Assembly: GCA_902555695.1 (NCBI GenBank)
Contig: CACDTV010000002.1
Location: forward strand, 1-64,000
Length of the DNA: 64,000 bases
Direction of reading: 5' to 3'
Source: an uncultured Alphaproteobacteria bacterium
Lineage (GTDB): Bacteria; Pseudomonadota; Alphaproteobacteria; HIMB59
The notes under the pieces were generated by a model. It saw only the letters and a list, made by a program, of their open reading frames with translations. It was not told where the DNA came from and did no database searches. Shown one piece after another: positions 1 through 64,000 of the stretch (position 1 is its first letter; each line of letters starts with the position of its first letter). The translations under genes were made by a program, and so were the position numbers.

Positions 1-1
1 A

Positions 2-694
2 CCTTTAGATGTTCTTTTAGAACTTGTTCATAAAAATAAATTTGATTTAAAAAATCTACCAATACTTAGTCTTTGTAACCAATATATTGCTTTTATTGTA
101 GATTTAAAAAAGGTTAGCATAGAGATAGCATCAGAATATTTACTAATGGCTGCTATTATGGTTTTTTTAAAATCTAAATACCTAGTTAATAAAGACAAAG
201 AAGAGGATGTTAAAAAAGTAACAAGATTTCTTACAAATCGATTAACGATATTAGAACTTGTAAATAAAAATAGTATTAAGTTATTCGAGCTTCCTAAATT
301 CAAACAGGAATTTTTTCCAAATACACAAAAACATAAATTAAAAATTGAAAAAAACTTTGTAATTAAAGACAAGCTCATCGATCTTTTAAAAGCTTATGCA
401 AATATTCATAAAAGAAATCAACAATATACTTTAAAGTTTAGCTCTACTAAATTATTTACGATCAAGGATGGTCAAAACGTAATTTCTAAGGAAATTCTAT
501 CTAACCAAGATTGGTTTACATTGAAGAGTTTACTACCTGATAATTTAAAATCGGATATTTTGAATAAATCATTTTTTTCTAGCACATTTAATGCCAGCCT
601 TCACATGGCAAAAGAAGATAAAAATGAAGAAAAAAAAATAGTAATTAAGCAATCTTTGCCATTTTCTGATATATATTTAAAAAAAGATGAGTGA
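2..694 (+). CDS. scpA: Segregation and condensation protein A (5' end outside window)
   Basis: This is the kleisin subunit that bridges SMC heads in the bacterial condensin. The reading frame is open from base 2, so the N-terminus lies upstream. The visible part starts in the typical ScpA stretch PLDVLLELVHKNKFDL, followed by the IASEYLLMAA helix and a lysine-rich C-terminal winged-helix region that would contact SMC. About 230 residues are visible, close to a full-length protein. It overlaps scpB by 8 bases, as in most bacterial scpAB operons. An internal ATG at 146 would cut off the conserved N-terminal domain and is not the start. Identification is firm. Confidence 0.9.
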   Translation, partial: PLDVLLELVHKNKFDLKNLPILSLCNQYIAFIVDLKKVSIEIASEYLLMAAIMVFLKSKYLVNKDKEEDVKKVTRFLTNRLTILELVNKNSIKLFELPKFKQEFFPNTQKHKLKIEKNFVIKDKLIDLLKAYANIHKRNQQYTLKFSSTKLFTIKDGQNVISKEILSNQDWFTLKSLLPDNLKSDILNKSFFSSTFNASLHMAKEDKNEEKKIVIKQSLPFSDIYLKKDE

Positions 695-1337
695 AACTTC
701 ACAAAAAATTGAAGCTTTAATATTTGCATCAAGTAAGCCAGTTTCAGAGAATGAAATTAAAAAAAGACTGGATATTCATGAGGATATTTCTGAAGTCATG
801 TCTAATTTAGAGACTGCTTATCAACATAGAGGTATAAATTTAAAAAAAATATCGAATAAGTGGATTTTCTTAACAAATACAGAAGTCAGTGAGATTTTTC
901 ATGAAAAAAAAGAAATACAAAAAAGACTTTCAAAACAAGCAATAGAGACATTAGCTATAGTTGTTTATCATCAACCTATAACAAAATCAGAAATTGAAAG
1001 CATTAGAGGAGTTGTGATAGGGCAAGGAATATTTGATCAATTAATGGAGTTTGGCTGGATAGCACCAGGAGGTCGAAAAGAAGTTCCAGGTAGGCCTATT
1101 CTTTGGGGCACTACTGAAGACTTTCTTTTACATTTTGGTTTAGGCACATTAGATAATCTTCCTGGTATAGAGGAAATGAAAAACTCTGGAATATTGGATG
1201 AAAATTTTGCTTCAATGAATATCCAAGAGGTTTCAGATGATTTAAATAAGGATGAAGCCTTCATAGATGATGACGATCAAGCAGAAACTCTCGATGAGTT
1301 TTCAAAAAGTCAATTAACGCAAAATAATGATACTTGA
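687..1337 (+). CDS. scpB: Segregation and condensation protein B
   Basis: ScpB is a small tandem winged-helix protein that dimerises on ScpA and completes the SMC-ScpAB condensin used in chromosome segregation. The 216-residue protein starts with the family pattern IEALIFASSKPVSENEI and has the conserved helix AIETLAIVVYHQPITKSEIE near residues 94-113, then RGV and GRPILWGTTEDFLLHFGL. The C-terminal tail is acidic and low complexity. Its start lies inside scpA and its end overlaps the next ABC gene by 11 bases, so the three are probably one transcript. The identification is confident. Confidence 0.93.
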   Translation: MSETSQKIEALIFASSKPVSENEIKKRLDIHEDISEVMSNLETAYQHRGINLKKISNKWIFLTNTEVSEIFHEKKEIQKRLSKQAIETLAIVVYHQPITKSEIESIRGVVIGQGIFDQLMEFGWIAPGGRKEVPGRPILWGTTEDFLLHFGLGTLDNLPGIEEMKNSGILDENFASMNIQEVSDDLNKDEAFIDDDDQAETLDEFSKSQLTQNNDT

Positions 1338-2373
1338 TGTGAGAGATCTTCACCATTCTTTCGGTGAGATAAATGCTATAAATAAACTTAGTTTTTCAAT
1401 AGAGCATAATTCGATTGTTTCCATTTTGGGTCCCTCCGGCTGTGGAAAAACTACTTTAATTCGATTAATAGCTGGTTTGGAAGAAATTCAAAAGGGGCAA
1501 ATATCTTTTGAGGGTAAATTAGTTGCAAATGAAAAATTTAATACTCCCCCTGAGCAAAGATCAATCTCTTACGTTTTTCAAGACTTTGCATTATTTCCTC
1601 ATATGAACGTAAAAGAAAATATTAGTTTTGCAGCAAGCACTAAAGTAAATAAAAAACAATTAATTGAACAAGTAATAAAATTAGCGAAAGTTGAAAATTT
1701 TCTGGATAAATATCCTCATGCTCTTAGTGGAGGAGAACAGCAAAGAGTAGCATTAGCAAGGTCAATAGCTGTTCAACCACGACTATTACTTTTAGATGAA
1801 CCATTTTCTGATTTAGATACTAATTTAAAAAAGGAAATTATTGATGACACACTACACTTAATCAATAGCTTGGACTCCTCTGCTATTGTAGTAACACACA
1901 ATGCAGAAGAGGCTATGTTTCTTAGCAATGTTATTATTGTAATGGAAAAGGGAAGAATAGTTCAGATAGGAAAACCTCGTGAAATTTACTTTAATCCTTC
2001 TAATGTTTATGTTGCCTCTTTGTTTGGAGAGGTAAATATTTTTAAGACAAAGATTTTAAATAATAAATGTGAAACTCCTTTAGGTATACTAGATACAAAA
2101 GACTTTAAAGATAACCAACAAGTAAATGTAGTAGTTAGACCTGAGGCTATTAAATTGAATGTTGAAAAGTCTCCTTTGACAAGTCCTAACTCAGGAGTTG
2201 TTGTTGACTCTAAATTTCTTGGAAATAGCGCCATGATTCATATGACAGTGAATGATAGCAATAATAAAAAACACCACGTACATAGCAAGTTAATTGGAGA
2301 GTTTTTACCTGCTCCTGCTAGTTCAGTTTCTTTTTCACTAGATCTAAACCACGTATTTATTTTTCCTAGATAA
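1327..2373 (+). CDS. Orphan ABC transporter ATP-binding protein, FbpC/PotA-like
   Basis: This 348-residue ATPase energises an unknown importer. Walker A GPSGCGKTT is at residues 35-43, the Q-loop in YVFQDFALFPHM near 82-93, signature LSGGEQQR at 133-140, Walker B LLLLDEP at 153-159 and the H-loop in VTHNAEEA. The C-terminal 100 residues resemble the TOBE regulatory domain of iron(III), spermidine or thiamine importers (FbpC/PotA/ThiQ). No permease or binding protein is adjacent; the gene overlaps scpB upstream and sits 28 bases before tatA. The substrate cannot be read from the sequence; ferric iron is the commonest annotation for such sequences. Confidence 0.85.
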   Translation: MILDVRDLHHSFGEINAINKLSFSIEHNSIVSILGPSGCGKTTLIRLIAGLEEIQKGQISFEGKLVANEKFNTPPEQRSISYVFQDFALFPHMNVKENISFAASTKVNKKQLIEQVIKLAKVENFLDKYPHALSGGEQQRVALARSIAVQPRLLLLDEPFSDLDTNLKKEIIDDTLHLINSLDSSAIVVTHNAEEAMFLSNVIIVMEKGRIVQIGKPREIYFNPSNVYVASLFGEVNIFKTKILNNKCETPLGILDTKDFKDNQQVNVVVRPEAIKLNVEKSPLTSPNSGVVVDSKFLGNSAMIHMTVNDSNNKKHHVHSKLIGEFLPAPASSVSFSLDLNHVFIFPR

Positions 2374-2401
2374 GACATCAATAATGTAGTAGATTACAAA
2401 A

Positions 2402-2596
2402 ATGGGTACATTTAGCATATGGCATTGGATAATTGTTTTAATTATCGTTCTTTTATTATTTGGAAAAGGTAAAATACCATCTTTAATGGCAGATATGGCA
2501 AAAGGAATTAAGTCTTTTAAGAGCAACATGGCTGAAGATGAAAAACCTGCTAACCCAGATCAAGACAATAAAGACAATCAAAATAAGGACCAGTAA
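2402..2596 (+). CDS. tatA: Sec-independent translocase subunit TatA
   Basis: TatA oligomerises to form the pore of the twin-arginine translocase that exports folded proteins. This 64-residue protein has one membrane helix (about residues 6-20, [15 protein letters not shown]), the FGKGKIP hinge and an amphipathic helix ending in a charged, asparagine/aspartate/lysine-rich tail. It overlaps tatB by one base (TAATG), and the order tatA-tatB-tatC is complete. It is called TatA rather than TatB because of its short tail and first position. Confidence 0.92.
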
Positions 2597-2898
2597 TGTT
2601 TTCTTTAGGTTGGATGGAGATATCCATCATCCTAATCATAACTGTAATAGTTGTAGGACCTAAGGAAATACCAACTGTTATTAAATTTATTAAAGGAATA
2701 ACCTCAGGCCTAGGAAAAATTTCTAGAGAGTTTAAATCTACTGTAAATGAGATATCTCATTTAGAGGAGGTGAAAGATATTAAAAAGGATATTTTAGATA
2801 CAAAAGAGTCAATTGTAAAAGAAGGAAAAGAATTAGACGAATTTATTGAAAAAAGTAATGATGAAATAATGAAAGGTGAAAAAAATGACCGAAGTTGA
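2596..2898 (+). CDS. tatB: Sec-independent translocase subunit TatB
   Basis: TatB pairs with TatC to receive twin-arginine signal peptides. The 100-residue protein has one short N-terminal membrane helix (residues 5-20), the GPKEIP hinge that is typical of TatB, and a long charged amphipathic/coiled region. It lies between tatA and tatC: it overlaps tatA by one base, and tatC starts within its last 14 bases. Length and tail separate it from TatA. Confidence 0.88.
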   Translation: MFSLGWMEISIILIITVIVVGPKEIPTVIKFIKGITSGLGKISREFKSTVNEISHLEEVKDIKKDILDTKESIVKEGKELDEFIEKSNDEIMKGEKNDRS

Positions 2899-3646
2899 AA
2901 GTTCAATGAATTTCTTCGATCATATAAAGGAATTAAGACAAAAACTAATTTATGTCATAATTTTTTTCATTATAACATTTATAGTTTCTTTTTATTTTTC
3001 TCAATCAATATTTGAATTCCTTGCTAAACCGTTAACTTCAATATTAGGAGATGGCAATGGATTAATTTATACAGCTCTTCAAGAGGCTTTTTTAACAAAC
3101 GTTAAAGTTGCATTTTTTACAGCTGCTTTTATTTCATTTCCTTTTTTATCAATTCAAATTTGGTCTTTTGTATCCCCAGGATTACTTAAAAAAGAGAAAC
3201 AAATTTCATTACCAACTTTAATAGCTATCCCATTTTTGTTTGTTTTAGGTGCCGCTGTTGTCTATTACGTGATATCACCCATAGCTTGGAAGTTTTTTTT
3301 AAGTTTTCAAACCTCACAAGCAGACGGTATCAATATTACTCTTCAAGCAAAAATGAATGAATATTTGTCACTTATGATGACATTTATTTTTGCTTTTGGA
3401 CTTGCTTTTCAATTACCTGTTATTTTACTTTTACTTGTTAAATTTGGTGTGCTCACTATAAGTCAATTAATTTCATTTAGAAAATATGCAATTGTTTTGT
3501 CATTTGTATTTGCTGCAATAGTAACACCACCTGATCCATTTTCACAAATTTCTCTAGCGTTGCCTATAATAATTTTGTATGAAATATCTATCCTTGTATC
3601 TAAATTTATGGCTAAGCGACAGATTAATAAGGATGAGAATAATTAA
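2885..3646 (+). CDS. tatC: Sec-independent translocase subunit TatC
   Basis: TatC is the multi-spanning receptor for twin-arginine signal peptides. About 253 residues with six predicted membrane helices; the N-terminal FFDHIKELRQKLIY matches the conserved HLxELRxRL motif, and FVSPGLLKKEK and VTPPDPFSQ are family signatures. A GTG at 2876 would add three residues, but an AAAGGTG ribosome site at 2872-2878 fits the ATG at 2885 with normal spacing, so that start is preferred. With tatA and tatB it makes a complete Tat system. Confidence 0.94.
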   Translation: MTEVESSMNFFDHIKELRQKLIYVIIFFIITFIVSFYFSQSIFEFLAKPLTSILGDGNGLIYTALQEAFLTNVKVAFFTAAFISFPFLSIQIWSFVSPGLLKKEKQISLPTLIAIPFLFVLGAAVVYYVISPIAWKFFLSFQTSQADGINITLQAKMNEYLSLMMTFIFAFGLAFQLPVILLLLVKFGVLTISQLISFRKYAIVLSFVFAAIVTPPDPFSQISLALPIIILYEISILVSKFMAKRQINKDENN

Positions 3647-3657
3647 TAGAAATTGTT

Positions 3658-4917
3658 ATGCATGATATTACTTTTATAAGAGAAAATCCTGATTTATTTG
3701 ATGAATTTTTAAAAAAGAGATTTATTGATCCAAAATCAAATGAAATTATCTCTCTTGATAAAAAAAAAAGAGACATTTTAACTAAATCTCAAGAATTAAG
3801 AGCAGAGAGAAAGAATTTATCATCTTCTTTTGCAAATCTTAACGACAGTGATAAAGCTGATTTACAAAAAAAGGTACAATTAATTAAAAACAAGATTGAT
3901 GAACTAGAAAACGATATTTCAATAATAGATGAGCAATTAAAAAATAATTTATCTAGTCTGCCAAACCTCCCACATAAAGATGTACCTGTGGGAAAAGATG
4001 AAACCTCAAACAAATTAATAAAACAAGTTGGAAAAATTCCTTCATTTAGTTTTACACCGAAATCCCACTATGAACTTGGAGAAAATTTAGAAATGATTGA
4101 TTTTGAGCAAGCTGGGAAAGTATCAGGCACACGGTTTGTATATTTAAAGAAAAAGATAGCACAATTAGAAAGAGCTATAGCTAATTTTATGTTGGATAAA
4201 CACACAAATGAATTTAATTATACAGAAATTAATCCACCTAACTTAGTTAGAGATGCTGCAACTTATGGAACTGGGCAATTGCCAAAATTTTCAGAAGATT
4301 TATTTAAAACTAACACAAATCATTGGTTGATACCAACTGCTGAGGTACCTTTGACTAATTTAGTATTAGATACAATCGTATCTGATAAAAATTTGCCCCT
4401 GAGGTACACAGCTTGGACACCATGTTATAGATCTGAAGCTGGAGCAGCAGGAAGAGACACAAGGGGTATGATAAGACAGCATCAATTTTCTAAAGTCGAA
4501 TTAGTTAGCATAACTAAAGAGGATGAGTCGGAAAAAGAGTTGGAAAGGATGTTAAATTGTGCAACTTCTATACTAGATGATTTAAAAATTCCTTACCAAG
4601 TTATTTTATTATCTTCTGGTGATATGGGTTTTTCTGCAGAAAAAACTTATGATATTGAAGTGTGGTTACCTGGCGAGGGAAAATATAGAGAAATATCTTC
4701 CTGCAGTAATTGTAATTCTTTTCAAGCTAGGAGAATGAATGCTCGTTATAAAGACTCAGATCAAAATAAATTTGTTCACACTTTAAATGGATCTGGTCTA
4801 GCAGTAGGGAGGACATTAATAGCAATTTTGGAAAACTATCAAAATGAGGATGGTAGTATTAGTATTCCACAGGTCCTGAAACCATACATGGGGAATTTAG
4901 ATAAAATCTCTAAATAA
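3658..4917 (+). CDS. serS: Seryl-tRNA synthetase
   Basis: Class II aminoacyl-tRNA synthetase that charges tRNA-Ser, one of which lies at 58.7 kb. The 419-residue protein starts MHDITFIRENPDLF, has the long N-terminal antiparallel coiled coil (about residues 30-105) that grips the tRNA long arm, TAEVPLTN, motif 2 in CYRSEAGAAGRDTRGM (about residue 256 on) and motif 3 GSGLAVGRTLIAILEN near 380. It follows tatC by 11 bases. Its last 8 bases overlap the convergent DUF815 gene. Confidence 0.96.
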   Translation: MHDITFIRENPDLFDEFLKKRFIDPKSNEIISLDKKKRDILTKSQELRAERKNLSSSFANLNDSDKADLQKKVQLIKNKIDELENDISIIDEQLKNNLSSLPNLPHKDVPVGKDETSNKLIKQVGKIPSFSFTPKSHYELGENLEMIDFEQAGKVSGTRFVYLKKKIAQLERAIANFMLDKHTNEFNYTEINPPNLVRDAATYGTGQLPKFSEDLFKTNTNHWLIPTAEVPLTNLVLDTIVSDKNLPLRYTAWTPCYRSEAGAAGRDTRGMIRQHQFSKVELVSITKEDESEKELERMLNCATSILDDLKIPYQVILLSSGDMGFSAEKTYDIEVWLPGEGKYREISSCSNCNSFQARRMNARYKDSDQNKFVHTLNGSGLAVGRTLIAILENYQNEDGSISIPQVLKPYMGNLDKISK

Positions 4918-5668
4918 TTATATTCTTACTAGAACAATAATATTTAAAAAATTGGTAAGCAGACCTACCTGTTCTATTTCCTCTTGAAAAGATCCATTTG
5001 AGTGCACTATCTTCAATGTCATTATCAAATTCTACTTTATAAAATTTACAATAATTTTTAATTATTAAGATAAAGTCTTTCTTACTTAAGTTATGAAAAC
5101 TAATCCATAATCCAAATCGATCAGATAAAGATAATTTTTCTTCAATCCCCTCATCTTGAGATATAGCAGATGATCTCTCATTATCTAACATATCTCTCTT
5201 CATTAAATGCCTTCTGTTACTTGTGACATATACTAGAAATTCGTAGTTTGAGTTGTAAAAAGATCCTTCAAGAAACGATTTAAATTGAATATACCTCCTA
5301 TCATTTTGTTCAAATGATAGATCGTCAATAAATATTATGATTTTTTTTTCGAACTTATAATTTAAAAAAATATTTGGTAAATCTGATAAATCTTCACTAT
5401 TAATTTCTAATGTTTCAAATTTATCATATTTATGAGCATAATTTTTTAATATACCTCTTATAATACTACTTTTGCCACTTCCACGTACACCCCATAAAAG
5501 ACCATGATTAAAAGCTAAACCCTCTAAAAAGTTTTTTGTATTTTCCTCTATTTTTTTTATTTGTTGATCAACACCATACAAAAGCTCTAAATCAAGGACT
5601 TTATTGAATGGTATTTTATTTAAAGAATTTTTTGATTTATTCCAACAGAGTAAATATTTATTTTTCAA
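4910..5668 (-). CDS. DUF815-family AAA+ ATPase
   Basis: A P-loop ATPase of the DUF815 family, common in Alphaproteobacteria and of unknown function. In this 252-residue protein Walker A GVRGSGKSS is at 60-68 and Walker B IIIFIDDLSF at 111-119. Sensor-like TSNRRHL and ERSSAISQDE follow, then a lysine-rich C-terminal domain with GNRTGRSAYQFF. No transmembrane segment or signal peptide is seen, so it is cytosolic. It is the only minus-strand gene between serS and yajC, overlaps serS convergently by 8 bases and shares a 69-base divergent spacer with yajC. Confidence 0.82.
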   Translation of the reverse strand: MKNKYLLCWNKSKNSLNKIPFNKVLDLELLYGVDQQIKKIEENTKNFLEGLAFNHGLLWGVRGSGKSSIIRGILKNYAHKYDKFETLEINSEDLSDLPNIFLNYKFEKKIIIFIDDLSFEQNDRRYIQFKSFLEGSFYNSNYEFLVYVTSNRRHLMKRDMLDNERSSAISQDEGIEEKLSLSDRFGLWISFHNLSKKDFILIIKNYCKFYKVEFDNDIEDSALKWIFSRGNRTGRSAYQFFKYYCSSKNIII

Positions 5669-5675
5669 TTTTATG

Positions 5676-5737
5676 TTGACTTCATTGATGATTGTGAGAT
5701 TTTAGTGCTTATTTTATTAATTTAAAGGATTTAAATC
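5676..5737 (+). promoter_or_regulatory. Candidate promoter/leader for yajC-secD-secF
   Basis: The spacer between the divergent DUF815 and yajC genes holds TTGACT at 5676-5681, a good -35 match. A weak AT-rich -10 (around 5698-5704) lies 16-17 bases downstream, and AAAGGA stands just before the yajC ATG. The -10 is poor, so this is only a candidate. Confidence 0.3.
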
Positions 5738-6001
5738 ATGGAACAACTCGCAGGAATTCTACCACTTATATTAATTTTTGTCGTTTTCTACTTTTTACTT
5801 ATTAGGCCCCAACAAAAGAAATTAAAAGATCACAAAAATATGATCGCAAATTTAAAAAAAGGTGATCGAGTTGTGACTCAAGGCGGAATTATAGGCAACA
5901 TCCATTATGTAAATGATGATGGTACTCTCTCTGTAGAAATAGCAGATAACGTACAAGTCAAAGTAGCTAAGGGTATGATAGCTGATATAGCAGCTAAATA
6001 G
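5738..6001 (+). CDS. yajC: Preprotein translocase subunit YajC
   Basis: YajC is the small membrane partner of SecDF at the Sec translocon. The 87-residue protein has one N-terminal helix (about 5-22) ending in the signature LLIRPQQKK, then the conserved MIANLKKGDRVVTQGGIIG and a small beta domain. It starts a yajC-secD-secF operon with 22 bases to secD. An AAAGGA ribosome site precedes the ATG. The identification is firm. Confidence 0.94.
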   Translation: MEQLAGILPLILIFVVFYFLLIRPQQKKLKDHKNMIANLKKGDRVVTQGGIIGNIHYVNDDGTLSVEIADNVQVKVAKGMIADIAAK

Positions 6002-6023
6002 CTTAATAAACTAAATTAACATA

Positions 6024-7481
6024 ATGATTATTTTCAAACAGTGGAGATTATGGGTATCTTTATTACTGTTAATAGGAAGCTATATATTTATTAAACCTAA
6101 TTTTGATAGTCAAACATCTGATAGCAAAATTAATTTTGGATTAGATATTCAGGGAGGGTTTTCATATTTACTAGAATTGAATGAGGAAGAATATCTCAAC
6201 AATCTTTTAGTTAAAACATCTCAATATATTGAAAATACTTATTCTATTTCATCCGATATAGATAATGGAGAAATTGTAATATCTAAAAACCAAAATTTAG
6301 ATGCTCTTACAAATATTGTTATACAAAATTTAGGTTTAGAAATTAATGAAAAATCAGATAAGGAAAATAGTTATATTTTTTCTAAACAAAGTTTTAATAA
6401 ATCATTGTCAGATATGACCTTAAATGCAGTCGAAATTGTAAGGTCAAGAGTTGATTTTCTTGGTAATAAAGAATTATCTATACAAAAAGTAGGATTAAAT
6501 AAAATTTTATTAGAAATACCTGGTGATTTGGATAATAACGTTAAAGAAGTAATCTCTAAAACAGCTAAATTAACATTGCACCTAGAAAAAAATAATATAG
6601 TTGGTTCTAAGACTTTTATAAATGAAGAAACTGGTGAACAAGTTAGAGTTCAAGAAATTCCAAATATAACTGGTGACTTTATTCAAGATGCGTCACTTCA
6701 ATATAATCAAAATGAACCAGTTGTTGCTTTTTCTTTTAATAAAGAAGGTTCAGATCTTTTTGCGAAAATGACCTCTGAAAATGTTGGTTCTAGATTTGCA
6801 ATAGTTCTTGACGGTTCTTTAATTACTGCTCCCGTTATAAGAGAGTCAATTACTGGCGGTAGTGGTCAAATATCTGGAGGTTTTACAAATGAAACTGCTA
6901 ATAATCTTGCAATCATTTTAAAGTCTGGATCTTTACCAACCCAAATAAAAATAATTCAAGAAAAACAAATAGGCCCGACTCTTGGACAAGAAGGTGTAGA
7001 GAAAGGAGTTATAGCATCAATAATAGCTCTTATAGCTATTACTCTTTTTATGATTATTTATTATAAAATTTCAGGATTTTTTACAGTTATCACAATCATT
7101 AGTTGTCTGTCTTTACTTTTTGCAATGATGTCCTTATTAAACACAACATTAACTCTACCTGGTGTTATTGGAATAGTATTAACAATAGGGATGTGTGTAG
7201 ATGCAAATGTTTTAATTTTTGAAAGAATTCGAGAAAATTTTAAACATAATATCGAAGATCCTAAAAATCATGGTTTCAATTCTGCTTATGTAACTATTCT
7301 TGACTCTAATTTAACAACATTATTCGCAGCTATTTTTTTATTTGCTTTTGGTTTTGGACCTATTAGAGGTTTCTCAATTTCATTAATTATTGGAATTATA
7401 TCCTCTCTAATAGTTACTTACATAATACTTAAATTATTTATTAATATAACTTCAATAAAATACCTTGGACTTCAAAGATGA
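6024..7481 (+). CDS. secD: Protein translocase subunit SecD
   Basis: SecD is an RND-type membrane protein that uses the proton gradient to pull proteins through SecYEG. The 485-residue protein has one N-terminal helix, GLDIQGGFSYLLEL, a large periplasmic region with VEIVRSRVDFLG and FTNETANNLAIILKSGSLP, and five C-terminal helices that include VLTIGMCVDANVLIFERIRE, with the conserved charged residues of the proton path. At 485 residues it is on the short side for SecD, as expected in a compact genome. It overlaps secF by 4 bases (ATGA). Confidence 0.95.
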   Translation: MIIFKQWRLWVSLLLLIGSYIFIKPNFDSQTSDSKINFGLDIQGGFSYLLELNEEEYLNNLLVKTSQYIENTYSISSDIDNGEIVISKNQNLDALTNIVIQNLGLEINEKSDKENSYIFSKQSFNKSLSDMTLNAVEIVRSRVDFLGNKELSIQKVGLNKILLEIPGDLDNNVKEVISKTAKLTLHLEKNNIVGSKTFINEETGEQVRVQEIPNITGDFIQDASLQYNQNEPVVAFSFNKEGSDLFAKMTSENVGSRFAIVLDGSLITAPVIRESITGGSGQISGGFTNETANNLAIILKSGSLPTQIKIIQEKQIGPTLGQEGVEKGVIASIIALIAITLFMIIYYKISGFFTVITIISCLSLLFAMMSLLNTTLTLPGVIGIVLTIGMCVDANVLIFERIRENFKHNIEDPKNHGFNSAYVTILDSNLTTLFAAIFLFAFGFGPIRGFSISLIIGIISSLIVTYIILKLFINITSIKYLGLQR

Positions 7482-8350
7482 TTAATTTTTACTCTTTTAA
7501 AAATAAATCTTATTTAGTCTCACTTACTCTAATAATACTAACAATTATAATTATTTTTTTTAAAGGATTGAATTTAGGAATTGATTTCAAAGGTGGATTG
7601 AACTTTGAGATAAAATCAAACTTAACAACTAATCAGCTTAATGAATACTTTGATTTTATAGACACTGACAGAGAAGTCTTAATTAAAAGAGAGGTTGGCA
7701 GTGATGTTTTCAGTATCAGAATAGAGTCAGGTGATAATAATCCTGTTTTTATTGAAGAAATAAAAAATATAATTGATCAAAACCCTGATATTGAAATATT
7801 ACTCTCTGAGTATATAGAACCAACTTTTAGTGAAGAACTTATAAAAAATTCTATTTATGCTTTAGCATCTTCTTTGTTGGTAATAGCTGTTTATGTTTGG
7901 ATAAGGTTTGATTGGCAGTTTGCAGCATCAGGTATATTCGCATTATTACATGACGTTTTTGTAGCTATAGGCTTTATGTCATTATTTAATATTGAATTTA
8001 ATTTAACGATGATCGCAGCTTTGCTACTAATTGCAGGTTACAGCATAAACGATACTATAGTTTTATTTGATCGACTTAGAAGTTTAACTTCAAACGAGGA
8101 AAATAAAGATAATTTTGAAACTAATGTTAACAACTCAATTAAATTAAATCTTCGAAGAACTATATTGACAAGTTTCACAACTATTTTGGCATTATTATGT
8201 CTAGTTTTTCTTGCACCTGTCAATTTAACTGAAATGCCAATAGTTTTTATTTTTGGAGTTTTGATTGGAACTTTTTCTTCTTTATTTCTGGTGCTTGGAA
8301 TAGTGGGGGATTTGAATTATGAAGCAGTGCTTAAAGCAAGAGACTCTTGA
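7478..8350 (+). CDS. secF: Protein translocase subunit SecF
   Basis: SecF pairs with SecD in the accessory Sec motor. It has 290 residues with six membrane helices: GLNLGIDFKGGLNFEI after the first, and IAGYSINDTIVLFDRLRS in the conserved fourth region. It is translationally coupled to secD through ATGA. Its last 34 bases are shared with the 3' end of the convergent uvrA gene, so the C-termini of both proteins are encoded on opposite strands of the same DNA. Confidence 0.95.
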   Translation: MINFYSFKNKSYLVSLTLIILTIIIIFFKGLNLGIDFKGGLNFEIKSNLTTNQLNEYFDFIDTDREVLIKREVGSDVFSIRIESGDNNPVFIEEIKNIIDQNPDIEILLSEYIEPTFSEELIKNSIYALASSLLVIAVYVWIRFDWQFAASGIFALLHDVFVAIGFMSLFNIEFNLTMIAALLLIAGYSINDTIVLFDRLRSLTSNEENKDNFETNVNNSIKLNLRRTILTSFTTILALLCLVFLAPVNLTEMPIVFIFGVLIGTFSSLFLVLGIVGDLNYEAVLKARDS

Positions 8351-11133
8351 TATTTTCTTAAATAAATACCTGTTTGATTATTTTTATTCTTAATTAGTTC
8401 CTTTGGTTTACCTTCAAATAAAATATTCCCACCTTTTTCTCCACCCTCAGGTCCTAAATCTATAATCCAATCACTCGTGTTAATAACATCTAAGTTGTGT
8501 TCTATTACAATTACAGTATTTCCGTAAGACACTAATTTATGAAGTATTTCTAAAAGTTTCTTTATATCATCAAAGTGAAGTCCAGTTGTAGGTTCGTCTA
8601 AAATATAAAGTGTTTTTCCAGTTTGACGTTTTGATAATTCTTTAGAAAGTTTAATCCTTTGAGCCTCTCCACCGGATAGTGTTGTTGCTGATTGACCAAT
8701 AGAAATATACCCTAGACCAACATCTTTTAGTGTTTTAAGTTTTGAATATACTTGTGGATTATTAATAAAAAATTCTTCAGCATCATCTACTGTCATTGAT
8801 AAAATATCATTAATATTTTTTTTATTATATTGTATGCTTAATGTTTCCTTGTTATATCTTTTTCCATTACAAACTTCGCATTTAACATATACGGGTGCTA
8901 AAAAATGCATTTCAATTTTTTTTAATCCATCACCCTCACAACTCTCACACCTACCTCCTTTAACATTAAATGAAAATCTGCCAGGTTTAAAACCTTTAAC
9001 TTTAGCCTCTGGTAAATTTGCAAACCATTCTCTTATTGGTGTAAAAAGCCCAACATAAGTAGCTGGGTTCGATCTAGGTGTTCTTCCAATCGGTGATTGA
9101 TCGATATTTATAACTTTATCAATATTTTCTATACCTTTAATGTCCTCATAAGGGAGTGTTTTTATAATTTTTTCATAAATTCTGTTATTAGTAGCTCCAT
9201 ACAAAGTCTCATTAATTAATGTTGACTTTCCACTTCCAGAAACACCAGTAATAGTTATAAACTTACTTAAGGGAAATTTTACACTCACATCTTTTAAATT
9301 ATTCCCATTTGCCTTTTTAATTTCAATAAATTGTTTTGATGGCTTTTTATTAAGAGTTGGTGGATACCTATCAATTAAACCCCTTATATAGCTACTAGTT
9401 AAACTATCTTTACTATTTAGTATTTTGTTGAATTCTCCGTTAGCTACAATAGATCCACCATTGATACCCGCATGCTTACCGATATCAACTACATAATCTG
9501 CCTCTCTTATAATATCCTCATCATGCTCAACGACTATTATTGTGTTACCTAAATCTCTTAAATTCTTAAGAGTATTTATAAGTTTTTGATTATCTCTTTG
9601 ATGAAGTCCTATTGAAGGTTCATCTAATACATATGTAACTCCAGTTAAACCAGACCCAATTTGACTTGCTAATCGAATTCTTTGAGACTCTCCACCAGAT
9701 AGAGTAGAACTTTTTCTTGATAAACTTAGGTAATTCAAACCAACTTCATTTAAAAAATTTAATCTAGAAAAGATTTCTTTTTTTAATGGAGCTGCTATTA
9801 GTTTTTCCTGATCATTTAATTCATTTTCAAATTCATTAATCCACTTTAAAGAATTAGCTATGCTTAGAGAAGTAAAGTCTGAAATAGTTATGTTATTAAT
9901 CTTAACACATAGTGCTTTTTCATTAAGTCTTTTTCCATTACAGTCATTACAAGTTTTTGAGTTTCTAAATTTTTCAAGCTCCCATTGCCTCCACCAACTT
10001 GAAGAGCCATCATAGATATCGTCCATAATATTTATTAAACCATCAAATTGTCTTCCACCAAAAAGAACCTCATTTTGAAAAGATTTAGGTATTTTTGACC
10101 AAATAACATTTTCTAATTTTTTTGCATTAAACATTTTTTTTAGCTTTGGAAATATTCTTGATTTTGATCTTTCTGACCAAAAATTTATAGCTCCATCATT
10201 AAATGATAAATTTTTATCTGGTATCAATATATCTTCATCAAAGGTATCTATCTCACCAAGACCGTCACATGTTTTACAAGCTCCATATGGATTATTAAAA
10301 CTAAATAATCTGGGTTCTATCTCATCAATACTAAATCCGCTTACGGGACACATGAATTTATCAGACAATGTAATTATTTCATTATCATCAATATTAAATA
10401 CCTCTACACTTCCTTCACTTTCTTTTAAACTAATTTCAATACTATTTGCTAATCTATCTCTATTATCTTTTGACGGTATTATTCTATCAATTACAACACT
10501 TATAGAATGTTTAAAATTTTTGCTTAATTCAGGTAGATCTTCTTTTTGATAAAGTTTGTTATTAATCAAAAATCTCTCGTAACCTTTTTTAAAATACTCT
10601 TCAAAGAGTTTTTTATACTCTCCTTTTCTCCCTTTAATTAATGGAGACATAATCATTATTTTTTTTGAATTAAATTTTAAATTAACTTCATCTATCATTT
10701 CTGAGCTAGTTAAGCCTTTGATTGGTTTTCCAGTTGCGGGTGAGTAGGGTACACCAACTCTTGAGAATAGAACTCTTAGATAATCATAAATTTCAGTTAC
10801 TGTTCCTACAGTTGATCTAGGGTTTTTGGAAGTTGTTTTTTGATCAATTGAAATAGCTGGAGATAAACCTTCTATTTTATCAACCTTGGGTTTATCCATC
10901 ATATCTAAAAACTGACGGGCATAAGCACTTAGTGATTCGATATACTTTCTCTGTCCTTCTGCATAAATTGTATCGAAGGCTAATGTTGATTTGCCAGACC
11001 CACTCACACCAGTTATTACAACGAGTTTGTTTTTTGGTAAATATAAATTTATATTTTTTAAATTATGTTCATGGGCATTATGAACAATAATGTGAGTAAG
11101 TGGTGAATGTTTATCCATTAAATTAGATATCAA
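8317..11133 (-). CDS. uvrA: Excinuclease ABC subunit A
   Basis: UvrA recognises DNA damage and loads UvrB in nucleotide excision repair. It is 938 residues, normal length, with two ABC ATPase modules. The first has GVSGSGKSTLAFDTIYAEG and signature LSGGESQRIRLASQI. The second has GVSGSGKSTLINETLYGA and LSGGEAQRIKLSKEL. The two zinc modules are visible (C...CKTC with CNDC, and CESC...CEVC). An ATG five codons in (near 11118) is an alternative start. It is divergent from ssb, the usual pairing, but no GTTC-N7-GTTC LexA box is seen between them. It overlaps secF at the 3' end. Confidence 0.96.
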   Translation of the reverse strand: MISNLMDKHSPLTHIIVHNAHEHNLKNINLYLPKNKLVVITGVSGSGKSTLAFDTIYAEGQRKYIESLSAYARQFLDMMDKPKVDKIEGLSPAISIDQKTTSKNPRSTVGTVTEIYDYLRVLFSRVGVPYSPATGKPIKGLTSSEMIDEVNLKFNSKKIMIMSPLIKGRKGEYKKLFEEYFKKGYERFLINNKLYQKEDLPELSKNFKHSISVVIDRIIPSKDNRDRLANSIEISLKESEGSVEVFNIDDNEIITLSDKFMCPVSGFSIDEIEPRLFSFNNPYGACKTCDGLGEIDTFDEDILIPDKNLSFNDGAINFWSERSKSRIFPKLKKMFNAKKLENVIWSKIPKSFQNEVLFGGRQFDGLINIMDDIYDGSSSWWRQWELEKFRNSKTCNDCNGKRLNEKALCVKINNITISDFTSLSIANSLKWINEFENELNDQEKLIAAPLKKEIFSRLNFLNEVGLNYLSLSRKSSTLSGGESQRIRLASQIGSGLTGVTYVLDEPSIGLHQRDNQKLINTLKNLRDLGNTIIVVEHDEDIIREADYVVDIGKHAGINGGSIVANGEFNKILNSKDSLTSSYIRGLIDRYPPTLNKKPSKQFIEIKKANGNNLKDVSVKFPLSKFITITGVSGSGKSTLINETLYGATNNRIYEKIIKTLPYEDIKGIENIDKVINIDQSPIGRTPRSNPATYVGLFTPIREWFANLPEAKVKGFKPGRFSFNVKGGRCESCEGDGLKKIEMHFLAPVYVKCEVCNGKRYNKETLSIQYNKKNINDILSMTVDDAEEFFINNPQVYSKLKTLKDVGLGYISIGQSATTLSGGEAQRIKLSKELSKRQTGKTLYILDEPTTGLHFDDIKKLLEILHKLVSYGNTVIVIEHNLDVINTSDWIIDLGPEGGEKGGNILFEGKPKELIKNKNNQTGIYLRKYQESLALSTAS

Positions 11134-11182
11134 TTAAAGGGCTTTTAATATATATTAATATTACCTTTTAATAAAAATATTC

Positions 11183-11653
11183 ATGGCTGGATCAGTAAAT
11201 AAAGTAATTCTTCTAGGTAACTTAGGTAAAGATCCTGATATTAGAGCTACAACAGCTGGATCGAGACTTGCGAGTTTTTCAATCGCTACCTCTACGAAAT
11301 ACCGAAACAAAGATACTCAACAGTTAGAGGATAAGACTGAATGGCACAGAATTGTTGTTTTTAATGATAAGTTAGCTGATATTTGTGAAAAATATTTAAG
11401 GAAAGGTTCAAAGGTATACATAGAAGGTCAACTTCAAACAAGGAAATGGACTGATAATAATGGTGTTGATAAATACACCACTGAAGTAGTTATTCCAAAT
11501 TATTCTGGAGTATTAACGATGTTAGATACTCGTTCTCAATCATCTGTTAGTGATGAAAATAATACTAATCAATTAGACTCAGCAGCAGATGAAGCAATGG
11601 GTGGTTCAGAAACATCTACAGCTGAACAACTCGATGATGACATTCCTTTTTAA
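11183..11653 (+). CDS. ssb: Single-stranded DNA-binding protein
   Basis: SSB coats single-stranded DNA in replication and repair. The 156-residue protein has an N-terminal OB fold ([49 protein letters not shown]), a short acidic linker and the canonical DDDIPF tail that docks repair and replication partners. It is divergent from uvrA with 49 bases between, and sits 8 bases before gyrA, probably on one transcript. Confidence 0.96.
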
Positions 11654-11661
11654 TAAAATCA

Positions 11662-14328
11662 TTGGCTAAAAAGAAAAAAACTAAAGCAAAACAGTTAGAT
11701 GTTTTGGATACTAAAATATATCCAAACATAGATATTACAGATGAATTAGAAAAAAGTTATTTAGATTATGCTATGAGTGTCATAGTCTCTAGAGCTTTAC
11801 CTGACGTTAGGGATGGATTAAAACCAGTTCACAGAAGAATACTTTACTCTATGTATGAGTCTTCGTATCATCACAACAAACCTTATAAAAAATCTGCTAG
11901 AATAGTTGGAGATGTGATGGGTAAATATCACCCTCATGGTGACTCTGCAATATATGAGTCTATGGTTAGAATGGCACAAGATTTTACAATGCGCCTCCCC
12001 TTAATAGATGGCCAGGGAAATTATGGTTCTATGGACGGAGATCCTGCTGCAGCTATGCGTTACACCGAAGCTAGATTAGATAAAATCTCATCTTTTATGT
12101 TAGAAGAATTAGAGTATGAAACAGTTCAACTTAGAGCAAATTACGATGAGACATTAACAGAACCAAAAGTTTTACCATCAAGATTTCCAAATATTTTTGT
12201 AAATGGTGCCAGTGGTATTGCAGTAGGAATGGCAACAAATATTCCTCCTCATAATCTTGGTGAAATTATAGACGCTACTTTACTCCTAGTAGATGAACCA
12301 GATACAACTTCTAAACAACTTCATAAGATCGTTAAAGGGCCAGATTTTCCAACTGGAGGAATTATATCTGGCACTGCTGGTCTAAGCTCAATGTATGAAA
12401 CAGGTAGGGGAAGCGTTACAGTCTTATCTAAACTTCATGAAGAAAAAATTAAAAGTAGAAATGCAATTATAATTACAGAAATTCCTTACTTGCAAAATAA
12501 GTCAAAACTTTTAGAGCGTATTGCTGATGTAGTTAACAATAAAACGATAGAGGGTATTAACGATATTCGAGATGAGTCGAATAAAGAGGGCGTTAGAATT
12601 GTAGTTGAATTAAAATCATCTGCTGTGCCTGAAATAATAAAAAATCAGCTATTTCAATACACTCCCTTAAAAACCTCATTCAGCAGTAATATGCTTGCAT
12701 TAAAAGAAACAAAGCCTTTAACACTTAATTTAAAAGATGGCCTCACTTATTTTATTAATTTTAGAAAAGATGTTATTACTAAAAGGACTGTATATAAACT
12801 TAACAAAGCAAGAGAAAAAGCTAATATTTTAATTGGATTATCAATTGCTGTTAATAATATTGATTCAGTAATTAACCTTATTAAAAAATCTAAAACTCCA
12901 TCAGAGGCTAAAGAAAAATTATTATCAACAAAATGGACAGTAAAATCTAATGTTACTCAATACATAAAGTTAATAAACCCTTCTTTTCAGCTATCAGGAT
13001 CTAAGATACTGTTAGATGAGGAACAAGCTAAGGCTATTCTTGAATTAAGACTTCAAAAGTTAACAGCTTTAGAAAGAGACGATTTATTTAATAATTTAAA
13101 ATCACTTGTAGAAGACATAAATACATATCTCAAAATATTAAATTCAGATAAGCAATTATTAAAAGTATTAAAAAGTGAATTGACAGAAATAAAAGATAAT
13201 TTTTCTACAGATCGAAAAACTGAAATTCAAAAACATGATATTGAAGACATAGATACAGAAGATCTAATAATCGAAGAAGATGTTGTAGTCACAGTTTCAC
13301 ATCAAGGTTACATAAAAAGAGTTTTAAAATCCTCTTACAAAGTTCAAAAAAGAGGTGGTAAAGGTAAAAAAGCTATGACTACACGAGATGAAGATTTTCT
13401 TGAACAAGTATTTGCAGCCACTACTCGTGATACAATATTATTTTTTACTTCAGTTGGAAAAGTTTATTCTATGAAAGCCTATGAATTACCTGCTGGCACA
13501 CCTACATCGAGGGGAAAAGCAATAGTTAATCTTATTCCAATAACAAAAAACGAAAAAATTTCTTCTATTCTTACATTACCAAAAGATATTGATGATTTTG
13601 AGAATTATAATTTAGTTTTTGCTACTAGCCTTGGGAACATAAGAAAAAATAAACTAAAAGATGTTGCAATGAGTGGTTCAAGAAAATTATCTAGAAAAGG
13701 CAAGACTGCCATTAAACTTAAAACAGGAGATAGGTTAATTGGTGTAATTTCTGTTATAGAAAATGATGATGTACAGCTTGCAACAACAAATGGTAAATCA
13801 ATCAGATTTGCTACAAAAGATTTAAGAGAGTTTTCAGGATTAGGCTCTGCTGGTGTAAGGGGGATTAAACTAGCTAAAGATGATAAAGTTGTATCTGTAT
13901 GCAGTTTACTTCATAATAAAATATCTATAGATGTCAGAGAGTCCTATTTAAAAGCAAAAAATGAGGCTAAAAAATATATATCAAAAATAAACAATAAATT
14001 TAAAGAACTTGCAAGTACAGAAGAATATCTCTTATCAATTACCGAAAATGGTTATGGTAAGTTAAGTTCTGCTTATGAATACAGAATTACTAATAGAGGT
14101 GGATCGGGAGTTACTAATATTACTGTTACCCCTAAAAATGGAAGAGTTATTCAATCATTAAAAGTAAATTTGGATGATAATATAGCTTTAATTTCAGATA
14201 CTGGTAAATTATTAAGGTGTAATGTTGGAGATAACATCAGAGTAGTTGGAAGAGTTTCCCAAGGTGTCTCTGTATTTAAAGTAGATGCAAATGAAAAAAT
14301 TGTCTCTGTAGCAAGGTTAGAAGATTAA
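11662..14328 (+). CDS. gyrA: DNA gyrase subunit A
   Basis: The cleavage/rejoining subunit of DNA gyrase, which adds negative supercoils. It has 888 residues: an N-terminal [20 protein letters not shown], the quinolone-region motif [19 protein letters not shown], the active-site tyrosine in [11 protein letters not shown], and a C-terminal beta-pinwheel preceded by the GyrA box [11 protein letters not shown], which marks gyrase rather than topoisomerase IV. The start is TTG at 11662. The next in-frame ATG falls inside the conserved YAMSVIV segment, so TTG is well supported. It runs into coaD with one base between. Confidence 0.96.
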
Positions 14329-14329
14329 A

Positions 14330-14818
14330 ATGTCAAAAATTGGTATATATCCCGGTTCATTCGATCCGATCACTTATGGACATCTCGATATTATTCAAAG
14401 GAGTTTAAGTGTAGTTGATGAATTAGTTATAGCTGTTTCAAATAATAAGTCTAAAAATCACCTAATCTCTATTGATGATAGATTAAATTTAATAAATCAA
14501 TCAATTTTATCTCTTCCAGAGGAAGATTTATCAAAAATTAAAGTAGAAAAATTTGATAATTTACTAGTACACTATGTAAAATCAAAAAATGCTTCATTAA
14601 TTATTCGAGGTTTAAGAGCTGTTTCAGATTTTGAGTATGAATTTTTAATGACTGGTATGAATAGATCAATCGATAAAGATATTGAAACTATTTTTTTAAT
14701 GTCTTCAGAAAAATATCATTTTATATCATCAAGATTTATAAAAGAGATACACAAGTTGGGTGGGGATATTTCCAAAAGTGTACCAAAACCAGTCCTTGAT
14801 TTCTTGGCAAAAATTTGA
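14330..14818 (+). CDS. coaD: Phosphopantetheine adenylyltransferase
   Basis: CoaD makes dephospho-CoA from 4'-phosphopantetheine and ATP, the penultimate step of coenzyme A synthesis. It has 162 residues: GIYPGSFDPITYGHLDII carries the nucleotidyltransferase T/HxGH motif, RGLRAVSDFEYEF lines the substrate site and the C-terminal ISSRFIKEI is the second conserved ATP motif. It starts right after gyrA, so it is likely cotranscribed. The tRNA-Lys gene begins 22 bases after its stop. Confidence 0.96.
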   Translation: MSKIGIYPGSFDPITYGHLDIIQRSLSVVDELVIAVSNNKSKNHLISIDDRLNLINQSILSLPEEDLSKIKVEKFDNLLVHYVKSKNASLIIRGLRAVSDFEYEFLMTGMNRSIDKDIETIFLMSSEKYHFISSRFIKEIHKLGGDISKSVPKPVLDFLAKI

Positions 14819-14840
14819 AATGTTCACAATTATTCTACAC

Positions 14841-14916
14841 GGGCCCATAGCTCAGCCGGTAGAGCACCTGACTTTTAATCAGGGTGTCGCAGGTTCGAAT
14901 CCTGCTGGGCTCACCA
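14841..14916 (+). tRNA. tRNA-Lys (anticodon UUU)
   Basis: The 76-base cloverleaf reads by eye. The acceptor stem is GGGCCCA with UGGGCUC (one G-U pair), the anticodon stem is CCUGA/UCAGG around loop CUUUUAA with anticodon UUU, and the T arm contains GGTTCGAATCC. The discriminator is A, and CCA is encoded at 14914-14916. It lies between coaD and ytoQ on the plus strand. Confidence 0.95.
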
Positions 14917-14925
14917 CTTAAAACT

Positions 14926-15378
14926 ATGATTAAAGTTTATTTAGCTGGAGAAATTCACACTAATTGGCGTGAAGATTTAATTCAATTGTGTAATTCTGCT
15001 AATTTGAAAACTCAATTTTTTTCTCCTGTCACCAATCATGAAAATTCTGATAATTGTGGCGTAGAAATATTAGGACCTGAAGATAAAAATTTTTGGAAAG
15101 ATAATAAAGGTGCCAATATTAATTCTATTCGTACAAAAAAAGCTATAAAAGATAGTGATGTAGTAGTTGTAAAATTTGGCGAAAAATACAAACAATGGAA
15201 TGCTGCTTTTGATGCTGGATATGCTTCGGCTCTAAACAAATCTATTATTATTATACATAGTGATGATCATCAACATGCTTTAAAAGAGGTAGATGCAGCA
15301 GCTTCTGCTGTAGTGTCTAATAATGAACAAGTAGTTCGTATTTTAAAATATGTCCAAGATGGATCTCTTGAAAAATAA
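14926..15378 (+). CDS. YtoQ-family protein
   Basis: A 150-residue soluble protein of the YtoQ family, whose biochemical role is not established; the fold is probably related to nucleoside 2-deoxyribosyltransferase-like proteins. Visible features are MIKVYLAGEIHTNWREDL, SPVTNHENSDNCGVEILG, AIKDSDVVVVKFGEKYKQWN and AFDAGYASALNKSIIIIH. The open frame extends upstream into tRNA-Lys, where it reads as MSQVRILLGSPL, a tRNA-derived artefact; the ATG at 14926, just after the tRNA, is the real start. No membrane segment. Confidence 0.85.
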   Translation: MIKVYLAGEIHTNWREDLIQLCNSANLKTQFFSPVTNHENSDNCGVEILGPEDKNFWKDNKGANINSIRTKKAIKDSDVVVVKFGEKYKQWNAAFDAGYASALNKSIIIIHSDDHQHALKEVDAAASAVVSNNEQVVRILKYVQDGSLEK

Positions 15379-15432
15379 ATATGTAAATATAATAAATCGA
15401 CCAACTGTTTATTTATGGTTATAATCTGAAAT

Positions 15433-16863
15433 ATGCTTGATAAAAGAAAATTTTATATAAATGGTGAATGGGTATCTCCATCAAAAAACTCAGATTTTAA
15501 TGTAATTAATCCAGCCACAGAAGAACCTTATGTAACTATATCTTTAGGTAATGAAGATGACACTAACAAGGCTGTAGTGGCAGCTAAAAATGCTTTTACG
15601 ACATGGAAAAATACCTCTGTAGAGGAAAGAATAACTTTACTTGAAAAGCTATTAAATATTTATAAGAGAAGATTTGATGAGATGACCCAAGCCATTTCAA
15701 CTGAACTTGGTGCCCCATTAGATTGGGCTTCATCTGCACAAACAGCCTCTGGAGAGTCACATATTGAAGATTTTATATTGAGATTAAAAAAATTTGAATT
15801 TGAAACAAAATTTGATGAAAATTCTAATAATTATATAGTTTATGAACCTATTGGTGTGTGTGGTCTTATCACACCATGGAATTGGCCTATTAACCAAATA
15901 GCTCTTAAAGTAATACCGGCTTTTGCCACTGGCTGTACCATGATTTTAAAACCATCTGAAATGGCACCTTTGTCTGGTTTGTTATTTGCTGAAATGATAC
16001 ATGAAGCAGGTTTTCCTGCAGGTGTTTTTAATTTAGTTAATGGAGATGGAGCAGGCGTTGGATCTCAAATATCCAGTCATCCTGACATTGACATGGTTTC
16101 TTTTACTGGTTCAACTAGAGCAGGTAAATTAATTTCAAAAAGTGCAGCTGATACAATTAAAAGAGTTTGTTTAGAGCTTGGTGGTAAGGGAGGTAATATT
16201 GTTTTTGCTGATGCATATCCCAATGCTGTTAGAGATGGTGTAAGGAATATAATGAGTAATTCTGGTCAATCATGTGATGCACCTACACGAATGTTAGTTG
16301 AAAAATCAATATATGAAAAAGCTGTTGAGGAAGCTGCAGATGAGGCTAAAAAGATAGGCGTAGATTTACCATCTAAATCAGGAGATCATATAGGACCTGT
16401 AATTAATAAATCTCAATTTGAGAAAATACAGTCGTTAATTCAAAGTGGTATTGACGAGGGTGCAACACTTGTAGCTGGTGGAACGGGTAGACCATCAAAT
16501 CTTGAAAAAGGTTATTATGTAAAACCAACTGTATTCACAAATGTTAGTAATGATATGAGAATAGCTAAAGAGGAAATATTTGGTCCAGTGCTATCCATTA
16601 TTCCTTTTGAGTCTGAAGAAGAGGCAATTTCGATAACTAATGATACACCATATGGATTAGGTAATTTTTTACAAACTGAGAATAAAGAAAGAGCCAGAAG
16701 AGTTTCAAAACAATTAAGGGCTGGTGTAGTTCAAATCAATGGAAATGCTCCTGACGCTGGAACACCTTTTGGAGGCTACAACCAATCTGGTAATGGACGA
16801 GAGGGTGGAACGTGGGGTCTGCATGAATATTTGGAAGTTAAAGCAATTAGTGGTTGGAAATAG
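15433..16863 (+). CDS. NAD(P)-dependent aldehyde dehydrogenase family protein
   Basis: Oxidises an aldehyde to the acid. The 476-residue ALDH fold shows the PWNWP motif, KPSEMAPLS, the cofactor loop FTGSTRAGK, the general base in CLELGGKG, and the catalytic cysteine in SNSGQSCDAPTRM. The aldehyde substrate cannot be deduced. The VOC protein gene starts on the base after its stop and an HMT-like gene follows by 17 bases, giving a three-gene operon. The neighbouring Fe-alcohol dehydrogenase at 22.6 kb could supply an aldehyde, but that is inference. Confidence 0.9.
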   Translation: MLDKRKFYINGEWVSPSKNSDFNVINPATEEPYVTISLGNEDDTNKAVVAAKNAFTTWKNTSVEERITLLEKLLNIYKRRFDEMTQAISTELGAPLDWASSAQTASGESHIEDFILRLKKFEFETKFDENSNNYIVYEPIGVCGLITPWNWPINQIALKVIPAFATGCTMILKPSEMAPLSGLLFAEMIHEAGFPAGVFNLVNGDGAGVGSQISSHPDIDMVSFTGSTRAGKLISKSAADTIKRVCLELGGKGGNIVFADAYPNAVRDGVRNIMSNSGQSCDAPTRMLVEKSIYEKAVEEAADEAKKIGVDLPSKSGDHIGPVINKSQFEKIQSLIQSGIDEGATLVAGGTGRPSNLEKGYYVKPTVFTNVSNDMRIAKEEIFGPVLSIIPFESEEEAISITNDTPYGLGNFLQTENKERARRVSKQLRAGVVQINGNAPDAGTPFGGYNQSGNGREGGTWGLHEYLEVKAISGWK

Positions 16864-17244
16864 ATGATAGGATTTGTCATGGTTGGAACAAACGATCTTG
16901 ATAAAGCTACTGGGTTTTATGATACCCTTCTTGATATTATTGATTTAAAGAGAATTGAAAAAACTGATACTTATGGCTCCTATGCCCCTAAATCAAATCC
17001 TGAAGCAGTAGAATTTTATGTTACAACTCCTTTCAATGAAGAAAAAGCAACAGTTGGTAACGGAACTCAAATTTCTTTTTATATAAATAATAAAGAAGCT
17101 GTCGATTTATTTCATTCTACTGCAATAAGCTTAGGTGCAAAAGATGAAGGCGCCCCAGGTGAGAGATATGAAGGTGAGTATTATTCTTATATCAGAGATT
17201 TAGATGGCAACAAAATTTGTGGTTACACTTACCTTAATAAATAG
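16864..17244 (+). CDS. VOC / glyoxalase-superfamily protein
   Basis: A 126-residue single-domain vicinal-oxygen-chelate protein: MIGFVMVGTNDLDKATGFYDTLLDIIDL starts the first beta-alpha-beta-beta-beta unit and YYSYIRDLDGNKICGY the second, ending with the typical DLDGNKI metal-site region. Members include glyoxalase-like lyases and dioxygenases; function here is unknown. It abuts the aldehyde dehydrogenase gene with no spacer and is surely cotranscribed, so it may act on the same small carbonyl or protect against one. Confidence 0.85.
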   Translation: MIGFVMVGTNDLDKATGFYDTLLDIIDLKRIEKTDTYGSYAPKSNPEAVEFYVTTPFNEEKATVGNGTQISFYINNKEAVDLFHSTAISLGAKDEGAPGERYEGEYYSYIRDLDGNKICGYTYLNK

Positions 17245-17261
17245 AGATTTATTTTATTTTT

Positions 17262-18182
17262 ATGTCTTATTCTGATATTGAAAATAAATTGAACTCAGGA
17301 AAAATTATTATTCTTGATGGTGGGATGGGCGCTGAACTAGAAAAACTTGGAGCATCTATGGATAATAATCTTTGGTCTGGCAGATGTTCTGTAGATAATC
17401 CTGAAATCGTGTACAAAGCCCATCAAAATTTTATTCAATCAGGCTCAGATATAATTACTACTAATACTTACGCTAGTACTCCAATTTCAATGAAAGAATA
17501 TGGCTATGAAAACCATATCGAAGAATGGAATAAAGCAAGTGTAAAAATAGCTAAAAATGTTATTGATAATTCTAATTCTAATGTATGTGTAGCTGGTTCA
17601 GTTTCTACATATGGTAGTTGGGATAGAATTGAACCAAAATTCTTAAAACCAGGTTTTTTAAAACAATTAAGTATTTTATCTGAAGCAGGTGTTGATTTAA
17701 TTATCCTTGAAGCAATGACTTCATCGACAAGAACTATAGAGGCATTATTAGATTGTTCTAATGAATTTGATATATCAGTATGGCTCTCAATATCATGTGC
17801 ATTGGATAGAGAAAGAGATAAACTTATGCTTGGATATCAAGAAAGTATAAGTAATTCTGAGGCATTTTTTTACGATGATTTTGAAAATTCAATTAATAAA
17901 TTTAAAAAAATTCATGATGGTCCTATATTAATAGCTCATTCAGATATAAAGGTGATAAATCAAGGAATTCAAATAATTAAAAGTAATTACAATGGTATTA
18001 TTGGGGCATATCCGAATAACGGTTTTTTTAAAAAACCACATTGGAATGTGGTAGAGAGTATTTCTCCACAAGAGTATTATAAAGAAGCTAAATTATGGGT
18101 TGAAAGTGGAGCGCAAATTATAGGTGGTTGCTGTGGAGTCAGCCCTAGTCATATTAAAGCATTATCAGTTTTAAAGAATTAA
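17262..18182 (+). CDS. Homocysteine S-methyltransferase-family protein (copy 1)
   Basis: A 306-residue Pfam S-methyl_trans-type barrel: ILDGGMGAELEKLG near the N-terminus, GSDIITTNTYAS, a first zinc cysteine C179 (in SISCALD), and the paired zinc cysteines C290-C291 in IIGGCCGVSPSH. The full zinc set suggests a real thiol methyltransferase using donors such as betaine, dimethylsulfoniopropionate or S-methylmethionine. No B12 or folate domain is attached, so it is not full MetH. It is the last gene of the ALDH-VOC operon and meets the enolase-family gene tail to tail with 3 bases between. A paralogue lies at 19.3-20.3 kb. Confidence 0.85.
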   Translation: MSYSDIENKLNSGKIIILDGGMGAELEKLGASMDNNLWSGRCSVDNPEIVYKAHQNFIQSGSDIITTNTYASTPISMKEYGYENHIEEWNKASVKIAKNVIDNSNSNVCVAGSVSTYGSWDRIEPKFLKPGFLKQLSILSEAGVDLIILEAMTSSTRTIEALLDCSNEFDISVWLSISCALDRERDKLMLGYQESISNSEAFFYDDFENSINKFKKIHDGPILIAHSDIKVINQGIQIIKSNYNGIIGAYPNNGFFKKPHWNVVESISPQEYYKEAKLWVESGAQIIGGCCGVSPSHIKALSVLKN

Positions 18183-18185
18183 TGT

Positions 18186-19310
18186 TTAAGCAAATTCTGT
18201 TTCTTTGTAAGAAGATGTATCTTCCATTAACAATCTAGTATCAATATTTATACCTAAACCTTCATTGTCCTCTATTTTGACAAATCCATCTTTTATTTCA
18301 TAGTTTTGATTACTAAATTTTAATGAGTATGGAATATATTCAGGAAAAAATTCTGCCATCTCCGTATTTGCAAAACTCATACATACATGTACCATCGCGG
18401 ATGCTGCAATTGACATAGAATTCCAACAATGAGGAGAAACCGCAACTTTTTTTTCATGAGATAATTTGATTATTTTTATCATATCAATAATTCCTCCAAC
18501 ACCTGAAATATCTGGATTAAAAATATCTACTGCATCCAAAGCTAAAGTTTCAATAAAATGATTTAATCCACATTGCTTTTCACCTGAAACTATTCTCAAA
18601 CCTGTTTTCTCTCTAATATCTTTAAGTGATCTTGTTGCTTCACCATCAACTGGCTCTTCAAACCAATAAGGTCTAAATTTCTGAACAAGTGAAGCTAGTT
18701 TTAATGATACATTTGTATCTTTAGGGCAGGCTAGATCTAACATAAGAGGTATTTTATATCCTAAAACATCTCTTATTTTTGAAACACATGTTGCTGCTTG
18801 CTCGGCAGTTCTGTTTTGAAGTGGATATATTTTAATTCCTCCATAACCATTGCTTAGTGTTTCTAAACACCTTGATGATAACATTTCATCATTTTTAAAA
18901 TCCTTACTCCATATTGTTGCATAAACAGGGACTTTTTCTCTATAATCCTTTGATAATATTTTATAAAGAGGTTTTTTTTCTTTCTTCCCCTCTATATCCC
19001 AAAGACTCATTTCTATAGCACTTGTTGCAGCGGAAAAGTCAATTCCACGATGTCCATCAGCTATTAAATTTGACTCTGTATAAAATCTATCTGGTGTTAT
19101 GTCTTTTAATTGAGATAAAGAGCTCATTAAATCATGAATAATTTTTACAATTCCTTTTTCTCTTGCAGGTAATGAAAAAGCCTCACCCCAGCCCTCAAAA
19201 CCATCAGAGTTAGTTAATTTTAAAAATATAAATGGTTTTATTTGTGACCATCCATCCTCAGTTAGTTTTGACTTGGTTATCCACGTCTCAACTTTTTTTA
19301 TGAATGTCAT
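18186..19310 (-). CDS. Enolase-superfamily (mandelate racemase/muconate lactonizing) enzyme
   Basis: A 374-residue MR/MLE enzyme that abstracts an alpha-proton from a carboxylate. Likely catalytic residues: K160 in GGIKIYP, metal ligands D192 (LMLDLACP), E218 (WFEEPVDG) and E244 (VSGEKQCG), and H294 in SPHCWNS as second base. The H plus K pattern is like the mandelate racemase subgroup, which includes many sugar-acid dehydratases. Substrate unknown. It is the last gene of a five-gene minus-strand operon, starting 3 bases after HMT copy 2. Confidence 0.85.
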   Translation of the reverse strand: MTFIKKVETWITKSKLTEDGWSQIKPFIFLKLTNSDGFEGWGEAFSLPAREKGIVKIIHDLMSSLSQLKDITPDRFYTESNLIADGHRGIDFSAATSAIEMSLWDIEGKKEKKPLYKILSKDYREKVPVYATIWSKDFKNDEMLSSRCLETLSNGYGGIKIYPLQNRTAEQAATCVSKIRDVLGYKIPLMLDLACPKDTNVSLKLASLVQKFRPYWFEEPVDGEATRSLKDIREKTGLRIVSGEKQCGLNHFIETLALDAVDIFNPDISGVGGIIDMIKIIKLSHEKKVAVSPHCWNSMSIAASAMVHVCMSFANTEMAEFFPEYIPYSLKFSNQNYEIKDGFVKIEDNEGLGINIDTRLLMEDTSSYKETEFA

Positions 19311-19313
19311 TCT

Positions 19314-20300
19314 TTAAAATTTTTCAATTAATTTCTTTAAATGATTATCACTTACACCACAACATCCACCAATGATTTGTATTTGATCATCGATAAATTC
19401 TAGGCAAGAATTTGCAAATTCATCTTCGTTACATGTAGCTATAGCTTCATGTGTGCTTGTATCAAATTTATGTATTTCTGGATAAAACATCATAGGGCCG
19501 CTCCAATGATCTTTTATAATTTTCAAGCCACCATAGCTATCTTGAAACCACGTGTGCATAATACCATAAACATCTCCACCAATATTTGTTAATGTTTTTA
19601 TAATATCTTCAAATAAAATTATATCATCTTCAGGTAAAAATTTTGGTTGTTCTTGATATATTTTTTCATCATAAATTAGTGATTTCTCTTTTTCAGCTCT
19701 AAAATTTCTTCCAACTATCGTGTTATCATATTTACTTACACAACAACTTAATCCAACCCATACAGGTAAACCAGTTTGCATAGCAGCATTCAATAATAAT
19801 TGAGAATGGTCTTTGTCTAATAACATTTCTAATATTAAAATATCTACACCAGAATTTTTTAGTGTGTTAGCTGCCTCTATATAATTCTCTTCTTCTTGTT
19901 TTAATGACGGAATAAATCTTGGATCAGGTACAAATTCATTTTCCTTTAAAGCAAAAAAATTAGAGAGACTTCCAGCTATAGCAACCTGATTTTCCTTATT
20001 ACAGTTTTTTAATGCTTTTCTTGCTAATTCGACAGATCTAGTTAAAAATTCTATAGTTTCTTTTTCACGATTTAAACTTTGTAAAACATGTCTATTGGTT
20101 GCAAAAGTGTTAGCGGTAATGATATCACATCCAGCATTGATGAAGTTTTCATGAACTTTTACAACAATATCAGGAGATGTAATTGTTGATAATGCTGCAA
20201 AAGCAGGGCTCATATCTCCACCTAATTTAGCAATCTCAGAACCATTTCCACCATCGAGGAAAATTTTTGAATTGTTATTTAATTTTTCTTTAAAAATCAT
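19314..20300 (-). CDS. Homocysteine S-methyltransferase-family protein (copy 2)
   Basis: A 328-residue paralogue of the gene at 17.3 kb. FLDGGNGSEIAKLGG opens the barrel, GCDIITANTFATNRHVL follows, and zinc-site cysteines are present in LSCCVSK (C186/C187) and IIGGCCGVSDNH (C313/C314). A methyl transfer to homocysteine or another thiol is expected from the family, with the donor unknown. It overlaps the EamA transporter gene by 4 bases and is followed at 3 bases by the enolase-family gene, so it is translated as part of that operon. Confidence 0.85.
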   Translation of the reverse strand: MIFKEKLNNNSKIFLDGGNGSEIAKLGGDMSPAFAALSTITSPDIVVKVHENFINAGCDIITANTFATNRHVLQSLNREKETIEFLTRSVELARKALKNCNKENQVAIAGSLSNFFALKENEFVPDPRFIPSLKQEEENYIEAANTLKNSGVDILILEMLLDKDHSQLLLNAAMQTGLPVWVGLSCCVSKYDNTIVGRNFRAEKEKSLIYDEKIYQEQPKFLPEDDIILFEDIIKTLTNIGGDVYGIMHTWFQDSYGGLKIIKDHWSGPMMFYPEIHKFDTSTHEAIATCNEDEFANSCLEFIDDQIQIIGGCCGVSDNHLKKLIEKF

Positions 20301-21190
20301 GATTTTTTTGTGTTTGGCGCTAGTACTACTGCTAAAATTCCACCAAGTACAATCATTGAACTTCCTATTATTTCTCGCCAGCCAAAAGGCTCATCTGTCA
20401 AAATACTAGAACTAGTCACACCAACAAGTATTTCTGATAAAAAAAGAATGGAACACAAACCTGCACCTAATTTGCTAGGAGACCAGAATATTACTATACC
20501 TGTGGGTATAAAATAAAAAACAGATATAAAGAAAAGAAATGAAGACATTGCAACGAAAGATTCCATTGTAGGCATAGGTCCTAAATAATCTTTTAAAAAG
20601 AAGCCAGCGACAATGTTAAATAAAGTTCCATAAAAAAAGAAAGAAAAAATAGTTGGAAATACACCATCTGTCTTTGCGATTTCTAATTTTATCATCCCTC
20701 CAGCAAATAATGCCCCTCCTGCAAAAGCTAACCAATCACCAGCATTCTCTGGTAAAGGGATTATTGTTTGCTTACTAAATACTACCCATAGCCCCCCCAA
20801 AGCTAAACCAAGTGTTAAAGCTCTTTCTATCCCAGGTCTTTTTTTTAAAAATAAAATTTCAAAAATAGTAGTCCATATTGGTGTCATGTAAAAAAGTATT
20901 AATGCTCGAACTACATCAGTTAAAAGAAAACTCAACGCATAACAAATAAAACCACCCCCGCAAAGTAAGCCTGTTATCGGTAGCTCTAAACCAAAAGTTC
21001 TTCCATTAATTTTACGCCACACTGCAATTGGAGATAAAATTAAAACTCCAATAATCATTTGTGAGATGGTTCCCCAACCACCAGTAAGACCACCATCTTC
21101 TAATATTCTTTGTGGTAACCAATATATTCCCCATGATCCAGCTGATATAGCAAGGGCAGCTGCTATTTTATAATGATGAGGGTGCCTCAT
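20297..21190 (-). CDS. EamA-family (DMT) membrane transporter
   Basis: A 297-residue protein with about ten membrane helices in two EamA repeats, typical of drug/metabolite exporters. The second repeat begins near LAFAGGALFAGGMIKLE and ends EPFGWREIIGSSMIVLGGILAV, the usual EamA closing helix. It is embedded in an operon between an amidase (5-base gap) and HMT copy 2 (4-base overlap), so it probably moves a substrate or product of those enzymes. A second, divergent EamA gene is at 23.85 kb. Confidence 0.87.
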   Translation of the reverse strand: MRHPHHYKIAAALAISAGSWGIYWLPQRILEDGGLTGGWGTISQMIIGVLILSPIAVWRKINGRTFGLELPITGLLCGGGFICYALSFLLTDVVRALILFYMTPIWTTIFEILFLKKRPGIERALTLGLALGGLWVVFSKQTIIPLPENAGDWLAFAGGALFAGGMIKLEIAKTDGVFPTIFSFFFYGTLFNIVAGFFLKDYLGPMPTMESFVAMSSFLFFISVFYFIPTGIVIFWSPSKLGAGLCSILFLSEILVGVTSSSILTDEPFGWREIIGSSMIVLGGILAVVLAPNTKKS

Positions 21191-21195
21191 TATAA

Positions 21196-22611
21196 TTAAT
21201 CTAACAGAGGTTTAAACTTACTAAAGTTAAATATTTCCTCATATTTTTTTGCAAAAGCAAATAATTGTAAATCATTTTTCCTTTTTCCAATTATCTGCAT
21301 ACCCATTGGCATACCAAGTTCATCAAATCCGACAGGGATAGTAAATGTCGGTAATTCAAGAAGACTGGATAATATAAAAATTTCTAACCAACGGTGGTAA
21401 GTATCTAACTCAAAAGAATTTATTTTTTCAGGAAACTGTTGATTTTTATCAAATGGAAATAGTTGTGCAGAGGGTAAAGCTAGAAAATCAAAGTTTTTAA
21501 AAATATTTTCAATTTGTTCTAAACACCTTTTTTTTTGTTTATAAGCACTATCTAAGTCTTCATCTTTTATATTTTTTCCTTGATTGAACTCCCATATAGC
21601 TTGGTAAGTCATTGTATTAATATCATTTATATTCATTGCTAAAGTATCATCGTAAATACTTTTTGATCTAAACGTAATCCAGCTATTCCATAGAGCTATA
21701 TTATCTAAATCTGGTTTTAATCTTTCAATTTTTATATTCAAGTTTTCTAATTTTTTAAGTTGAGACTCACACATATCTAAAATTTTTGTTTCAATTTTAT
21801 AATTGTTATTCATATTAGATAACCAACCTATTTTGATATTGGTTAAATCTTCATCTTTTATTTTTTGATTTTTAAAAAGTTCTTTTAAATCAAATGAGTA
21901 GTTATCCCTTGTATCACTTCCAATCATTTCATCTAATAAAAATGCCATATCACTTGGTGATTTTGCTAAACAACCAGGTGTTGTGAGTATGGGAATTTTT
22001 GATAATTGGTTCCCTCTATCTACTGAAATTAAGCCAGGTGTAGGTCTGTATCCATAAATATTTGCATATGCTGCTGGTCCTCTGCATGACCCCATTTGAT
22101 CAGTGCCGTCTGCAAATGGTATCAGTCCTGCGGCTACAGCTGTGCTGGCTCCTCCACTTGATCCTGCTGCAGATTTTGAGTTATCATAATAATTAGAAGT
22201 TGGGCCAAACAATCTGTTTATTGTATGTCCACCAACACCTAATTCCGCTGTGTTAGTTTTTCCAATTATAATAGCTCCGCTTTTAATTAGACGTTCTACA
22301 AATAATGAATTTTTTTTAGGAAAATAATCTTTTGTTCCAGGATAGCCATATGTTGTTTTAATGCCAACTACATCACTTAAGTCTTTAATAGCTATAGGAA
22401 TTCCATTTAAAGTCTTCTCAGATTGAGTTGAATTATCTTTATTTGTAGCTTCTTTTATAAGATCCCCTCTATCCTTGAGAAGCACTATTGCATTTAAATC
22501 TGGATTAAATTTTTCAATTCTATCCAAATAGTATTCCATTACCTCTTTGATAGATATTTGACGCTGGTGAATGCTTTGTATTATTTTTTCAACAGATTGA
22601 TCCTCAAGCAT
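21196..22611 (-). CDS. Amidase-signature family hydrolase
   Basis: A 471-residue AS-family amide hydrolase. The Ser-cisSer-Lys triad is readable as K76 (IAIKDLSD), S151 (AAGSSGGAS) and S175 (DQMGSCRGPA); the glycine/serine stretch is intact, so it is likely active. GatA is unlikely because no gatB or gatC is nearby and the gene sits among catabolic genes. The amide substrate is unknown. It starts 6 bases after the Fe-dependent dehydrogenase stop and is followed at 5 bases by EamA. Confidence 0.88.
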   Translation of the reverse strand: MLEDQSVEKIIQSIHQRQISIKEVMEYYLDRIEKFNPDLNAIVLLKDRGDLIKEATNKDNSTQSEKTLNGIPIAIKDLSDVVGIKTTYGYPGTKDYFPKKNSLFVERLIKSGAIIIGKTNTAELGVGGHTINRLFGPTSNYYDNSKSAAGSSGGASTAVAAGLIPFADGTDQMGSCRGPAAYANIYGYRPTPGLISVDRGNQLSKIPILTTPGCLAKSPSDMAFLLDEMIGSDTRDNYSFDLKELFKNQKIKDEDLTNIKIGWLSNMNNNYKIETKILDMCESQLKKLENLNIKIERLKPDLDNIALWNSWITFRSKSIYDDTLAMNINDINTMTYQAIWEFNQGKNIKDEDLDSAYKQKKRCLEQIENIFKNFDFLALPSAQLFPFDKNQQFPEKINSFELDTYHRWLEIFILSSLLELPTFTIPVGFDELGMPMGMQIIGKRKNDLQLFAFAKKYEEIFNFSKFKPLLD

Positions 22612-22617
22612 AGAGGC

Positions 22618-23808
22618 TTAGCGAGCTTGTTTTATACTTTGAGTAACAATTTCTTTCATTTGCAACAATGATGCTTCTTTTGGATTTGTTGCATAGGCTT
22701 GATCCTGCATTGCTTTTTTTGCTATCCTTTCAGCACAGTCTTCGGGAACATCAATCTCACTTAAACTTTTAGGGATACTTAATCTATCTAGTAACATTTC
22801 GATATTTTGAGTAAATTCATTTACTGTATGACTTTCAAATTGCATAGCCTCTGACATTCTTTGAACTTTTTCATCCATACCTGGTAAATTGAAATGAAGA
22901 ACAGGCGGTAAAACAATAGCATTCGTCAAACCATGATGAGTATTAAATTCTGCTCCAACCATGTGCGATATAGAATGAACATTACCTAACCCCTTTAAAA
23001 AGGATATTCCTCCCAAGTATGACCCTATAATCATCCCACCTCTTGCCAACAAATTATTTGGTTCTTCTACCGCTAAAACAAGAGATTTTGAAATTAAATT
23101 AAGACTTTCCAAAGCAGCTCCATCACAAAGTGGATGAAAACCTGGCACACAGTATCCTTCGATACTATGTACAAGCGCATCGACACCTGTCCACGCTGTT
23201 AATTTTGGAGGCAATTCTAATGTTAACTCTGGATCTACTAGTGTAAATATAGGCCTTACATCTGGATGCCATATGCAAAATTTCATTCCTTTTTCTAAAT
23301 GTGTAACCATTGCTGTTATTTCTGTTTCAGCTCCAGTTCCTGCAGTCGTAGGTATGGTTATTATTTTTGGAAATGCATTTTCTTTTGTTATCTTTGGAAC
23401 AGGTTGTTCAAACTCAAAATCCCATAATGGGGTTTCACTATTAACGGTTAAACATATGGATTTACCACCATCCATTGCACTTCCACCACCAATAGCTATG
23501 ATTGAGTCGTGACTTCCATTTTTAAATTGGTCACATCCTTTGGATATCTCGTCATCTCGTGGGTTAGGAGATATATTATAAAATAAATCTGATTTAATAT
23601 TATTTTTAGACAATAATTCTATTAACTTTTTAATAAAAGGAAGATCCTTACTACCACTATCTGTTACAATAAGAGGATTTTTAATATCAAATTCCTCACA
23701 AAATTTTCCAATTTCATTAAATCTTCCTGGTCCATAATACGTGGTTGTCGGAAACGTCCAGTCTTGATTAGAGAGAATATCTTTTTCATTTAGTTTAAAG
23801 TTTTTCAT
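22618..23808 (-). CDS. Iron-containing alcohol dehydrogenase
   Basis: A 396-residue group III Fe-ADH. GGGSAMDGGK is the nucleotide-binding loop, TTAGTGAE a conserved turn, and metal ligands lie in WTGVDALVHSIEGY (D, H) and ISHMVGAEFNTHHGLTNAIVLP (H, H). It oxidises or reduces an unknown alcohol/aldehyde with NAD(P). It is the first gene of a tight five-gene minus-strand operon, and a 41-base divergent spacer with the plus-strand EamA gene must carry both promoters. Confidence 0.9.
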   Translation of the reverse strand: MKNFKLNEKDILSNQDWTFPTTTYYGPGRFNEIGKFCEEFDIKNPLIVTDSGSKDLPFIKKLIELLSKNNIKSDLFYNISPNPRDDEISKGCDQFKNGSHDSIIAIGGGSAMDGGKSICLTVNSETPLWDFEFEQPVPKITKENAFPKIITIPTTAGTGAETEITAMVTHLEKGMKFCIWHPDVRPIFTLVDPELTLELPPKLTAWTGVDALVHSIEGYCVPGFHPLCDGAALESLNLISKSLVLAVEEPNNLLARGGMIIGSYLGGISFLKGLGNVHSISHMVGAEFNTHHGLTNAIVLPPVLHFNLPGMDEKVQRMSEAMQFESHTVNEFTQNIEMLLDRLSIPKSLSEIDVPEDCAERIAKKAMQDQAYATNPKEASLLQMKEIVTQSIKQAR

Positions 23809-23849
23809 TTAAGATAATAAAGTTTATAACAAGTTAATAGTGATATGAA

Positions 23850-24761
23850 ATGATTAATTTTATCAATAATCAAAAAAATACATTTCTTGCAATCTTTGCA
23901 ATGGTTATTGGAGTAATATTCATAGATATACACGGATTGATTGTAAAATATTTAGGAGGTGAATATTCAACAATTCAATTAGCTCTTTTTAGAAATACTT
24001 TTGCAATAATTCCTCTCATACTTTTACTAATTTATAATAAAGAAAGTTCAGATCTTTTTAAAAATTTAAATAAAAAATTTATTTTATTTTGTTTTATAAG
24101 AGGTTCTTGTTTTTTGGCTATTAATATTTTGTATTACATTGCTATAAATAATATGGAATTTGCTACAGCATCTACATTAACTTTTTCCTCTACATTTTTT
24201 ATAGTAATTTTATCAATTTTCTTTTTGGGAGATAGAGTGGGTATATATAGATGGTCAGCAGTTATAATTGGCTTTGTTGGAGTAGTAATGATTATGAAAC
24301 CTAATAGTAGTATTTTTTCCTATTATTCTATTTTACCAATACTAGTTGCTTTCTTATGGGCTGTCCAAGTGATAGTACTAAAATTCATACCAGACAATTT
24401 TACTACAGGAAAAATTCAATTTTATTCTCTGTTTTCATCCTTTCTAGGTTCGTTAATATTTATTTTTTTTACAACTGGTCATACATATATCGAGAGTAAT
24501 ACTGACTTTTTAATTTTATCTCTAATTGGTATTTTTGGAGGAACTGCTGCAATTTTATTTATTTACTCTTATAGGTTAATAGCAGCTAGTAAGATTGCAG
24601 TTTTTGAATATTTAGCAATACCCTCATCTTTTATTCTAGCCTGGATATTTTTTGGTGAAGCACCTTTTGATCAACTTTTCCCTGGAGTTTTATTAATAGT
24701 TTTTGCAGGAATGATTATTATTTGGAGAGATAAAAATAAGAAAATTAATAAACCAAACTAA
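23850..24761 (+). CDS. EamA-family (DMT) membrane transporter
   Basis: A 303-residue ten-helix transporter with two EamA repeats: FIDIHGLIVKYLGGEYSTIQLALFRN in the first, and VFEYLAIPSSFILAWIFFGEAP near the end of the second. The C-terminus is positively charged and cytosolic. It is divergent from the Fe-ADH operon and ends 9 bases before the convergent proV-like gene. It differs clearly in sequence from the other EamA gene at 20.3 kb. Substrate unknown. Confidence 0.87.
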   Translation: MINFINNQKNTFLAIFAMVIGVIFIDIHGLIVKYLGGEYSTIQLALFRNTFAIIPLILLLIYNKESSDLFKNLNKKFILFCFIRGSCFLAINILYYIAINNMEFATASTLTFSSTFFIVILSIFFLGDRVGIYRWSAVIIGFVGVVMIMKPNSSIFSYYSILPILVAFLWAVQVIVLKFIPDNFTTGKIQFYSLFSSFLGSLIFIFFTTGHTYIESNTDFLILSLIGIFGGTAAILFIYSYRLIAASKIAVFEYLAIPSSFILAWIFFGEAPFDQLFPGVLLIVFAGMIIIWRDKNKKINKPN

Positions 24762-24770
24762 ATCATATGG

Positions 24771-25805
24771 TCATTTAGATTTCATAGACTTCATAACAAT
24801 GGTTCGATCAATTTCTCCAACTAGCTCTCCAGATTGAGAATTTATTATAGGGTAGGCCGTATCATCTTCACATATCTGGTCAATTAATGTTTCAATTTTA
24901 GCTTTTTCATCTATGCATTTTGTTTTATCAGAAAATAATTTTTTTGACTCATCAGAACATTCCTTACGCATAACTTTTCCTGCGCTTAATACTTTATATT
25001 TTGGAACATCTTCACAAAAATCTTTAACGTATTTATCAACTGGGTTTGCCACAATTTCTTCAGGTGTTCCAACCTGAGAAATCTCTCCATCTTTCATAAT
25101 AGCAATATGATCTCCCATTTTTATTGCCTCTAAAAAATCATGAGTAATAAAAACCATAGTTCGTTGTAATTTTTTTTGTATGTCTAAGAGTTCGTCTTGC
25201 ATTTCTCTTCTAATCAATGGGTCTAAAGCAGAAAATGGTTCATCAAATATTAAGATTTCTGGCTCAACTGCCATTGCACGTGCTAAACCAACTCTTTGTT
25301 GCATTCCACCTGATAGCTCTCTTGGATAATTGTTATGCCAACCTTTTAAACCAACAAGATTTAAAGACTCTGTAGCCTTGTCTAATCTTTCTTGTTTTTT
25401 TTCTCCCCTAATTTCTAAACCATAAGAAATATTTTCAAGAACTGTCCGATGTGGAAAAAGTCCAAAGTGTTGAAATACCATACTCATTTTATTTCTTCTA
25501 AGGTCAAGAAGGCTATTTCTACTTATTTTTGTGATGTCAATATCATCAATAATTACCGATCCAGATGTAGGTTCAATTAATCTAGTTAAACATCTAACTA
25601 AAGTTGATTTTCCACTACCTGATAACCCCATTACAACAAATGTTTCACCTTTTTGAATGGAAAAGCTTACATCTTTTACAGCTACTACATGTCCGGTTTT
25701 TTCTTGGACTTCGTCTCTACTTAAATTTGGATCTAAATTGTCTAAAATTCTTTTTTCGTCATTGCCAAAAATTTTCCATATATTTGAGCAAACAATTTTA
25801 TCCAT
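24771..25805 (-). CDS. proV: Glycine betaine/proline-type ABC transporter ATP-binding protein
   Basis: ProV/OpuAA-type ATPase that drives quaternary-ammonium or sulfonium osmolyte uptake. In the 344-residue protein Walker A GLSGSGKST is at 60-68, Q-loop MVFQHFGLFPHRTV, signature LSGGMQQRVGLARA, Walker B ILIFDEPFSALD, and a C-terminal CBS-like region (about 285-340) that in this family senses ionic strength. An N-terminal extension before AVKDVSF is normal for ProV. It is divergent from the permease gene at 25903; the 97-base AT-rich spacer should hold both promoters. Confidence 0.9.
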   Translation of the reverse strand: MDKIVCSNIWKIFGNDEKRILDNLDPNLSRDEVQEKTGHVVAVKDVSFSIQKGETFVVMGLSGSGKSTLVRCLTRLIEPTSGSVIIDDIDITKISRNSLLDLRRNKMSMVFQHFGLFPHRTVLENISYGLEIRGEKKQERLDKATESLNLVGLKGWHNNYPRELSGGMQQRVGLARAMAVEPEILIFDEPFSALDPLIRREMQDELLDIQKKLQRTMVFITHDFLEAIKMGDHIAIMKDGEISQVGTPEEIVANPVDKYVKDFCEDVPKYKVLSAGKVMRKECSDESKKLFSDKTKCIDEKAKIETLIDQICEDDTAYPIINSQSGELVGEIDRTIVMKSMKSK

Positions 25806-25902
25806 ATTATTCAGGTTTAAAGCTATTATAATTGTGAATTAATACTATTAAAATAAAATTATTTTTATAAATTCTTATATAATTGAATAAATATACTTAA
25901 AT
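25806..25902. promoter_or_regulatory. Divergent promoter region, proV / proW
   Basis: A 97-base, almost pure A+T spacer separates the divergent ATPase and permease genes. It contains several TATAAT-like hexamers on both strands (for example around 25865-25880), but no convincing -35/-10 pair or inverted-repeat operator could be singled out. Both transcripts must start here or inside the flanking starts. Confidence 0.4.
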
Positions 25903-28026
25903 ATGTCTTTAAATCAAAATATAGATACTAAAAATAAATTAAATAAAAATATAATTTTTTACTTAAGTATTTTTATCATTGGGGCAGTTGCATATTATCT
26001 GTCGATTATTAATGAGGACCCTACTGTATTTCCTAAATCTATTACTGATGAATTTAAATTTACCGCATGGATAAATGCTGGAGAGGATTATTTAAAAGAT
26101 AACTATAGATGGATAACGAGATTATTTGCCTCTTTTTTACAAGCCGGTTACATGGCATTAGAAAATTTCTTTGTTGAATCTCCATGGATTTTAATAATGT
26201 CTTTAATGGCTCTTCCAGCTTTAGCATATGGTGGTATTAAATTAGCTCTATTTTGTATGTTTACAGTTTATTTCTGGGGTGCTGTGGACATGTGGGAAGT
26301 CTCAATGCAAACATTAGCATTAATGGGTTTATCAGTAATTTTATCTGTAATTTTTGGAGTTATCCTAGGAATACTTAGTTCTCAAAGTGATAGATTTGAA
26401 AATTTTCTAAAACCTATTTTAGACACCATGCAAGTCATGCCTGCCTTTGTATATTTATTCCCTGCTATGTTCTTTTTTGGAATTGGCGGTGCTCCAGCAA
26501 TACTTGCTACATTAATTTATGCTATGCCCCCAATTATAAGGTTAACAAATTTAGGAATAAGACAAGTATCTAAAGAAACAATAGAGTCAGCTGAGTCTTT
26601 TGGATCTAATAAACTTCAGCTTTTATTTAAAATTAAAATTCCAATGGCCTTACCAAGTATCATGATGGGTGTTAATCAAACAATTATGATGGCTTTAGCT
26701 TTAGTTGTTCTTGCAACTTTTATTGGTGCTGAGGGTTTAGGTGGTCAAGTATGGCAAGCAATTAGAAAATTAGATGTTGGTTGGGCGATGGAAGGGGGCT
26801 TGTGTATTTTATTTATGGCTATAATGTTTGACAGAATAAGTAGTGCTATTAGTAAAGAAAAAGATAGCTTACCAGATGATGTAATAAAATTTTACTTATT
26901 ACCACAAAATTTACACAGAAACCCTGTAGCAAACTTAATTGAATTACCCTTGAGAATATCTGTAAAGCTTATAAATAAATTTTTTACAACTATTATTAAT
27001 GTTTTTGCTAATATTATTTCTAGCTTAATTTCTCTTTTTAATAAATCTGATAATAATTCTGTTAAAAATTTTATAAATCAACGATATTTTTTATTTTCAT
27101 CATTTTTAATTTTTATCTTCATTTATATTTTTGATGCATACATTTATAGTATAGGAACTTTCCCAGAAACATGGGCAATTGATATCCAAAAACCAATAGA
27201 AGATGCTGTTAAGGCAATGACTCTTGATCCTGGTTTTATATCATTTGCAAAAGGCATGAAGTATTTTGTTTACTTGTATTTACTAAATCCATTAAATTTA
27301 TTTCTAACTCAGATACCTTGGTGGTATACAATGATTGTTTTTATACTTATAGGATATGTTACAGTTGGAATAAAGTTTGCCACCATTACCGCAATATTAT
27401 TAGCCTTTATTGGAGCTACAGGTATGTGGGTGCATTCAATGATTACATTATCTTCAGTATTGGTTTCAGTTTTAATTTGTTTTGTTATAGGTGTACCACT
27501 TGGAGTAATAGCATCCTACAATAAATGGTACAGAGATATCCAAAATGTTGTTTTAGATGCAATGCAAACTTTGCCTTATTTTTGCTATTTAATTCCTGTT
27601 TTAATGTTTTTTGGAGGAAATATAGTATCTGCAGTTATTGCAACAGTTATATATTCTGTGCCACCAATAATAAGATTAACAGCTCTTGGTTTGTCACAAG
27701 TTTCAGGGAGCTATTCAGAGGTATCTAAATCTTTTGGAGGAACAGGAATTCAAACTTTAAATAAAGTAAAATTTCCACTAGCTGTTCCCAGTCTAGTCAT
27801 GGGTTTTAATCAAACTGTAATAATGGCATTTGCAATGCAAATTGTTACACCATTGATTGGAGGAAAAGGTTTAGGACTCCAAGTATTTAATGCACTTCAA
27901 AGATCAGATACAGGAAGAGGTCTATCAGCCGGTTTAGCTATCGTTCTTCTAGCTATTATCATCGATAGGATAACCCACGCCTGGACTAAGAAACAAAGAC
28001 AAGCCCTTGGATTAGATAAATCCTAA
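25903..28026 (+). CDS. proW: Two-domain glycine betaine/proline-type ABC permease
   Basis: A 707-residue membrane protein with two complete ProW-like permease domains. The first is at about residues 110-320 (LDTMQVMPAFVYLFPAMFFF, ESAESFGSNKLQL) and the second at about 480-700 (LDAMQTLPYFCYLIPVLMFF, VSKSFGGTGIQTL), joined by a helical linker. Usual ProW is about half this size and dimerises; here both halves are fused, a form known in some alphaproteobacterial osmolyte importers. The repeated EAA-type loops would each contact the ProV ATPase. Its stop overlaps the next start (TAATG), coupling it to the molybdoenzyme gene. Confidence 0.9.
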   Translation: MSLNQNIDTKNKLNKNIIFYLSIFIIGAVAYYLSIINEDPTVFPKSITDEFKFTAWINAGEDYLKDNYRWITRLFASFLQAGYMALENFFVESPWILIMSLMALPALAYGGIKLALFCMFTVYFWGAVDMWEVSMQTLALMGLSVILSVIFGVILGILSSQSDRFENFLKPILDTMQVMPAFVYLFPAMFFFGIGGAPAILATLIYAMPPIIRLTNLGIRQVSKETIESAESFGSNKLQLLFKIKIPMALPSIMMGVNQTIMMALALVVLATFIGAEGLGGQVWQAIRKLDVGWAMEGGLCILFMAIMFDRISSAISKEKDSLPDDVIKFYLLPQNLHRNPVANLIELPLRISVKLINKFFTTIINVFANIISSLISLFNKSDNNSVKNFINQRYFLFSSFLIFIFIYIFDAYIYSIGTFPETWAIDIQKPIEDAVKAMTLDPGFISFAKGMKYFVYLYLLNPLNLFLTQIPWWYTMIVFILIGYVTVGIKFATITAILLAFIGATGMWVHSMITLSSVLVSVLICFVIGVPLGVIASYNKWYRDIQNVVLDAMQTLPYFCYLIPVLMFFGGNIVSAVIATVIYSVPPIIRLTALGLSQVSGSYSEVSKSFGGTGIQTLNKVKFPLAVPSLVMGFNQTVIMAFAMQIVTPLIGGKGLGLQVFNALQRSDTGRGLSAGLAIVLLAIIIDRITHAWTKKQRQALGLDKS

Positions 28027-30371
28027 TGGGTTTTAAGAAAGATCTTCCTTTAACTAGTTCGCATTGGGGAACTTATAGAGCAAAAGTAAATAATGGGAAA
28101 GTCACAGAATTAATTGGATGGGAAAATGATAAAGATCCATCACCAATAGGACCAGGTATTGTAGACATTCACAATAATCAAACACGAATTGATAAGCCTA
28201 TGATAAGAAAAAGTTGGATTGATAATGGACCAGGAACAAACAATAACTTAAGAGGGATAGATCCTTTTGTGGCCGTATCTTGGGATGAAGCTGAAAATAT
28301 AGTGGCCAAAGAATTAAACAGAGTAAGAGAAAACTTTGGTAATTCCTCAATATTTGGTGGATCTTATGGCTGGGCTAGTGCTGGAAGATTTCATCACGCT
28401 CAAAGCCAACTACATCGTTTTTTAAATTGCATTGGTGGCTACACGAGATCAAAGTTTACTTACAGTTTTGCAGCAGCAGAAGCAATGGTTCCCCATATAC
28501 TTGGAAGTTATAGAGCCTATCTTGATACCTGCACAAGTTGGGACTCAATCGAAGAAAATACAGAACTATTTGTATGTTTTGGAGGAGTTCCTTTAAAAAA
28601 TGGTCAAATAGCTCAAGGTGGAACTGGAAGTCATAATCAAAAAGAAAAACTTATTAGTTCTGCTAAAGCTGGCATAAGATTTGTAAATTTGAGTCCACTT
28701 AAAAGTGACTTGTTAGATGAAGTTAAAGGAAAGTGGTTACCTTTAAGACCTAATACTGATGTAGCAATTATGCTCGGTCTAGCACACACTCTATATAAAG
28801 AAAATTTATATAATGAAATATTTATTAAAAAATACACAGAAGGTTTTGATATTTTCTTACCATATCTTTTAGGAGATTTAGATGGGGTAGTAAAAGATGC
28901 TAATTGGGCTTCAGAAATAAGTGAAATCTCATCAGAAGAAATTATATCTCTAGCAAGGGACATGTCCTCAAAGAGAACTATGATATCTGTTAGTTGGTCT
29001 TTAACTCGCCAAGATCATGGTGAACAGCCTTTTTGGGCAGCAATTATGCTGGCATCAATGTTGGGTCAAATAGGTTTACCAGGTGGTGGATTTGGATTTG
29101 GTTATAGTGCAACTAATCACATTGGTGGGCAGTTCTCTATTATTCCTGGTGCTGCTTTTCCACAATCTGATAACAAAATTGAAAATTTTATTCCAGTTGC
29201 AAGGATAAGTGATTTACTTTTAAATCCGGGTGATACTTTTCACTTTGATGGCAAAGAGTATGAATATCCTGATATTAAATTAATTTATTGGGCAGGTGGA
29301 AACCCATTTCATCATCATCAAGATATTAATAAACTTTTACTAGCTTGGCAAAAACCTGAAACCGTTATTTCTAATGAATGGTGCTGGAATTCTTTAGCTA
29401 AATATTCAGATATTATCTTACCTTGCACTACTCCACTTGAAAGACAAGATATAATGCTTACCCCAAGAGATCCTTATGTAATCTCAATGACAAAATTAGT
29501 TGAACCTTTTAAAGAGGCTAAAAGTGATTTTGATATTTTTAGAGGAATTGCAAAAAAAATGGATGTCGAAAATCTTTTTACTGAAGGAAGAGATGAAGAA
29601 GATTGGCAAAAATGGATTTATCAAGAAACATCAGTCAAATCAAAGACATTAAAAAATATTGATTTTCCTAGCTACCAGGAGTTTAGAAAAATAGGGTGGT
29701 TTAAAGTTCCACCACCAAAAGAAAATACAATCATGTTAAAAGATTTCAGAGAAGATCCTACTAAATTCCCGCTCTCCACTCCAAGTGGAAAAATAGAAAT
29801 ATATTCCAAAACAGTAGATAGTTTTAATTATGATGATTGTCCTGGTCATCCAACCTGGTTAGAACCCTGTGAATGGCTTGGAAGTAAAAATAAAAACTAT
29901 CCTTTACATTTAATATCTAATCAACCAAAAAATAAATTACATAGTCAAATGGATCACGGAGGTTATAGTAAATCTTTCAAAATTAAAGATCGTGAACCAA
30001 TTGAAATGAATAGTATTGATGCGAGCAGTCGTGGAATAAATAAGGGAGATATAGTAAAACTTTTTAATGATAGAGGTGCCTGTTTAGCTGGTGTAAACAT
30101 TAATGATAATATCCGCCCTGGAGTTGTTCAAATTAGTACTGGTGCATGGTACGATCCTGAGGACACTAAAAATTTAAAAACTATCTGTAAACATGGCAAT
30201 CCTAATGTCCTTACAAAAGACAAAGGAACTTCAAAATTAGGTCAAGGTCCTATAGCACACTCATGTCTCATCGAAGTAGAATTAGTTAAAGATAAAATTT
30301 CACCTGTGACAGCATTTGACCCTCCTGTTATTATTCGTGATTATAAATCTAATAGAGTCATTGATAAATAA
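28026..30371 (+). CDS. Cytoplasmic molybdopterin oxidoreductase, DMSO/biotin-sulfoxide reductase type
   Basis: A 781-residue enzyme of the DMSO reductase family. It has no twin-arginine signal and no N-terminal [4Fe-4S] cysteines, so it is cytosolic like BisC. SYGWASAGR gives Y114 and W116, and a serine at 147 (FTYSFAA) is placed like the molybdenum-ligand serine of Rhodobacter DMSO reductase. The tyrosine is known in DMSO and biotin-sulfoxide reductases rather than TorA, which argues for a sulfoxide substrate. Later motifs include YWAGGNPFHHHQDINKL, SDIILPCTTPLER and HLISNQPKNKLHSQMDHG. The gene is coupled to the permease upstream (TAATG) and the GcvT-like gene downstream (TAAATG). The substrate is inferred, not proven. 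Confidence 0.88.
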   Translation: MGFKKDLPLTSSHWGTYRAKVNNGKVTELIGWENDKDPSPIGPGIVDIHNNQTRIDKPMIRKSWIDNGPGTNNNLRGIDPFVAVSWDEAENIVAKELNRVRENFGNSSIFGGSYGWASAGRFHHAQSQLHRFLNCIGGYTRSKFTYSFAAAEAMVPHILGSYRAYLDTCTSWDSIEENTELFVCFGGVPLKNGQIAQGGTGSHNQKEKLISSAKAGIRFVNLSPLKSDLLDEVKGKWLPLRPNTDVAIMLGLAHTLYKENLYNEIFIKKYTEGFDIFLPYLLGDLDGVVKDANWASEISEISSEEIISLARDMSSKRTMISVSWSLTRQDHGEQPFWAAIMLASMLGQIGLPGGGFGFGYSATNHIGGQFSIIPGAAFPQSDNKIENFIPVARISDLLLNPGDTFHFDGKEYEYPDIKLIYWAGGNPFHHHQDINKLLLAWQKPETVISNEWCWNSLAKYSDIILPCTTPLERQDIMLTPRDPYVISMTKLVEPFKEAKSDFDIFRGIAKKMDVENLFTEGRDEEDWQKWIYQETSVKSKTLKNIDFPSYQEFRKIGWFKVPPPKENTIMLKDFREDPTKFPLSTPSGKIEIYSKTVDSFNYDDCPGHPTWLEPCEWLGSKNKNYPLHLISNQPKNKLHSQMDHGGYSKSFKIKDREPIEMNSIDASSRGINKGDIVKLFNDRGACLAGVNINDNIRPGVVQISTGAWYDPEDTKNLKTICKHGNPNVLTKDKGTSKLGQGPIAHSCLIEVELVKDKISPVTAFDPPVIIRDYKSNRVIDK

Positions 30372-31568
30372 ATGGGAAATTTACAAGAAGAAGCTGATCT
30401 AAATCAAACAATTAAAATTAGTGCTCGTAGATTTGAAGAGTCTCCATTCATTCAGCGTACTAATACTTCGAATATGGTTAGAGGCGTCTATGCAGGAAGA
30501 TACTTTCCTATGAAAATTGATGAAGATCCTTCAGAAAAATATTGGCTTTTAAGACAAAAAGCTCTTTTATTTGATGTTCCAGAAAAACCGATAGAAATAT
30601 CAGGAAAAGACTCAGTTTCTTTTTTGAATAAAGTGCTGACAAGAGAAATTTCAAAAACAAAAATTGGTAGAGGTTATTATGCTCTTGCCTGTACACCAAA
30701 AGGTGGAATTTTCATGGATGGAGTTTTATTTAGATTTGATGAAGAAAAGTTTTGGTACGTTCAAGCGGATGGCCCATTTGAAGATTGGCTTATTGCTCAT
30801 AGTTCAAATTATGATGTTCAAATAAAAGACCCTAAATCTAGAGTTCTTCAAATTCAAGGTCCGGCATCAATCGATATCATGAAGTTAGCCTCCAATGGAA
30901 AGATTGATGAAAATATGCCTTATTTTACATCCAATTTTTTTGATCTAGGAGGGCAAACTTTATATGTTTCAAGAACAGGTTTTACAAATGAATTAGGATT
31001 TGAAATTTTTTGTGATGGTTTTAACACAGACCATTTGGCTCTGTGGGACTATCTTATTGAATGTGGTAAACCATATGGTATGCAATTTTCTGCCTCAAGA
31101 GCCATGACCATAAGAAGAATTGAGGGTGGTATTTTTGGAAATTTAACTGATATTGATACAACAATTACTCCTTTCGAAGCTGGACTTGGGTATTTTGTGA
31201 ATATGGATAAAGATTTTATCGGTAAAGATGCGTTAATTAAAAAAGATAAAAGGACTTGTTTATTTGGAATAACATGTAAAACAACAGTTCCTAAAGCAGG
31301 AAGTAAAATAAAAATTAATGATAAACATGTCGGTTACATAACAGCAGGTGTACCGTCTCCAACTCTCCAACAAGGAATTGGTTATGTAAGATTTTATGAA
31401 CCAAATGATTATATAAATAAAGAGATAGAAATAATTCTCCCAGATAATTCTTCACACACTGGAGTCGTTGTGGATTTACCTTTTTATGATAAAGAAAAAA
31501 AAATTGTAAAGGGTATAGATAGATCTATTCCCATTAAACCTGATAGTAATTCTTTTGATGCAAAATAA
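30372..31568 (+). CDS. GcvT/DmdA-like aminomethyltransferase-family protein
   Basis: A 398-residue folate-binding protein of the GcvT fold. KIGRGYYALACTPKGGIFMDG and ARSG-like VSRTGFTNELGFEIF match the family, as do RRIEGGIFG and FEAGLGYFVNMDKDFIG near the tetrahydrofolate site. Length and layout resemble both glycine-cleavage T protein and DMSP demethylase DmdA; no other glycine cleavage genes are nearby, so a stand-alone methyl transfer to folate is more likely. It starts on the base after the molybdoenzyme stop and its end overlaps the SDR start by 11 bases. Substrate is unproven. Confidence 0.85.
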   Translation: MGNLQEEADLNQTIKISARRFEESPFIQRTNTSNMVRGVYAGRYFPMKIDEDPSEKYWLLRQKALLFDVPEKPIEISGKDSVSFLNKVLTREISKTKIGRGYYALACTPKGGIFMDGVLFRFDEEKFWYVQADGPFEDWLIAHSSNYDVQIKDPKSRVLQIQGPASIDIMKLASNGKIDENMPYFTSNFFDLGGQTLYVSRTGFTNELGFEIFCDGFNTDHLALWDYLIECGKPYGMQFSASRAMTIRRIEGGIFGNLTDIDTTITPFEAGLGYFVNMDKDFIGKDALIKKDKRTCLFGITCKTTVPKAGSKIKINDKHVGYITAGVPSPTLQQGIGYVRFYEPNDYINKEIEIILPDNSSHTGVVVDLPFYDKEKKIVKGIDRSIPIKPDSNSFDAK

Positions 31569-32346
31569 TTTCCTTAAAAATAAAAAAATTATTTTATCTG
31601 CTGGTGCCTCTGGGATAGGTCTAGCTACTGTAAAATTATTACTATTACAAGGTGCTATTGTTTATACATGTGATATTGATAAAAAAAATATTAATAAACT
31701 AAAAAAAAATTCATACTTTAATAAAAAACTTTTTATATCAGAATGCGATGCTTCAAAAGAAGATGAGGTGAAAAAATTTTATAAAGAAATATCAAATAAA
31801 ACAAAAAAAATAGATGGACTTATAAATAATATTGGAATAGCTGGACCCACATCTCCTTTAGAGAAAATTAAATCTGATGATTGGGAAAAGACCTTACATG
31901 TAAATATTAATAGTCATTTTTATTTTACTAAATATGCAATACCCATGATTAAGAAATCTAAAAATGGCTCAATCATTAATATTTCCTCTACAGCTGGTAT
32001 TGATGGTTTTCCTAATAGATCACCTTATGCGGCAAGCAAATGGGCCTTAGTTGGTATTACTAAAACTTTAGCAATGGAATTAGGTAAATTTAATATACGA
32101 GTAAATGCAATATGCCCGGGTTCTGTTAAAGGTGCGAGAATGATAAGAGTCATAAAAGCGAAAGCAAAAATGTTAAAGCAATCTGTAAGATCAATTGAAA
32201 AAGATTTTGTTTCTATGAGTTCTTTAAAACAATGGGTTTATGAAGATGATATAGCAAAAATGTGTTCCTTTTTAATTTCTCAAGACTCCCTTAGAGTCTC
32301 AGGTCAAGTAATTTCTATTGATGGAAATACTGAGAGAATGGATTAA
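31558..32346 (+). CDS. Short-chain dehydrogenase/reductase
   Basis: A 262-residue NAD(P)-dependent SDR. The cofactor motif is SAGASGIGLAT (Ala-Gly instead of the usual TGG/TGA start), NNIGIAG follows, and the catalytic Ser (NISSTAG), Tyr and Lys (SPYAASKWAL) are intact; ICPGSVKGARM is the usual substrate loop. A TTG at 31555 precedes the ATG at 31558; the ATG is chosen. It overlaps the GcvT-like gene by 11 bases and converges on the BKACE gene with a 4-base overlap. A hydroxyacid or carnitine-like alcohol is a possible substrate. Confidence 0.87.
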   Translation: MQNNFLKNKKIILSAGASGIGLATVKLLLLQGAIVYTCDIDKKNINKLKKNSYFNKKLFISECDASKEDEVKKFYKEISNKTKKIDGLINNIGIAGPTSPLEKIKSDDWEKTLHVNINSHFYFTKYAIPMIKKSKNGSIINISSTAGIDGFPNRSPYAASKWALVGITKTLAMELGKFNIRVNAICPGSVKGARMIRVIKAKAKMLKQSVRSIEKDFVSMSSLKQWVYEDDIAKMCSFLISQDSLRVSGQVISIDGNTERMD

Positions 32347-33230
32347 GTTTTTTTTAGCTTTAAATAATCTCTAGTCTCTTGGGGACTCATAATAGAGGAG
32401 CCCAACTCATGAACTATTTTTATTGCCTTTTCAACTAATTGTGGATTAGTTGCAAGTTTTCCCTTTGATAAATATAAATTATCTTCAAGCCCAACTCTGG
32501 GATTACCTCCAAGTAAAACTGTTTGTGCAACAAAGGGCATTTCATTTCTTGAAATTGCAAAGCCTGACCAAATAGCATTTTTAGGCATGACATCTAACAT
32601 TGCAATCATAGCTGTAGTTTTTGCTGGAGCTCCCCAGGGAATTCCTAAACACATTTGATATAAGGGTGGGTCGCTAAGTAATCCTTCTTCGTAAAGCTGA
32701 GCACCAAACCACATATTACCTAAATCAAATGCTTCAACTTCAGGTTTAACCCCAATTTCTTTTAATCGTTTTGCTGCTTTTCTTAAATCATTTGGAGTAT
32801 TGACTGCCAACACAGAACTATCACCAAAATTTAAAGTTCCAGCATCAAGTGTACAAATTTCCGGAAGTAATTCCTCTACATGAGATATTCTTTCCATAAT
32901 ATTAGCCATATCTGTATATGGACCAAAATCCATTGGGTTATCTCCTTCACCTATATCTAAATCACCTCCCATACCGGTTGTTAAATTAATAATTACATCA
33001 GTGTTACTAGATCTAATTATTTCAACTACTTCCTTATAAAATTCAAATTTTCGACTAGGCGTTCCATCTTCCTCTCTGACATGAATATGAACTATAGATG
33101 CACCTGCTTGAGCAGACTCTATTGCGGATTTAGCTATTTGTTTTGGAGTCTTTGGAAGATCAGGATGTTTTGATGCAGTGTCACCGGATCCATTAACAGC
33201 ACATGTAAGAAATACTTTAGTTTTCATCAT
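32343..33230 (-). CDS. BKACE-family beta-keto acid cleavage enzyme
   Basis: A 295-residue DUF849/BKACE TIM barrel. These enzymes condense a beta-keto acid with acetyl-CoA to give acetoacetate and a new CoA ester; known substrates include 3-keto-5-aminohexanoate and 3-dehydrocarnitine. The zinc histidines are in IVHIHVREEDG, and other conserved blocks are NLTTGMGG, TLDAGTLNFG and GNPRVGLEDNLYLSKG. Starts at 33230 or 33227 are both possible (ATGATG). It is divergent from the betaine-type binding protein gene, which makes a dehydrocarnitine-type reaction plausible but not shown. Confidence 0.88.
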   Translation of the reverse strand: MMKTKVFLTCAVNGSGDTASKHPDLPKTPKQIAKSAIESAQAGASIVHIHVREEDGTPSRKFEFYKEVVEIIRSSNTDVIINLTTGMGGDLDIGEGDNPMDFGPYTDMANIMERISHVEELLPEICTLDAGTLNFGDSSVLAVNTPNDLRKAAKRLKEIGVKPEVEAFDLGNMWFGAQLYEEGLLSDPPLYQMCLGIPWGAPAKTTAMIAMLDVMPKNAIWSGFAISRNEMPFVAQTVLLGGNPRVGLEDNLYLSKGKLATNPQLVEKAIKIVHELGSSIMSPQETRDYLKLKKT

Positions 33231-33350
33231 TTTTGATAGTATTACACTTAATTAATTAATAAAAAACATATTTTATAGAGTTCTGTTACCTATTAATGAA
33301 TAAATAACATATGTACTTTGATTATTTTTTGTTAATATAAACACTTTATG

Positions 33351-33356
33351 GGAGGG
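33351..33356 (+). promoter_or_regulatory. Strong ribosome-binding site of proX-like gene
   Basis: GGAGGG lies seven bases before the ATG at 33364. Most genes in this window lack a clear Shine-Dalgarno sequence, so this marks a highly translated gene, as expected for an abundant periplasmic binding protein. A TATAAA at 33336-33341 could be a -10, but no -35 at the right distance is convincing. Confidence 0.65.
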
Positions 33357-33363
33357 ATAATCT

Positions 33364-34365
33364 ATGAGAATATCTAAAACAATTATAACTTTTATTCTAT
33401 CCTCTATTCTTTTTACCGCAACATTCAGTAAAGCTAATGCTGAAAAATTATTAGCAGCAATCGCTGACTGGACTGGTGGAGAGATTTCATGTCAAGTAGC
33501 TGTAAGCATACTTGAAGATGAGTTAGGATACGAAATTGATAGAATCGTATTTGCCTCAGGAACTGGCTTGTGGGAAGCTATTGCTGCAGGTGATATTGAT
33601 TTTGCATGTGAGTCATGGCCTAGTTACGCTGAAGCTGATGAGGTTATGTTAAATGGCGACTTAATTCATGGTGGGGAAGTTAAAATGACTTACTCAGGTG
33701 ATGGAAGTGTAAAATTACTTGGAACTGTTGGTATTACCGGTATGTCAGATTACTATGTTCCAAAATATTGGGCTGATGCAAATCCAGATTTTTCTAGCTA
33801 TGCTGATTTAAATAAATTCAAAGAAGATTTTGCGACTATGGAGTCTGGTGGTAAAGGTCGATTAATTGGTTGTCCAGTTGCTGGTTGGAACTGTCATGAT
33901 CAAAAAAGATTAGACCTACTTGGTTTAGACTTTGTTGCTGATGAATTAGGAACTGAAACAGCTGCTCTTGCTGAAGCGCAAGGTATGTACGATAGAGGTG
34001 AACCTTTCTTAATGTATCTTTGGGAGCCTCATTGGTTCTTTGGTGTTAACGAATTAGTAGGTGTAAAATTAGCTCCAAATAAAACTTGTGATACCTTTAC
34101 CGAGGCAAACAACTGGGAAACTTGTGGAGCTGACTCTTGGCCAGCAACAGGTTGGGCTGTTGACTATCCAATGAACTACGGTAATCCTGATACATTTGCT
34201 AAACCAGAAAACCAAAAAGCACTTGAATTCTTTGGTAAAATGGCATTATCAAATGCAGATCAAGCAGCGATGCTCGTTAAAGTTCGTGAAGGTGGTGAAC
34301 TTAATGATGTTGTTGCTGAATGGAAAGCAAACAATAAATCTACTTGGGAGAAATGGTTACCATAA
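33364..34365 (+). CDS. proX: Glycine betaine-type ABC transporter substrate-binding protein
   Basis: Periplasmic receptor, 333 residues, for the ProV/ProW-type importer encoded 5-8 kb upstream. A signal peptide covers about residues 1-26 (cleavage after KANA). The mature part has the OpuAC-type layout: ADWTGGEISCQVAV, IAAGDIDFACESWPSY, and several tryptophans (WPATGW, YLWEPHWFFG) that could form an aromatic cation box. Paired cysteines suggest disulfides. It is a single-gene unit with a strong ribosome site, followed by an inverted repeat. The ligand could be betaine, choline, carnitine or DMSP. Confidence 0.88.
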   Translation: MRISKTIITFILSSILFTATFSKANAEKLLAAIADWTGGEISCQVAVSILEDELGYEIDRIVFASGTGLWEAIAAGDIDFACESWPSYAEADEVMLNGDLIHGGEVKMTYSGDGSVKLLGTVGITGMSDYYVPKYWADANPDFSSYADLNKFKEDFATMESGGKGRLIGCPVAGWNCHDQKRLDLLGLDFVADELGTETAALAEAQGMYDRGEPFLMYLWEPHWFFGVNELVGVKLAPNKTCDTFTEANNWETCGADSWPATGWAVDYPMNYGNPDTFAKPENQKALEFFGKMALSNADQAAMLVKVREGGELNDVVAEWKANNKSTWEKWLP

Positions 34366-34401
34366 TACTAGGATAATCTAGATTTTTTATTTTATTTATT
34401 A

Positions 34402-34424
34402 GGCCCTGTATATATTGCAGGGCC
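34402..34424 (+). terminator. Hairpin after proX-like gene
   Basis: GGCCCTG at 34402-34408 pairs perfectly with CAGGGCC at 34418-34424 around a 9-base loop. It is GC-rich against very AT-rich surroundings and starts 36 bases after the proX stop. No T-run follows on the plus strand (a T-rich stretch precedes it), so it may be a 3'-end stabilising stem or a weak terminator. Confidence 0.55.
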
Positions 34425-34449
34425 AACCTAATTACTCCGTTGATATACT

Positions 34450-35946
34450 TTGACAGACTCACTCTATTCAAATCTTGTTGAAACTAATTTAGACAATAAT
34501 AAAACTTTTTTAATATTAGATGATGGATCCGAGATTACTTATAAAAATTTCATAATTCTTGCATCAAAAATTTCTCACAAATTATCAAAGTTAGGGTTAA
34601 AATCAGGTAGTCACATTCTTGTAAAGTCCGCCAAATGTAAAGAGACTTTAGCTCTTTATTTATCATCTATTCTTACTGGGTCAGTTTTTTTTCCACTTAA
34701 TACAAGCTATACAGTTAATGAAACAATTTATTTTATAAAGGACTCAAAACCATCTTTTCTTATCTGTGATAAATCAGAAATAGATAGTTTAAAACCATTT
34801 TGCGATGAAATTGGCTGTAGAATTTTATCTTTAAATGCAAACGGAGTTGGAGAGATTACTGATGGTTTAGAAAATCTTGATAGTTTTTTTGAACCATCAA
34901 AAAGAACATATAATGATTTAGCAGCACTTTTATATACCTCTGGGACTACAGGAAAACCTAAAGGTGCTATGTTAACTGAACAAAATTTAGTTTCAAATGC
35001 TCAAGAACTAATAAATTTATGGAATATAAATCGCAATGATACTTTAATCCATTCACTTCCAATTTATCATACTCATGGATTGTTTGTTGCTATTAATACC
35101 TCCATGATAAGTGGAGCTACTATTAGATTTATAAAAAATTTTAATACAGACTCAATTATTGAAGCATTTAATTATTCAACTCTGATGATGGGTGTTCCAA
35201 CTTTTTATACGAGATTGTTGAATGACAAAAGACTAGATAAGAAATTAACACAAAATATGAGATTATTTATATCTGGAAGTGCTCCATTGTTAAATCAAAC
35301 ATTTAAAAATTTTTATAGAGTAACCGGTCATCAAATATTAGAGAGATATGGTATGACTGAAACTAATATGAATGCCTCTAATCCTTGTGATGGGGAAAGA
35401 AAGGCAGGATCAGTTGGTAAACCTTTAAAAGATATTAAAATAAGAATAAATAATATTCAAAGTGATAATAATAAATCAGAAAATGATATTGGAACAATAG
35501 AAATAAATGGTCCTAATGTATTTAAAGGTTATCTAAATAATCCAAAAAAGACACAAGAGGCATTTACTAAAGATGGTTTTTTTATAACCGGTGATATTGG
35601 ATATTTTGATAATGATGGATATCTATTCATATCTGGAAGAAATAAAGATTTAATCATAAGTGGTGGATATAATGTTTATCCTAAAGAAATTGAAGATATT
35701 ATTAATCAACACGAATTAGTTTTAGAGTCTGCTGTTTTTGGTATCCCTAATGACGATTTAGGTGAAGTACCTATTGCAGCAATAGTTATGAAGAATAATT
35801 TTACAGATTTAAATGATCTTAAAGATTTTTTAAAAAAACACTTAGCGAAATATAAAATTCCAAATAAATATATATTGTTGGATGAACTTCCAAAAAACGT
35901 CATGGGAAAAGTTCAAAAAAATACTTTAAAAGAAAAATATTCCTAA
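34450..35946 (+). CDS. Acyl-CoA synthetase, malonyl-CoA synthetase (MatB)-like
   Basis: A 498-residue AMP-forming ligase. The adenylate P-loop TSGTTGKPKG is near residues 162-171, followed by HSLPIYHTHGL, ERYGMTETNM and the hinge region GYFDNDGYLFISGRNKDLIISGGYNVYP, with a C-terminal catalytic lysine in MGKVQKNTLKE. The ERYGMTETNMNASNPCDGER block resembles MatB (malonate:CoA ligase), so malonate or a methylmalonate-like acid is the best guess. The start is TTG at 34450; no usable in-frame ATG is near, and no ribosome site is clear. Confidence 0.82.
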   Translation: MTDSLYSNLVETNLDNNKTFLILDDGSEITYKNFIILASKISHKLSKLGLKSGSHILVKSAKCKETLALYLSSILTGSVFFPLNTSYTVNETIYFIKDSKPSFLICDKSEIDSLKPFCDEIGCRILSLNANGVGEITDGLENLDSFFEPSKRTYNDLAALLYTSGTTGKPKGAMLTEQNLVSNAQELINLWNINRNDTLIHSLPIYHTHGLFVAINTSMISGATIRFIKNFNTDSIIEAFNYSTLMMGVPTFYTRLLNDKRLDKKLTQNMRLFISGSAPLLNQTFKNFYRVTGHQILERYGMTETNMNASNPCDGERKAGSVGKPLKDIKIRINNIQSDNNKSENDIGTIEINGPNVFKGYLNNPKKTQEAFTKDGFFITGDIGYFDNDGYLFISGRNKDLIISGGYNVYPKEIEDIINQHELVLESAVFGIPNDDLGEVPIAAIVMKNNFTDLNDLKDFLKKHLAKYKIPNKYILLDELPKNVMGKVQKNTLKEKYS

Positions 35947-35979
35947 ATCCCAAAAATATTCTTTTTTTTAATAATATTA

Positions 35980-36651
35980 ATGTATAAGTTTTATATGTCT
36001 TCGGCAGTGATATTTGGTGCTACTGGTTTAGTTGGCAGTTATTTATTAAAAAACTTAATAAAAGATGAATATTATACTAGCATTAAAATTTTTACGCGTT
36101 CTGAAGTAAATATAAAACATCCAAAATTAGAAATTATTAATACAGATTTAAAAAATGTTGAGAATATTAAAGATCAGATTATTGCTGATTGTTGTTTTTT
36201 TTGTATTGGTACAACAAAGAAAAACTCTCCTGAAAAAAGTGAATATCAAAGGGTAGAGCTAGATTTGCCTAAGGAAATAGCCAAAATATGTAAATCTAAC
36301 TCAATTAAGTCCTTCGTCTATATCTCATCTGGTTTTGCTGATCCTAATAATAAAGGTGAATATTTAAGGTTTAAGGGCCTAGTTGAAGAAGAGTTGAAAA
36401 GATTAAACTTTGATAACCTTGGTATTTTAAGACCATCTTTTTTACTAGGTACAAGAGTACAATTTAGACTTGCTGAGAAAATTGGAATTCCAATTTTCAA
36501 GCTATTAACACCATTATTTTTAGGCCCGCTTAAAAAAATGATACCAATTCATGCAAAAAAAGTAGCTAATGCAATGTCAAATATTGTAAAGAAGAACTTA
36601 GATCAAACTACATATGAGTCTGATGAAATAGTTAAGATTAGCGAATATTAA
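35980..36651 (+). CDS. NAD(P)-binding atypical short-chain reductase
   Basis: A 223-residue Rossmann-fold protein of the atypical SDR type (similar to HTATIP2/TIP30-like oxidoreductases). The dinucleotide motif FGATGLVGSYLL lies at the N-terminus, FCIGTTKKNSPEKSEYQRVE follows, and YISSGFADPNNKGEYLRFKGLVEEEL holds a YxxxK-like site. It is short of full NmrA proteins. ATG at 35995 (MSSAVIFGATG) is an alternative start and would place the motif at the usual distance from the N-terminus. Function unknown. Confidence 0.78.
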   Translation: MYKFYMSSAVIFGATGLVGSYLLKNLIKDEYYTSIKIFTRSEVNIKHPKLEIINTDLKNVENIKDQIIADCCFFCIGTTKKNSPEKSEYQRVELDLPKEIAKICKSNSIKSFVYISSGFADPNNKGEYLRFKGLVEEELKRLNFDNLGILRPSFLLGTRVQFRLAEKIGIPIFKLLTPLFLGPLKKMIPIHAKKVANAMSNIVKKNLDQTTYESDEIVKISEY

Positions 36652-36666
36652 AGAAAATTTATATTG

Positions 36667-37575
36667 ATGAAAAAACTAAATGTTGTTTACAATGATAACT
36701 ATGACATTCCTCTACCAGAGGGCCATAGATTTGTTGGTACTAAATTTTCTGATTTATATAATTTTATCAAAAACTCAAATTTATATACAAATTTAACAAT
36801 TCATCAAAGTAAGTCAGCTCCTATAAATGATGTACAAGTAGTACACAACCGTAATTATGTTATGAGTGTTAAAGAAGGTAATCTATCAAGAGATCAGGAA
36901 AGAAGAATTAATTTACCGTGGAGTGAAAAATTAGCTAAAAGATCTTTCCTAGCTATACAAGGCACACTACAAACATCTCAATTGGCGTTGGATTATGGTA
37001 TTGCATGTCATTTAGCAGGTGGAACTCACCATGCATTTAAAGATTGTGGATCTGGTTTTTGTGTATTTAACGATTTAGCCTATGCCTCGATAACTTTACT
37101 TAATCAAAAAAAAATAAATAAAATTTTAATATTAGATTTAGATGTTCATCAAGGTGATGGAACTGCTTCTATTTGTGAAAATATTGATAATATTTTTACA
37201 TGTTCAATTCATTGTAAAAATAATTTTCCATTTGACAAAAAAAATAGCAATTTAGATGTACCAATAGATGATGAAGTAGATGATGTTAAATATATAAATA
37301 TCCTCACAAAAACGCTTGATCAAATTGAGACTCATTTTACACCAGATATTGTTTTTTATGATGCAGGAGTTGATGTTCACTCTAACGATGATCTAGGTAA
37401 TTTAAACCTTACTGATGATGGCATTAAAAAAAGAGATGAAATTGTATGTGAGTATTTCAAAGAAAAAAAAATACCTCTTTGTACTGTTATAGGTGGAGGA
37501 TACAGCAAGAATAGACAAGAATTGGCATCTCGGCACTTTTCAATATTCGAAACTGTAAGTAAAACTTATTTATGA
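36667..37575 (+). CDS. Histone deacetylase-family (acetylpolyamine/acetoin-type) hydrolase
   Basis: A zinc-dependent deacetylase of the HDAC/AcuC fold, 302 residues from the ATG at 36667 (TTG one codon before). Active-site blocks: HLAGGTHHAFKDCGSGFCVFND with the paired histidines, LDLDVHQGDGTA with metal-binding Asp and His, YDAGVDVHSNDDLG with the second Asp, and GGGYS near the end. Bacterial members deacetylate proteins, acetylpolyamines or related small amides; the substrate here is unknown. It starts 15 bases after the reductase gene and overlaps the convergent bioY by 6 bases. Confidence 0.87.
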   Translation: MKKLNVVYNDNYDIPLPEGHRFVGTKFSDLYNFIKNSNLYTNLTIHQSKSAPINDVQVVHNRNYVMSVKEGNLSRDQERRINLPWSEKLAKRSFLAIQGTLQTSQLALDYGIACHLAGGTHHAFKDCGSGFCVFNDLAYASITLLNQKKINKILILDLDVHQGDGTASICENIDNIFTCSIHCKNNFPFDKKNSNLDVPIDDEVDDVKYINILTKTLDQIETHFTPDIVFYDAGVDVHSNDDLGNLNLTDDGIKKRDEIVCEYFKEKKIPLCTVIGGGYSKNRQELASRHFSIFETVSKTYL

Positions 37576-38124
37576 ATTTTTTTGATTAACTCTTTGAATC
37601 AACCCAAAAATTATAGCTATAGCCAATACAATCTTTAGAAATTCACTATACAAAAATGGCAATAAACCAAGATTTATTGCTTGTTCTAGACCTACAAAAA
37701 ACGAAAGGTGACTAATACCACACAAAAATATAACAAATGCACCTGCAAGAATAGTAGCCGATAACTTGATTAAACCTGTTTTTACTTCAGATTTGAGAAT
37801 ATATGCAATTATGAACGCAGAAATTACCATTCCGTATAAAAAACCAAATGTTGGAGAAAAAATGTAGCCAATTCCTCCACCATTAGCGAATAAAGGCAGT
37901 CCTAGCACACCTAAAACCACATAAATAAATGTTGAATAAAACCCAATCATGCCCATTGATGCAGCTATAAAGAAAACCACCAAAGTTTGTAATGTCATTG
38001 GAACAGGGTAAAAGGGAATAGAAATTTTAGAAGATATAGTCAGTAAAATCACTCCTAGTATAGTTAGGTAATACTTGCTAAAGAAGTGTGTGCCAAAAAG
38101 ATTTTCAGTAATTGTTCTACTCAT
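37570..38124 (-). CDS. bioY: Biotin transporter BioY
   Basis: BioY is the substrate-binding membrane component of biotin uptake, 184 residues with about six helices. ISIPFYPVPMTLQTLVVFF near the N-terminus and YVVLGVLGLPLFANGGGIGYIFSPTFGFLYGM in the middle are the family signatures. No bioM/bioN or general EcfA/EcfT genes are in the window, so it is either a solo BioY, known to work alone in several bacteria, or uses an energising module elsewhere. Uptake suggests biotin need. Confidence 0.92.
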   Translation of the reverse strand: MSRTITENLFGTHFFSKYYLTILGVILLTISSKISIPFYPVPMTLQTLVVFFIAASMGMIGFYSTFIYVVLGVLGLPLFANGGGIGYIFSPTFGFLYGMVISAFIIAYILKSEVKTGLIKLSATILAGAFVIFLCGISHLSFFVGLEQAINLGLLPFLYSEFLKIVLAIAIIFGLIQRVNQKNS

Positions 38125-38131
38125 CGTATGA

Positions 38132-38344
38132 TTATCTTACTTTATCTTCGTCCTTATAAAATCTTGGATCAAATTCATCTAATTTTATACCTCTAAATGT
38201 CTTATAAAATGAGCCAAATTTATAGCTACCAAGTTGTTCTAATGGTGTATTTGTAAACTTTGCTTTTGCTGCTTCCTCCGACTCAGCCTCTATAGTTACC
38301 TGAAAGTCATACGACATAGTCATATCTATAATGAATTTTCTCAT
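38132..38344 (-). CDS. Small hypothetical protein
   Basis: A 70-residue soluble protein I do not recognise. It has a short beta-like N-terminus, the central patch YDFQVTIEAESEEAAKAKF and an aromatic/charged C-terminus (YKFGSFYKTFRG, DPRFYKDEDK). It is a real gene because AGGAGG (minus strand, bases 38351-38356) stands six bases before its ATG, one of the clearest ribosome sites in the window. It sits 7 bases upstream of bioY on the same strand, so the two are likely cotranscribed. High expression is probable. Confidence 0.75.
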   Translation of the reverse strand: MRKFIIDMTMSYDFQVTIEAESEEAAKAKFTNTPLEQLGSYKFGSFYKTFRGIKLDEFDPRFYKDEDKVR

Positions 38345-38469
38345 AACTAACCTCCTATTAATAATTAACTAAATATCATAAATATAGTGATTTTAACTAA
38401 AAAAATATAAAAATATTTAAAATTATACCCATTGGGAATGATAAAATCTTTGATATAAGTTCAATAAAT

Positions 38470-38904
38470 ATGGACAATAAAATTTTAATTATTAATGGCC
38501 CTAATCTAGAAATGTTAGGTAAACGCAAAGAGAGTGTTTATGGAAATTTCACATTAAAAGATTTGGAAAACGAGCTACTTAAGGAGTCTGAAACATTAGG
38601 ATGTAAACTTGATTTTTTCCAAAGTAATATAGAAGGAGAGATCATCAATAAAATAAATGGCTTAGACGAGTCATACGTTGGTATCATAATCAATCCCGGT
38701 GGTTTGACTCATACTTCGGTTTCTTTACACGACTCTCTTGAAATTAAAACAATATTTAAAATAGAAGTTCATTTATCCAATATATACTCTAGAGAGGACT
38801 TTCGAAGAAAGTCTCTCATAGCACCAGCTTGTAATTGTTCAATTATAGGTATGGGTAAAGATGGATTTATTTACGCATTAAGATATTTAATAAAAAACAT
38901 ATAA
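38470..38904 (+). CDS. aroQ: 3-dehydroquinate dehydratase, type II
   Basis: AroQ removes water from 3-dehydroquinate in the shikimate pathway. The 144-residue size is typical. LIINGPNLEMLGKRKESVYG carries the conserved NGPNLNxLG motif and the active-site tyrosine (Y24) on the mobile loop. IINPGGLTHTSVSLHDSL holds the substrate-binding Asn and His, and EVHLSNIYSREDFRRKS has the conserved HxSN and Arg. It stands alone between divergent bioY-side genes and the sugar importer. Confidence 0.94.
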   Translation: MDNKILIINGPNLEMLGKRKESVYGNFTLKDLENELLKESETLGCKLDFFQSNIEGEIINKINGLDESYVGIIINPGGLTHTSVSLHDSLEIKTIFKIEVHLSNIYSREDFRRKSLIAPACNCSIIGMGKDGFIYALRYLIKNI

Positions 38905-38994
38905 ATCAAAGCTTATTTTAAATTTCATAAATATTTAATATTTTTTTATTAAGTTATACACAACCAATCTATTCCTGAGACTATTAAATAGTAA

Positions 38995-39000
38995 TATAAT
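38995..39000 (+). promoter_or_regulatory. Candidate -10 element for the Ugp-type operon
   Basis: A perfect TATAAT at 38995-39000 lies 32 bases before the binding-protein ATG. The hexamer 17 bases upstream (TTCCTG at 38972-38977) is a weak -35 match. The 127-base spacer shows no clear operator or riboswitch. The assignment rests on position and the -10 alone. Confidence 0.4.
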
Positions 39001-39020
39001 GGCAACAGGATCGTTCTAAT

Positions 39021-39026
39021 AGGAGG
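39021..39026 (+). promoter_or_regulatory. Consensus ribosome-binding site of ugpB-like gene
   Basis: AGGAGG at 39021-39026, five bases before the ATG at 39032, is a perfect Shine-Dalgarno sequence in a genome where most genes have none. It points to very high translation of the periplasmic binding protein. Confidence 0.7.
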
Positions 39027-39031
39027 ACATA

Positions 39032-40339
39032 ATGAAAAAACTAATTAGTATTTTTGTACTTTTAGTTTCTTTTGCATTTACTTCAAACAGTTACAGTAAA
39101 ACCGAAATTCATTGGTGGTATGGTAACAGTGGTTTTTTAGGTGATGTAATCATAGAAATAGCTAATCGATTTAATGAATCACAAGATGAGTATATGGTTA
39201 TCCCTACTGGTAAAGGAAGCTATGAGGACAACATGGCAGCTACAATAGCTGCTTTTAGAGCAGGTGATCAACCTCATTATTCACAAGTCTATGATGCAGG
39301 TGCAGCTATCATGGTAGCACAAGTTAAAAATGGAGTTGTTATCGGCTTTGAAGAGATGGCCGAAAAATATGGTATTGATGTTGATGCTGATAACTACATT
39401 CCTGGTATAAAAAACTTTTATGCTGATGGTGATGGAAAAATGATCGGTGTTCCATTTAATAGTTCTACATGTCTCATGTATGCCAATATGGATATCTTAA
39501 ATGAAGTTGGCATTGAAGAGGTTCCAAAAACTTACGAAGAATTTGAAGGTATGGCTCAAAAGATACTCGATGCCGGATATATTCCTCTTCTTCAAAGTCA
39601 CAGTCCTTGGATTTGGACTGAAAATTTCTTCTCAAGGCATAATTTATTGATGACAGATGGCAATAATGGCTATGATGCTGTTCCTACAAAAACACTTTTT
39701 GCGGATACAGAAGCTTTTGTTTATCACTGGACTAAAGTTAAAGAATGGTATGAAAAGGGTTACTATGGCTACAAGGGAAGAGCATGGGGAGATAATCAAG
39801 CACCATTTACTAACGGTGAGGCTGCATTTTGGTTTGGATCTGCTGCATCTTTTGGAGGTATGAAAGGTGTACTTCCAAACTTTACAACTAACCCAATACC
39901 ATATTGGGACTCAGTAACAGGCGGTAAAGAATATCCAACATTTATTGGTGGTGCTGCTAATTGGATTTTAAACGGTCATACAGAAGAAGAGTATAAAGGA
40001 CTTGCAAAATTTATTGAATTTATGGGTTCACCAGAAATGGATTTATACTATCATAACATGACAGGTTATGCTGCTGTAACAAAAGGTGGTATCGAATTAG
40101 CTGAAACTATAAATTTTTATAGAGCTTCTCCTTATCATAAAGCTGTTGGTGATCAATTAGGTCTTGAAGGTTCAACTATCCCTGGTGGATATAGAGCAGG
40201 TAACTGGCCTCAAATTCGTGAAGTAATATACGAAAATGTTGAGCCAATGCTTAATGGTGATATCACTGTTGAAAAAGCTCTAAGCAATATGGATAAGGGT
40301 GCAGCAAAACTATTAAAACAGTTTGCTAAAACCCTATAA
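39032..40339 (+). CDS. ABC transporter substrate-binding protein, UgpB-like
   Basis: Periplasmic receptor of a carbohydrate- or glycerol-3-phosphate-type importer, 435 residues. A signal peptide spans about residues 1-22 (ends NSYSK). The mature protein starts EIHWWYGNSGFLGD, typical of family 1 sugar-binding proteins, and GKGSYEDNMAATIAAFRAGDQPH, FNSSTCLMYANMDIL and EGSTIPGGYRAGNWPQ resemble UgpB. It has a perfect ribosome site and is separated from the permease genes by a strong hairpin. Glycerol-3-phosphate or a glycerophosphodiester is the best guess, but sugars are possible. Confidence 0.87.
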   Translation: MKKLISIFVLLVSFAFTSNSYSKTEIHWWYGNSGFLGDVIIEIANRFNESQDEYMVIPTGKGSYEDNMAATIAAFRAGDQPHYSQVYDAGAAIMVAQVKNGVVIGFEEMAEKYGIDVDADNYIPGIKNFYADGDGKMIGVPFNSSTCLMYANMDILNEVGIEEVPKTYEEFEGMAQKILDAGYIPLLQSHSPWIWTENFFSRHNLLMTDGNNGYDAVPTKTLFADTEAFVYHWTKVKEWYEKGYYGYKGRAWGDNQAPFTNGEAAFWFGSAASFGGMKGVLPNFTTNPIPYWDSVTGGKEYPTFIGGAANWILNGHTEEEYKGLAKFIEFMGSPEMDLYYHNMTGYAAVTKGGIELAETINFYRASPYHKAVGDQLGLEGSTIPGGYRAGNWPQIREVIYENVEPMLNGDITVEKALSNMDKGAAKLLKQFAKTL

Positions 40340-40353
40340 TTAATATTATTTTA

Positions 40354-40384
40354 AAAAGGAGGGTATTTATAATATCCTCCTTTT
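40354..40384 (+). terminator. Hairpin attenuator between binding protein and permeases
   Basis: AAAAGGAGGGTATT (40354-40367) can pair with AATATCCTCCTTTT (40371-40384) around a 3-base loop, giving a 14-base-pair stem with one G-U pair and ending in four T. It lies 14 bases after the binding-protein stop and 6 bases before the permease ATG. It fits a partial terminator or mRNA-stabilising stem that keeps the binding protein in excess over the membrane parts. Confidence 0.75.
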
Positions 40385-40390
40385 AACTTA

Positions 40391-41269
40391 ATGAAAAAAG
40401 TTCAATTTAAATCAAATTATTCTCAATATTTTTTCTTAGCTCCTCAGCTATTAATCTTATTAATTTTTTTATATTGGCCAATTATTCAAACGTTTAAAGA
40501 TGCCTTTACTATGCAAGATGCTTTTGGATTTGGTTCTCAGTTTGCTGGTTTTGATAATTTTTTATTTATTTTTTCTGATCCCTCTTATTTTACTGCTTTC
40601 AAGTTTACAATTATCTATAGTTTCGTAATTACTTTTATTACAGGTTCAATTGGTTTATTGCTTGCTGTGCAAGCTAATAAAGTAATGCATGGGAAAAGTG
40701 CTTATAAAACCCTTTTAATTTGGCCTTATGCTATTGCACCAGCTGTTGTTGGTGTTATGGCTAATTATTTCTTCAGTGAAAGATATGGCTTACTTCATCA
40801 TTTATTTAATAATTTATGGGGTTTTAATTGGTATGAAAATGTATTTGATGCATATATTTATGTCATTATTGCTGGTTCCTGGAAACAAATAAGTGCAAAT
40901 TTTATTTTCTTTTTAGCAGGACTTCAGGCTATTCAAAAAACAGTTATTGAAGCTTCTATTATTGATTGTAAAAGCAACATTCGAAGATTTTGGACAATTA
41001 CTTTTCCTTTATTAATGCCGACTACTTTTTTCTTGATTATAATTAATATAACTTATGCCTTCTTTGATACATTTGGAATTATTGATACAACCACTATTGG
41101 AGCTCCTGGTAGCGAAACTAAAACTTTAGTTTATAAAGCCTACATTGATGGCTTCAAAGGTTTAGATCTTGGAAGTGCTGGTGCCCAATCAATCATGATG
41201 ATGATAATAGTTCTTGTCATTACAATTTTCCAATTCAGATACATAGAAGGTAAAATTCACTACAATTAA
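40391..41269 (+). CDS. ABC transporter permease, UgpA/MalF-like
   Basis: First membrane subunit of the importer, 292 residues with six helices. PQLLILLIFLYWPIIQTFKDAF is the usual first helix and the cytoplasmic coupling loop with its conserved glycine region is EASIIDCKSNIRRFWTITFPLLMPT. The final helix ends with FRYIEGKIHY, near-identical to the UgpA family C-terminus. It overlaps the next permease start by one base (TAATG). Confidence 0.88.
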   Translation: MKKVQFKSNYSQYFFLAPQLLILLIFLYWPIIQTFKDAFTMQDAFGFGSQFAGFDNFLFIFSDPSYFTAFKFTIIYSFVITFITGSIGLLLAVQANKVMHGKSAYKTLLIWPYAIAPAVVGVMANYFFSERYGLLHHLFNNLWGFNWYENVFDAYIYVIIAGSWKQISANFIFFLAGLQAIQKTVIEASIIDCKSNIRRFWTITFPLLMPTTFFLIIINITYAFFDTFGIIDTTTIGAPGSETKTLVYKAYIDGFKGLDLGSAGAQSIMMMIIVLVITIFQFRYIEGKIHYN

Positions 41270-42090
41270 TGACTAAATATATATCTTCAACAATTAATCA
41301 TTTTATTCTTTCAATTGGTTTACTTATTATGGTTGTTCCAATATGGATAATTTTTGCAAGCTCAACACATTCAAGCCTATTTATAAATACAAACGGTTTA
41401 CAATTCTTTTTAGGAGATAATTTTATTGATAATTATTCTAGGGTTTTATTTAAACAATCTGGTTTTTTTAATGAAATAACAGCTCTTAAAATGTTTTTAA
41501 ATAGTTTTGTTATGGCAACAGGTATAGCAACTTTATCTGTAATAACATCACTTATGGCCGCATATGGTTTAGTTTATTTTAAAGTCAAATATGCGACTTT
41601 TATATTTTGGTTAATTTTTATTACTTTATTAGTTCCTTTGGAGCTTAGAATAATGCCCTCATATATAGTTATGTCAAAATTAAATCTTGTAAATACATTT
41701 GCTGGTTTAATTCTACCCATCTCTGCCTCTGCAATAGCAACCTTCTTTTTTAGACAATTTTATAAATCAATTCCTGATGAATTATTAGAAGCGGCTAAAT
41801 TAGATGGAACTAATAGTTGGAGCTTTTTTATAGATTTTTTAATTCCTTTATCTAAAACGATGATTGCTGCTGTTTTTATATTTATGTTCGTATTTGGCTA
41901 TAATCAATATCTTTGGCCATTAATAATGACTACTAGTGAGCAATATTGGACTGTTGTAATGGGTCTTAAGACAATGTACGGATCTATTTCTGACCGCTTT
42001 GCTTTTGTAATTATGTCAATGATCCCACCAGTAATTATAATTATTTTTCTACAAAAATTATTTATTCAAGGAATATTTCAAAATAAATGA
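41269..42090 (+). CDS. ABC transporter permease, UgpE/MalG-like (copy 1)
   Basis: Second-type membrane subunit, 273 residues with six helices. The coupling loop is DELLEAAKLDGTNSWSFF followed by LIPLSKTMIAAVFIFMF, and FGYNQYLWPLIMTT matches the UgpE family. The next gene is a close paralogue that begins within its last four bases. An importer needs one MalF-type and one MalG-type permease, so this and copy 2 may be alternatives, or one may be a recent duplicate. Confidence 0.87.
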   Translation: MTKYISSTINHFILSIGLLIMVVPIWIIFASSTHSSLFINTNGLQFFLGDNFIDNYSRVLFKQSGFFNEITALKMFLNSFVMATGIATLSVITSLMAAYGLVYFKVKYATFIFWLIFITLLVPLELRIMPSYIVMSKLNLVNTFAGLILPISASAIATFFFRQFYKSIPDELLEAAKLDGTNSWSFFIDFLIPLSKTMIAAVFIFMFVFGYNQYLWPLIMTTSEQYWTVVMGLKTMYGSISDRFAFVIMSMIPPVIIIIFLQKLFIQGIFQNK

Positions 42091-42938
42091 AGTTCAAACC
42101 ATTAGAAATACTAACACACATTATTCTCATACTTGGCGTTTTATTAATGGTATTACCAATTTGGTTTTCTTTTGCCACTTCAACTCATGATAATGTTTCA
42201 ATAATGACTGAGGGAATGAAATTTTTTTTAGGTGAGAGTTTTTCTCAAAATTACAATGAAGTTTTGAATGAAAAAGGGGGTTGGTCTGAGGAAGTTACTG
42301 CAGCAAGAATGTTTGTAAATAGTTTTATTATGGCTCTTGGTATCGCAACATTGAAAGTTGTCATCTCAGCTATGTCAGCTTACGCATTAGTTTATTTTAG
42401 ATTTAAATTAGCTGTTCCAATATTTTGGCTAATCTTTATTACTCTTTTAGTTCCACTAGAAGTAAGAATCTTTCCAAGTTATAAAATTGTATCTGATCTT
42501 GGTCTAACAAATACATATACGGGACTTATACTCCCACTAGTTGCTTCTGCTACTGCAACATTTTTCTTTAGACAATTTTATAAAACAATTCCTGATGAAT
42601 TGTTAGAGTCTGCAAAATTAGATGGTGCAAATAGTTGGAGATTTTTTATTGACTTCTTATTGCCACTATCAAAAACAATGTTAGCGGCTATGTTTATTTT
42701 CATGTTTGTCTATGGATATAGCCAATATTTATGGCCTTTAATAATGACTACTGACGAAAAATATTGGACAGTAGTGATGGGAATGAAGATTATTTTTACA
42801 GAAAATTATGAGGGTGTTGCTTTACCTAGAACAGGCGAGAGATTTGCCTATATTATATTGTCAATGCTTCCACCTGTGTTAGTTGTTGTAATTCTTCAAA
42901 GATGGTTTATCAAAGGATTAATTCAAACAGAAAAATAA
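42087..42938 (+). CDS. ABC transporter permease, UgpE/MalG-like (copy 2)
   Basis: A 283-residue paralogue of the preceding permease. Long blocks are shared (FWLIFITLLVPLE, ATFFFRQFYK, IPDELLE with AKLDG, NQYLWPLIMTT against SQYLWPLIMTT, YWTVVMG). Copy 2 has an insertion of about ten residues (NYEGVALPRTGE) before the last helix where copy 1 has a shorter turn. The coupling loop is intact, so it should be functional. It overlaps copy 1 by four bases (ATGA). The ATPase gene starts 2 bases after its stop. Confidence 0.87.
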   Translation: MKFKPLEILTHIILILGVLLMVLPIWFSFATSTHDNVSIMTEGMKFFLGESFSQNYNEVLNEKGGWSEEVTAARMFVNSFIMALGIATLKVVISAMSAYALVYFRFKLAVPIFWLIFITLLVPLEVRIFPSYKIVSDLGLTNTYTGLILPLVASATATFFFRQFYKTIPDELLESAKLDGANSWRFFIDFLLPLSKTMLAAMFIFMFVYGYSQYLWPLIMTTDEKYWTVVMGMKIIFTENYEGVALPRTGERFAYIILSMLPPVLVVVILQRWFIKGLIQTEK

Positions 42939-42940
42939 AA

Positions 42941-43987
42941 ATGAGTTTTTTAGAATTACAAAATATTACTAAAATATATCCCAATGGCACTAAAGCTGTT
43001 AATGAGACTTCTTTAAATATTGATAATGGAGAATTTGTTGTATTTGTTGGTCCTAGTGGATGTGGTAAATCAACTTTATTAAGAATGATAGCCGGATTAG
43101 AGGATATTACAAATGGGGAAATTTCGCTAGATGGTAATGTTATTAATAATATTGATCCGTCTGAAAGAGATGTAGCAATGGTTTTTCAAAATTATGCACT
43201 TTATCCTCACATGTCAGTATTTAATAACATGGCTTATGGTCTTAAAAATAGAGGAATATCTAAAGAAGAGATCAATAACAAAGTTAATGATGTTGCTAAA
43301 CTCCTGGAAATAGATCAATTACTCACAAGAAAACCAAGTATGCTTTCAGGAGGCCAAAGACAACGAGTTGCAATGGGAAGAGCCATAGTTAGAAATCCAA
43401 AAATATTTTTATTTGATGAACCACTATCTAACCTAGATGCAAAATTAAGAAATCAAATGCGTTTGGAAATCAAACGTCTTCAAAGACAAATGGGCGTAAC
43501 AAGTATTTTTGTTACTCATGATCAAACAGAGGCGATGACACTAGGAGACAGGATAGTAGTAATTAACAATGGTGTTGTTGAACAAGTTGGCACACCTAAA
43601 GAGATATATTCTAAACCATACACTAAATTTGTTGCTGAATTCATAGGATCCCCACAGATGAATTTATTTAATTGCAAAATCGAAAATGGCATAGCTCATA
43701 TAGCTGATATGAGAATTAACCTTAATAATTCTGCAAACATCGATGATGCTAGTTTAGGTATAAGGCCAGACGATATCCTAATTTCAGATAATGGACAGCA
43801 TACTTGTGTAGCAAACCTAGTGGAATATCTAGGTTCAGATATGATCATTTATTCAAAAATTGGTGATCAAGAGTTTAGTTGTAAATTATCCTCCAAAATA
43901 AATCTAAATGCAGGAGATACATTTAAATTTGATATATCTAATACATTAGTGCACCTTTTTGATAACACGAACGGTTCAAGAGTATAA
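42941..43987 (+). CDS. ABC transporter ATP-binding protein, UgpC/MalK-like
   Basis: The 348-residue ATPase of the importer. Walker A GPSGCGKST, Q-loop MVFQNYALYPHMSV, signature LSGGQRQRVAMGRA, Walker B IFLFDEPLSNLDAKLR and H-loop FVTHDQTEAMTL are all intact; the C-terminal TOBE region has SLGIRPDDI. An open frame from 42902 overlaps the previous permease, but the ATG at 42941 gives the normal MalK N-terminus (MSFLELQNITKIYPNG) and is chosen. It completes the five-gene operon. Confidence 0.9.
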   Translation: MSFLELQNITKIYPNGTKAVNETSLNIDNGEFVVFVGPSGCGKSTLLRMIAGLEDITNGEISLDGNVINNIDPSERDVAMVFQNYALYPHMSVFNNMAYGLKNRGISKEEINNKVNDVAKLLEIDQLLTRKPSMLSGGQRQRVAMGRAIVRNPKIFLFDEPLSNLDAKLRNQMRLEIKRLQRQMGVTSIFVTHDQTEAMTLGDRIVVINNGVVEQVGTPKEIYSKPYTKFVAEFIGSPQMNLFNCKIENGIAHIADMRINLNNSANIDDASLGIRPDDILISDNGQHTCVANLVEYLGSDMIIYSKIGDQEFSCKLSSKINLNAGDTFKFDISNTLVHLFDNTNGSRV

Positions 43988-43999
43988 GTTTTAAAAAGT

Positions 44000-44731
44000 C
44001 TATTTTGGTAAAATACAAACAGGGATAGGGTTCATTTTATGAACGTTATTTTTTCTAATCTCAAGATACTTTTGTCTATTTGATGATTTCTCATTAAGCA
44101 TTGCCTCTTCAATTTCAGAGTAACTTAAACCAACTTGATCTTCATCAGATCTTCCATCAGTCCATAAACCATCTGTTGGGGCTGCATCTATTATGTCTTT
44201 GTTTATATTTAATTCCTTACCCATATCCCATACTTCTGTTTTGAGACAATCTGCGATTGGAGAAATATCAACTCCTCCATCACCGTATTTTGTATAGAAA
44301 CCTATTCCAAAGTCTTCAACTTTATTTCCTGTGCCAACAACGATTCCGTTATTGCTAGCAGCTATTTGATACAAAGTCATCATCCTTAATCGAGCCTGTG
44401 AATTTGCATAACCGTGTTCTGAGTCATTTTTATCGAGAGCTGACTTAAAACTTTCAAATACAAGAGAGAGATCTATTTTAAAGTCTGTTACATTACCAAA
44501 ATTCTTTTTTAACCAGTCTATGTGATTTATACCTCTTTCATTAGTTGTTTTGTGATCAAGTATTGGCATGTTCGCAACAAACGTTCTCAAGCCTGTTTTT
44601 GCTGACAACGTACTTGTAACAGCAGAGTCAATGCCTCCTGAAATGCCAATAACTAACGCATCAACATTATTTGAATGTGCATAATCTTTTATCCAATTTG
44701 ATATAAATTCAATTTTTTCTTTGGTATGCAT
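44000..44731 (-). CDS. nadE: NAD synthetase, ammonia-dependent type
   Basis: NadE amidates nicotinic acid adenine dinucleotide to NAD. The 243-residue protein has the PP-loop SGGIDSA at residues 31-37, YANSQARLRMMTLYQIA, GTGNKVEDFGIGFYTKYGDGGVDI and PTDGLWTDGRSDEDQVGLSY, all typical. There is no N-terminal glutaminase domain, so it uses free ammonia or an outside source. It converges on the ugpC-like gene with 12 bases between and is divergent from the CFA synthase gene. Confidence 0.94.
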   Translation of the reverse strand: MHTKEKIEFISNWIKDYAHSNNVDALVIGISGGIDSAVTSTLSAKTGLRTFVANMPILDHKTTNERGINHIDWLKKNFGNVTDFKIDLSLVFESFKSALDKNDSEHGYANSQARLRMMTLYQIAASNNGIVVGTGNKVEDFGIGFYTKYGDGGVDISPIADCLKTEVWDMGKELNINKDIIDAAPTDGLWTDGRSDEDQVGLSYSEIEEAMLNEKSSNRQKYLEIRKNNVHKMNPIPVCILPK

Positions 44732-44790
44732 ATTTTGTACTACGTTAGCTTAATATCAAAAGTTCAACTATTTAATTGATATTTTAATTC

Positions 44791-44817
44791 ATTTTATCAA
44801 TCAATATATGATAAAAT
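44791..44817. repeat. Inverted repeat upstream of CFA synthase gene
   Basis: ATTTTATCA at 44791-44799 is repeated in reverse complement as TGATAAAAT at 44809-44817 with a 9-base spacer. It lies in the 125-base divergent spacer between nadE and the CFA synthase gene, 40 bases before the latter's ATG. A perfect 9-base dyad could bind a dimeric regulator, but in DNA this AT-rich it may be chance. Confidence 0.35.
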
Positions 44818-44856
44818 TTTATAAATTTTGTATATATAGATATTTATAAGAAAATT

Positions 44857-46044
44857 ATGTCTTTTAGGGTACTCAAATTTTTAATTAAACATTTAATTAA
44901 AACAAGATCTGTTATTATAAAATTTGAGGGAAATGACCATCTTATTGACAACGGCACAGATCCATTAATTTTACAGATCAATAATAAGAAATTTTTAAAT
45001 AAAATTTTTTATGCACCTTCTCTCGTACTCACAGAAGGATATATGGATAAAGATTACGAGTTAAACAATTCGACTTTTTATGAGTTTTCTGAATTACTTA
45101 TTGAAAATTATAATAAATATCTTGAAAAAATATCAAATACACTAATATTCAGAATTATTTTAATCATTAATCCACTATTTCAGTTAAATTTCGTAAAGAG
45201 TTCAAAAAGTAATGTCGCAAGTCACTATGACTTATCTGATAGGTTGTATGACTTATTTTTGGATGAAACTAGGCAATATTCATGCGCATACTTTGAAAAT
45301 GAAAACGACTCATTAACACAAGCACAAACTAACAAAATGAGCAGATTAGCTGACAAATTATTATTAAATTCTAATGATAGAGTTTTAGACATAGGGTGTG
45401 GGTGGGGATCACTTAGTAGACACTTTGCAGATCATCATGATTGTAAAGTAAAGGGTGTTTCATTATCTGAAGAGCAAATTAAATACTGTAATGACCAACT
45501 TAAAAAGTCAGATAAAAAAGAAAATTTATCCTATTCTTTACAAGATTATAGAGATGAAGAGAATTCTTATTCAAAAATAGTTTCTGTTGGAATGTTTGAG
45601 CATGTAGGAAAACCCTTCTACAAAACCTATTTTAAAAAAATATATAATTTATTATCTGATGATGGCATAGCGGTAGTACATACAATTGGTAATATTAGAG
45701 TTCCGAAAATGACTCCTGCATTTATTAGAAAATATATTTTTCCTGGTGGCTATATACCATCTTTGTCTGAGGTAATGCCAGCTGTAGAAAAATCTGGACT
45801 TATAATCTCAGATATAGAGGTTCTTAGATTACATTATGCTAAAACACTTTCTCATTGGTTTAAAAATTTTAAAAAAGAAGAAAAAGAAGTTCTTAAACTA
45901 TATGATGATAGATTTATAAGAATGTGGGAAGCTTATTTAAATTTAAGTGAATTATCTTTTACTAAAGGTGATAATGTGATTTTCCAACTAGTTTTAACTA
46001 AAAAAAGAGACTCATTTCCTTTGGTAAGAAAAAAAATTAGTTAA
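44857..46044 (+). CDS. cfa: Cyclopropane-fatty-acid synthase family methyltransferase
   Basis: A 395-residue enzyme that would transfer a methylene from S-adenosylmethionine to unsaturated membrane lipids. ASHYDLSDRLYDLFLDETRQYSCAYF is the conserved entry to the catalytic domain, and VLDIGCGWGSLSRHFA is the SAM motif (about residues 176-191). SVGMFEHVGKPFYKTYF and FIRKYIFPGGYIPSLSEV are typical. The N-terminal lipid-binding region is shortened but present. Related mycolic-acid-type methyltransferases share the motifs; cyclopropanation is the likely but unproven activity. Confidence 0.88.
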   Translation: MSFRVLKFLIKHLIKTRSVIIKFEGNDHLIDNGTDPLILQINNKKFLNKIFYAPSLVLTEGYMDKDYELNNSTFYEFSELLIENYNKYLEKISNTLIFRIILIINPLFQLNFVKSSKSNVASHYDLSDRLYDLFLDETRQYSCAYFENENDSLTQAQTNKMSRLADKLLLNSNDRVLDIGCGWGSLSRHFADHHDCKVKGVSLSEEQIKYCNDQLKKSDKKENLSYSLQDYRDEENSYSKIVSVGMFEHVGKPFYKTYFKKIYNLLSDDGIAVVHTIGNIRVPKMTPAFIRKYIFPGGYIPSLSEVMPAVEKSGLIISDIEVLRLHYAKTLSHWFKNFKKEEKEVLKLYDDRFIRMWEAYLNLSELSFTKGDNVIFQLVLTKKRDSFPLVRKKIS

Positions 46045-46085
46045 ATATTTCTGTTTTTGAATTCATATTCAATTATATTTATTTA

Positions 46086-47030
46086 ATGTCATATGAGCAA
46101 AAAATTATTAATTACTTTGAAAAGAATTATAAGAAAATAGGTGATGATTGTGCTTATATAAACACAACAAAACAATTAATCTCATCTGATACTTTAGTTG
46201 AAAATAAGCATTTTGATTTAAAGCATTTTACTCCTCAAAACATAGCACACAGACTTTTTCTTTCAAATTATAGTGATATTCAATCCTCAGGTGGCATACC
46301 CAAATATGTAATATTAAATATTAGTTTCCCTAATAAAAACTATAAGTTTGTGCAACAAATAATAACTAATTTTCATAGAATATGCCTAAGAAATAAGATT
46401 GAGATAATAGGTGGGGATACTACTTCTTCTGAGAAAATATTTTTATCTTTAACAATTATTAGCGATAAAATTAATAATACTAAAATAACAAAGAGATCTA
46501 ATGCTAAGGTTGATGATAAAATTTATACATTTTCAGGAATTGGATATTCAAAACTAGGATACCTAAGTTTATATAGTAAGTTTAAATTACCTAATCATTT
46601 AAAAAATTTATCAGTAAAACAATTTTTAAAACCTAAAATGTATATTTATCAAGATATATTTAGGCATCAAAATATTACAAGTTGTATGGATTTATCAGAT
46701 AGTCTTTTATCAACTTTAGAAACTATTTCGTTGAAATCCAAAAAAAAAATTAAATTAAATAATCTCACCTCTGTTAATTCTAAGCTTTATAAGTTCTTTG
46801 AAGAAGAAAAATATATTTCTCTTATTTTATCCAGTGGAGAGGAGTATGTCCCAGTTTTTACCTCACCTAAAAACTTATTATATTTAAATAAAAAAAAACT
46901 TTTAATTAAAAGGGGTATTAAGATTATATGTATTGGAAGTGTAGAAAAAGGAAAGGGTGTAAATCTAAAAAATTTTAATCTTGGCAAAGTAAAAAAATTT
47001 GACCATTTTAAAAATAATTATTCTCTTTAA
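46086..47030 (+). CDS. thiL: Thiamine-monophosphate kinase
   Basis: ThiL phosphorylates thiamine monophosphate to the active diphosphate. This 314-residue AIR-synthase-like protein has the Asp pair in IGDDCAYI (D20-D21), SSDTLVENKHFD, a SNYSDIQSSGGIP segment and GGDTTSSEKIFLS, the metal and ATP sites of ThiL. The C-terminal half is lysine-rich and diverged, with MDLSDSLLSTLE and SSGEEYVPVF still recognisable. Its last 23 bases overlap the convergent mnmH. Confidence 0.85.
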   Translation: MSYEQKIINYFEKNYKKIGDDCAYINTTKQLISSDTLVENKHFDLKHFTPQNIAHRLFLSNYSDIQSSGGIPKYVILNISFPNKNYKFVQQIITNFHRICLRNKIEIIGGDTTSSEKIFLSLTIISDKINNTKITKRSNAKVDDKIYTFSGIGYSKLGYLSLYSKFKLPNHLKNLSVKQFLKPKMYIYQDIFRHQNITSCMDLSDSLLSTLETISLKSKKKIKLNNLTSVNSKLYKFFEEEKYISLILSSGEEYVPVFTSPKNLLYLNKKKLLIKRGIKIICIGSVEKGKGVNLKNFNLGKVKKFDHFKNNYSL

Positions 47031-48048
47031 TAACTTTTTTGATATTTATTAAGTTAATTTTATTTAAATATATCTCTTTATATATATTACTGTCATTTTC
47101 AGCTCGAGTCTTTCTATAGGCTCTATCGTAATGATATTCAATTAATGATTTAACAAACTGAAAATATTCCTTTTTTTTTAAATTTATTTCAATAAGTTTA
47201 AATTCTTCTTTTGGAATAATTTTTTTTAATACGATAAGTGCATTTTTCATTAAATCTGGTGAATTTGTAAAATATTTATAATCCTTTAAAATGAATTTTA
47301 CTCTCTCGGTTAAATTACTCTTTATTTTTACATTTTTACCCAAAGGCATATTTTTCCAGATTTTACTTGGAATACTTAACTTTCCTACTTTGATACTTTC
47401 TGCTTCAACCCATATATTTTTTCTTGAATTGAAAGAGTGAAGTTTTTCATAAATTAATGTTTCAAATAATTTTTGTGATGGTTGAACAGTATTGGGTATA
47501 TTTCCTAAAATAGAGCCTTTATGTTTTGCCAAACCTTCAAAATCGATCACTTGATATTTTTTCGATAATTCTTTGATAAAAAGTGTTTTTCCTACTCCTG
47601 TTACACCCATAATTTGGTTAAATTTAAATTTATCAGTATTATTTTCAAAAAAATCTACTACATAACCTCTGTATGTCTTATATCCACCCTCTAATAATGT
47701 TACGTCGTAGCCGATTTGTTTAAGAACTAAATATAAACTAAGTGATCTTAGACCACCTCTCCAACAATAAATTAATGTTTTATTTTTTTTATCAAATTTT
47801 ATTTTATTAATAATTTTGGAAATATTTGCACTAATAATGCTTGCTCCTTCTTTTTTGGCTAAAAAAGAATTCTCTTTATATTTCAATCCTATTTCATGAC
47901 GTTGTTTATTTGTTAATACAGGATAATTTACTGATCTTGGGATATGGTCTTCATCAAACTCTAATGGGGTTCTTACATCAATTATAGTATTATAATCATC
48001 GATAGTAGTACTTTTATACGATGTTTTATTGATGCGCATATTTTTCAT
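47008..48048 (-). CDS. mnmH: tRNA 2-selenouridine synthase
   Basis: MnmH (SelU/YbbB) converts 2-thiouridine at tRNA position 34 to 2-selenouridine through a geranylated intermediate. The 346-residue protein has an N-terminal rhodanese domain with catalytic C95 in YCWRGGLRS and a C-terminal P-loop domain with GVTGVGKT at 148-155. It needs selenophosphate from SelD, which is not in this window. Starts at 48048 and 48039 are both possible; either one overlaps the start of the divergent periplasmic gene. It also overlaps thiL at its 3' end. Confidence 0.9.
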   Translation of the reverse strand: MKNMRINKTSYKSTTIDDYNTIIDVRTPLEFDEDHIPRSVNYPVLTNKQRHEIGLKYKENSFLAKKEGASIISANISKIINKIKFDKKNKTLIYCWRGGLRSLSLYLVLKQIGYDVTLLEGGYKTYRGYVVDFFENNTDKFKFNQIMGVTGVGKTLFIKELSKKYQVIDFEGLAKHKGSILGNIPNTVQPSQKLFETLIYEKLHSFNSRKNIWVEAESIKVGKLSIPSKIWKNMPLGKNVKIKSNLTERVKFILKDYKYFTNSPDLMKNALIVLKKIIPKEEFKLIEINLKKKEYFQFVKSLIEYHYDRAYRKTRAENDSNIYKEIYLNKINLINIKKVIKENNYF

Positions 48049-48781
48049 AATTTTTTTATTAATATATCCATATTACCTCAACTCTAAAGTAATAAATCTA
48101 AAATATGAAATTGATTGGAAATCAATTCACCTAGCAGACTTATTCTGGAAAATAGAAATTGAAGATAATTTATACGAAATTGATTTCACAATTAAAAGTT
48201 ATGGTGTGACTGACAAAATTTATGGGTATGAGTCAATTACAAAAGTTAGTGGAGAAATTAAAGATGATAGCTTCAATCCCATGATTTACAAAAGTAAAAC
48301 AAAAAGCTCTAAACAGGATAGATTTGAAAATATTGTTTTTAACAAGAATGGCACTATATCAAATATTGAAATTTCAAAAGAACTCTCCAGTGATCAGATT
48401 AATTTGCAAAATACTTTAATTAATGATTATCAATTTTTCACTGATCCGATATCACAATTAGTTCAATATTTTATTTTCCAAACAGATTCAAAAAGGTTAA
48501 TTATTGATGGAATTAACATTTATAAATTATCATCAACTACAAAAAATATAGAAAACTTAAAATCTAATAATCCTTCTATATACAAAGGAAACGTCGAAGT
48601 TATAGATTTAGTATTTCCTTTTTTTAAAGGTCTTTATAAAGAGAATAAAAAAAATAATTTAGAAGTTATAACGGTTTATTCATTTGAAAAAGAAATAATT
48701 AAAATTCCTGCTAAATTTAGAATTAATTCAAAAAAATTTAAAGCTAATCTTCATTTGAAAGAATATGAAATTCTTCAATAA
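48032..48781 (+). CDS. DUF3108-like exported protein
   Basis: A 249-residue protein with an N-terminal signal peptide (about 1-18, hydrophobic IFFIIFLLIYPYYL) and a beta-rich body. KYEIDWKSIHLADLFWKIEIEDNLYEIDFTIKSYG and the central FNPMIYKSKTKSSKQDRFENIVF resemble the DUF3108 family of periplasmic or outer-membrane beta proteins found in Alphaproteobacteria. The function is not known. The ATG at 48032 lies within the first codons of the divergent mnmH. Its stop overlaps the next start by one base. Confidence 0.7.
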   Translation: MRIFFIIFLLIYPYYLNSKVINLKYEIDWKSIHLADLFWKIEIEDNLYEIDFTIKSYGVTDKIYGYESITKVSGEIKDDSFNPMIYKSKTKSSKQDRFENIVFNKNGTISNIEISKELSSDQINLQNTLINDYQFFTDPISQLVQYFIFQTDSKRLIIDGINIYKLSSTTKNIENLKSNNPSIYKGNVEVIDLVFPFFKGLYKENKKNNLEVITVYSFEKEIIKIPAKFRINSKKFKANLHLKEYEILQ

Positions 48782-49008
48782 TGAAAGTAACAAAAAATAG
48801 ATCAATCTTAAAAACTATAAGTTATAGAATAGTTGGTCTTATAAATACTTTTATAATAATTTTTTTTGTTATTTCTTATGGTTCAGAAAATTTTGATGTA
48901 ACTTCTCCTTTCTATGTAGCTTTAATTGTTTTCATTTTAATAATGATTACATACTATTTTCATGAAAGAGTATGGAATTTATACAAATATGGCAAATTTA
49001 ATAAATAA
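48781..49008 (+). CDS. DUF2061 small membrane protein
   Basis: A 75-residue protein with two membrane helices (about 17-34 and 43-59). KTISYRIVGLINTFIIIFFV and ITYYFHERVWNLYKYG are the DUF2061 signatures; function unknown. The start fuses to the upstream stop (TAATG). A second, frameshifted copy starts inside its last 20 bases, so the two were once a tandem pair. Confidence 0.85.
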   Translation: MKVTKNRSILKTISYRIVGLINTFIIIFFVISYGSENFDVTSPFYVALIVFILIMITYYFHERVWNLYKYGKFNK

Positions 49009-49194
49009 AAAAGTAATTAGACTCATATCATTTTCAAGGCACTCACATGGAGATTAGCCGCATCTACAATAACATTTATTTCTGCTATGTTTATTACATC
49101 AAACTTAGATTGGACAAAATCCATTGTAATTTATGAAATAATGAACGGTATATTAATTTATTATATTCATGAGAGAGTCTGGAATAAAATTTAA
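48989..49194 (+). pseudogene. Second DUF2061 gene, interrupted by a frameshift
   Basis: From the ATG at 48989 the frame reads MANLINKKVIRLISFS and then shifts. A different frame from about 49037 reads KALTWRLAASTITFIS to HERVWNKI and a stop at 49192-49194. Joining them by adding one A in CAAGG near 49036 gives a full DUF2061 protein of about 68 residues. Without it the first frame ends at a TAG near 49055. It may be a recent pseudogene, a sequencing error, or a frameshift site; the downstream half keeps all family residues, so the damage is recent. Confidence 0.75.
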
Positions 49195-49211
49195 TGGGGA
49201 AGAATTAAAAT

Positions 49212-49559
49212 ATGAATTTCATATTTAAAATTGAAAATAACCTTATGGAGCTTTTTAAAGGTAATTTACCTTTATACAAAAGTTATTGGATTTATTACGT
49301 TCTTGTTAATTTCCTTATTTCGGCACCTCTTTTGCTCGTCACAAAAATACATATACAAAATTTTATTTATACATTTTCATTATATCTTGTACTAAATTTA
49401 ATTTATTACTTTACATCTTGCATTGGTGTTTGGAGAAGTTCTCAAAAATATAAAGGCAATAAAATACTATCTTTTTTAGCTAGATTAATCGTAGTAATAG
49501 GCATATCTACAACTATCTTAGAATTGAAAACTATCCTAACTATCATTTATAGTTTTTGA
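49212..49559 (+). CDS. Small hypothetical membrane protein
   Basis: A 115-residue protein not assigned to a family. Three hydrophobic helices are visible (about 25-45, 50-72 and 85-112), with YFTSCIGVWRSSQKYKG between the second and third; the SCIGVWRSS segment may be conserved. It lies 17 bases after the DUF2061 pseudogene and ends before the small DUF6494-like gene. Its neighbours are all small membrane or accessory proteins without known roles. Confidence 0.65.
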   Translation: MNFIFKIENNLMELFKGNLPLYKSYWIYYVLVNFLISAPLLLVTKIHIQNFIYTFSLYLVLNLIYYFTSCIGVWRSSQKYKGNKILSFLARLIVVIGISTTILELKTILTIIYSF

Positions 49560-49607
49560 TTATTTAAAAGCCTTCAAATATGAAAAAAAATCCATATTAT
49601 CAATTTC

Positions 49608-49787
49608 ATGGATGATGAAACACAATTAAAAGTTAGAAAATTTCTGAAAAGGTTAGGGATTAGCTCACAACAAGAACTTAATCAATTCATTGAAAATAAC
49701 CCTGATGTAAAGGATCTATCGATAAAAGTATCTTTTGAAATTAATAATAAGAATGTTTTTGAGTTTGAAGATAAAATAAATAATTAA
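49608..49787 (+). CDS. DUF6494-like small protein
   Basis: A 59-residue protein. DETQLKVRKFLKRLGISSQQELNQFIE matches the N-terminal helix pair of the DUF6494 family (RKFLKxxGxxSQxE), and the short C-terminus VSFEINNKNVFEFEDKI is beta-like. Family function unknown. It starts with ATG at 49608 and ends 5 bases before the DUF502 gene, so it is likely cotranscribed. Confidence rests on the family pattern and tight fit. Confidence 0.7.
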   Translation: MDDETQLKVRKFLKRLGISSQQELNQFIENNPDVKDLSIKVSFEINNKNVFEFEDKINN

Positions 49788-49792
49788 TATAA

Positions 49793-50440
49793 ATGAAAAA
49801 AATTCAAAATCATTTTATTAGTGGCATATTAATTGTTGCACCATTAGCTTTATCTATTTACGTTGCATGGGTAGTAGTTGGTATTGCAGATAAAATATTT
49901 AGACCTTTCATACCTCTAAATAAATTTGGTATTCCATCTGAAATACCTGGTGTTGGTTTAATAGTTGCTTTTTTATTTTTTACAATTTTAGGAGCCATAG
50001 CTGGAAGTTTTTTTGGAAAACTTTATCATCGAGTAGTTGATGCTGTTTTATCCAAAATACCTGGCTTAAACTCAATTTATAATACAGTAAAACAGATTAT
50101 TGATACATTTGCTACGACACAGTCTAATGCTTTTAAAGAGGTTGTTCTTATTGAATATCCTCAAAAAGATATTTTTGCTCTTGCATTTTTAACAAGTGAA
50201 ACAAAAGGGGAAATAGCAAAAAGAAAAAATCAAAAGATGATAAATGTTTTCATGCCATCTACACCTAATCCAACTACAGGTTTCTTGATGTTTGTTCCAT
50301 TATCAAAATGTACCAAACTTAATATGTCTGTCGATCAAGCAATCAAATACATCATTTCTGCAGGACTAGTTACACCCAAAGCACCGGAAATTAAAAAAGC
50401 TCTTCCTAAAAAGAAAAAAATTAAAAAGTTAACTAAATAA
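49793..50440 (+). CDS. DUF502-family membrane protein
   Basis: A 215-residue inner-membrane protein of the DUF502 family. Two N-terminal helices (about 9-30 and 54-77) are followed by VLSKIPGLNSIYNTVKQIIDTF, FKEVVLIEYPQKDIFALAFLTSE and the PSTPNPTTGFLMFVP block, the strongest family signature. The C-terminus is a lysine-rich tail. Function unknown. It lies next to recG in many Alphaproteobacteria, and overlaps the convergent recG by 12 bases. Confidence 0.88.
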   Translation: MKKIQNHFISGILIVAPLALSIYVAWVVVGIADKIFRPFIPLNKFGIPSEIPGVGLIVAFLFFTILGAIAGSFFGKLYHRVVDAVLSKIPGLNSIYNTVKQIIDTFATTQSNAFKEVVLIEYPQKDIFALAFLTSETKGEIAKRKNQKMINVFMPSTPNPTTGFLMFVPLSKCTKLNMSVDQAIKYIISAGLVTPKAPEIKKALPKKKKIKKLTK

Positions 50441-52498
50441 TAGTTTTATTGCTTCTTGCTGCTTAAAAAACATAAGTAACTTATATATATCTTTTTTAAA
50501 TTTTTCATTTTCATACTCTTTTTTTTCAATCAATTTTTTTACATATTGAAGTGCATCTATTATTAGTTCTTGATCACGATAAACATTTACAAACTTGAAT
50601 AATGAGTCACCACTTTGACGATATCCTAATATGTCACCAGTGCCTCTAATTTCGAGATCTTTTTCAGATAATTTAAAACCATCTAAGTTTTCTTTGAATA
50701 TTTTTAGTCGATTTATCGTATTATCAGGTAAATCCTTGCCATATAAAGCAAAACAATAACCTTGATTGTTACCTCTTCCTACTCTTCCTCTTAACTGATG
50801 TAATTGAGATAAGCCAAATTTTTCTGCATTTTCAATTACAATATAATCTGCATTTTTATTATCTATACCTACCTCTACTACAGTAGTAGCAACTAATATT
50901 TTTATATTTCCTTTTTGAAAATTTTGTATAATTCTCTTTTTTTGATCACTTTTAATTTTACCATGTAACATTTCAACTTCTGAACCAAATATATTTTTCA
51001 ATGACTTAAATCGTGTTTCTACATCTTTGTACTTTTGAGTCTCTGATGCTTCTACTAAAGGACAAATCCAGTAAACTTGAGATACATTTGAAATTTTTTT
51101 CTTTAACAAAATTTCTATATCTTTAATTTTGTCAATGCTCGATACTTTAGTTATTATCGGTTTTTGAAAAGCTGGCTTTTCTTTTAGGATTACCTGTTCT
51201 ATTTCACCATATTGAGCTAATGCAAGTGTTCTTGGAATAGGTGTGGCAGACATTAATAGAATATTTGTATTTATTCCTTTTTCAGCTAAATACAGTCTTT
51301 GTTGAACACCAAATCGATGTTGTTCATCGATTATTACATATGCCAAGGATAAGAAATTTAAATTTTCTTGAAAAATTGCATGAGTACCAATAATAAAATT
51401 AAAAATACCTTTTTCTATTTTTTCATAAATTTTACTTTTATTTTTACTACTTCCAGTGAGCAATATAGGTTTAACTTCTTCATTATCTAAGTGATTTAAT
51501 ACATTACTGTAAATTTGATTAGCTAATATTTCTGTAGGCGCCATATACGCAACTTGTTTATGTTTTTGAATAAAAGGGATTGCTGTTAATAAGGATACAA
51601 TAGTTTTGCCTGAACCTACATCACCTTGTAATAGTACAGTTTCTCGATATTGAGTATTATTATAATTATTTATATCGTTCATGATTTTATATTGATTTTT
51701 TGTCAACTTAAAAGGTAGCTCATTTAACAATTTTTCTTGTAAACTAAATTTTAGATTTAAACTCTCATTTTTTCTTTTTGTTTTTTCTTTTAAGTATCTA
51801 ATAGCAAAATAATTTGATACTAATTCATCAACTGCCAACCTTTTTCTAAAATTCTCTCTATTTTCTATATCTTCTTTCACAGAGGGAAAATGCATTTTTA
51901 TTAATGATTCATTGAAACTTGAAAAATTATATTTTTTAATAATATTTTCGTTCAACCATTCATCAAATTTATTTAAATGTTTTTTTGCGTCATTTAAAAC
52001 TATTCTGATATCTTTTAATGTGATACCCCTTGTTAAAGGATAAATATTTTCAAAAGTTCTTAACTTATCCTCATTTTCTATCTCTTCTATGTAATCAGGG
52101 TGTGCTATACTAAGGTTGCTTTTATAAAATGATACTTTTCCACTAATAATTAATTCTTTGTTTTCAGGATATTTTTTTCTAAGAAAATTCCCTCTTATTG
52201 AAAAATAAATTATGTTTATGATTAAAGATCCTTTTTCACATTCAATCACGTAGGGCAGTTTAGGATTGAAAGGAAAATGATGTTTTTTTACCTTAACGAG
52301 AGTGGTGATAGTTTGTCCTTTTTCAAGATTTTTAAAGTCAATATCCTGAGTACGATCTATTGATCTAGTTGGTAAATTATAAAATATATCAATAACTGTG
52401 TTTATATTTAGATTTTTAAAATAGGACGCTTTCTTTGGACCTATTCCTTTAAGTTTTTCTACATTCTGATATAAAAAATCGAAACTGTTGTCATTCAT
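50429..52498 (-). CDS. recG: ATP-dependent DNA helicase RecG
   Basis: RecG remodels stalled replication forks and branched DNA. The 689-residue length is normal. An N-terminal wedge/OB region starts LKGIGPKKASYFKNL, helicase motif I is LLQGDVGSGKT, motif II is the DEQH box in IDEQHRFGVQQR, and motif VI is LRGRVGRGNN. The order recG / sdhE / mfd is typical of Alphaproteobacteria. Its ATG overlaps the divergent sdhE ATG within one CATG palindrome. Confidence 0.95.
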   Translation of the reverse strand: MNDNSFDFLYQNVEKLKGIGPKKASYFKNLNINTVIDIFYNLPTRSIDRTQDIDFKNLEKGQTITTLVKVKKHHFPFNPKLPYVIECEKGSLIINIIYFSIRGNFLRKKYPENKELIISGKVSFYKSNLSIAHPDYIEEIENEDKLRTFENIYPLTRGITLKDIRIVLNDAKKHLNKFDEWLNENIIKKYNFSSFNESLIKMHFPSVKEDIENRENFRKRLAVDELVSNYFAIRYLKEKTKRKNESLNLKFSLQEKLLNELPFKLTKNQYKIMNDINNYNNTQYRETVLLQGDVGSGKTIVSLLTAIPFIQKHKQVAYMAPTEILANQIYSNVLNHLDNEEVKPILLTGSSKNKSKIYEKIEKGIFNFIIGTHAIFQENLNFLSLAYVIIDEQHRFGVQQRLYLAEKGINTNILLMSATPIPRTLALAQYGEIEQVILKEKPAFQKPIITKVSSIDKIKDIEILLKKKISNVSQVYWICPLVEASETQKYKDVETRFKSLKNIFGSEVEMLHGKIKSDQKKRIIQNFQKGNIKILVATTVVEVGIDNKNADYIVIENAEKFGLSQLHQLRGRVGRGNNQGYCFALYGKDLPDNTINRLKIFKENLDGFKLSEKDLEIRGTGDILGYRQSGDSLFKFVNVYRDQELIIDALQYVKKLIEKKEYENEKFKKDIYKLLMFFKQQEAIKLLFS

Positions 52499-52745
52499 GA
52501 ATAATAACTACAAAGATAAATTAAAAAAAATAAAATATCGATGTCAAACATTAGGTATAAAAGAATTAGATGTAATTTTTGAGAGAATTTATTCAAAACT
52601 TGTAAACACTAATGATGAGGCTCTAATTGATCAATTAGATGATTTATTAAAGAATGAAACACAATACATATTTGACGTATTTTTTAATGAGTCTTTCAAA
52701 GAAGATAGAATTAAGTACCTTAAAATTATAAATTTATCAAAATAA
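52497..52745 (+). CDS. sdhE: Succinate dehydrogenase assembly factor SdhE
   Basis: SdhE helps attach FAD to the succinate dehydrogenase flavoprotein. It is 82 residues from the ATG at 52497. The region IKYRCQTLGIKELDVIFERI aligns with the family RGxxE motif: the glycine and glutamate stay, but the arginine before glycine is leucine here. The helical bundle ends in YIFDVFFNESF. A TTG three codons upstream is less likely. It lies between recG (divergent) and mfd (2-base gap), its usual place. Confidence 0.83.
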   Translation: MNNNYKDKLKKIKYRCQTLGIKELDVIFERIYSKLVNTNDEALIDQLDDLLKNETQYIFDVFFNESFKEDRIKYLKIINLSK

Positions 52746-52747
52746 TA

Positions 52748-55700
52748 TTGGAAAATCCTATTTCTAAATTTGGCAATAAATCAATTTTATTATGTGAAGA
52801 TGATAAGATAGCTCTAGACTATGAAAATATTCTAAATATACATTATCCCCATAAGAAAATATGTTATTTTCCAGCACATGACTCTTTACCATTCAGTTCT
52901 GAAAGTTCATCATCTGACATCTTACTTGATAGGTCAGAAAAATTACAGACATTAACTCATAATGATATAATAATAATAACTTGCAATAATCTTTTAAAAA
53001 AATTTCAAATAAATAAAGATGCTAATCATTTTTTAACATTAACTAAAAATCAAACTATTGAAGCTAATACAATTTTAGAAAAATTAGTTGAATTTAATCA
53101 TTCAAACCAAGCAAATGCTTATAATAAACTCGAATTTTCACTAAGAGGTGATATTTTAGATATTTATAACAGTAATAATAATCCTTATAGAATTTCATTC
53201 TTTGATAATGTGATTGAAACAATAAAAGAATTCAATCCTCAAACACAACTTACTTTTAAAGATGAGAAAGAGAGGATTGATATATTTAACCCTAATATTG
53301 AGTTATTAGAGCCAAGTAATAAAGATAGTTATTTTGAGGATATCGTTATGGGATATTCCATTTATACAATTAATAGAAGTGACATAATATTAAAAGAAAA
53401 GCTAAATTTTCTTAAATCAATTTATGATCAAGTCCAACCTGAGATCCCTTTTTCAAATTATTATTTAGAAGATAACAAAATAAAAAATTTTAAATTTACA
53501 AATATATTATCTAGTTCTCCTAAATCATTAAAAATTACATCAAATACCTCTTTAGATGAATTTTCTAAAATGAGTAATAAAATATATTTTCATAGTGGAA
53601 AAAATTCCCCCTCAATAGAAAACGAATTTCATCAAAAGAAGAATATTGAATCAAATTATGGTAATAATTTATATTTCTATAAATCTGTTATTTCAAAAGA
53701 CTATCTATTTGATGGTGTCGTACACCTAAATAAAAACACTCATACTACAAAAAAGACGAATTTAGATACTATAATAAATTTTAATGATCTTTCATTAGGA
53801 GATGCAGTTGTTCATCAAAAGCATGGAATTGGGAGATTCATATCCATTGATAATATTGAAATTAATAATCGAATTAGGGAGTTTATAAGATTAATTTACC
53901 GCGGTAACGACAAGCTTTTACTACCAATTGAAAATTTAAACTATATTTCAAGATATGGGTTTGATGATAATAATCTACTTCTTGATAAATTAGGCACGAA
54001 TGATTGGATTTTAAGAAAATCTTCAGTTAAGAAGAAAATTCGTTTTCTAGCTAATAAACTTTTAAAAAATGCAGCAAAGAGATCCACTATAAACATCAAA
54101 GAGTTTCAATATAATAATTCTGATCTTGAGAAATTTAATCAACAATTTCCATTTGTTGAAACTGAGGACCAATTAAACTCAATTGAACAATCTTTAAATG
54201 ATTTAAAACAAGATAAACCATCTAATCGCCTTATATGTGGCGATGTAGGATTTGGTAAAACTGAAGTGGCTTTAAGAATTGCATGTGCAACATATTTATC
54301 AGGTTTTCAATTTGTAATAGTTGTTCCCACCACATTACTAGCAATGCAACACACTAATACATTTAGCGAGAGGTTTTCAGTTTTTAACATTAAGGTTGCA
54401 TGTCTATCTAGATTTACTTCGTCAAAAGAAAAAAAAGAAATTTTAATTTCATTAAAGTCAGGCGATATTCAAATTCTTATTGCAACACATAGTCTTTTTA
54501 AAAAAGACATAGAATTTAATAATTTAGGCACACTGGTAATAGATGAAGAACAAAAATTTGGTGTCGATCAAAAAGAATATTTGATCAACAAATACCCAAC
54601 TATTCATTTATTTTCATTGTCTGCAACACCTATTCCTAGAACACTTCAGATGTCTTTATTAGGCTTAAAAGATTTAAGTATTATTGGAACACCTCCATCA
54701 AATAGAATTAGTATAAGAACTTATGTTCAAAAATATGAGTCTGTTGCTCTCATTTCAGCAATAAAGAATGAATTAGAAAGGAATGGACAAATTTTTATTG
54801 TTGTACCAAGAATAAGCCATATTCCTTTTGTCGAAAATGAAATTAAAAAATTAAATATAGATCTTTCTTACGGAGTAGGTCACAGTAAAATGAAAGAAAA
54901 AGATATTGAGGATGTGTTCATATCTTTTACAAAAGGTGAGATACAGTGCCTTATTTCTACAAATATTATTGAGTCTGGAATAGATATTAAAAATGCAAAC
55001 ACACTAATAATTTTTAATTCTAATTTATTTGGTTTATCTCAATTATATCAATTGCGAGGAAGGGTAGGTCGTTCAAATAAAAGAGCATATGCCTATTTAT
55101 TTCATGACAGTGAAAAATTAATCAATAAAACAGCTCTAAAGAAACTTCAAGTTTTAGCTAACTATGAAAATCTAGGATCAAATTATCAGTTAGCTAATGA
55201 GGATTTAGAAATAAGAGGAGCAGGTAATTTACTTGGTGATGAGCAAAGTGGTCATGTGAAAGATATTGGAATAGAGCTTTACCAAAGTATGTTAAAAGAA
55301 GAGGTGGAAAGACAAAAAAATAATAATGCAGAAACTGAAGATGATTATGATGAATTTGAGTTCGATGCATTTTTTGAGTATTACATCCCAAAGAATTACA
55401 TATCTGATGATATTTCCAGGTTGATTATTTATCGTAAATTTACTAATTCAAAGAATATTCAAGAGCTCAAGAATGTTTTAGATGAGATATATGATCGATA
55501 TGGTAATTACCCAGTTGAAGTTACTAATTTATTTAATTTACTAACTATTAAAATTAAATCTCTTACACTTGGTATTTCAAAAATAAATATAAAAAGAAAT
55601 TTTATTGATATTACTTTTAAAAAAGCAAGTCAAAAAACACTAGATGATTTAATTCAAATGGCACAAGAAAATATTATCAAAATGCAAAGTTCTAGTTCTA

Positions 55701-55777
55701 TTCAGATCAAAAATAATGACAGTAAGGACTTATTTTACACTATAAATCTTTTCTATAAAAAGTTAGGATTAAAATGA
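52748..55777 (+). CDS. mfd: Transcription-repair coupling factor
   Basis: Mfd removes stalled RNA polymerase and recruits UvrA. It has 1009 residues, shorter than the roughly 1150 of E. coli, mainly in the N-terminal UvrB-like part. YFPAHDSLPFSSE is in that part. The RNA-polymerase-binding domain follows (LGDAVVHQKHGIGRF), then helicase motifs CGDVGFGKTEVALR, DEEQKFGVDQKE and LRGRVGRSNK, and the C-terminal EDLEIRGAGNLLGDEQSGH. The start is TTG at 52748; no nearby ATG exists. Its stop overlaps the next start. Confidence 0.94.
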   Translation: MENPISKFGNKSILLCEDDKIALDYENILNIHYPHKKICYFPAHDSLPFSSESSSSDILLDRSEKLQTLTHNDIIIITCNNLLKKFQINKDANHFLTLTKNQTIEANTILEKLVEFNHSNQANAYNKLEFSLRGDILDIYNSNNNPYRISFFDNVIETIKEFNPQTQLTFKDEKERIDIFNPNIELLEPSNKDSYFEDIVMGYSIYTINRSDIILKEKLNFLKSIYDQVQPEIPFSNYYLEDNKIKNFKFTNILSSSPKSLKITSNTSLDEFSKMSNKIYFHSGKNSPSIENEFHQKKNIESNYGNNLYFYKSVISKDYLFDGVVHLNKNTHTTKKTNLDTIINFNDLSLGDAVVHQKHGIGRFISIDNIEINNRIREFIRLIYRGNDKLLLPIENLNYISRYGFDDNNLLLDKLGTNDWILRKSSVKKKIRFLANKLLKNAAKRSTINIKEFQYNNSDLEKFNQQFPFVETEDQLNSIEQSLNDLKQDKPSNRLICGDVGFGKTEVALRIACATYLSGFQFVIVVPTTLLAMQHTNTFSERFSVFNIKVACLSRFTSSKEKKEILISLKSGDIQILIATHSLFKKDIEFNNLGTLVIDEEQKFGVDQKEYLINKYPTIHLFSLSATPIPRTLQMSLLGLKDLSIIGTPPSNRISIRTYVQKYESVALISAIKNELERNGQIFIVVPRISHIPFVENEIKKLNIDLSYGVGHSKMKEKDIEDVFISFTKGEIQCLISTNIIESGIDIKNANTLIIFNSNLFGLSQLYQLRGRVGRSNKRAYAYLFHDSEKLINKTALKKLQVLANYENLGSNYQLANEDLEIRGAGNLLGDEQSGHVKDIGIELYQSMLKEEVERQKNNNAETEDDYDEFEFDAFFEYYIPKNYISDDISRLIIYRKFTNSKNIQELKNVLDEIYDRYGNYPVEVTNLFNLLTIKIKSLTLGISKINIKRNFIDITFKKASQKTLDDLIQMAQENIIKMQSSSSIQIKNNDSKDLFYTINLFYKKLGLK

Positions 55778-55968
55778 TGGAAGACCAACAACTCCCTAAA
55801 ACTAATGCAGAGTGGGCAAACTATTATGAATCTATAATAGCCGAACTTACTGAAAATCAAAAAAAAATAGGTGAACCAATTTCAATAGATGAATTTTATG
55901 AACTCCCTATAAAAAGGAAACAGAAATATATCAAAAAACTATATTTTAAAATTGGTGATGCAGAGTAA
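55777..55968 (+). CDS. Small hypothetical protein
   Basis: A 63-residue acidic/lysine-rich protein with no recognisable family. It has an N-terminal helix (TNAEWANYYESIIAELTENQKK) and the segment EPISIDEFYELPIKRKQKYIKK. The ATG at 55777 overlaps the mfd stop by one base; the ATG one codon earlier (55774) is also possible. It overlaps the next gene by 11 bases. Tight packing in the mfd operon is the best support that it is translated. Confidence 0.6.
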   Translation: MEDQQLPKTNAEWANYYESIIAELTENQKKIGEPISIDEFYELPIKRKQKYIKKLYFKIGDAE

Positions 55969-56935
55969 TTATATTCCAAATATAGATTTATCTAATATTA
56001 TTGATAAAGATCTTAATAGTGATGCTGCTAAACAAGTATCAAAGAATATTAAAAAAGCATCTGAAGAAATTGGTTTTTTTACAGTCACAAATCACGGTAT
56101 TCCAATTTCAAAAATAAATAATCTTCTAAAAACTTGTAAAAAATTTTTTTACTTAAAAGACGAAGAGAAACTAAAAATAGCTCCTAAAAAATGGAACCCC
56201 AATACTAATACTGTTTATAGGGGTTATTTTCCTAGTTCTGTAAACGGTAAAGAGGGTTTAGATATAGGAGATCCGCTTTTAAAGCAAAATATGGTTGATT
56301 TGTTAAAAAAGGAAAAATTTGAAGTTAATCACGATATGTCTTTTTTAGATCCAGAGTGGCAAATTACGATAAATAATTATTTTGATGATCTTCATAACTT
56401 AGGAATAACCATATTTAAATCTATCATATCTTCATTTTCCTCAGATTTATCTTTAGCTGAAAAGGCTTTTCAAAGACCCAAAACACTCTCTACTCTGAGA
56501 TTTAATTACTATCCCAAACAAGATAAACCTGTTGAAGTTTCTTCTCAAGACGGTGTTGCTTTAGGTTGTGAAACCCATGTAGATAGTGGGATAATGACTA
56601 TCTTGTATCAGGACAAAAAAGGTGGTTTACAAGTTCAAAATAGACATTCTTTAGAGTGGTATGATGTTCCTCATGACCCAAATGCTTTCGTTATTAATAC
56701 AGGTCTAGCTTTAGAGTGTTTAACAAATGGTAAAATGAAAGCAACTAATCATAGAGTATTATTTAATCAAGAGGAGCGAGTATCAATACCTTTCTTTTTT
56801 GAGCCATCATTTGATTTCATATTAGATCCAAAATATTTGGATATTAATGAAAATATCAATTATAATATAGATAATTATGAAAATTTTCTCACCAATTCAC
56901 TTAAAAAATTTGTTGAATATGACAGACCTGCCTAA
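55958..56935 (+). CDS. 2-oxoglutarate/Fe(II) dioxygenase, isopenicillin N synthase-like
   Basis: A 325-residue member of the 2OG-Fe(II) oxygenase superfamily. ASEEIGFFTVTNHGIP is the N-terminal signature. The iron ligands are H and D in GCETHVDSGIMTILYQD and the second H in KATNHRV, with the co-substrate arginine in EERVSIPFFFEP. The family oxidises small molecules; no substrate can be read here. ATG at 55958 is preferred over TTG 55952 and GTG 55955. It overlaps the small gene before it and the lipoprotein after it (17 bases). Confidence 0.87.
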   Translation: MQSNYIPNIDLSNIIDKDLNSDAAKQVSKNIKKASEEIGFFTVTNHGIPISKINNLLKTCKKFFYLKDEEKLKIAPKKWNPNTNTVYRGYFPSSVNGKEGLDIGDPLLKQNMVDLLKKEKFEVNHDMSFLDPEWQITINNYFDDLHNLGITIFKSIISSFSSDLSLAEKAFQRPKTLSTLRFNYYPKQDKPVEVSSQDGVALGCETHVDSGIMTILYQDKKGGLQVQNRHSLEWYDVPHDPNAFVINTGLALECLTNGKMKATNHRVLFNQEERVSIPFFFEPSFDFILDPKYLDINENINYNIDNYENFLTNSLKKFVEYDRPA

Positions 56936-57377
56936 ATTACCTTTTTTATTATTATTCGCATTGATTACAGCGTGTGGTGGTTTTAATACTGGGGTAAAAA
57001 AATCAGATACTCAAAAAGTTAACACTGTTAAATATGGAACACTCGTTGCAGCTGAACCAGTCAAAATTACTGGTGAAAGCTCTGGTATTGGTGCTCTTAC
57101 AGGAGGTTTAGTAGGTTTTGTTGTAGGATGTGGAGAGGGTATTTTTGACGATGACTGCAGAGATGCTGCAGCTGTAGTGGGAACTATAGGTGGTGCTATA
57201 GTAGGTTATGTTGCTGGCTCGTCATTAGGGGATCATACTGGATTTCAATATGTTGTAGATGTTGATGACACAGATGATGATATTTCAATAGTTCAATCAG
57301 GTGCAGAACAAATACCCATTGGTTCCAGAGTTACTATTGCAATAGGAACCAACACAAGAATTATAATTTCAGAATAG
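56919..57377 (+). CDS. Glycine-zipper lipoprotein, SlyB/Pcp-like
   Basis: A lipoprotein of 152 residues from the ATG at 56919. The signal peptide ends in the lipobox LITAC with the lipidated cysteine at residue 19. The middle is a glycine-zipper membrane segment (GIGALTGGLVGFVVGCG and VVGTIGGAIVGYVAGSSLG), with a short acidic insertion GIFDDDCRDAAA between the two halves, then a soluble beta domain ending IPIGSRVTIAIG. This layout is that of SlyB/Pcp outer-membrane lipoproteins. An upstream ATG at 56877 would hide the signal peptide and is rejected. Confidence 0.8.
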   Translation: MTDLPKLPFLLLFALITACGGFNTGVKKSDTQKVNTVKYGTLVAAEPVKITGESSGIGALTGGLVGFVVGCGEGIFDDDCRDAAAVVGTIGGAIVGYVAGSSLGDHTGFQYVVDVDDTDDDISIVQSGAEQIPIGSRVTIAIGTNTRIIISE

Positions 57378-57394
57378 CTCATAGGAGATAATAA

Positions 57395-57697
57395 ATGTTT
57401 ATTGCAATGAATAGATTCAAAGTAAAATTAGGAGAAGAGAAACATTTTGAAGATATTTGGAGGAATAGAGATACTCATTTAAACCAAGTCCCTGGTTTTA
57501 AGAAATTTAATTTAATTAAAAGTGAGTCTAATGAAGAATATACACTGTATGCATCGCATAGTGAGTGGGGGTCAAAACAAGATTTTATAAATTGGACTAA
57601 ATCAGAAGCTTTTAGGATGGCTCATAAAAATGCTGGTGAACATAAAACAGTATATTTGGATCACCCACAGTTTGAAGGTTTTGAGGTAGTAATTTAA
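57395..57697 (+). CDS. Heme-degrading monooxygenase, IsdG/HmoA-like
   Basis: A 100-residue antibiotic-biosynthesis-monooxygenase fold. The residues at the heme-oxygenase triad of IsdG-type enzymes are all there: N6 (AMNRFKV), W67 (INWTKS) and H77 (RMAHKNAG). That makes heme degradation for iron more likely than a generic ABM. It has a ribosome site AGGAGA before its ATG. No heme transporter is next to it. Cytosolic and probably dimeric by family. Activity would need to be shown. Confidence 0.82.
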   Translation: MFIAMNRFKVKLGEEKHFEDIWRNRDTHLNQVPGFKKFNLIKSESNEEYTLYASHSEWGSKQDFINWTKSEAFRMAHKNAGEHKTVYLDHPQFEGFEVVI

Positions 57698-57721
57698 GTA
57701 AATATCACCTATTTTTCATCA

Positions 57722-58162
57722 ATGGACATAGTAAATCACGAGATATTATTAAGTAGTAATATGTTAGGGACAATGTTCTTTGCTTGCACTATTTATATAA
57801 CATTGGTTATAGCTAGGTATGCAACTCTTGCAAAATTAATTAGAGACTCTCGATCTAATATTGAAACAAATAAATTAAGATTTAAAAGTCAAAGTGAATA
57901 TTCTTTTCATATCTTGCATTATGAAAAAAGACTTAAATTATTACGTTACACACTTTACTTATCTCTTTTTGGAGGGATAGCATTGTGCACAAGCTTATTA
58001 TTTTTGTTATTAAATTACAGTTTTATCTCTGCTATAAGTTTTGGTATTCATCTTATTTTAGTATTATTGGCATTAGTCACTCTTGTATATGAACTAGCTG
58101 TATCTTTTGAGGCTTTAACTGAGCATTTAGACATAATGAGAACTTTAAAAGATAAATTTTAA
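57722..58162 (+). CDS. DUF2721-like membrane protein
   Basis: A 146-residue protein with three hydrophobic helices (about 13-36, 76-98 and 103-126) separated by a basic loop (RDSRSNIETNKLRFKSQ). LGTMFFACTIYITLVIARYATLAKLIRDSR and the long helix ending ELAVSFEALTEHL resemble the DUF2721 family of unknown function. It follows the monooxygenase gene by 24 bases on the same strand and may share its transcript. Confidence 0.65.
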   Translation: MDIVNHEILLSSNMLGTMFFACTIYITLVIARYATLAKLIRDSRSNIETNKLRFKSQSEYSFHILHYEKRLKLLRYTLYLSLFGGIALCTSLLFLLLNYSFISAISFGIHLILVLLALVTLVYELAVSFEALTEHLDIMRTLKDKF

Positions 58163-58226
58163 CATATAAATAATATTCAAACTGTTCGACTATTTGATTT
58201 CTGTCTTTTTTTTATTTCTTCCCTTT

Positions 58227-58589
58227 TTATCTTATAGAAACATATACACTACCACCCATACTTAAAACTTTTCCGTAGTCCTCTAATAACTTTGCAAAAT
58301 CTGGGAAATAATCATTTTTACTGGCATTTTCGACATGTCTTTGAACACTCTCCATAGATGCAAATTGTTCATTTATTGTAAATAATGTGTTTCCAGTTTC
58401 GCCCTTACTAGGATCGGTAGGGTCTTTAAACTCTGGTGCTTTAGTAAAGTAAGCATTTAATAAATGATCAGTTCCATCAGAATAAAATTCAGTCATCCAT
58501 TTTCCATGGGTGCTAAAAATATTTTCAACTTCAGCAGCTTTATCATTTGGTACAGAATAGGAAAGATTTATACATACACGATCAGTCAT
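58227..58589 (-). CDS. Hypothetical protein, possible dimeric alpha/beta-barrel
   Basis: A 120-residue soluble protein I do not recognise. NLSYSVPNDKAAEVENIFSTHGKWMTEFY, TLFTINEQFASMESVQRHVENA and GSVYVSIR suggest a ferredoxin-like alpha/beta fold, similar in layout to ABM or EthD-type proteins. The catalytic residues of IsdG are not evident. An AAGGAG ribosome site precedes its ATG on the minus strand. It is the only minus-strand gene beside tRNA-Ser. Real gene, unknown role. Confidence 0.65.
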   Translation of the reverse strand: MTDRVCINLSYSVPNDKAAEVENIFSTHGKWMTEFYSDGTDHLLNAYFTKAPEFKDPTDPSKGETGNTLFTINEQFASMESVQRHVENASKNDYFPDFAKLLEDYGKVLSMGGSVYVSIR

Positions 58590-58652
58590 TTTTTCTCCTT
58601 TTAAATAAAATTAATAATAATTATACATTTTGAAAATTGTAAATAGATCAAA

Positions 58653-58742
58653 TGGCGGAAGGACTGGGATTCGAACCCAGGAAAGAGTTGCCCCTTTGCC
58701 GGTTTTCAAGACCGGTGCTTTCAACCGCTCAGCCATCCTTCC
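58653..58742 (-). tRNA. tRNA-Ser (anticodon UGA)
   Basis: On the minus strand a 90-base class II tRNA folds from GGAAGGA paired with UCCUUCC, with G discriminator and encoded CCA (58653-58655). The anticodon stem CCGGU/ACCGG holds loop CUUGAAA, so the anticodon is UGA (reads UCA and related serine codons). A long variable arm around GGCAAAGGGGCAACUCUUUCC separates it from class I tRNAs. The T arm has GGTTCGAATCC. Confidence 0.95.
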
Positions 58743-58847
58743 GATGTCATAAACGTCTAGAATGTATATATTACGTTATTTTTAAATCAATCGTAATTTT
58801 ATATTATTAGTTGATATATTCTTTGGCCACTCATGTTATGTTTTTAA

Positions 58848-59603
58848 GTGATTTTAAGTAATCTTCCAACATTAACTTTTTTTTATATTTTATTAGCATA
58901 TTTTATTGGCGGCATAACCCAAGGTATACTTGGTGTCGGATTAATCACTGTTGTAATTTCTTTACTCTCATTTGTTGTCGACGTTAAAGAAACAATAGCT
59001 CTTGTGATAATACCAACTATTATTACTGGTTTTTTTCAAATGATAAATGGCAGTAATTTAAAAGTCATAATTAAAGATACTAAATATTTTCTTGTTTTTT
59101 CAACACTAATCATAGTGCCAGGTGTTTTTTTACTAAATGTTCTTGAGTCAGATCTAATCTTAATATTTATTGCGATTTTGCTTTTTATGAATTCCTCATT
59201 ATCTCTATCAAATAGAGTAGTAGCTATACCTAATCACCAAAATTCAATCATACAACTTTTAACTGGATCTCTAAATGGATTTATCATAGGCCTAACTAGT
59301 ATTTATACAATGCCTTTTGTTTTCTTATTACAATCACTTAAATATAATAAAGAAAAAACAGTGCAATTTATGGGATTAGCTTTTTTGCTATATAGCAGTG
59401 TGCAATTTATATCATTTTCTTATATTAAGCTGATTAGTATAAATACAATCTTTCCCTCATTAATAGTTACTCTCCCAGTAATTATTGGATTCCTTTTAGG
59501 TAAAAAAATAAGAAGTTTTATCTCAGAAAAATTATTTAAAAAATTATTTTACTTAATGTTGTTACTAATGAGTGGAATAATATTGATAAATTCTTTTTTA
59601 TAA
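58848..59603 (+). CDS. TauE/SafE-family anion exporter
   Basis: A 251-residue protein with about eight helices in two repeats. The N-terminal FIGGITQGILGVGLITV matches the TauE/SafE GxxxGxxGxGGG entry motif. Members export sulfite, sulfoacetate or other organosulfonates, or import anions; the substrate here is unknown. The start is GTG at 58848; the next upstream ATG in frame is cut off by a stop. It lies 105 bases past tRNA-Ser. The next gene is convergent with 6 bases between. Confidence 0.82.
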   Translation: MILSNLPTLTFFYILLAYFIGGITQGILGVGLITVVISLLSFVVDVKETIALVIIPTIITGFFQMINGSNLKVIIKDTKYFLVFSTLIIVPGVFLLNVLESDLILIFIAILLFMNSSLSLSNRVVAIPNHQNSIIQLLTGSLNGFIIGLTSIYTMPFVFLLQSLKYNKEKTVQFMGLAFLLYSSVQFISFSYIKLISINTIFPSLIVTLPVIIGFLLGKKIRSFISEKLFKKLFYLMLLLMSGIILINSFL

Positions 59604-59609
59604 ATTTAA

Positions 59610-59996
59610 TTAATTACTAGTGGTTCCATCAACTCGATTTACACTGTAAATAGCCCCTAACATAAAAACAATTACAGATGATGGAAATAAAAAATAACCA
59701 ATTGTATAGGTATCTGGAAAATATTGCATTCCCATGTACAAGACGATAGCGTTCATTAAACAAAGTAGTAAAAAAACAATATTTGTACCAATTTTAGATA
59801 ATAACAAAGCTAAAGGCTTTAAAACAACAATAGCCACAGCACATATAAATATAACAGCAGGAATAAAATTCATGAGCAAACCCATTGACTCAGAATAAGT
59901 ATAATCATCTAGTGAGTCCCAAGGAAGGACCATTGAAAGTAGCATCATTATAACAGAGGCATATACAAATTTTTTTCCTGTATTTGTTAAAATCAT
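59610..59996 (-). CDS. Hypothetical membrane protein
   Basis: A 128-residue protein with four predicted helices (about 9-25, 42-62, 70-88 and 95-117). No family was recognised. After the first helix there is a short acidic turn (LPWDSLDDYTYSES). It is convergent with the TauE-type gene and divergent from mltB, across a 112-base spacer. Coding potential is supported by its uninterrupted frame and membrane pattern. Confidence 0.6.
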   Translation of the reverse strand: MILTNTGKKFVYASVIMMLLSMVLPWDSLDDYTYSESMGLLMNFIPAVIFICAVAIVVLKPLALLLSKIGTNIVFLLLCLMNAIVLYMGMQYFPDTYTIGYFLFPSSVIVFMLGAIYSVNRVDGTTSN

Positions 59997-60074
59997 TGAA
60001 TATTTATAGCAAATATCATCTTTTTTAACAGTAACTAATATAATTTGGTAAATTTTAAGAAATAACTATTAGAT

Positions 60075-60091
60075 TATAATGGTTATATAAT
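60075..60091 (+). promoter_or_regulatory. Candidate -10 elements for the mltB operon
   Basis: Two TATAAT hexamers occur at 60075-60080 and 60086-60091, 18-34 bases before the mltB ATG. Neither has a convincing -35 box at 16-18 bases. One of them probably serves the envelope operon; the second may be chance. Confidence 0.35.
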
Positions 60092-60108
60092 AGGGCAGGA
60101 ATCAGATT

Positions 60109-61161
60109 ATGATTAAAATTTTTCTCTATGTAATTTTTAATTTTTTTTTCATAAATAACCTTATTGCCCATGATCCCAAAAACTGTGATGTGCTTCAAAA
60201 TTATGATTTTTCAGGATTTAATGATTGGAAAGATGAAATAGTAAATAGGTCTGGTGAATTTGGCCTAGATAAAAGCTTTGTTTCTGAATTAATAGCACCA
60301 TATGAGGTCAATAAAAGAGTTATTGAAAATGATAAATGCCAGCCTGAATTTACATTGACTTTTTCTGAGTACATTGAAAAAACAATTTCAAATTTAAGGG
60401 TAAATAATGGATTAAATAATTACAGTAAATACAATAATTTATTAAAAAAAATAGATAATTATTATAATGTGCAATCTAGATTTGTTCTCTCTATTTGGGG
60501 TCTAGAAACAGCATATGGCGAAATAACAGGCAACTATCCTGTGTTAGAGAGTCTTTTAACCATGTCCTACGATGAGAGAAGAAGGCGATATTTCACCAAA
60601 GAGCTTTATAATGCCTTAGAAATACTTAAACAAGGTCATATTAATGTTGTTGATTTCAAAGGTTCATGGGCAGGTGCTATGGGTCAAAATCAATTTATGC
60701 CCTCTAGTTTTTTGAATTACGCTCAAGACTTTAATAATGATGGTAAAAAAAATATTTGGACAGACACTGAAGACTCATTAGCCTCAATTGCAAGATACCT
60801 TCAAGGCGTAGGATCTAATAAATGGGATTCAAATTATACATGGGGTAGGGAAGTAATACCCCCAGCAAATATAAAATCTTTAGAACCAGAATTATTCATT
60901 AAAAGAGAAAAAGGTTGTTTAGCAGTAAAAAAATTGTCTAAACAATTACCTTTAAGTAAATTTAGACTTATGAATTTTAAAAAAATGAACGGAAATTCAT
61001 TGGATAATTTAGATATTAATAGTTATTTGTTAAGGATGGGTAGGGAAGAGGGTGATTTCAGGTATTTTATCGTCTATGATAATTATTTAAATATTCTTTC
61101 TTACAACTGCTCAAACTATTATGGTCTTTCAGTTGGATTATTAAGTGATAAATTTAAATAA
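60109..61161 (+). CDS. mltB: Lytic murein transglycosylase, MltB-like
   Basis: Cleaves peptidoglycan to give 1,6-anhydro ends. The 350-residue protein has a signal peptide (about 1-20) without a lipobox, so it is periplasmic rather than lipid anchored. The catalytic glutamate E133 is in SIWGLETAYGEITGNYP, and GSWAGAMGQNQFMPSSFLNYAQDFNNDG is the conserved MltB substrate block. It starts the mltB-(rlpA)-dacA-tmk-holB group, a common alphaproteobacterial order, and overlaps the next gene by 17 bases. Confidence 0.9.
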   Translation: MIKIFLYVIFNFFFINNLIAHDPKNCDVLQNYDFSGFNDWKDEIVNRSGEFGLDKSFVSELIAPYEVNKRVIENDKCQPEFTLTFSEYIEKTISNLRVNNGLNNYSKYNNLLKKIDNYYNVQSRFVLSIWGLETAYGEITGNYPVLESLLTMSYDERRRRYFTKELYNALEILKQGHINVVDFKGSWAGAMGQNQFMPSSFLNYAQDFNNDGKKNIWTDTEDSLASIARYLQGVGSNKWDSNYTWGREVIPPANIKSLEPELFIKREKGCLAVKKLSKQLPLSKFRLMNFKKMNGNSLDNLDINSYLLRMGREEGDFRYFIVYDNYLNILSYNCSNYYGLSVGLLSDKFK

Positions 61162-61915
61162 TATAAATAAAATATTGTTTTTACTAATTTTATCATCTTG
61201 TACAGTAACATCTATTGATACTGTAGATGATATAAAAAAAGAAGAAGTCACAACTCAAGATTACTTTAAAAAATCGGATGTTATTATATCTCCACTTGAT
61301 GATTATAACATTGAGTTAAGTGTTTTAGAAAAGTTTGTTACAGATGCAAGAATAGAGGGCAATAATATACATCATTCAAATTTGCCTATACCCAGCGTTG
61401 TAAAATTATCAGATCCCAATAACTTAGATAATAGTATTATTGTCAGAAATATTAAGCTAGATACTGAAAATAGGCTTTCATTAAGTCAAGAGATAATTGA
61501 TAAAATATCACTAAATGCAAAAGTATATTTAGAATATTTAAAAGATGAATCAATAATTCTGAGAAATGTTGTCGACTCAAAAGAAGAGAGTAAGATAAAG
61601 ATGGATGATACAGAAATTTCATTTGAACAGTTAGATCAAGATCAAACTGAAATCAGTGAAAAACTTGATTATGAGAAAATTAAAACTCTAGATATTAAAA
61701 ATTCTAAGAAACAAAACACTATATTAGTTGAAATTTATAAAGATATAAATCTAGCAAAGCTTAAAACTAATAAAATCAAGAATTTAGGATTGTTGTATGA
61801 AGAAAATGAAGAGGGAGTTATGGTTTTTGCTGGCCCATTTCTAAAGAGTGATATAAATCTTAAGTTAGATTTTCTGATTAAAAATGGATATTTGAATGCA
61901 AAAAAAACCCCTTAA
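61145..61915 (+). CDS. Degenerate RlpA-like lipoprotein with SPOR-like C-terminus
   Basis: A 256-residue lipoprotein (lipobox LSSC, Cys19). It takes the place of rlpA between mltB and dacA. SIIVRNIKLDTENRLSLSQEIIDKIS still resembles the RlpA block VVRVNDRGP...RIIDLS, but the catalytic DRGP-type residues are gone and no GxASWYG motif is seen, so the barrel enzyme is probably inactive. The C-terminal 60 residues (ILVEIYKDINLAKL, VMVFAGPFLKSDIN) resemble a SPOR domain, which binds denuded septal peptidoglycan. The GTG start at 61145 lies inside mltB. Acidic and low-complexity middle. Confidence 0.7.
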   Translation: MINLNNINKILFLLILSSCTVTSIDTVDDIKKEEVTTQDYFKKSDVIISPLDDYNIELSVLEKFVTDARIEGNNIHHSNLPIPSVVKLSDPNNLDNSIIVRNIKLDTENRLSLSQEIIDKISLNAKVYLEYLKDESIILRNVVDSKEESKIKMDDTEISFEQLDQDQTEISEKLDYEKIKTLDIKNSKKQNTILVEIYKDINLAKLKTNKIKNLGLLYEENEEGVMVFAGPFLKSDINLKLDFLIKNGYLNAKKTP

Positions 61916-63023
61916 TTTATTATTTATAGCAATAATTATTTTATTTCCTAAACAATCTCTTACTATTGAAAGTTTGGCAAAAACGGCGCTTGTAATCGAT
62001 TTATCGACAAACGAAGTTCTTTTAGAGAAAAACTCTAAAGCCAAAACATATCCATCAAGTATGACCAAGATGATGACTGCTCTTGTAGCCTTTGAAAAAA
62101 TCAAAAATGGTACTTTATCATTAGATCAAGAGTTTTTAGTAAGTAAAAAGGCATGGAAAATGGGCGGGTCAAAGATGTTTATAGAGGTAGACAAAAGAGT
62201 AAAAGTTTATGATTTGTTACTAGGAATTATCGTTCAGAGCGGAAATGATGCCTCGATTGCTTTAGCAGAGGGTATATCTGGCTCTGAGGAAATTTTTGCT
62301 ATTGAAATGAATAATTTAGGCAAAAAAATAGGACTCACAGAGACTAATTTTACAAATAGCAGTGGCTGGCCTGATGACAATCATTACACCACTGCTGAAG
62401 ATCTTGCTAAAATTGCTGAGTACACGATTGAAAATCATTATGAATTATATCAAATGTACAAATTAAGTGATTTTACATACAGCGGGATCAAACAAGATAA
62501 CAGAAATCCACTACTATATACATTTGAGGGGTCTGATGGCTTTAAAACAGGTTATACAGAAGCAGCTGGCTACGGTTTGGTTGGATCAGCTGAAAGAGGG
62601 GATAGACGCCTGATTATTGTTCTAAATGGATTAGACTCTTCCAAATCAAGGGCCCAGGAGTCACTAAGATTAATGGATTGGGGTTTCAACAATTTTCAAT
62701 TAATAGATTTTTTTAAAAAAAATGAGGTTATTCAAGAAGCTGATACTTGGCTAGGTAAAGACGACAAAGTAGACTTAGTTGCTTTAAACGATATAAGTGT
62801 GAGCATTCCAAAAGCACAATTATCTTCTGCTAAAGTTAATGTGATAGTAGAGGAGCCTATTGCAACTCCAATTCAAAAAGGCGACCAAATAGCCAAACTT
62901 CAAATATCGTTTGCTGATAAGAATACTGAATTTCCTTTATTTTCAGGTGAGGACATAGAGCAAAAGAATTTCTTTTCAAGAATATTTTCAGCTATTTATT
63001 ATATCATTCTTGGATCTAACTAA
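61896..63023 (+). CDS. dacA: D-alanyl-D-alanine carboxypeptidase (class A PBP5/6 type)
   Basis: Trims the terminal D-alanine from peptidoglycan stem peptides. 375 residues with a signal peptide (about 1-24). The three penicillin-binding motifs are SxxK at 55-58 (SMTK), SGN at 115-117 and KTG at 217-219. The C-terminal beta domain ends in an amphipathic helix (FFSRIFSAIYYIIL) that would anchor it to the inner membrane. It overlaps the RlpA-like gene by 20 bases and is followed by tmk at 15 bases. Confidence 0.93.
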   Translation: MQKKPLNLLFIAIIILFPKQSLTIESLAKTALVIDLSTNEVLLEKNSKAKTYPSSMTKMMTALVAFEKIKNGTLSLDQEFLVSKKAWKMGGSKMFIEVDKRVKVYDLLLGIIVQSGNDASIALAEGISGSEEIFAIEMNNLGKKIGLTETNFTNSSGWPDDNHYTTAEDLAKIAEYTIENHYELYQMYKLSDFTYSGIKQDNRNPLLYTFEGSDGFKTGYTEAAGYGLVGSAERGDRRLIIVLNGLDSSKSRAQESLRLMDWGFNNFQLIDFFKKNEVIQEADTWLGKDDKVDLVALNDISVSIPKAQLSSAKVNVIVEEPIATPIQKGDQIAKLQISFADKNTEFPLFSGEDIEQKNFFSRIFSAIYYIILGSN

Positions 63024-63038
63024 ATAATATCATATAAA

Positions 63039-63638
63039 ATGAAAGTAATCAGTTTTGAAGGTTTTGAATATTCTGGAAAATCGACACAAATAAAACTTTT
63101 AAAAAAATATTTTATAAAAAATAATATTAAATCTACTTTTACTAGAGAGCCTGGAGGTAATAAAGATCTAGAAAAGATAAGGAATGTAATTTTAAAGTCT
63201 AATTTCGATAATTTAAGTTTAATAATGTTTTTCTTCGCATCTAGATTTGCATTATTATCTTCAATTAAAAAGAATGATTTCATTGTATTTGATAGATTTT
63301 TTGACTCTACTTATGCTTATCAAAAATATAATTCTAAAGAAAAAAAACTTATTATAAGTTTAATTAAGTTAATTGATAAGAAATTTATCCCAAAGATAAC
63401 TTTTTATTTGAAGTTAGATAGAAAAAATTTAATAAGAAGGAAAAATAAAAGATTATATTCGAATAAATTTGATAAAAAATATTTTGGACAATTCTCAAGA
63501 ATTCAAAAAAATTATGAAGAAATATCTAAAATTAAATTAGGTGAACGTAAGTTTGTTGCTATTGATGCATCACTATCTGCTAATGAAGTACATGACAAAA
63601 TCATATTAAATCTAAAAAAATGCAAATTGATAAAGTAG
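63039..63638 (+). CDS. tmk: Thymidylate kinase
   Basis: Phosphorylates dTMP to dTDP for DNA synthesis. The 199-residue protein has the P-loop GFEYSGKST (residues 8-16; the usual GxDGxGKST has Glu-Tyr in place of Asp-Gly), FTREPGG and the DRx motif in FDRFFDSTYAYQ. The lid region is basic (RRKNKRLYSNKFDKKYFG). Its 3' end overlaps the holB start by 19 bases; the tmk-holB pair is standard. Confidence 0.9.
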   Translation: MKVISFEGFEYSGKSTQIKLLKKYFIKNNIKSTFTREPGGNKDLEKIRNVILKSNFDNLSLIMFFFASRFALLSSIKKNDFIVFDRFFDSTYAYQKYNSKEKKLIISLIKLIDKKFIPKITFYLKLDRKNLIRRKNKRLYSNKFDKKYFGQFSRIQKNYEEISKIKLGERKFVAIDASLSANEVHDKIILNLKKCKLIK

Positions 63639-64000
63639 TAAATACTATAAAATCTGAGAGTAGTGGCTTTTACTTATTAGAGATTACTAATAGTGAGAGT
63701 GTTTCATATTTGGAGGAACAGATTTTAAATAGTTTCTATGAGAAACAATATGAAATAGATACAAGTTTTATTATTCTAGAGCCCGAAGAAAAATCAAAAT
63801 TTATAACAATTGACCAAGTAAGAAAAATGAAAAAAGAGTTTCTACATACAAATGTATTAAACCTTAGCAAAGTAATATTTGTCAGAGAGGTAAATTATTT
63901 AAATATTAATGCTTTAAATGGACTTTTAAAAATCATCGAAGAAATACCATCAAAAACCTATTTTATTTTTTGTTCTAAAAACCTAATAAGTTTACCTGAA
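63620..64000 (+). CDS. holB: DNA polymerase III subunit delta' (3' end outside window)
   Basis: The clamp-loader delta' subunit, visible for its first 127 residues. ITIDQVRKMKKEFLHT, KVIFVREVNYLNINALNGLLKIIEEIPSKTYFIFCSK matches the HolB core (VDQIR..., D/E-A-NALLKxLEEP). The N-terminus is very short: the usual domain with a P-loop-like GPxGxGK is missing, and the protein starts straight into this region. The start ATG at 63620 lies inside tmk. Delta' does not hydrolyse ATP in any case, so loss of this part may be tolerated. Confidence 0.85.
   Translation, partial: MQIDKVVNTIKSESSGFYLLEITNSESVSYLEEQILNSFYEKQYEIDTSFIILEPEEKSKFITIDQVRKMKKEFLHTNVLNLSKVIFVREVNYLNINALNGLLKIIEEIPSKTYFIFCSKNLISLPE

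Follow-up and report, generated by a model that had tools for sequence, protein, structure and literature searches.

Gene organization of the locus

The window, that is, the whole 64,000-nucleotide stretch of DNA that was analysed, carries a gene for a ProV-type importer ATPase on the minus strand (24771..25805). Transcribed divergently from it on the plus strand are genes for a ProWW double permease (25903..28026), a molybdoenzyme (28026..30371) and a GcvT-like protein (30372..31568), with the gene for a ProX substrate-binding protein thereafter (33364..34365, plus strand). The 97-bp AT-rich region between ProV and ProWW (25806..25902) is the presumed control region. Promoter-like matches in the scanned region of the locus were fewer than in shuffled sequences (40 against a shuffle mean of 61.4); the promoter and terminator scan of this region was uninformative and no promoter is claimed.

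A preliminary description had delimited the permease, molybdoenzyme and GcvT-like genes and an SDR gene ending at 32346. These reading frames were recovered with the same boundaries, and Pfam and NCBIfam agreed with the names given to them. The permease stop overlaps the molybdoenzyme start (TAATG at 28024), the GcvT-like start directly follows the molybdoenzyme stop (TAAATG at 30369), and the SDR start (ATG at 31558) overlaps the end of the GcvT-like gene by 11 bases, although a TTG three bases before this ATG is also a possible start. It had been argued that such coupling implies one pathway. The coupling is real and the unit is conserved, but tight spacing is weak evidence here, because among the 34 pairs of neighbouring same-strand genes in the window 19 are spaced by 10 bp or less and 12 overlap. 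The informative part is the conservation of the linkage, not the coupling itself.

Three further genes are accessory and lie outside the core unit. Only in the window's genus does the SDR gene (31558..32346, plus strand; Pfam) directly adjoin the GcvT-like gene. Seven Pelagibacterales loci reach past ProX; at the threshold used, five of them lacked the SDR gene (L030, L031, L034, L036 and L037) and two had it beyond ProX (L032 and L033), so its earlier inclusion in the unit was not sustained. The second gene encodes a BKACE beta-keto acid cleavage enzyme (32343..33230, minus strand; Pfam BKACE), whose neighbours in L032 we take to be 3-hydroxyacyl-dehydrogenase-like and thioesterase-like genes. 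The third encodes a malonyl-CoA-synthetase-like acyl-CoA ligase (MatB; 34450..35946, plus strand) scoring 645.5 bits against NF005702 (cut-off 558) and found, among the loci compared, in the window's genus only. An Fe-type alcohol dehydrogenase (22618..23808) and an amidase (21196..22611), both on the minus strand and named by Pfam and NCBIfam, are conserved neighbours in the synteny comparison.

Importer genes and binding-site residues

ProV exceeds the subfamily cut-off of TIGR01186 (368.5 vs 326.6 bits). ProWW contains two BPD_transp_1 stretches (Pfam), which together scored 426.7 bits against the choline permease model TIGR03416 (cut-off 363). ProX is of the OpuAC type (Pfam, 119.6 bits) and is encoded immediately 3′ of the GcvT-like gene in Pelagibacterales loci. 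ProV and ProX were absent from the earlier gene list; both are retained with the unit in the synteny comparison.

A Glu of TmoX binds the N-oxide oxygen (Glu131 in the DSS-3 protein, Glu114 in TmoX1062), according to the available text of PMC8918994. The unit's ProX has Ser at this column. The pocket of DmpX is given as Trp35, Thr64, Trp84, Glu113, Trp152, Tyr200 and Trp202 (PMC10030565, available text). ProX was aligned to it via a separate DmpX-like protein encoded on C29 of the same genome, to which it is 22.6% identical and which matched 7yle with an E value of 9.8e-75. We took 7yle as the DmpX structure because Glu113, Tyr200 and Trp202 of that paper align with Glu, Tyr and Trp there. In this alignment the Trp/Tyr positions of ProX are apparently kept, Glu113 is replaced by Ser and the placement of Thr64 is unsure. 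The structural model of ProX (pLDDT 59) was too poor for use.

Conservation of the linkage

Among 36 close loci, 35 had the molybdoenzyme gene immediately 5′ of the GcvT-like gene, and the last was cut by a contig end. ProWW was immediately 5′ of the molybdoenzyme gene in 34 of the 36, contig ends cutting the other two. The gap between the molybdoenzyme and GcvT-like genes was −1 to 13 bp in the 35 loci holding both, and that between ProWW and the molybdoenzyme gene was −4 to 1 bp in the 34 of these with the permease. Of 162 genomes in the order, 33 had orthologues of both enzymes and no other had either one; the two genes were neighbours in 32 of these, and in G130 they were split between two broken contigs. 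The Pelagibacteraceae family of G168 was sampled in two separate draws (4 of 297 and 4 of 287 genomes, two of the four having been known beforehand); both genes were in the same four genomes and adjacent in all four. A third lineage (G172) kept ProX-ProV-ProWW-molybdoenzyme-GcvT-like with a diverged transporter of only 27–51% identity. The proposal that these genes form one unit therefore held in the synteny check, the linkage being conserved in the window's order, in the sampled Pelagibacteraceae family and in the G172 lineage.

A second association of the two families was found on Phaeobacter and Tritonibacter plasmids. There the two genes lie at opposite ends of ∼15 kb that also hold an acyl-CoA ligase, a crotonase, an aldehyde dehydrogenase and a TRAP transporter, with no ProXVW. 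The DmdB model NF005426 was absent from the best 25 of 66 families matched by the ligase of Phaeobacter, and the 12 families of the crotonase included none named DmdD. The molybdoenzymes of the unit and of these plasmids did not form one clade (AU p=0.00018, for a grouping picked after a first tree), and the pairing of the two families on Roseobacter plasmids is a separate one.

These contexts bear on the idea that the molybdoenzyme is a housekeeping (biotin or methionine) sulfoxide reductase whose gene lies here by chance or merely for the sake of general expression. Its BisC-like annotation and the short gaps common in this genome would suit that idea. The strict joint presence of the two genes (33 genomes of the order, 4 of the Pelagibacteraceae family), the third lineage, the second association of the two families and an identity of only 37% to E. 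coli BisC all argue against it, and we consider it very unlikely.

No molybdoenzyme was found in the stretches examined of 10 remoter loci, one of which (L043) belongs to a genome that carries the unit elsewhere. Among 295 genomes of the family of G170, 12 loci with the GcvT-like family (hereafter family X) were found, none with a molybdoenzyme in the fetched stretch; 11 of them were informative, L086 ending inside a ligase gene. In the class sample, none of six molybdoenzyme relatives at 55–59% was near a family-X gene (L109 lies near a contig start). Three genomes of the class held both families: far apart on one contig in G1022, and on different contigs in G925 and G1098, where linkage across contig ends is possible. 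L118 is the L041 contig reversed and was counted once. In GC-rich loci longer false frames mask real genes, and these loci were re-read by tblastn against our own reference set only.

The molybdoenzyme

The molybdoenzyme is predicted to be a cytosolic Mo-bisMGD S/N-oxide reductase-like enzyme, with no leader seen. It has Molybdopterin and Molydop_binding domains of bisC_fam/TorA-like type (Pfam, NCBIfam) and matched TIGR00509 (bisC family) over its full length at 946.6 bits, under the subfamily cut-off of 1017.55. It scored 698 bits against the DMSO reductase 1eu1, which we take to be that of R. sphaeroides. In an alignment with 1eu1 and BisC of E. coli, the Ser of 'YSFAAA' and the Tyr and Trp of 'GSYGW' are intact; presumably the former is the ligand and the latter belong to the active site. 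E. coli TorA has a gap at the 'GSYGW' Tyr. TorA identity was rejected, given 686.7 bits against a TIGR02164 cut-off of 1465 and, on visual inspection, the absence of an N-terminal leader. In the tree, the group containing the unit's enzyme was separated from BisC and TorA of E. coli (support 100/100); by sequence, the enzyme is neither.

In the first tree, ten rows (the unit with Phaeobacter, Tritonibacter and Sulfitobacter) were set apart by a branch supported at 53/45. A nine-row grouping without Sulfitobacter was rejected in a second tree with more rows, from which L098 (long and leader-bearing) and L099 were left out, to which six relatives were added, and in which several rows have unusual amino-acid composition. 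One relative inside the 16-row group (100/99) lies 3′ of mtnA in a methylthioadenosine-salvage operon with TPP-enzyme and RuBisCO-like genes downstream. Some wider relatives lie near urocanate hydratase/histidine ammonia-lyase genes and some have no evident partner; at the f2 places, three of nine were read (L073–L075).

Such contexts make it conceivable that the enzyme catalyses a different reaction from S-oxide reduction, such as dehydroxylation or desulfuration, and that the unit degrades quite a different betaine. Consistent with this are a relative in what we take to be an ectoine-type operon with eutABC-like genes, one near genes for urocanate hydratase, histidine ammonia-lyase and an ABC transporter of proline/betaine type, one with RidA, and others adjoining an ornithine-cyclodeaminase-family gene or a dimethylformamidase-like gene. 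We regard this explanation as doubtful, since the nearest context of readable metabolism is methylthioadenosine salvage and the DMSO-reductase-type Ser/Tyr/Trp motif is intact.

The GcvT-like protein

The GcvT-like protein has GCV_T and GCV_T_C domains (Pfam) and is a predicted folate-type methyl- or aminomethyltransferase. It fell below the cut-offs of all eight NCBIfam families that it matched. GcvT identity was rejected (129.2 bits against the TIGR00528 equivalog cut-off of 235.85; split from GcvT in the tree), as was DmdA identity (158.5 bits against 410 for NF009133; outside the DmdA clade, and 27.8% identical to the genome's own DmdA). The same holds for TDM (187.1 bits against 1100 for NF053776, matching the C-terminal part only) and for DmmD, the Paracoccus protein lying across the tree split and the unit's genes not being dmmABC.

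One branch of the tree separated family X and DmdA-like proteins from GcvT, TDM, DmmD, DMGDH and SoxA (100/98), the sole GcvT row being E. coli GcvT, a long branch. Family X (21 rows, 100/100) was separate from a six-row DmdA-like clade (99/98). Grouping with glycine-cleavage T proteins had been named beforehand as a refutation of the proposal; the protein instead fell beside DmdA. This sequence evidence puts it in an uncharacterised family that neighbours DmdA and is split from GcvT, TDM and DmmD. Its AlphaFold model (pLDDT 83.3) matched the folds of GcvT, DmdA and DMGDH at Z 38–41, and fold comparison did not tell these apart among the top 13 rows (Z 38.3–40.7). No TDM chain was among the fold-match rows shown; the sequence search did find 9q59/9q5a.

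The neighbours of family X varied. It adjoins Rieske oxygenases in L095 and L096, and in the genome of the window a 47% identical paralogue follows TDM in the TMAO operon. In the f2 loci read (L076 and L077) it lies beside a gene named from its sequence as homocysteine S-methyltransferase-like, and in L077 a gene placed by the tree as DmdA-like is nearby.

Family X beside Rieske oxygenases and TDM would fit formaldehyde capture as well, and this is the main rival to folate-linked methyl transfer. The GcvT-like protein would trap formaldehyde with THF as methylene-THF, while the molybdoenzyme took part in an O2-independent oxidative demethylation that freed this formaldehyde from an N- or S-methyl compound. 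A conjugation of formaldehyde with H4F has been proposed for the GcvT-type DmmD (PMC5520151, available text). The tree splits family X from DmmD and TDM. The first Asp of a 'DD' motif, common to DmmD, TDM, SoxA and E. coli GcvT, is replaced by Met, Ile, Val, Ser or Thr in family X; this is only suggestive, because the genome's own DMGDH rows also lack that Asp. We know of no methyl-group hydroxylation by bisC-type enzymes, and hold formaldehyde capture to be improbable.

Separate genes for DMSP and TMAO

The genome of the window has its own DmdA (482.8 bits, above the curated cut-off of 410) and TDM and Tmm, each above its curated cut-off. The TMAO operon consists of a permease truncated where the contig ends, TDM and the family-X paralogue. 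The best DmdB candidate, at 324, stayed under the cut-off of 822; the genome is 71% complete. DMSP, DMSOP, DMSO and TMAO had been offered as candidate substrates. DMSP and TMAO are unlikely as dedicated substrates of the unit, judging from these separate genes, the DmpX-like protein and the Ser that replaces Glu in ProX; DMSOP stands as the leading guess.

A related explanation is that the unit acts on an N-oxide such as TMAO, which would be reduced to the amine and demethylated in a folate-linked step, the molybdoenzyme taking the place of TDM. The TMAO operon, of like architecture, lends this some credit, as does the arrangement ProX-ProV-double permease-TDM-family X in G111, with a LysR gene on the opposite strand between the last two. 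However, TDM and Tmm are already present, the TDM operon of G111 has its own TmoX homologue (E 1.5e-65 to 4xz6), the unit's ProX has Ser for the TMAO-binding Glu (PMC8918994, available text) and the molybdoenzyme keeps the Tyr that E. coli TorA lacks. We consider an N-oxide substrate quite unlikely.

Proposed function

Our preferred reading, to which we give somewhat less than an even chance, is that the unit takes up a methylated S-oxide compound, reduces it and demethylates it in a folate-linked reaction. ProX, ProV and ProWW would import a small zwitterion, an onium or sulfoxide that is both methylated and oxidised, the molybdoenzyme would strip the S-bound oxygen in the cytosol, and the GcvT-like enzyme would pass a methyl group onto tetrahydrofolate for entry into the folate C1-oxidation pathway. 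In weighing the S-oxide reading we counted in its favour the linkage, the tree placement, the methylthioadenosine-salvage relative, the 'GSYGW' Tyr and the f2 family-X neighbours, and against it the other contexts of molybdoenzyme relatives, the Rieske and TDM pairings, the TRAP cluster and the weak or missing DmdB/DmdD matches.

DMSOP (dimethylsulfoxonium propionate) is the leading candidate compound, though a tentative one that we think unlikely to be right. Its demethylation would yield 3-(methylsulfinyl)propionate and reduction of the latter methylmercaptopropionate, which would enter the DMSP demethylation route; the two steps could also run in the reverse order. Seawater DMSOP is reported at ∼0.14 nM, mostly 0.1–1% of DMSP (PMC10686828, available text), a low level that we counted against the DMSOP reading.

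The unit resembles several described systems in part. Like DmdA of the DmdA/DmdB-D route, its GcvT-like protein has the GcvT fold and stands on the sister side of the tree, and the Roseobacter relatives of this protein are accompanied by acyl-CoA ligase, crotonase and aldehyde dehydrogenase; unlike DmdA, it is coupled to a molybdenum reductase-like gene and its own importer. TmoXWV-Tdm-Tmm combines the same importer class with a folate-linked demethylating enzyme, whereas the unit lacks TDM and Tmm, has the molybdoenzyme, and has a ProX without the TMAO Glu. Its OpuAC-type binding protein apparently keeps most of the aromatic cage of DmpX, but the genome's DmpX-like protein is a separate one. 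The molybdoenzyme shares fold family and Ser/Tyr/Trp motif with BisC, DorA and TorA, and unlike these stands in an operon with an importer and a demethylase-like gene. SAR11_1303 and SAR11_1265 are likewise GcvT-like SAR11 proteins, described as aminomethyltransferases of unknown substrate, one of them near a betaine-type importer, and the available text of Sun et al. 2011 (PMC3160333) describes no molybdoenzyme alongside. The preliminary description knew of no pathway with exactly this combination; likewise, none was found in the available text of the open-licence literature.

If the DMSOP reading were right, which we rate as a modest chance, SAR11 and related small marine alphaproteobacteria would possess an undescribed route consisting of import of DMSOP or a similar sulfoxonium/sulfoxide osmolyte, demethylation onto folate by a DmdA-sister enzyme and cytosolic sulfoxide reduction. 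Reduced sulfur and methyl groups would then be regained from the oxidised organosulfur pool with no DMSO released. DMSOP demethylation is treated as an open question by Carrión et al. in the available text, and the unit is a ready candidate of a handful of proteins. Should the compound be another methylated oxide, the unit would still mark one with a dedicated importer and two enzymes in open-ocean bacteria, and it supplies genomic contexts for an uncharacterised folate-methyltransferase family.

Organization of the gene unit

In the window, the ProV gene (24771-25805, minus strand) is divergent from four consecutive plus-strand genes, encoding the double permease ProWW, the molybdopterin enzyme (Mo), a GcvT-fold protein (30372-31568) and an SDR. 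A minus-strand BKACE gene lies between the SDR gene and the OpuAC-type ProX gene (33364-34365, plus strand). The preliminary description had taken the coupling of the permease, Mo, GcvT-like and SDR genes to mean one pathway. The positions of the junctions were confirmed on the sequence. However, gaps of 10 bp or less occur in 19 of the 34 same-strand adjacent gene pairs of the window, and overlaps in 12 of 34; since tight junctions are common in this genome, coupling by itself is no proof of one pathway. A homocysteine S-methyltransferase-like gene (19314-20300) is found about 10 kb ahead of the GcvT-like gene, and its product is 28-32% identical to the homocysteine S-methyltransferase-like proteins encoded beside family X (the family of the GcvT-like protein, see below) in loci L043 and L077.

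Conservation of the unit

Scanning genome contigs with the GcvT-like protein gave 46 loci, 36 of which (L003-L037, L040) had an orthologue of 73-99% identity. Mo was located directly 5′ of the GcvT-like gene in 35 of these 36 loci and ProWW 5′ of Mo in 34; L035, the one close locus lacking Mo, begins within the GcvT-like gene. No Mo was present in the stretches examined around the 10 remoter loci (27-48% identity). Among 162 genomes of the order, Mo (at least 76% identity) and GcvT-like (at least 75%) orthologues were detected in an identical set of 33, all of one genus; the two genes adjoin in 32 of these genomes; G130 has them on two different broken contigs. Mo was absent from the remaining 19 of the 52 listed genomes of the window's genus, of which, at the thresholds used, 14 had only a GcvT-like paralogue of about 47% identity and 5 had neither. 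A second family of the order had a 47-50% identical Mo in 9 genomes, in a different gene context in the three that were read. In L073 (3020-15384), L074 and L075 of that family, a 49-50% relative lies between what we take to be EutC-like and amino-acid ABC genes of an ectoine-type operon.

In the family of G168, a genome labelled as uncultured Pelagibacteraceae, the pair is rare: Mo was found in 4 of 297 drawn genomes, and a close GcvT-like gene in the same 4 (287 drawn), adjacent to Mo in all four; two of these had already been found by the contig scan. Their loci show the compact order ProV / ProWW-Mo-GcvT-like-ProX, and no SDR, BKACE or ligase was recognised beside the unit in L105 and L106. 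In a third lineage, G172, one strand bears ProX-ProV-ProWW-Mo-GcvT-like, a small, presumably VOC-type gene and another gene of family X. Compared with the window, its Mo is 67% and its GcvT-like protein 63% identical, but its transporter only 27-51%. The two family-X genes of this operon (L084, 5866-8670), which have the VOC-type gene between them, are 63% and 39% identical to the window's.

In the window's genus the unit is followed by SDR, BKACE and malonyl-CoA-synthetase-like genes, which probably belong to a neighbouring pathway. Beside a SAR11 unit, L032 (12447-17402) has what we take to be a set of SDR, alpha/beta hydrolase, LLM-type flavoprotein, 3-hydroxyacyl-dehydrogenase-like, BKACE and thioesterase-like genes; its composition looks like carnitine catabolism. 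Next to the unit, both groups also retain amidase and Fe-ADH genes and two genes presumably for DMT-type transporters; these may be part of it or just neighbours. The observed gene unit is real and conserved.

Importer and GcvT-like protein

A binding protein on another contig of the same genome (C29) matched 7yle (E 9.8e-75) and that of the G111 TMAO operon matched 4xz6 (E 1.5e-65), whereas ProX of the unit matched 4xz6 at only E 3.1e-8. In the alignment its aromatic positions look kept, but Ser replaces the Glu which is required by TMAO binders and used via water by DMSP binders (PMC8918994, PMC10030565). Neither TMAO nor DMSP is therefore a likely ligand.

The GcvT-like protein scored under the cut-offs of all 8 NCBIfam families matched, including TDM (187.1 against 1100), GcvT (129.2 against 235.85) and DmdA (158.5 against 410). 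In a 40-row tree, in which E. coli GcvT and some other rows are long branches, it fell in a 21-row family (family X, support 100/100), split off together with 6 DmdA-like rows (100/98) from GcvT, TDM, DmmD, DMGDH and SoxA. The structure model has a GcvT fold (pLDDT 83.3; Z about 38-41 to GcvT, DMGDH and DmdA), which fits methyl and methylene transfer alike. In this genome a paralogue (47% identity) is encoded beside TDM and Tmm, and another contig carries a DmdA that scores over its cut-off. SAR11 aminomethyltransferases of unknown substrate were noted earlier (PMC3160333).

Phaeobacter plasmid pP30_b (L072, 5857-13053) encodes a DmdA-like GcvT protein (377 bits against a cut-off of 410), an acyl-CoA ligase, an enoyl-CoA hydratase and a selenium-binding-family protein, presumably of methanethiol-oxidase type, apparently a set for DMSP demethylation carried on a plasmid.

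Molybdoenzyme

Mo gave a full-length match to the bisC family, and no leader was seen. Aligned to DMSO reductase 1eu1 it retains the Ser, Tyr and Trp positions, and E. coli TorA has a gap at the Tyr, a residue that favours S-oxides over N-oxides. In the tree Mo belongs to a 25-row group split off from E. coli BisC and TorA (100/100). In a 16-row group (100/99), the gene of one relative (Ponticoccus plasmid p-SCP4, L071, 9626-19329) has mtnA on one side and TPP-enzyme/RuBisCO-like genes on the other, as part of an operon for methylthioadenosine salvage; this suggests that methylthio sulfoxides are reduced there. A wider relative, on Agrobacterium pAt15955 (L102, 1-14032), is encoded alongside a proline/betaine-type ABC transporter, urocanate hydratase, histidine ammonia-lyase and amidohydrolases, which may be a set for histidine-betaine or ergothioneine-type catabolism. 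On Vibrio pelagius plasmid p_1 (L100, 1-8292), the folate-biosynthesis genes folM, folE, folX and folK lie between a Mo relative and a ProVWX importer. Other wider relatives are beside RidA, an ornithine-cyclodeaminase-family gene or, going by gene naming, presumed eutABC-like genes, and some wider relatives have no evident partner. Given these varied contexts, the chemistry of the group is not fixed.

A second association of Mo with family X

Family X and a Mo 59% identical to the window's occur within about 15 kb of each other on a Tritonibacter plasmid and on three plasmids of Phaeobacter inhibens that are nearly identical. The two genes stand at opposite ends of a cluster containing GlxA and LysR regulators, aldehyde dehydrogenase, alpha/beta hydrolase, SDR, TRAP transporter, crotonase and acyl-CoA ligase genes. 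In L087, which comes from a related genome, the order is family X-ligase-aldehyde dehydrogenase-crotonase, with no Mo in the stretch read. The plasmid Mo did not join the unit's Mo (7 rows, 100/100) in one clade, and forcing them together was rejected (p-AU 0.00018), for a grouping picked after a first tree and with several rows of unusual make-up. The GcvT-like proteins of unit and plasmids fall in separate subclades within family X. From these trees the pairing appears to have originated on two occasions, and this speaks for a functional link. Counting against it, in 385 genomes of the class (Mo relatives in 66, family X in 11) the three having both families outside the window's genus did not show them together (distant on one contig in G1022, on separate contigs in G925 and G1098), and none of six Mo relatives checked (55-59% identity) had family X nearby.

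Proposed function

We favour a unit handling a methylated S-oxide zwitterion: the importer would bring it in, Mo would strip the oxygen in the cytosol, and the GcvT-like protein would pass a methyl group to folate. DMSOP fits best: it occurs naturally as a sulfoxonium analogue of DMSP, whether it is demethylated has not been tested according to PMC10686828, and demethylation plus reduction would give MMPA. Two points speak against it: at 0.14 nM it is scarce in seawater (PMC10686828), and no clear DmdB was seen in this partial genome. The main rival is formaldehyde capture by family X, which is also paired with Rieske oxygenases (L095, L096) and with TDM. The Rieske/family-X pairs come from two genomes of G170's family (L095, 8105-10446; L096, 9392-11727). 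Their Rieske proteins are 66-68% identical to that of G111 (L078, 4608-6969), whose gene lies close to the TMAO operon and is convergent with a family-X gene. Such a pair could supply the DMA-demethylation step that SAR11 is reported to lack (PMC5520151).

The general idea of the preliminary description, that of an importer, a molybdoenzyme and a methyltransferase-like protein acting on one methylated osmolyte or its oxide, is partly supported: the conserved unit stands, and DMSOP is a candidate substrate. No earlier account of the unit was found in the literature consulted; made of known families, it is a variant of methylated-osmolyte catabolic operons.
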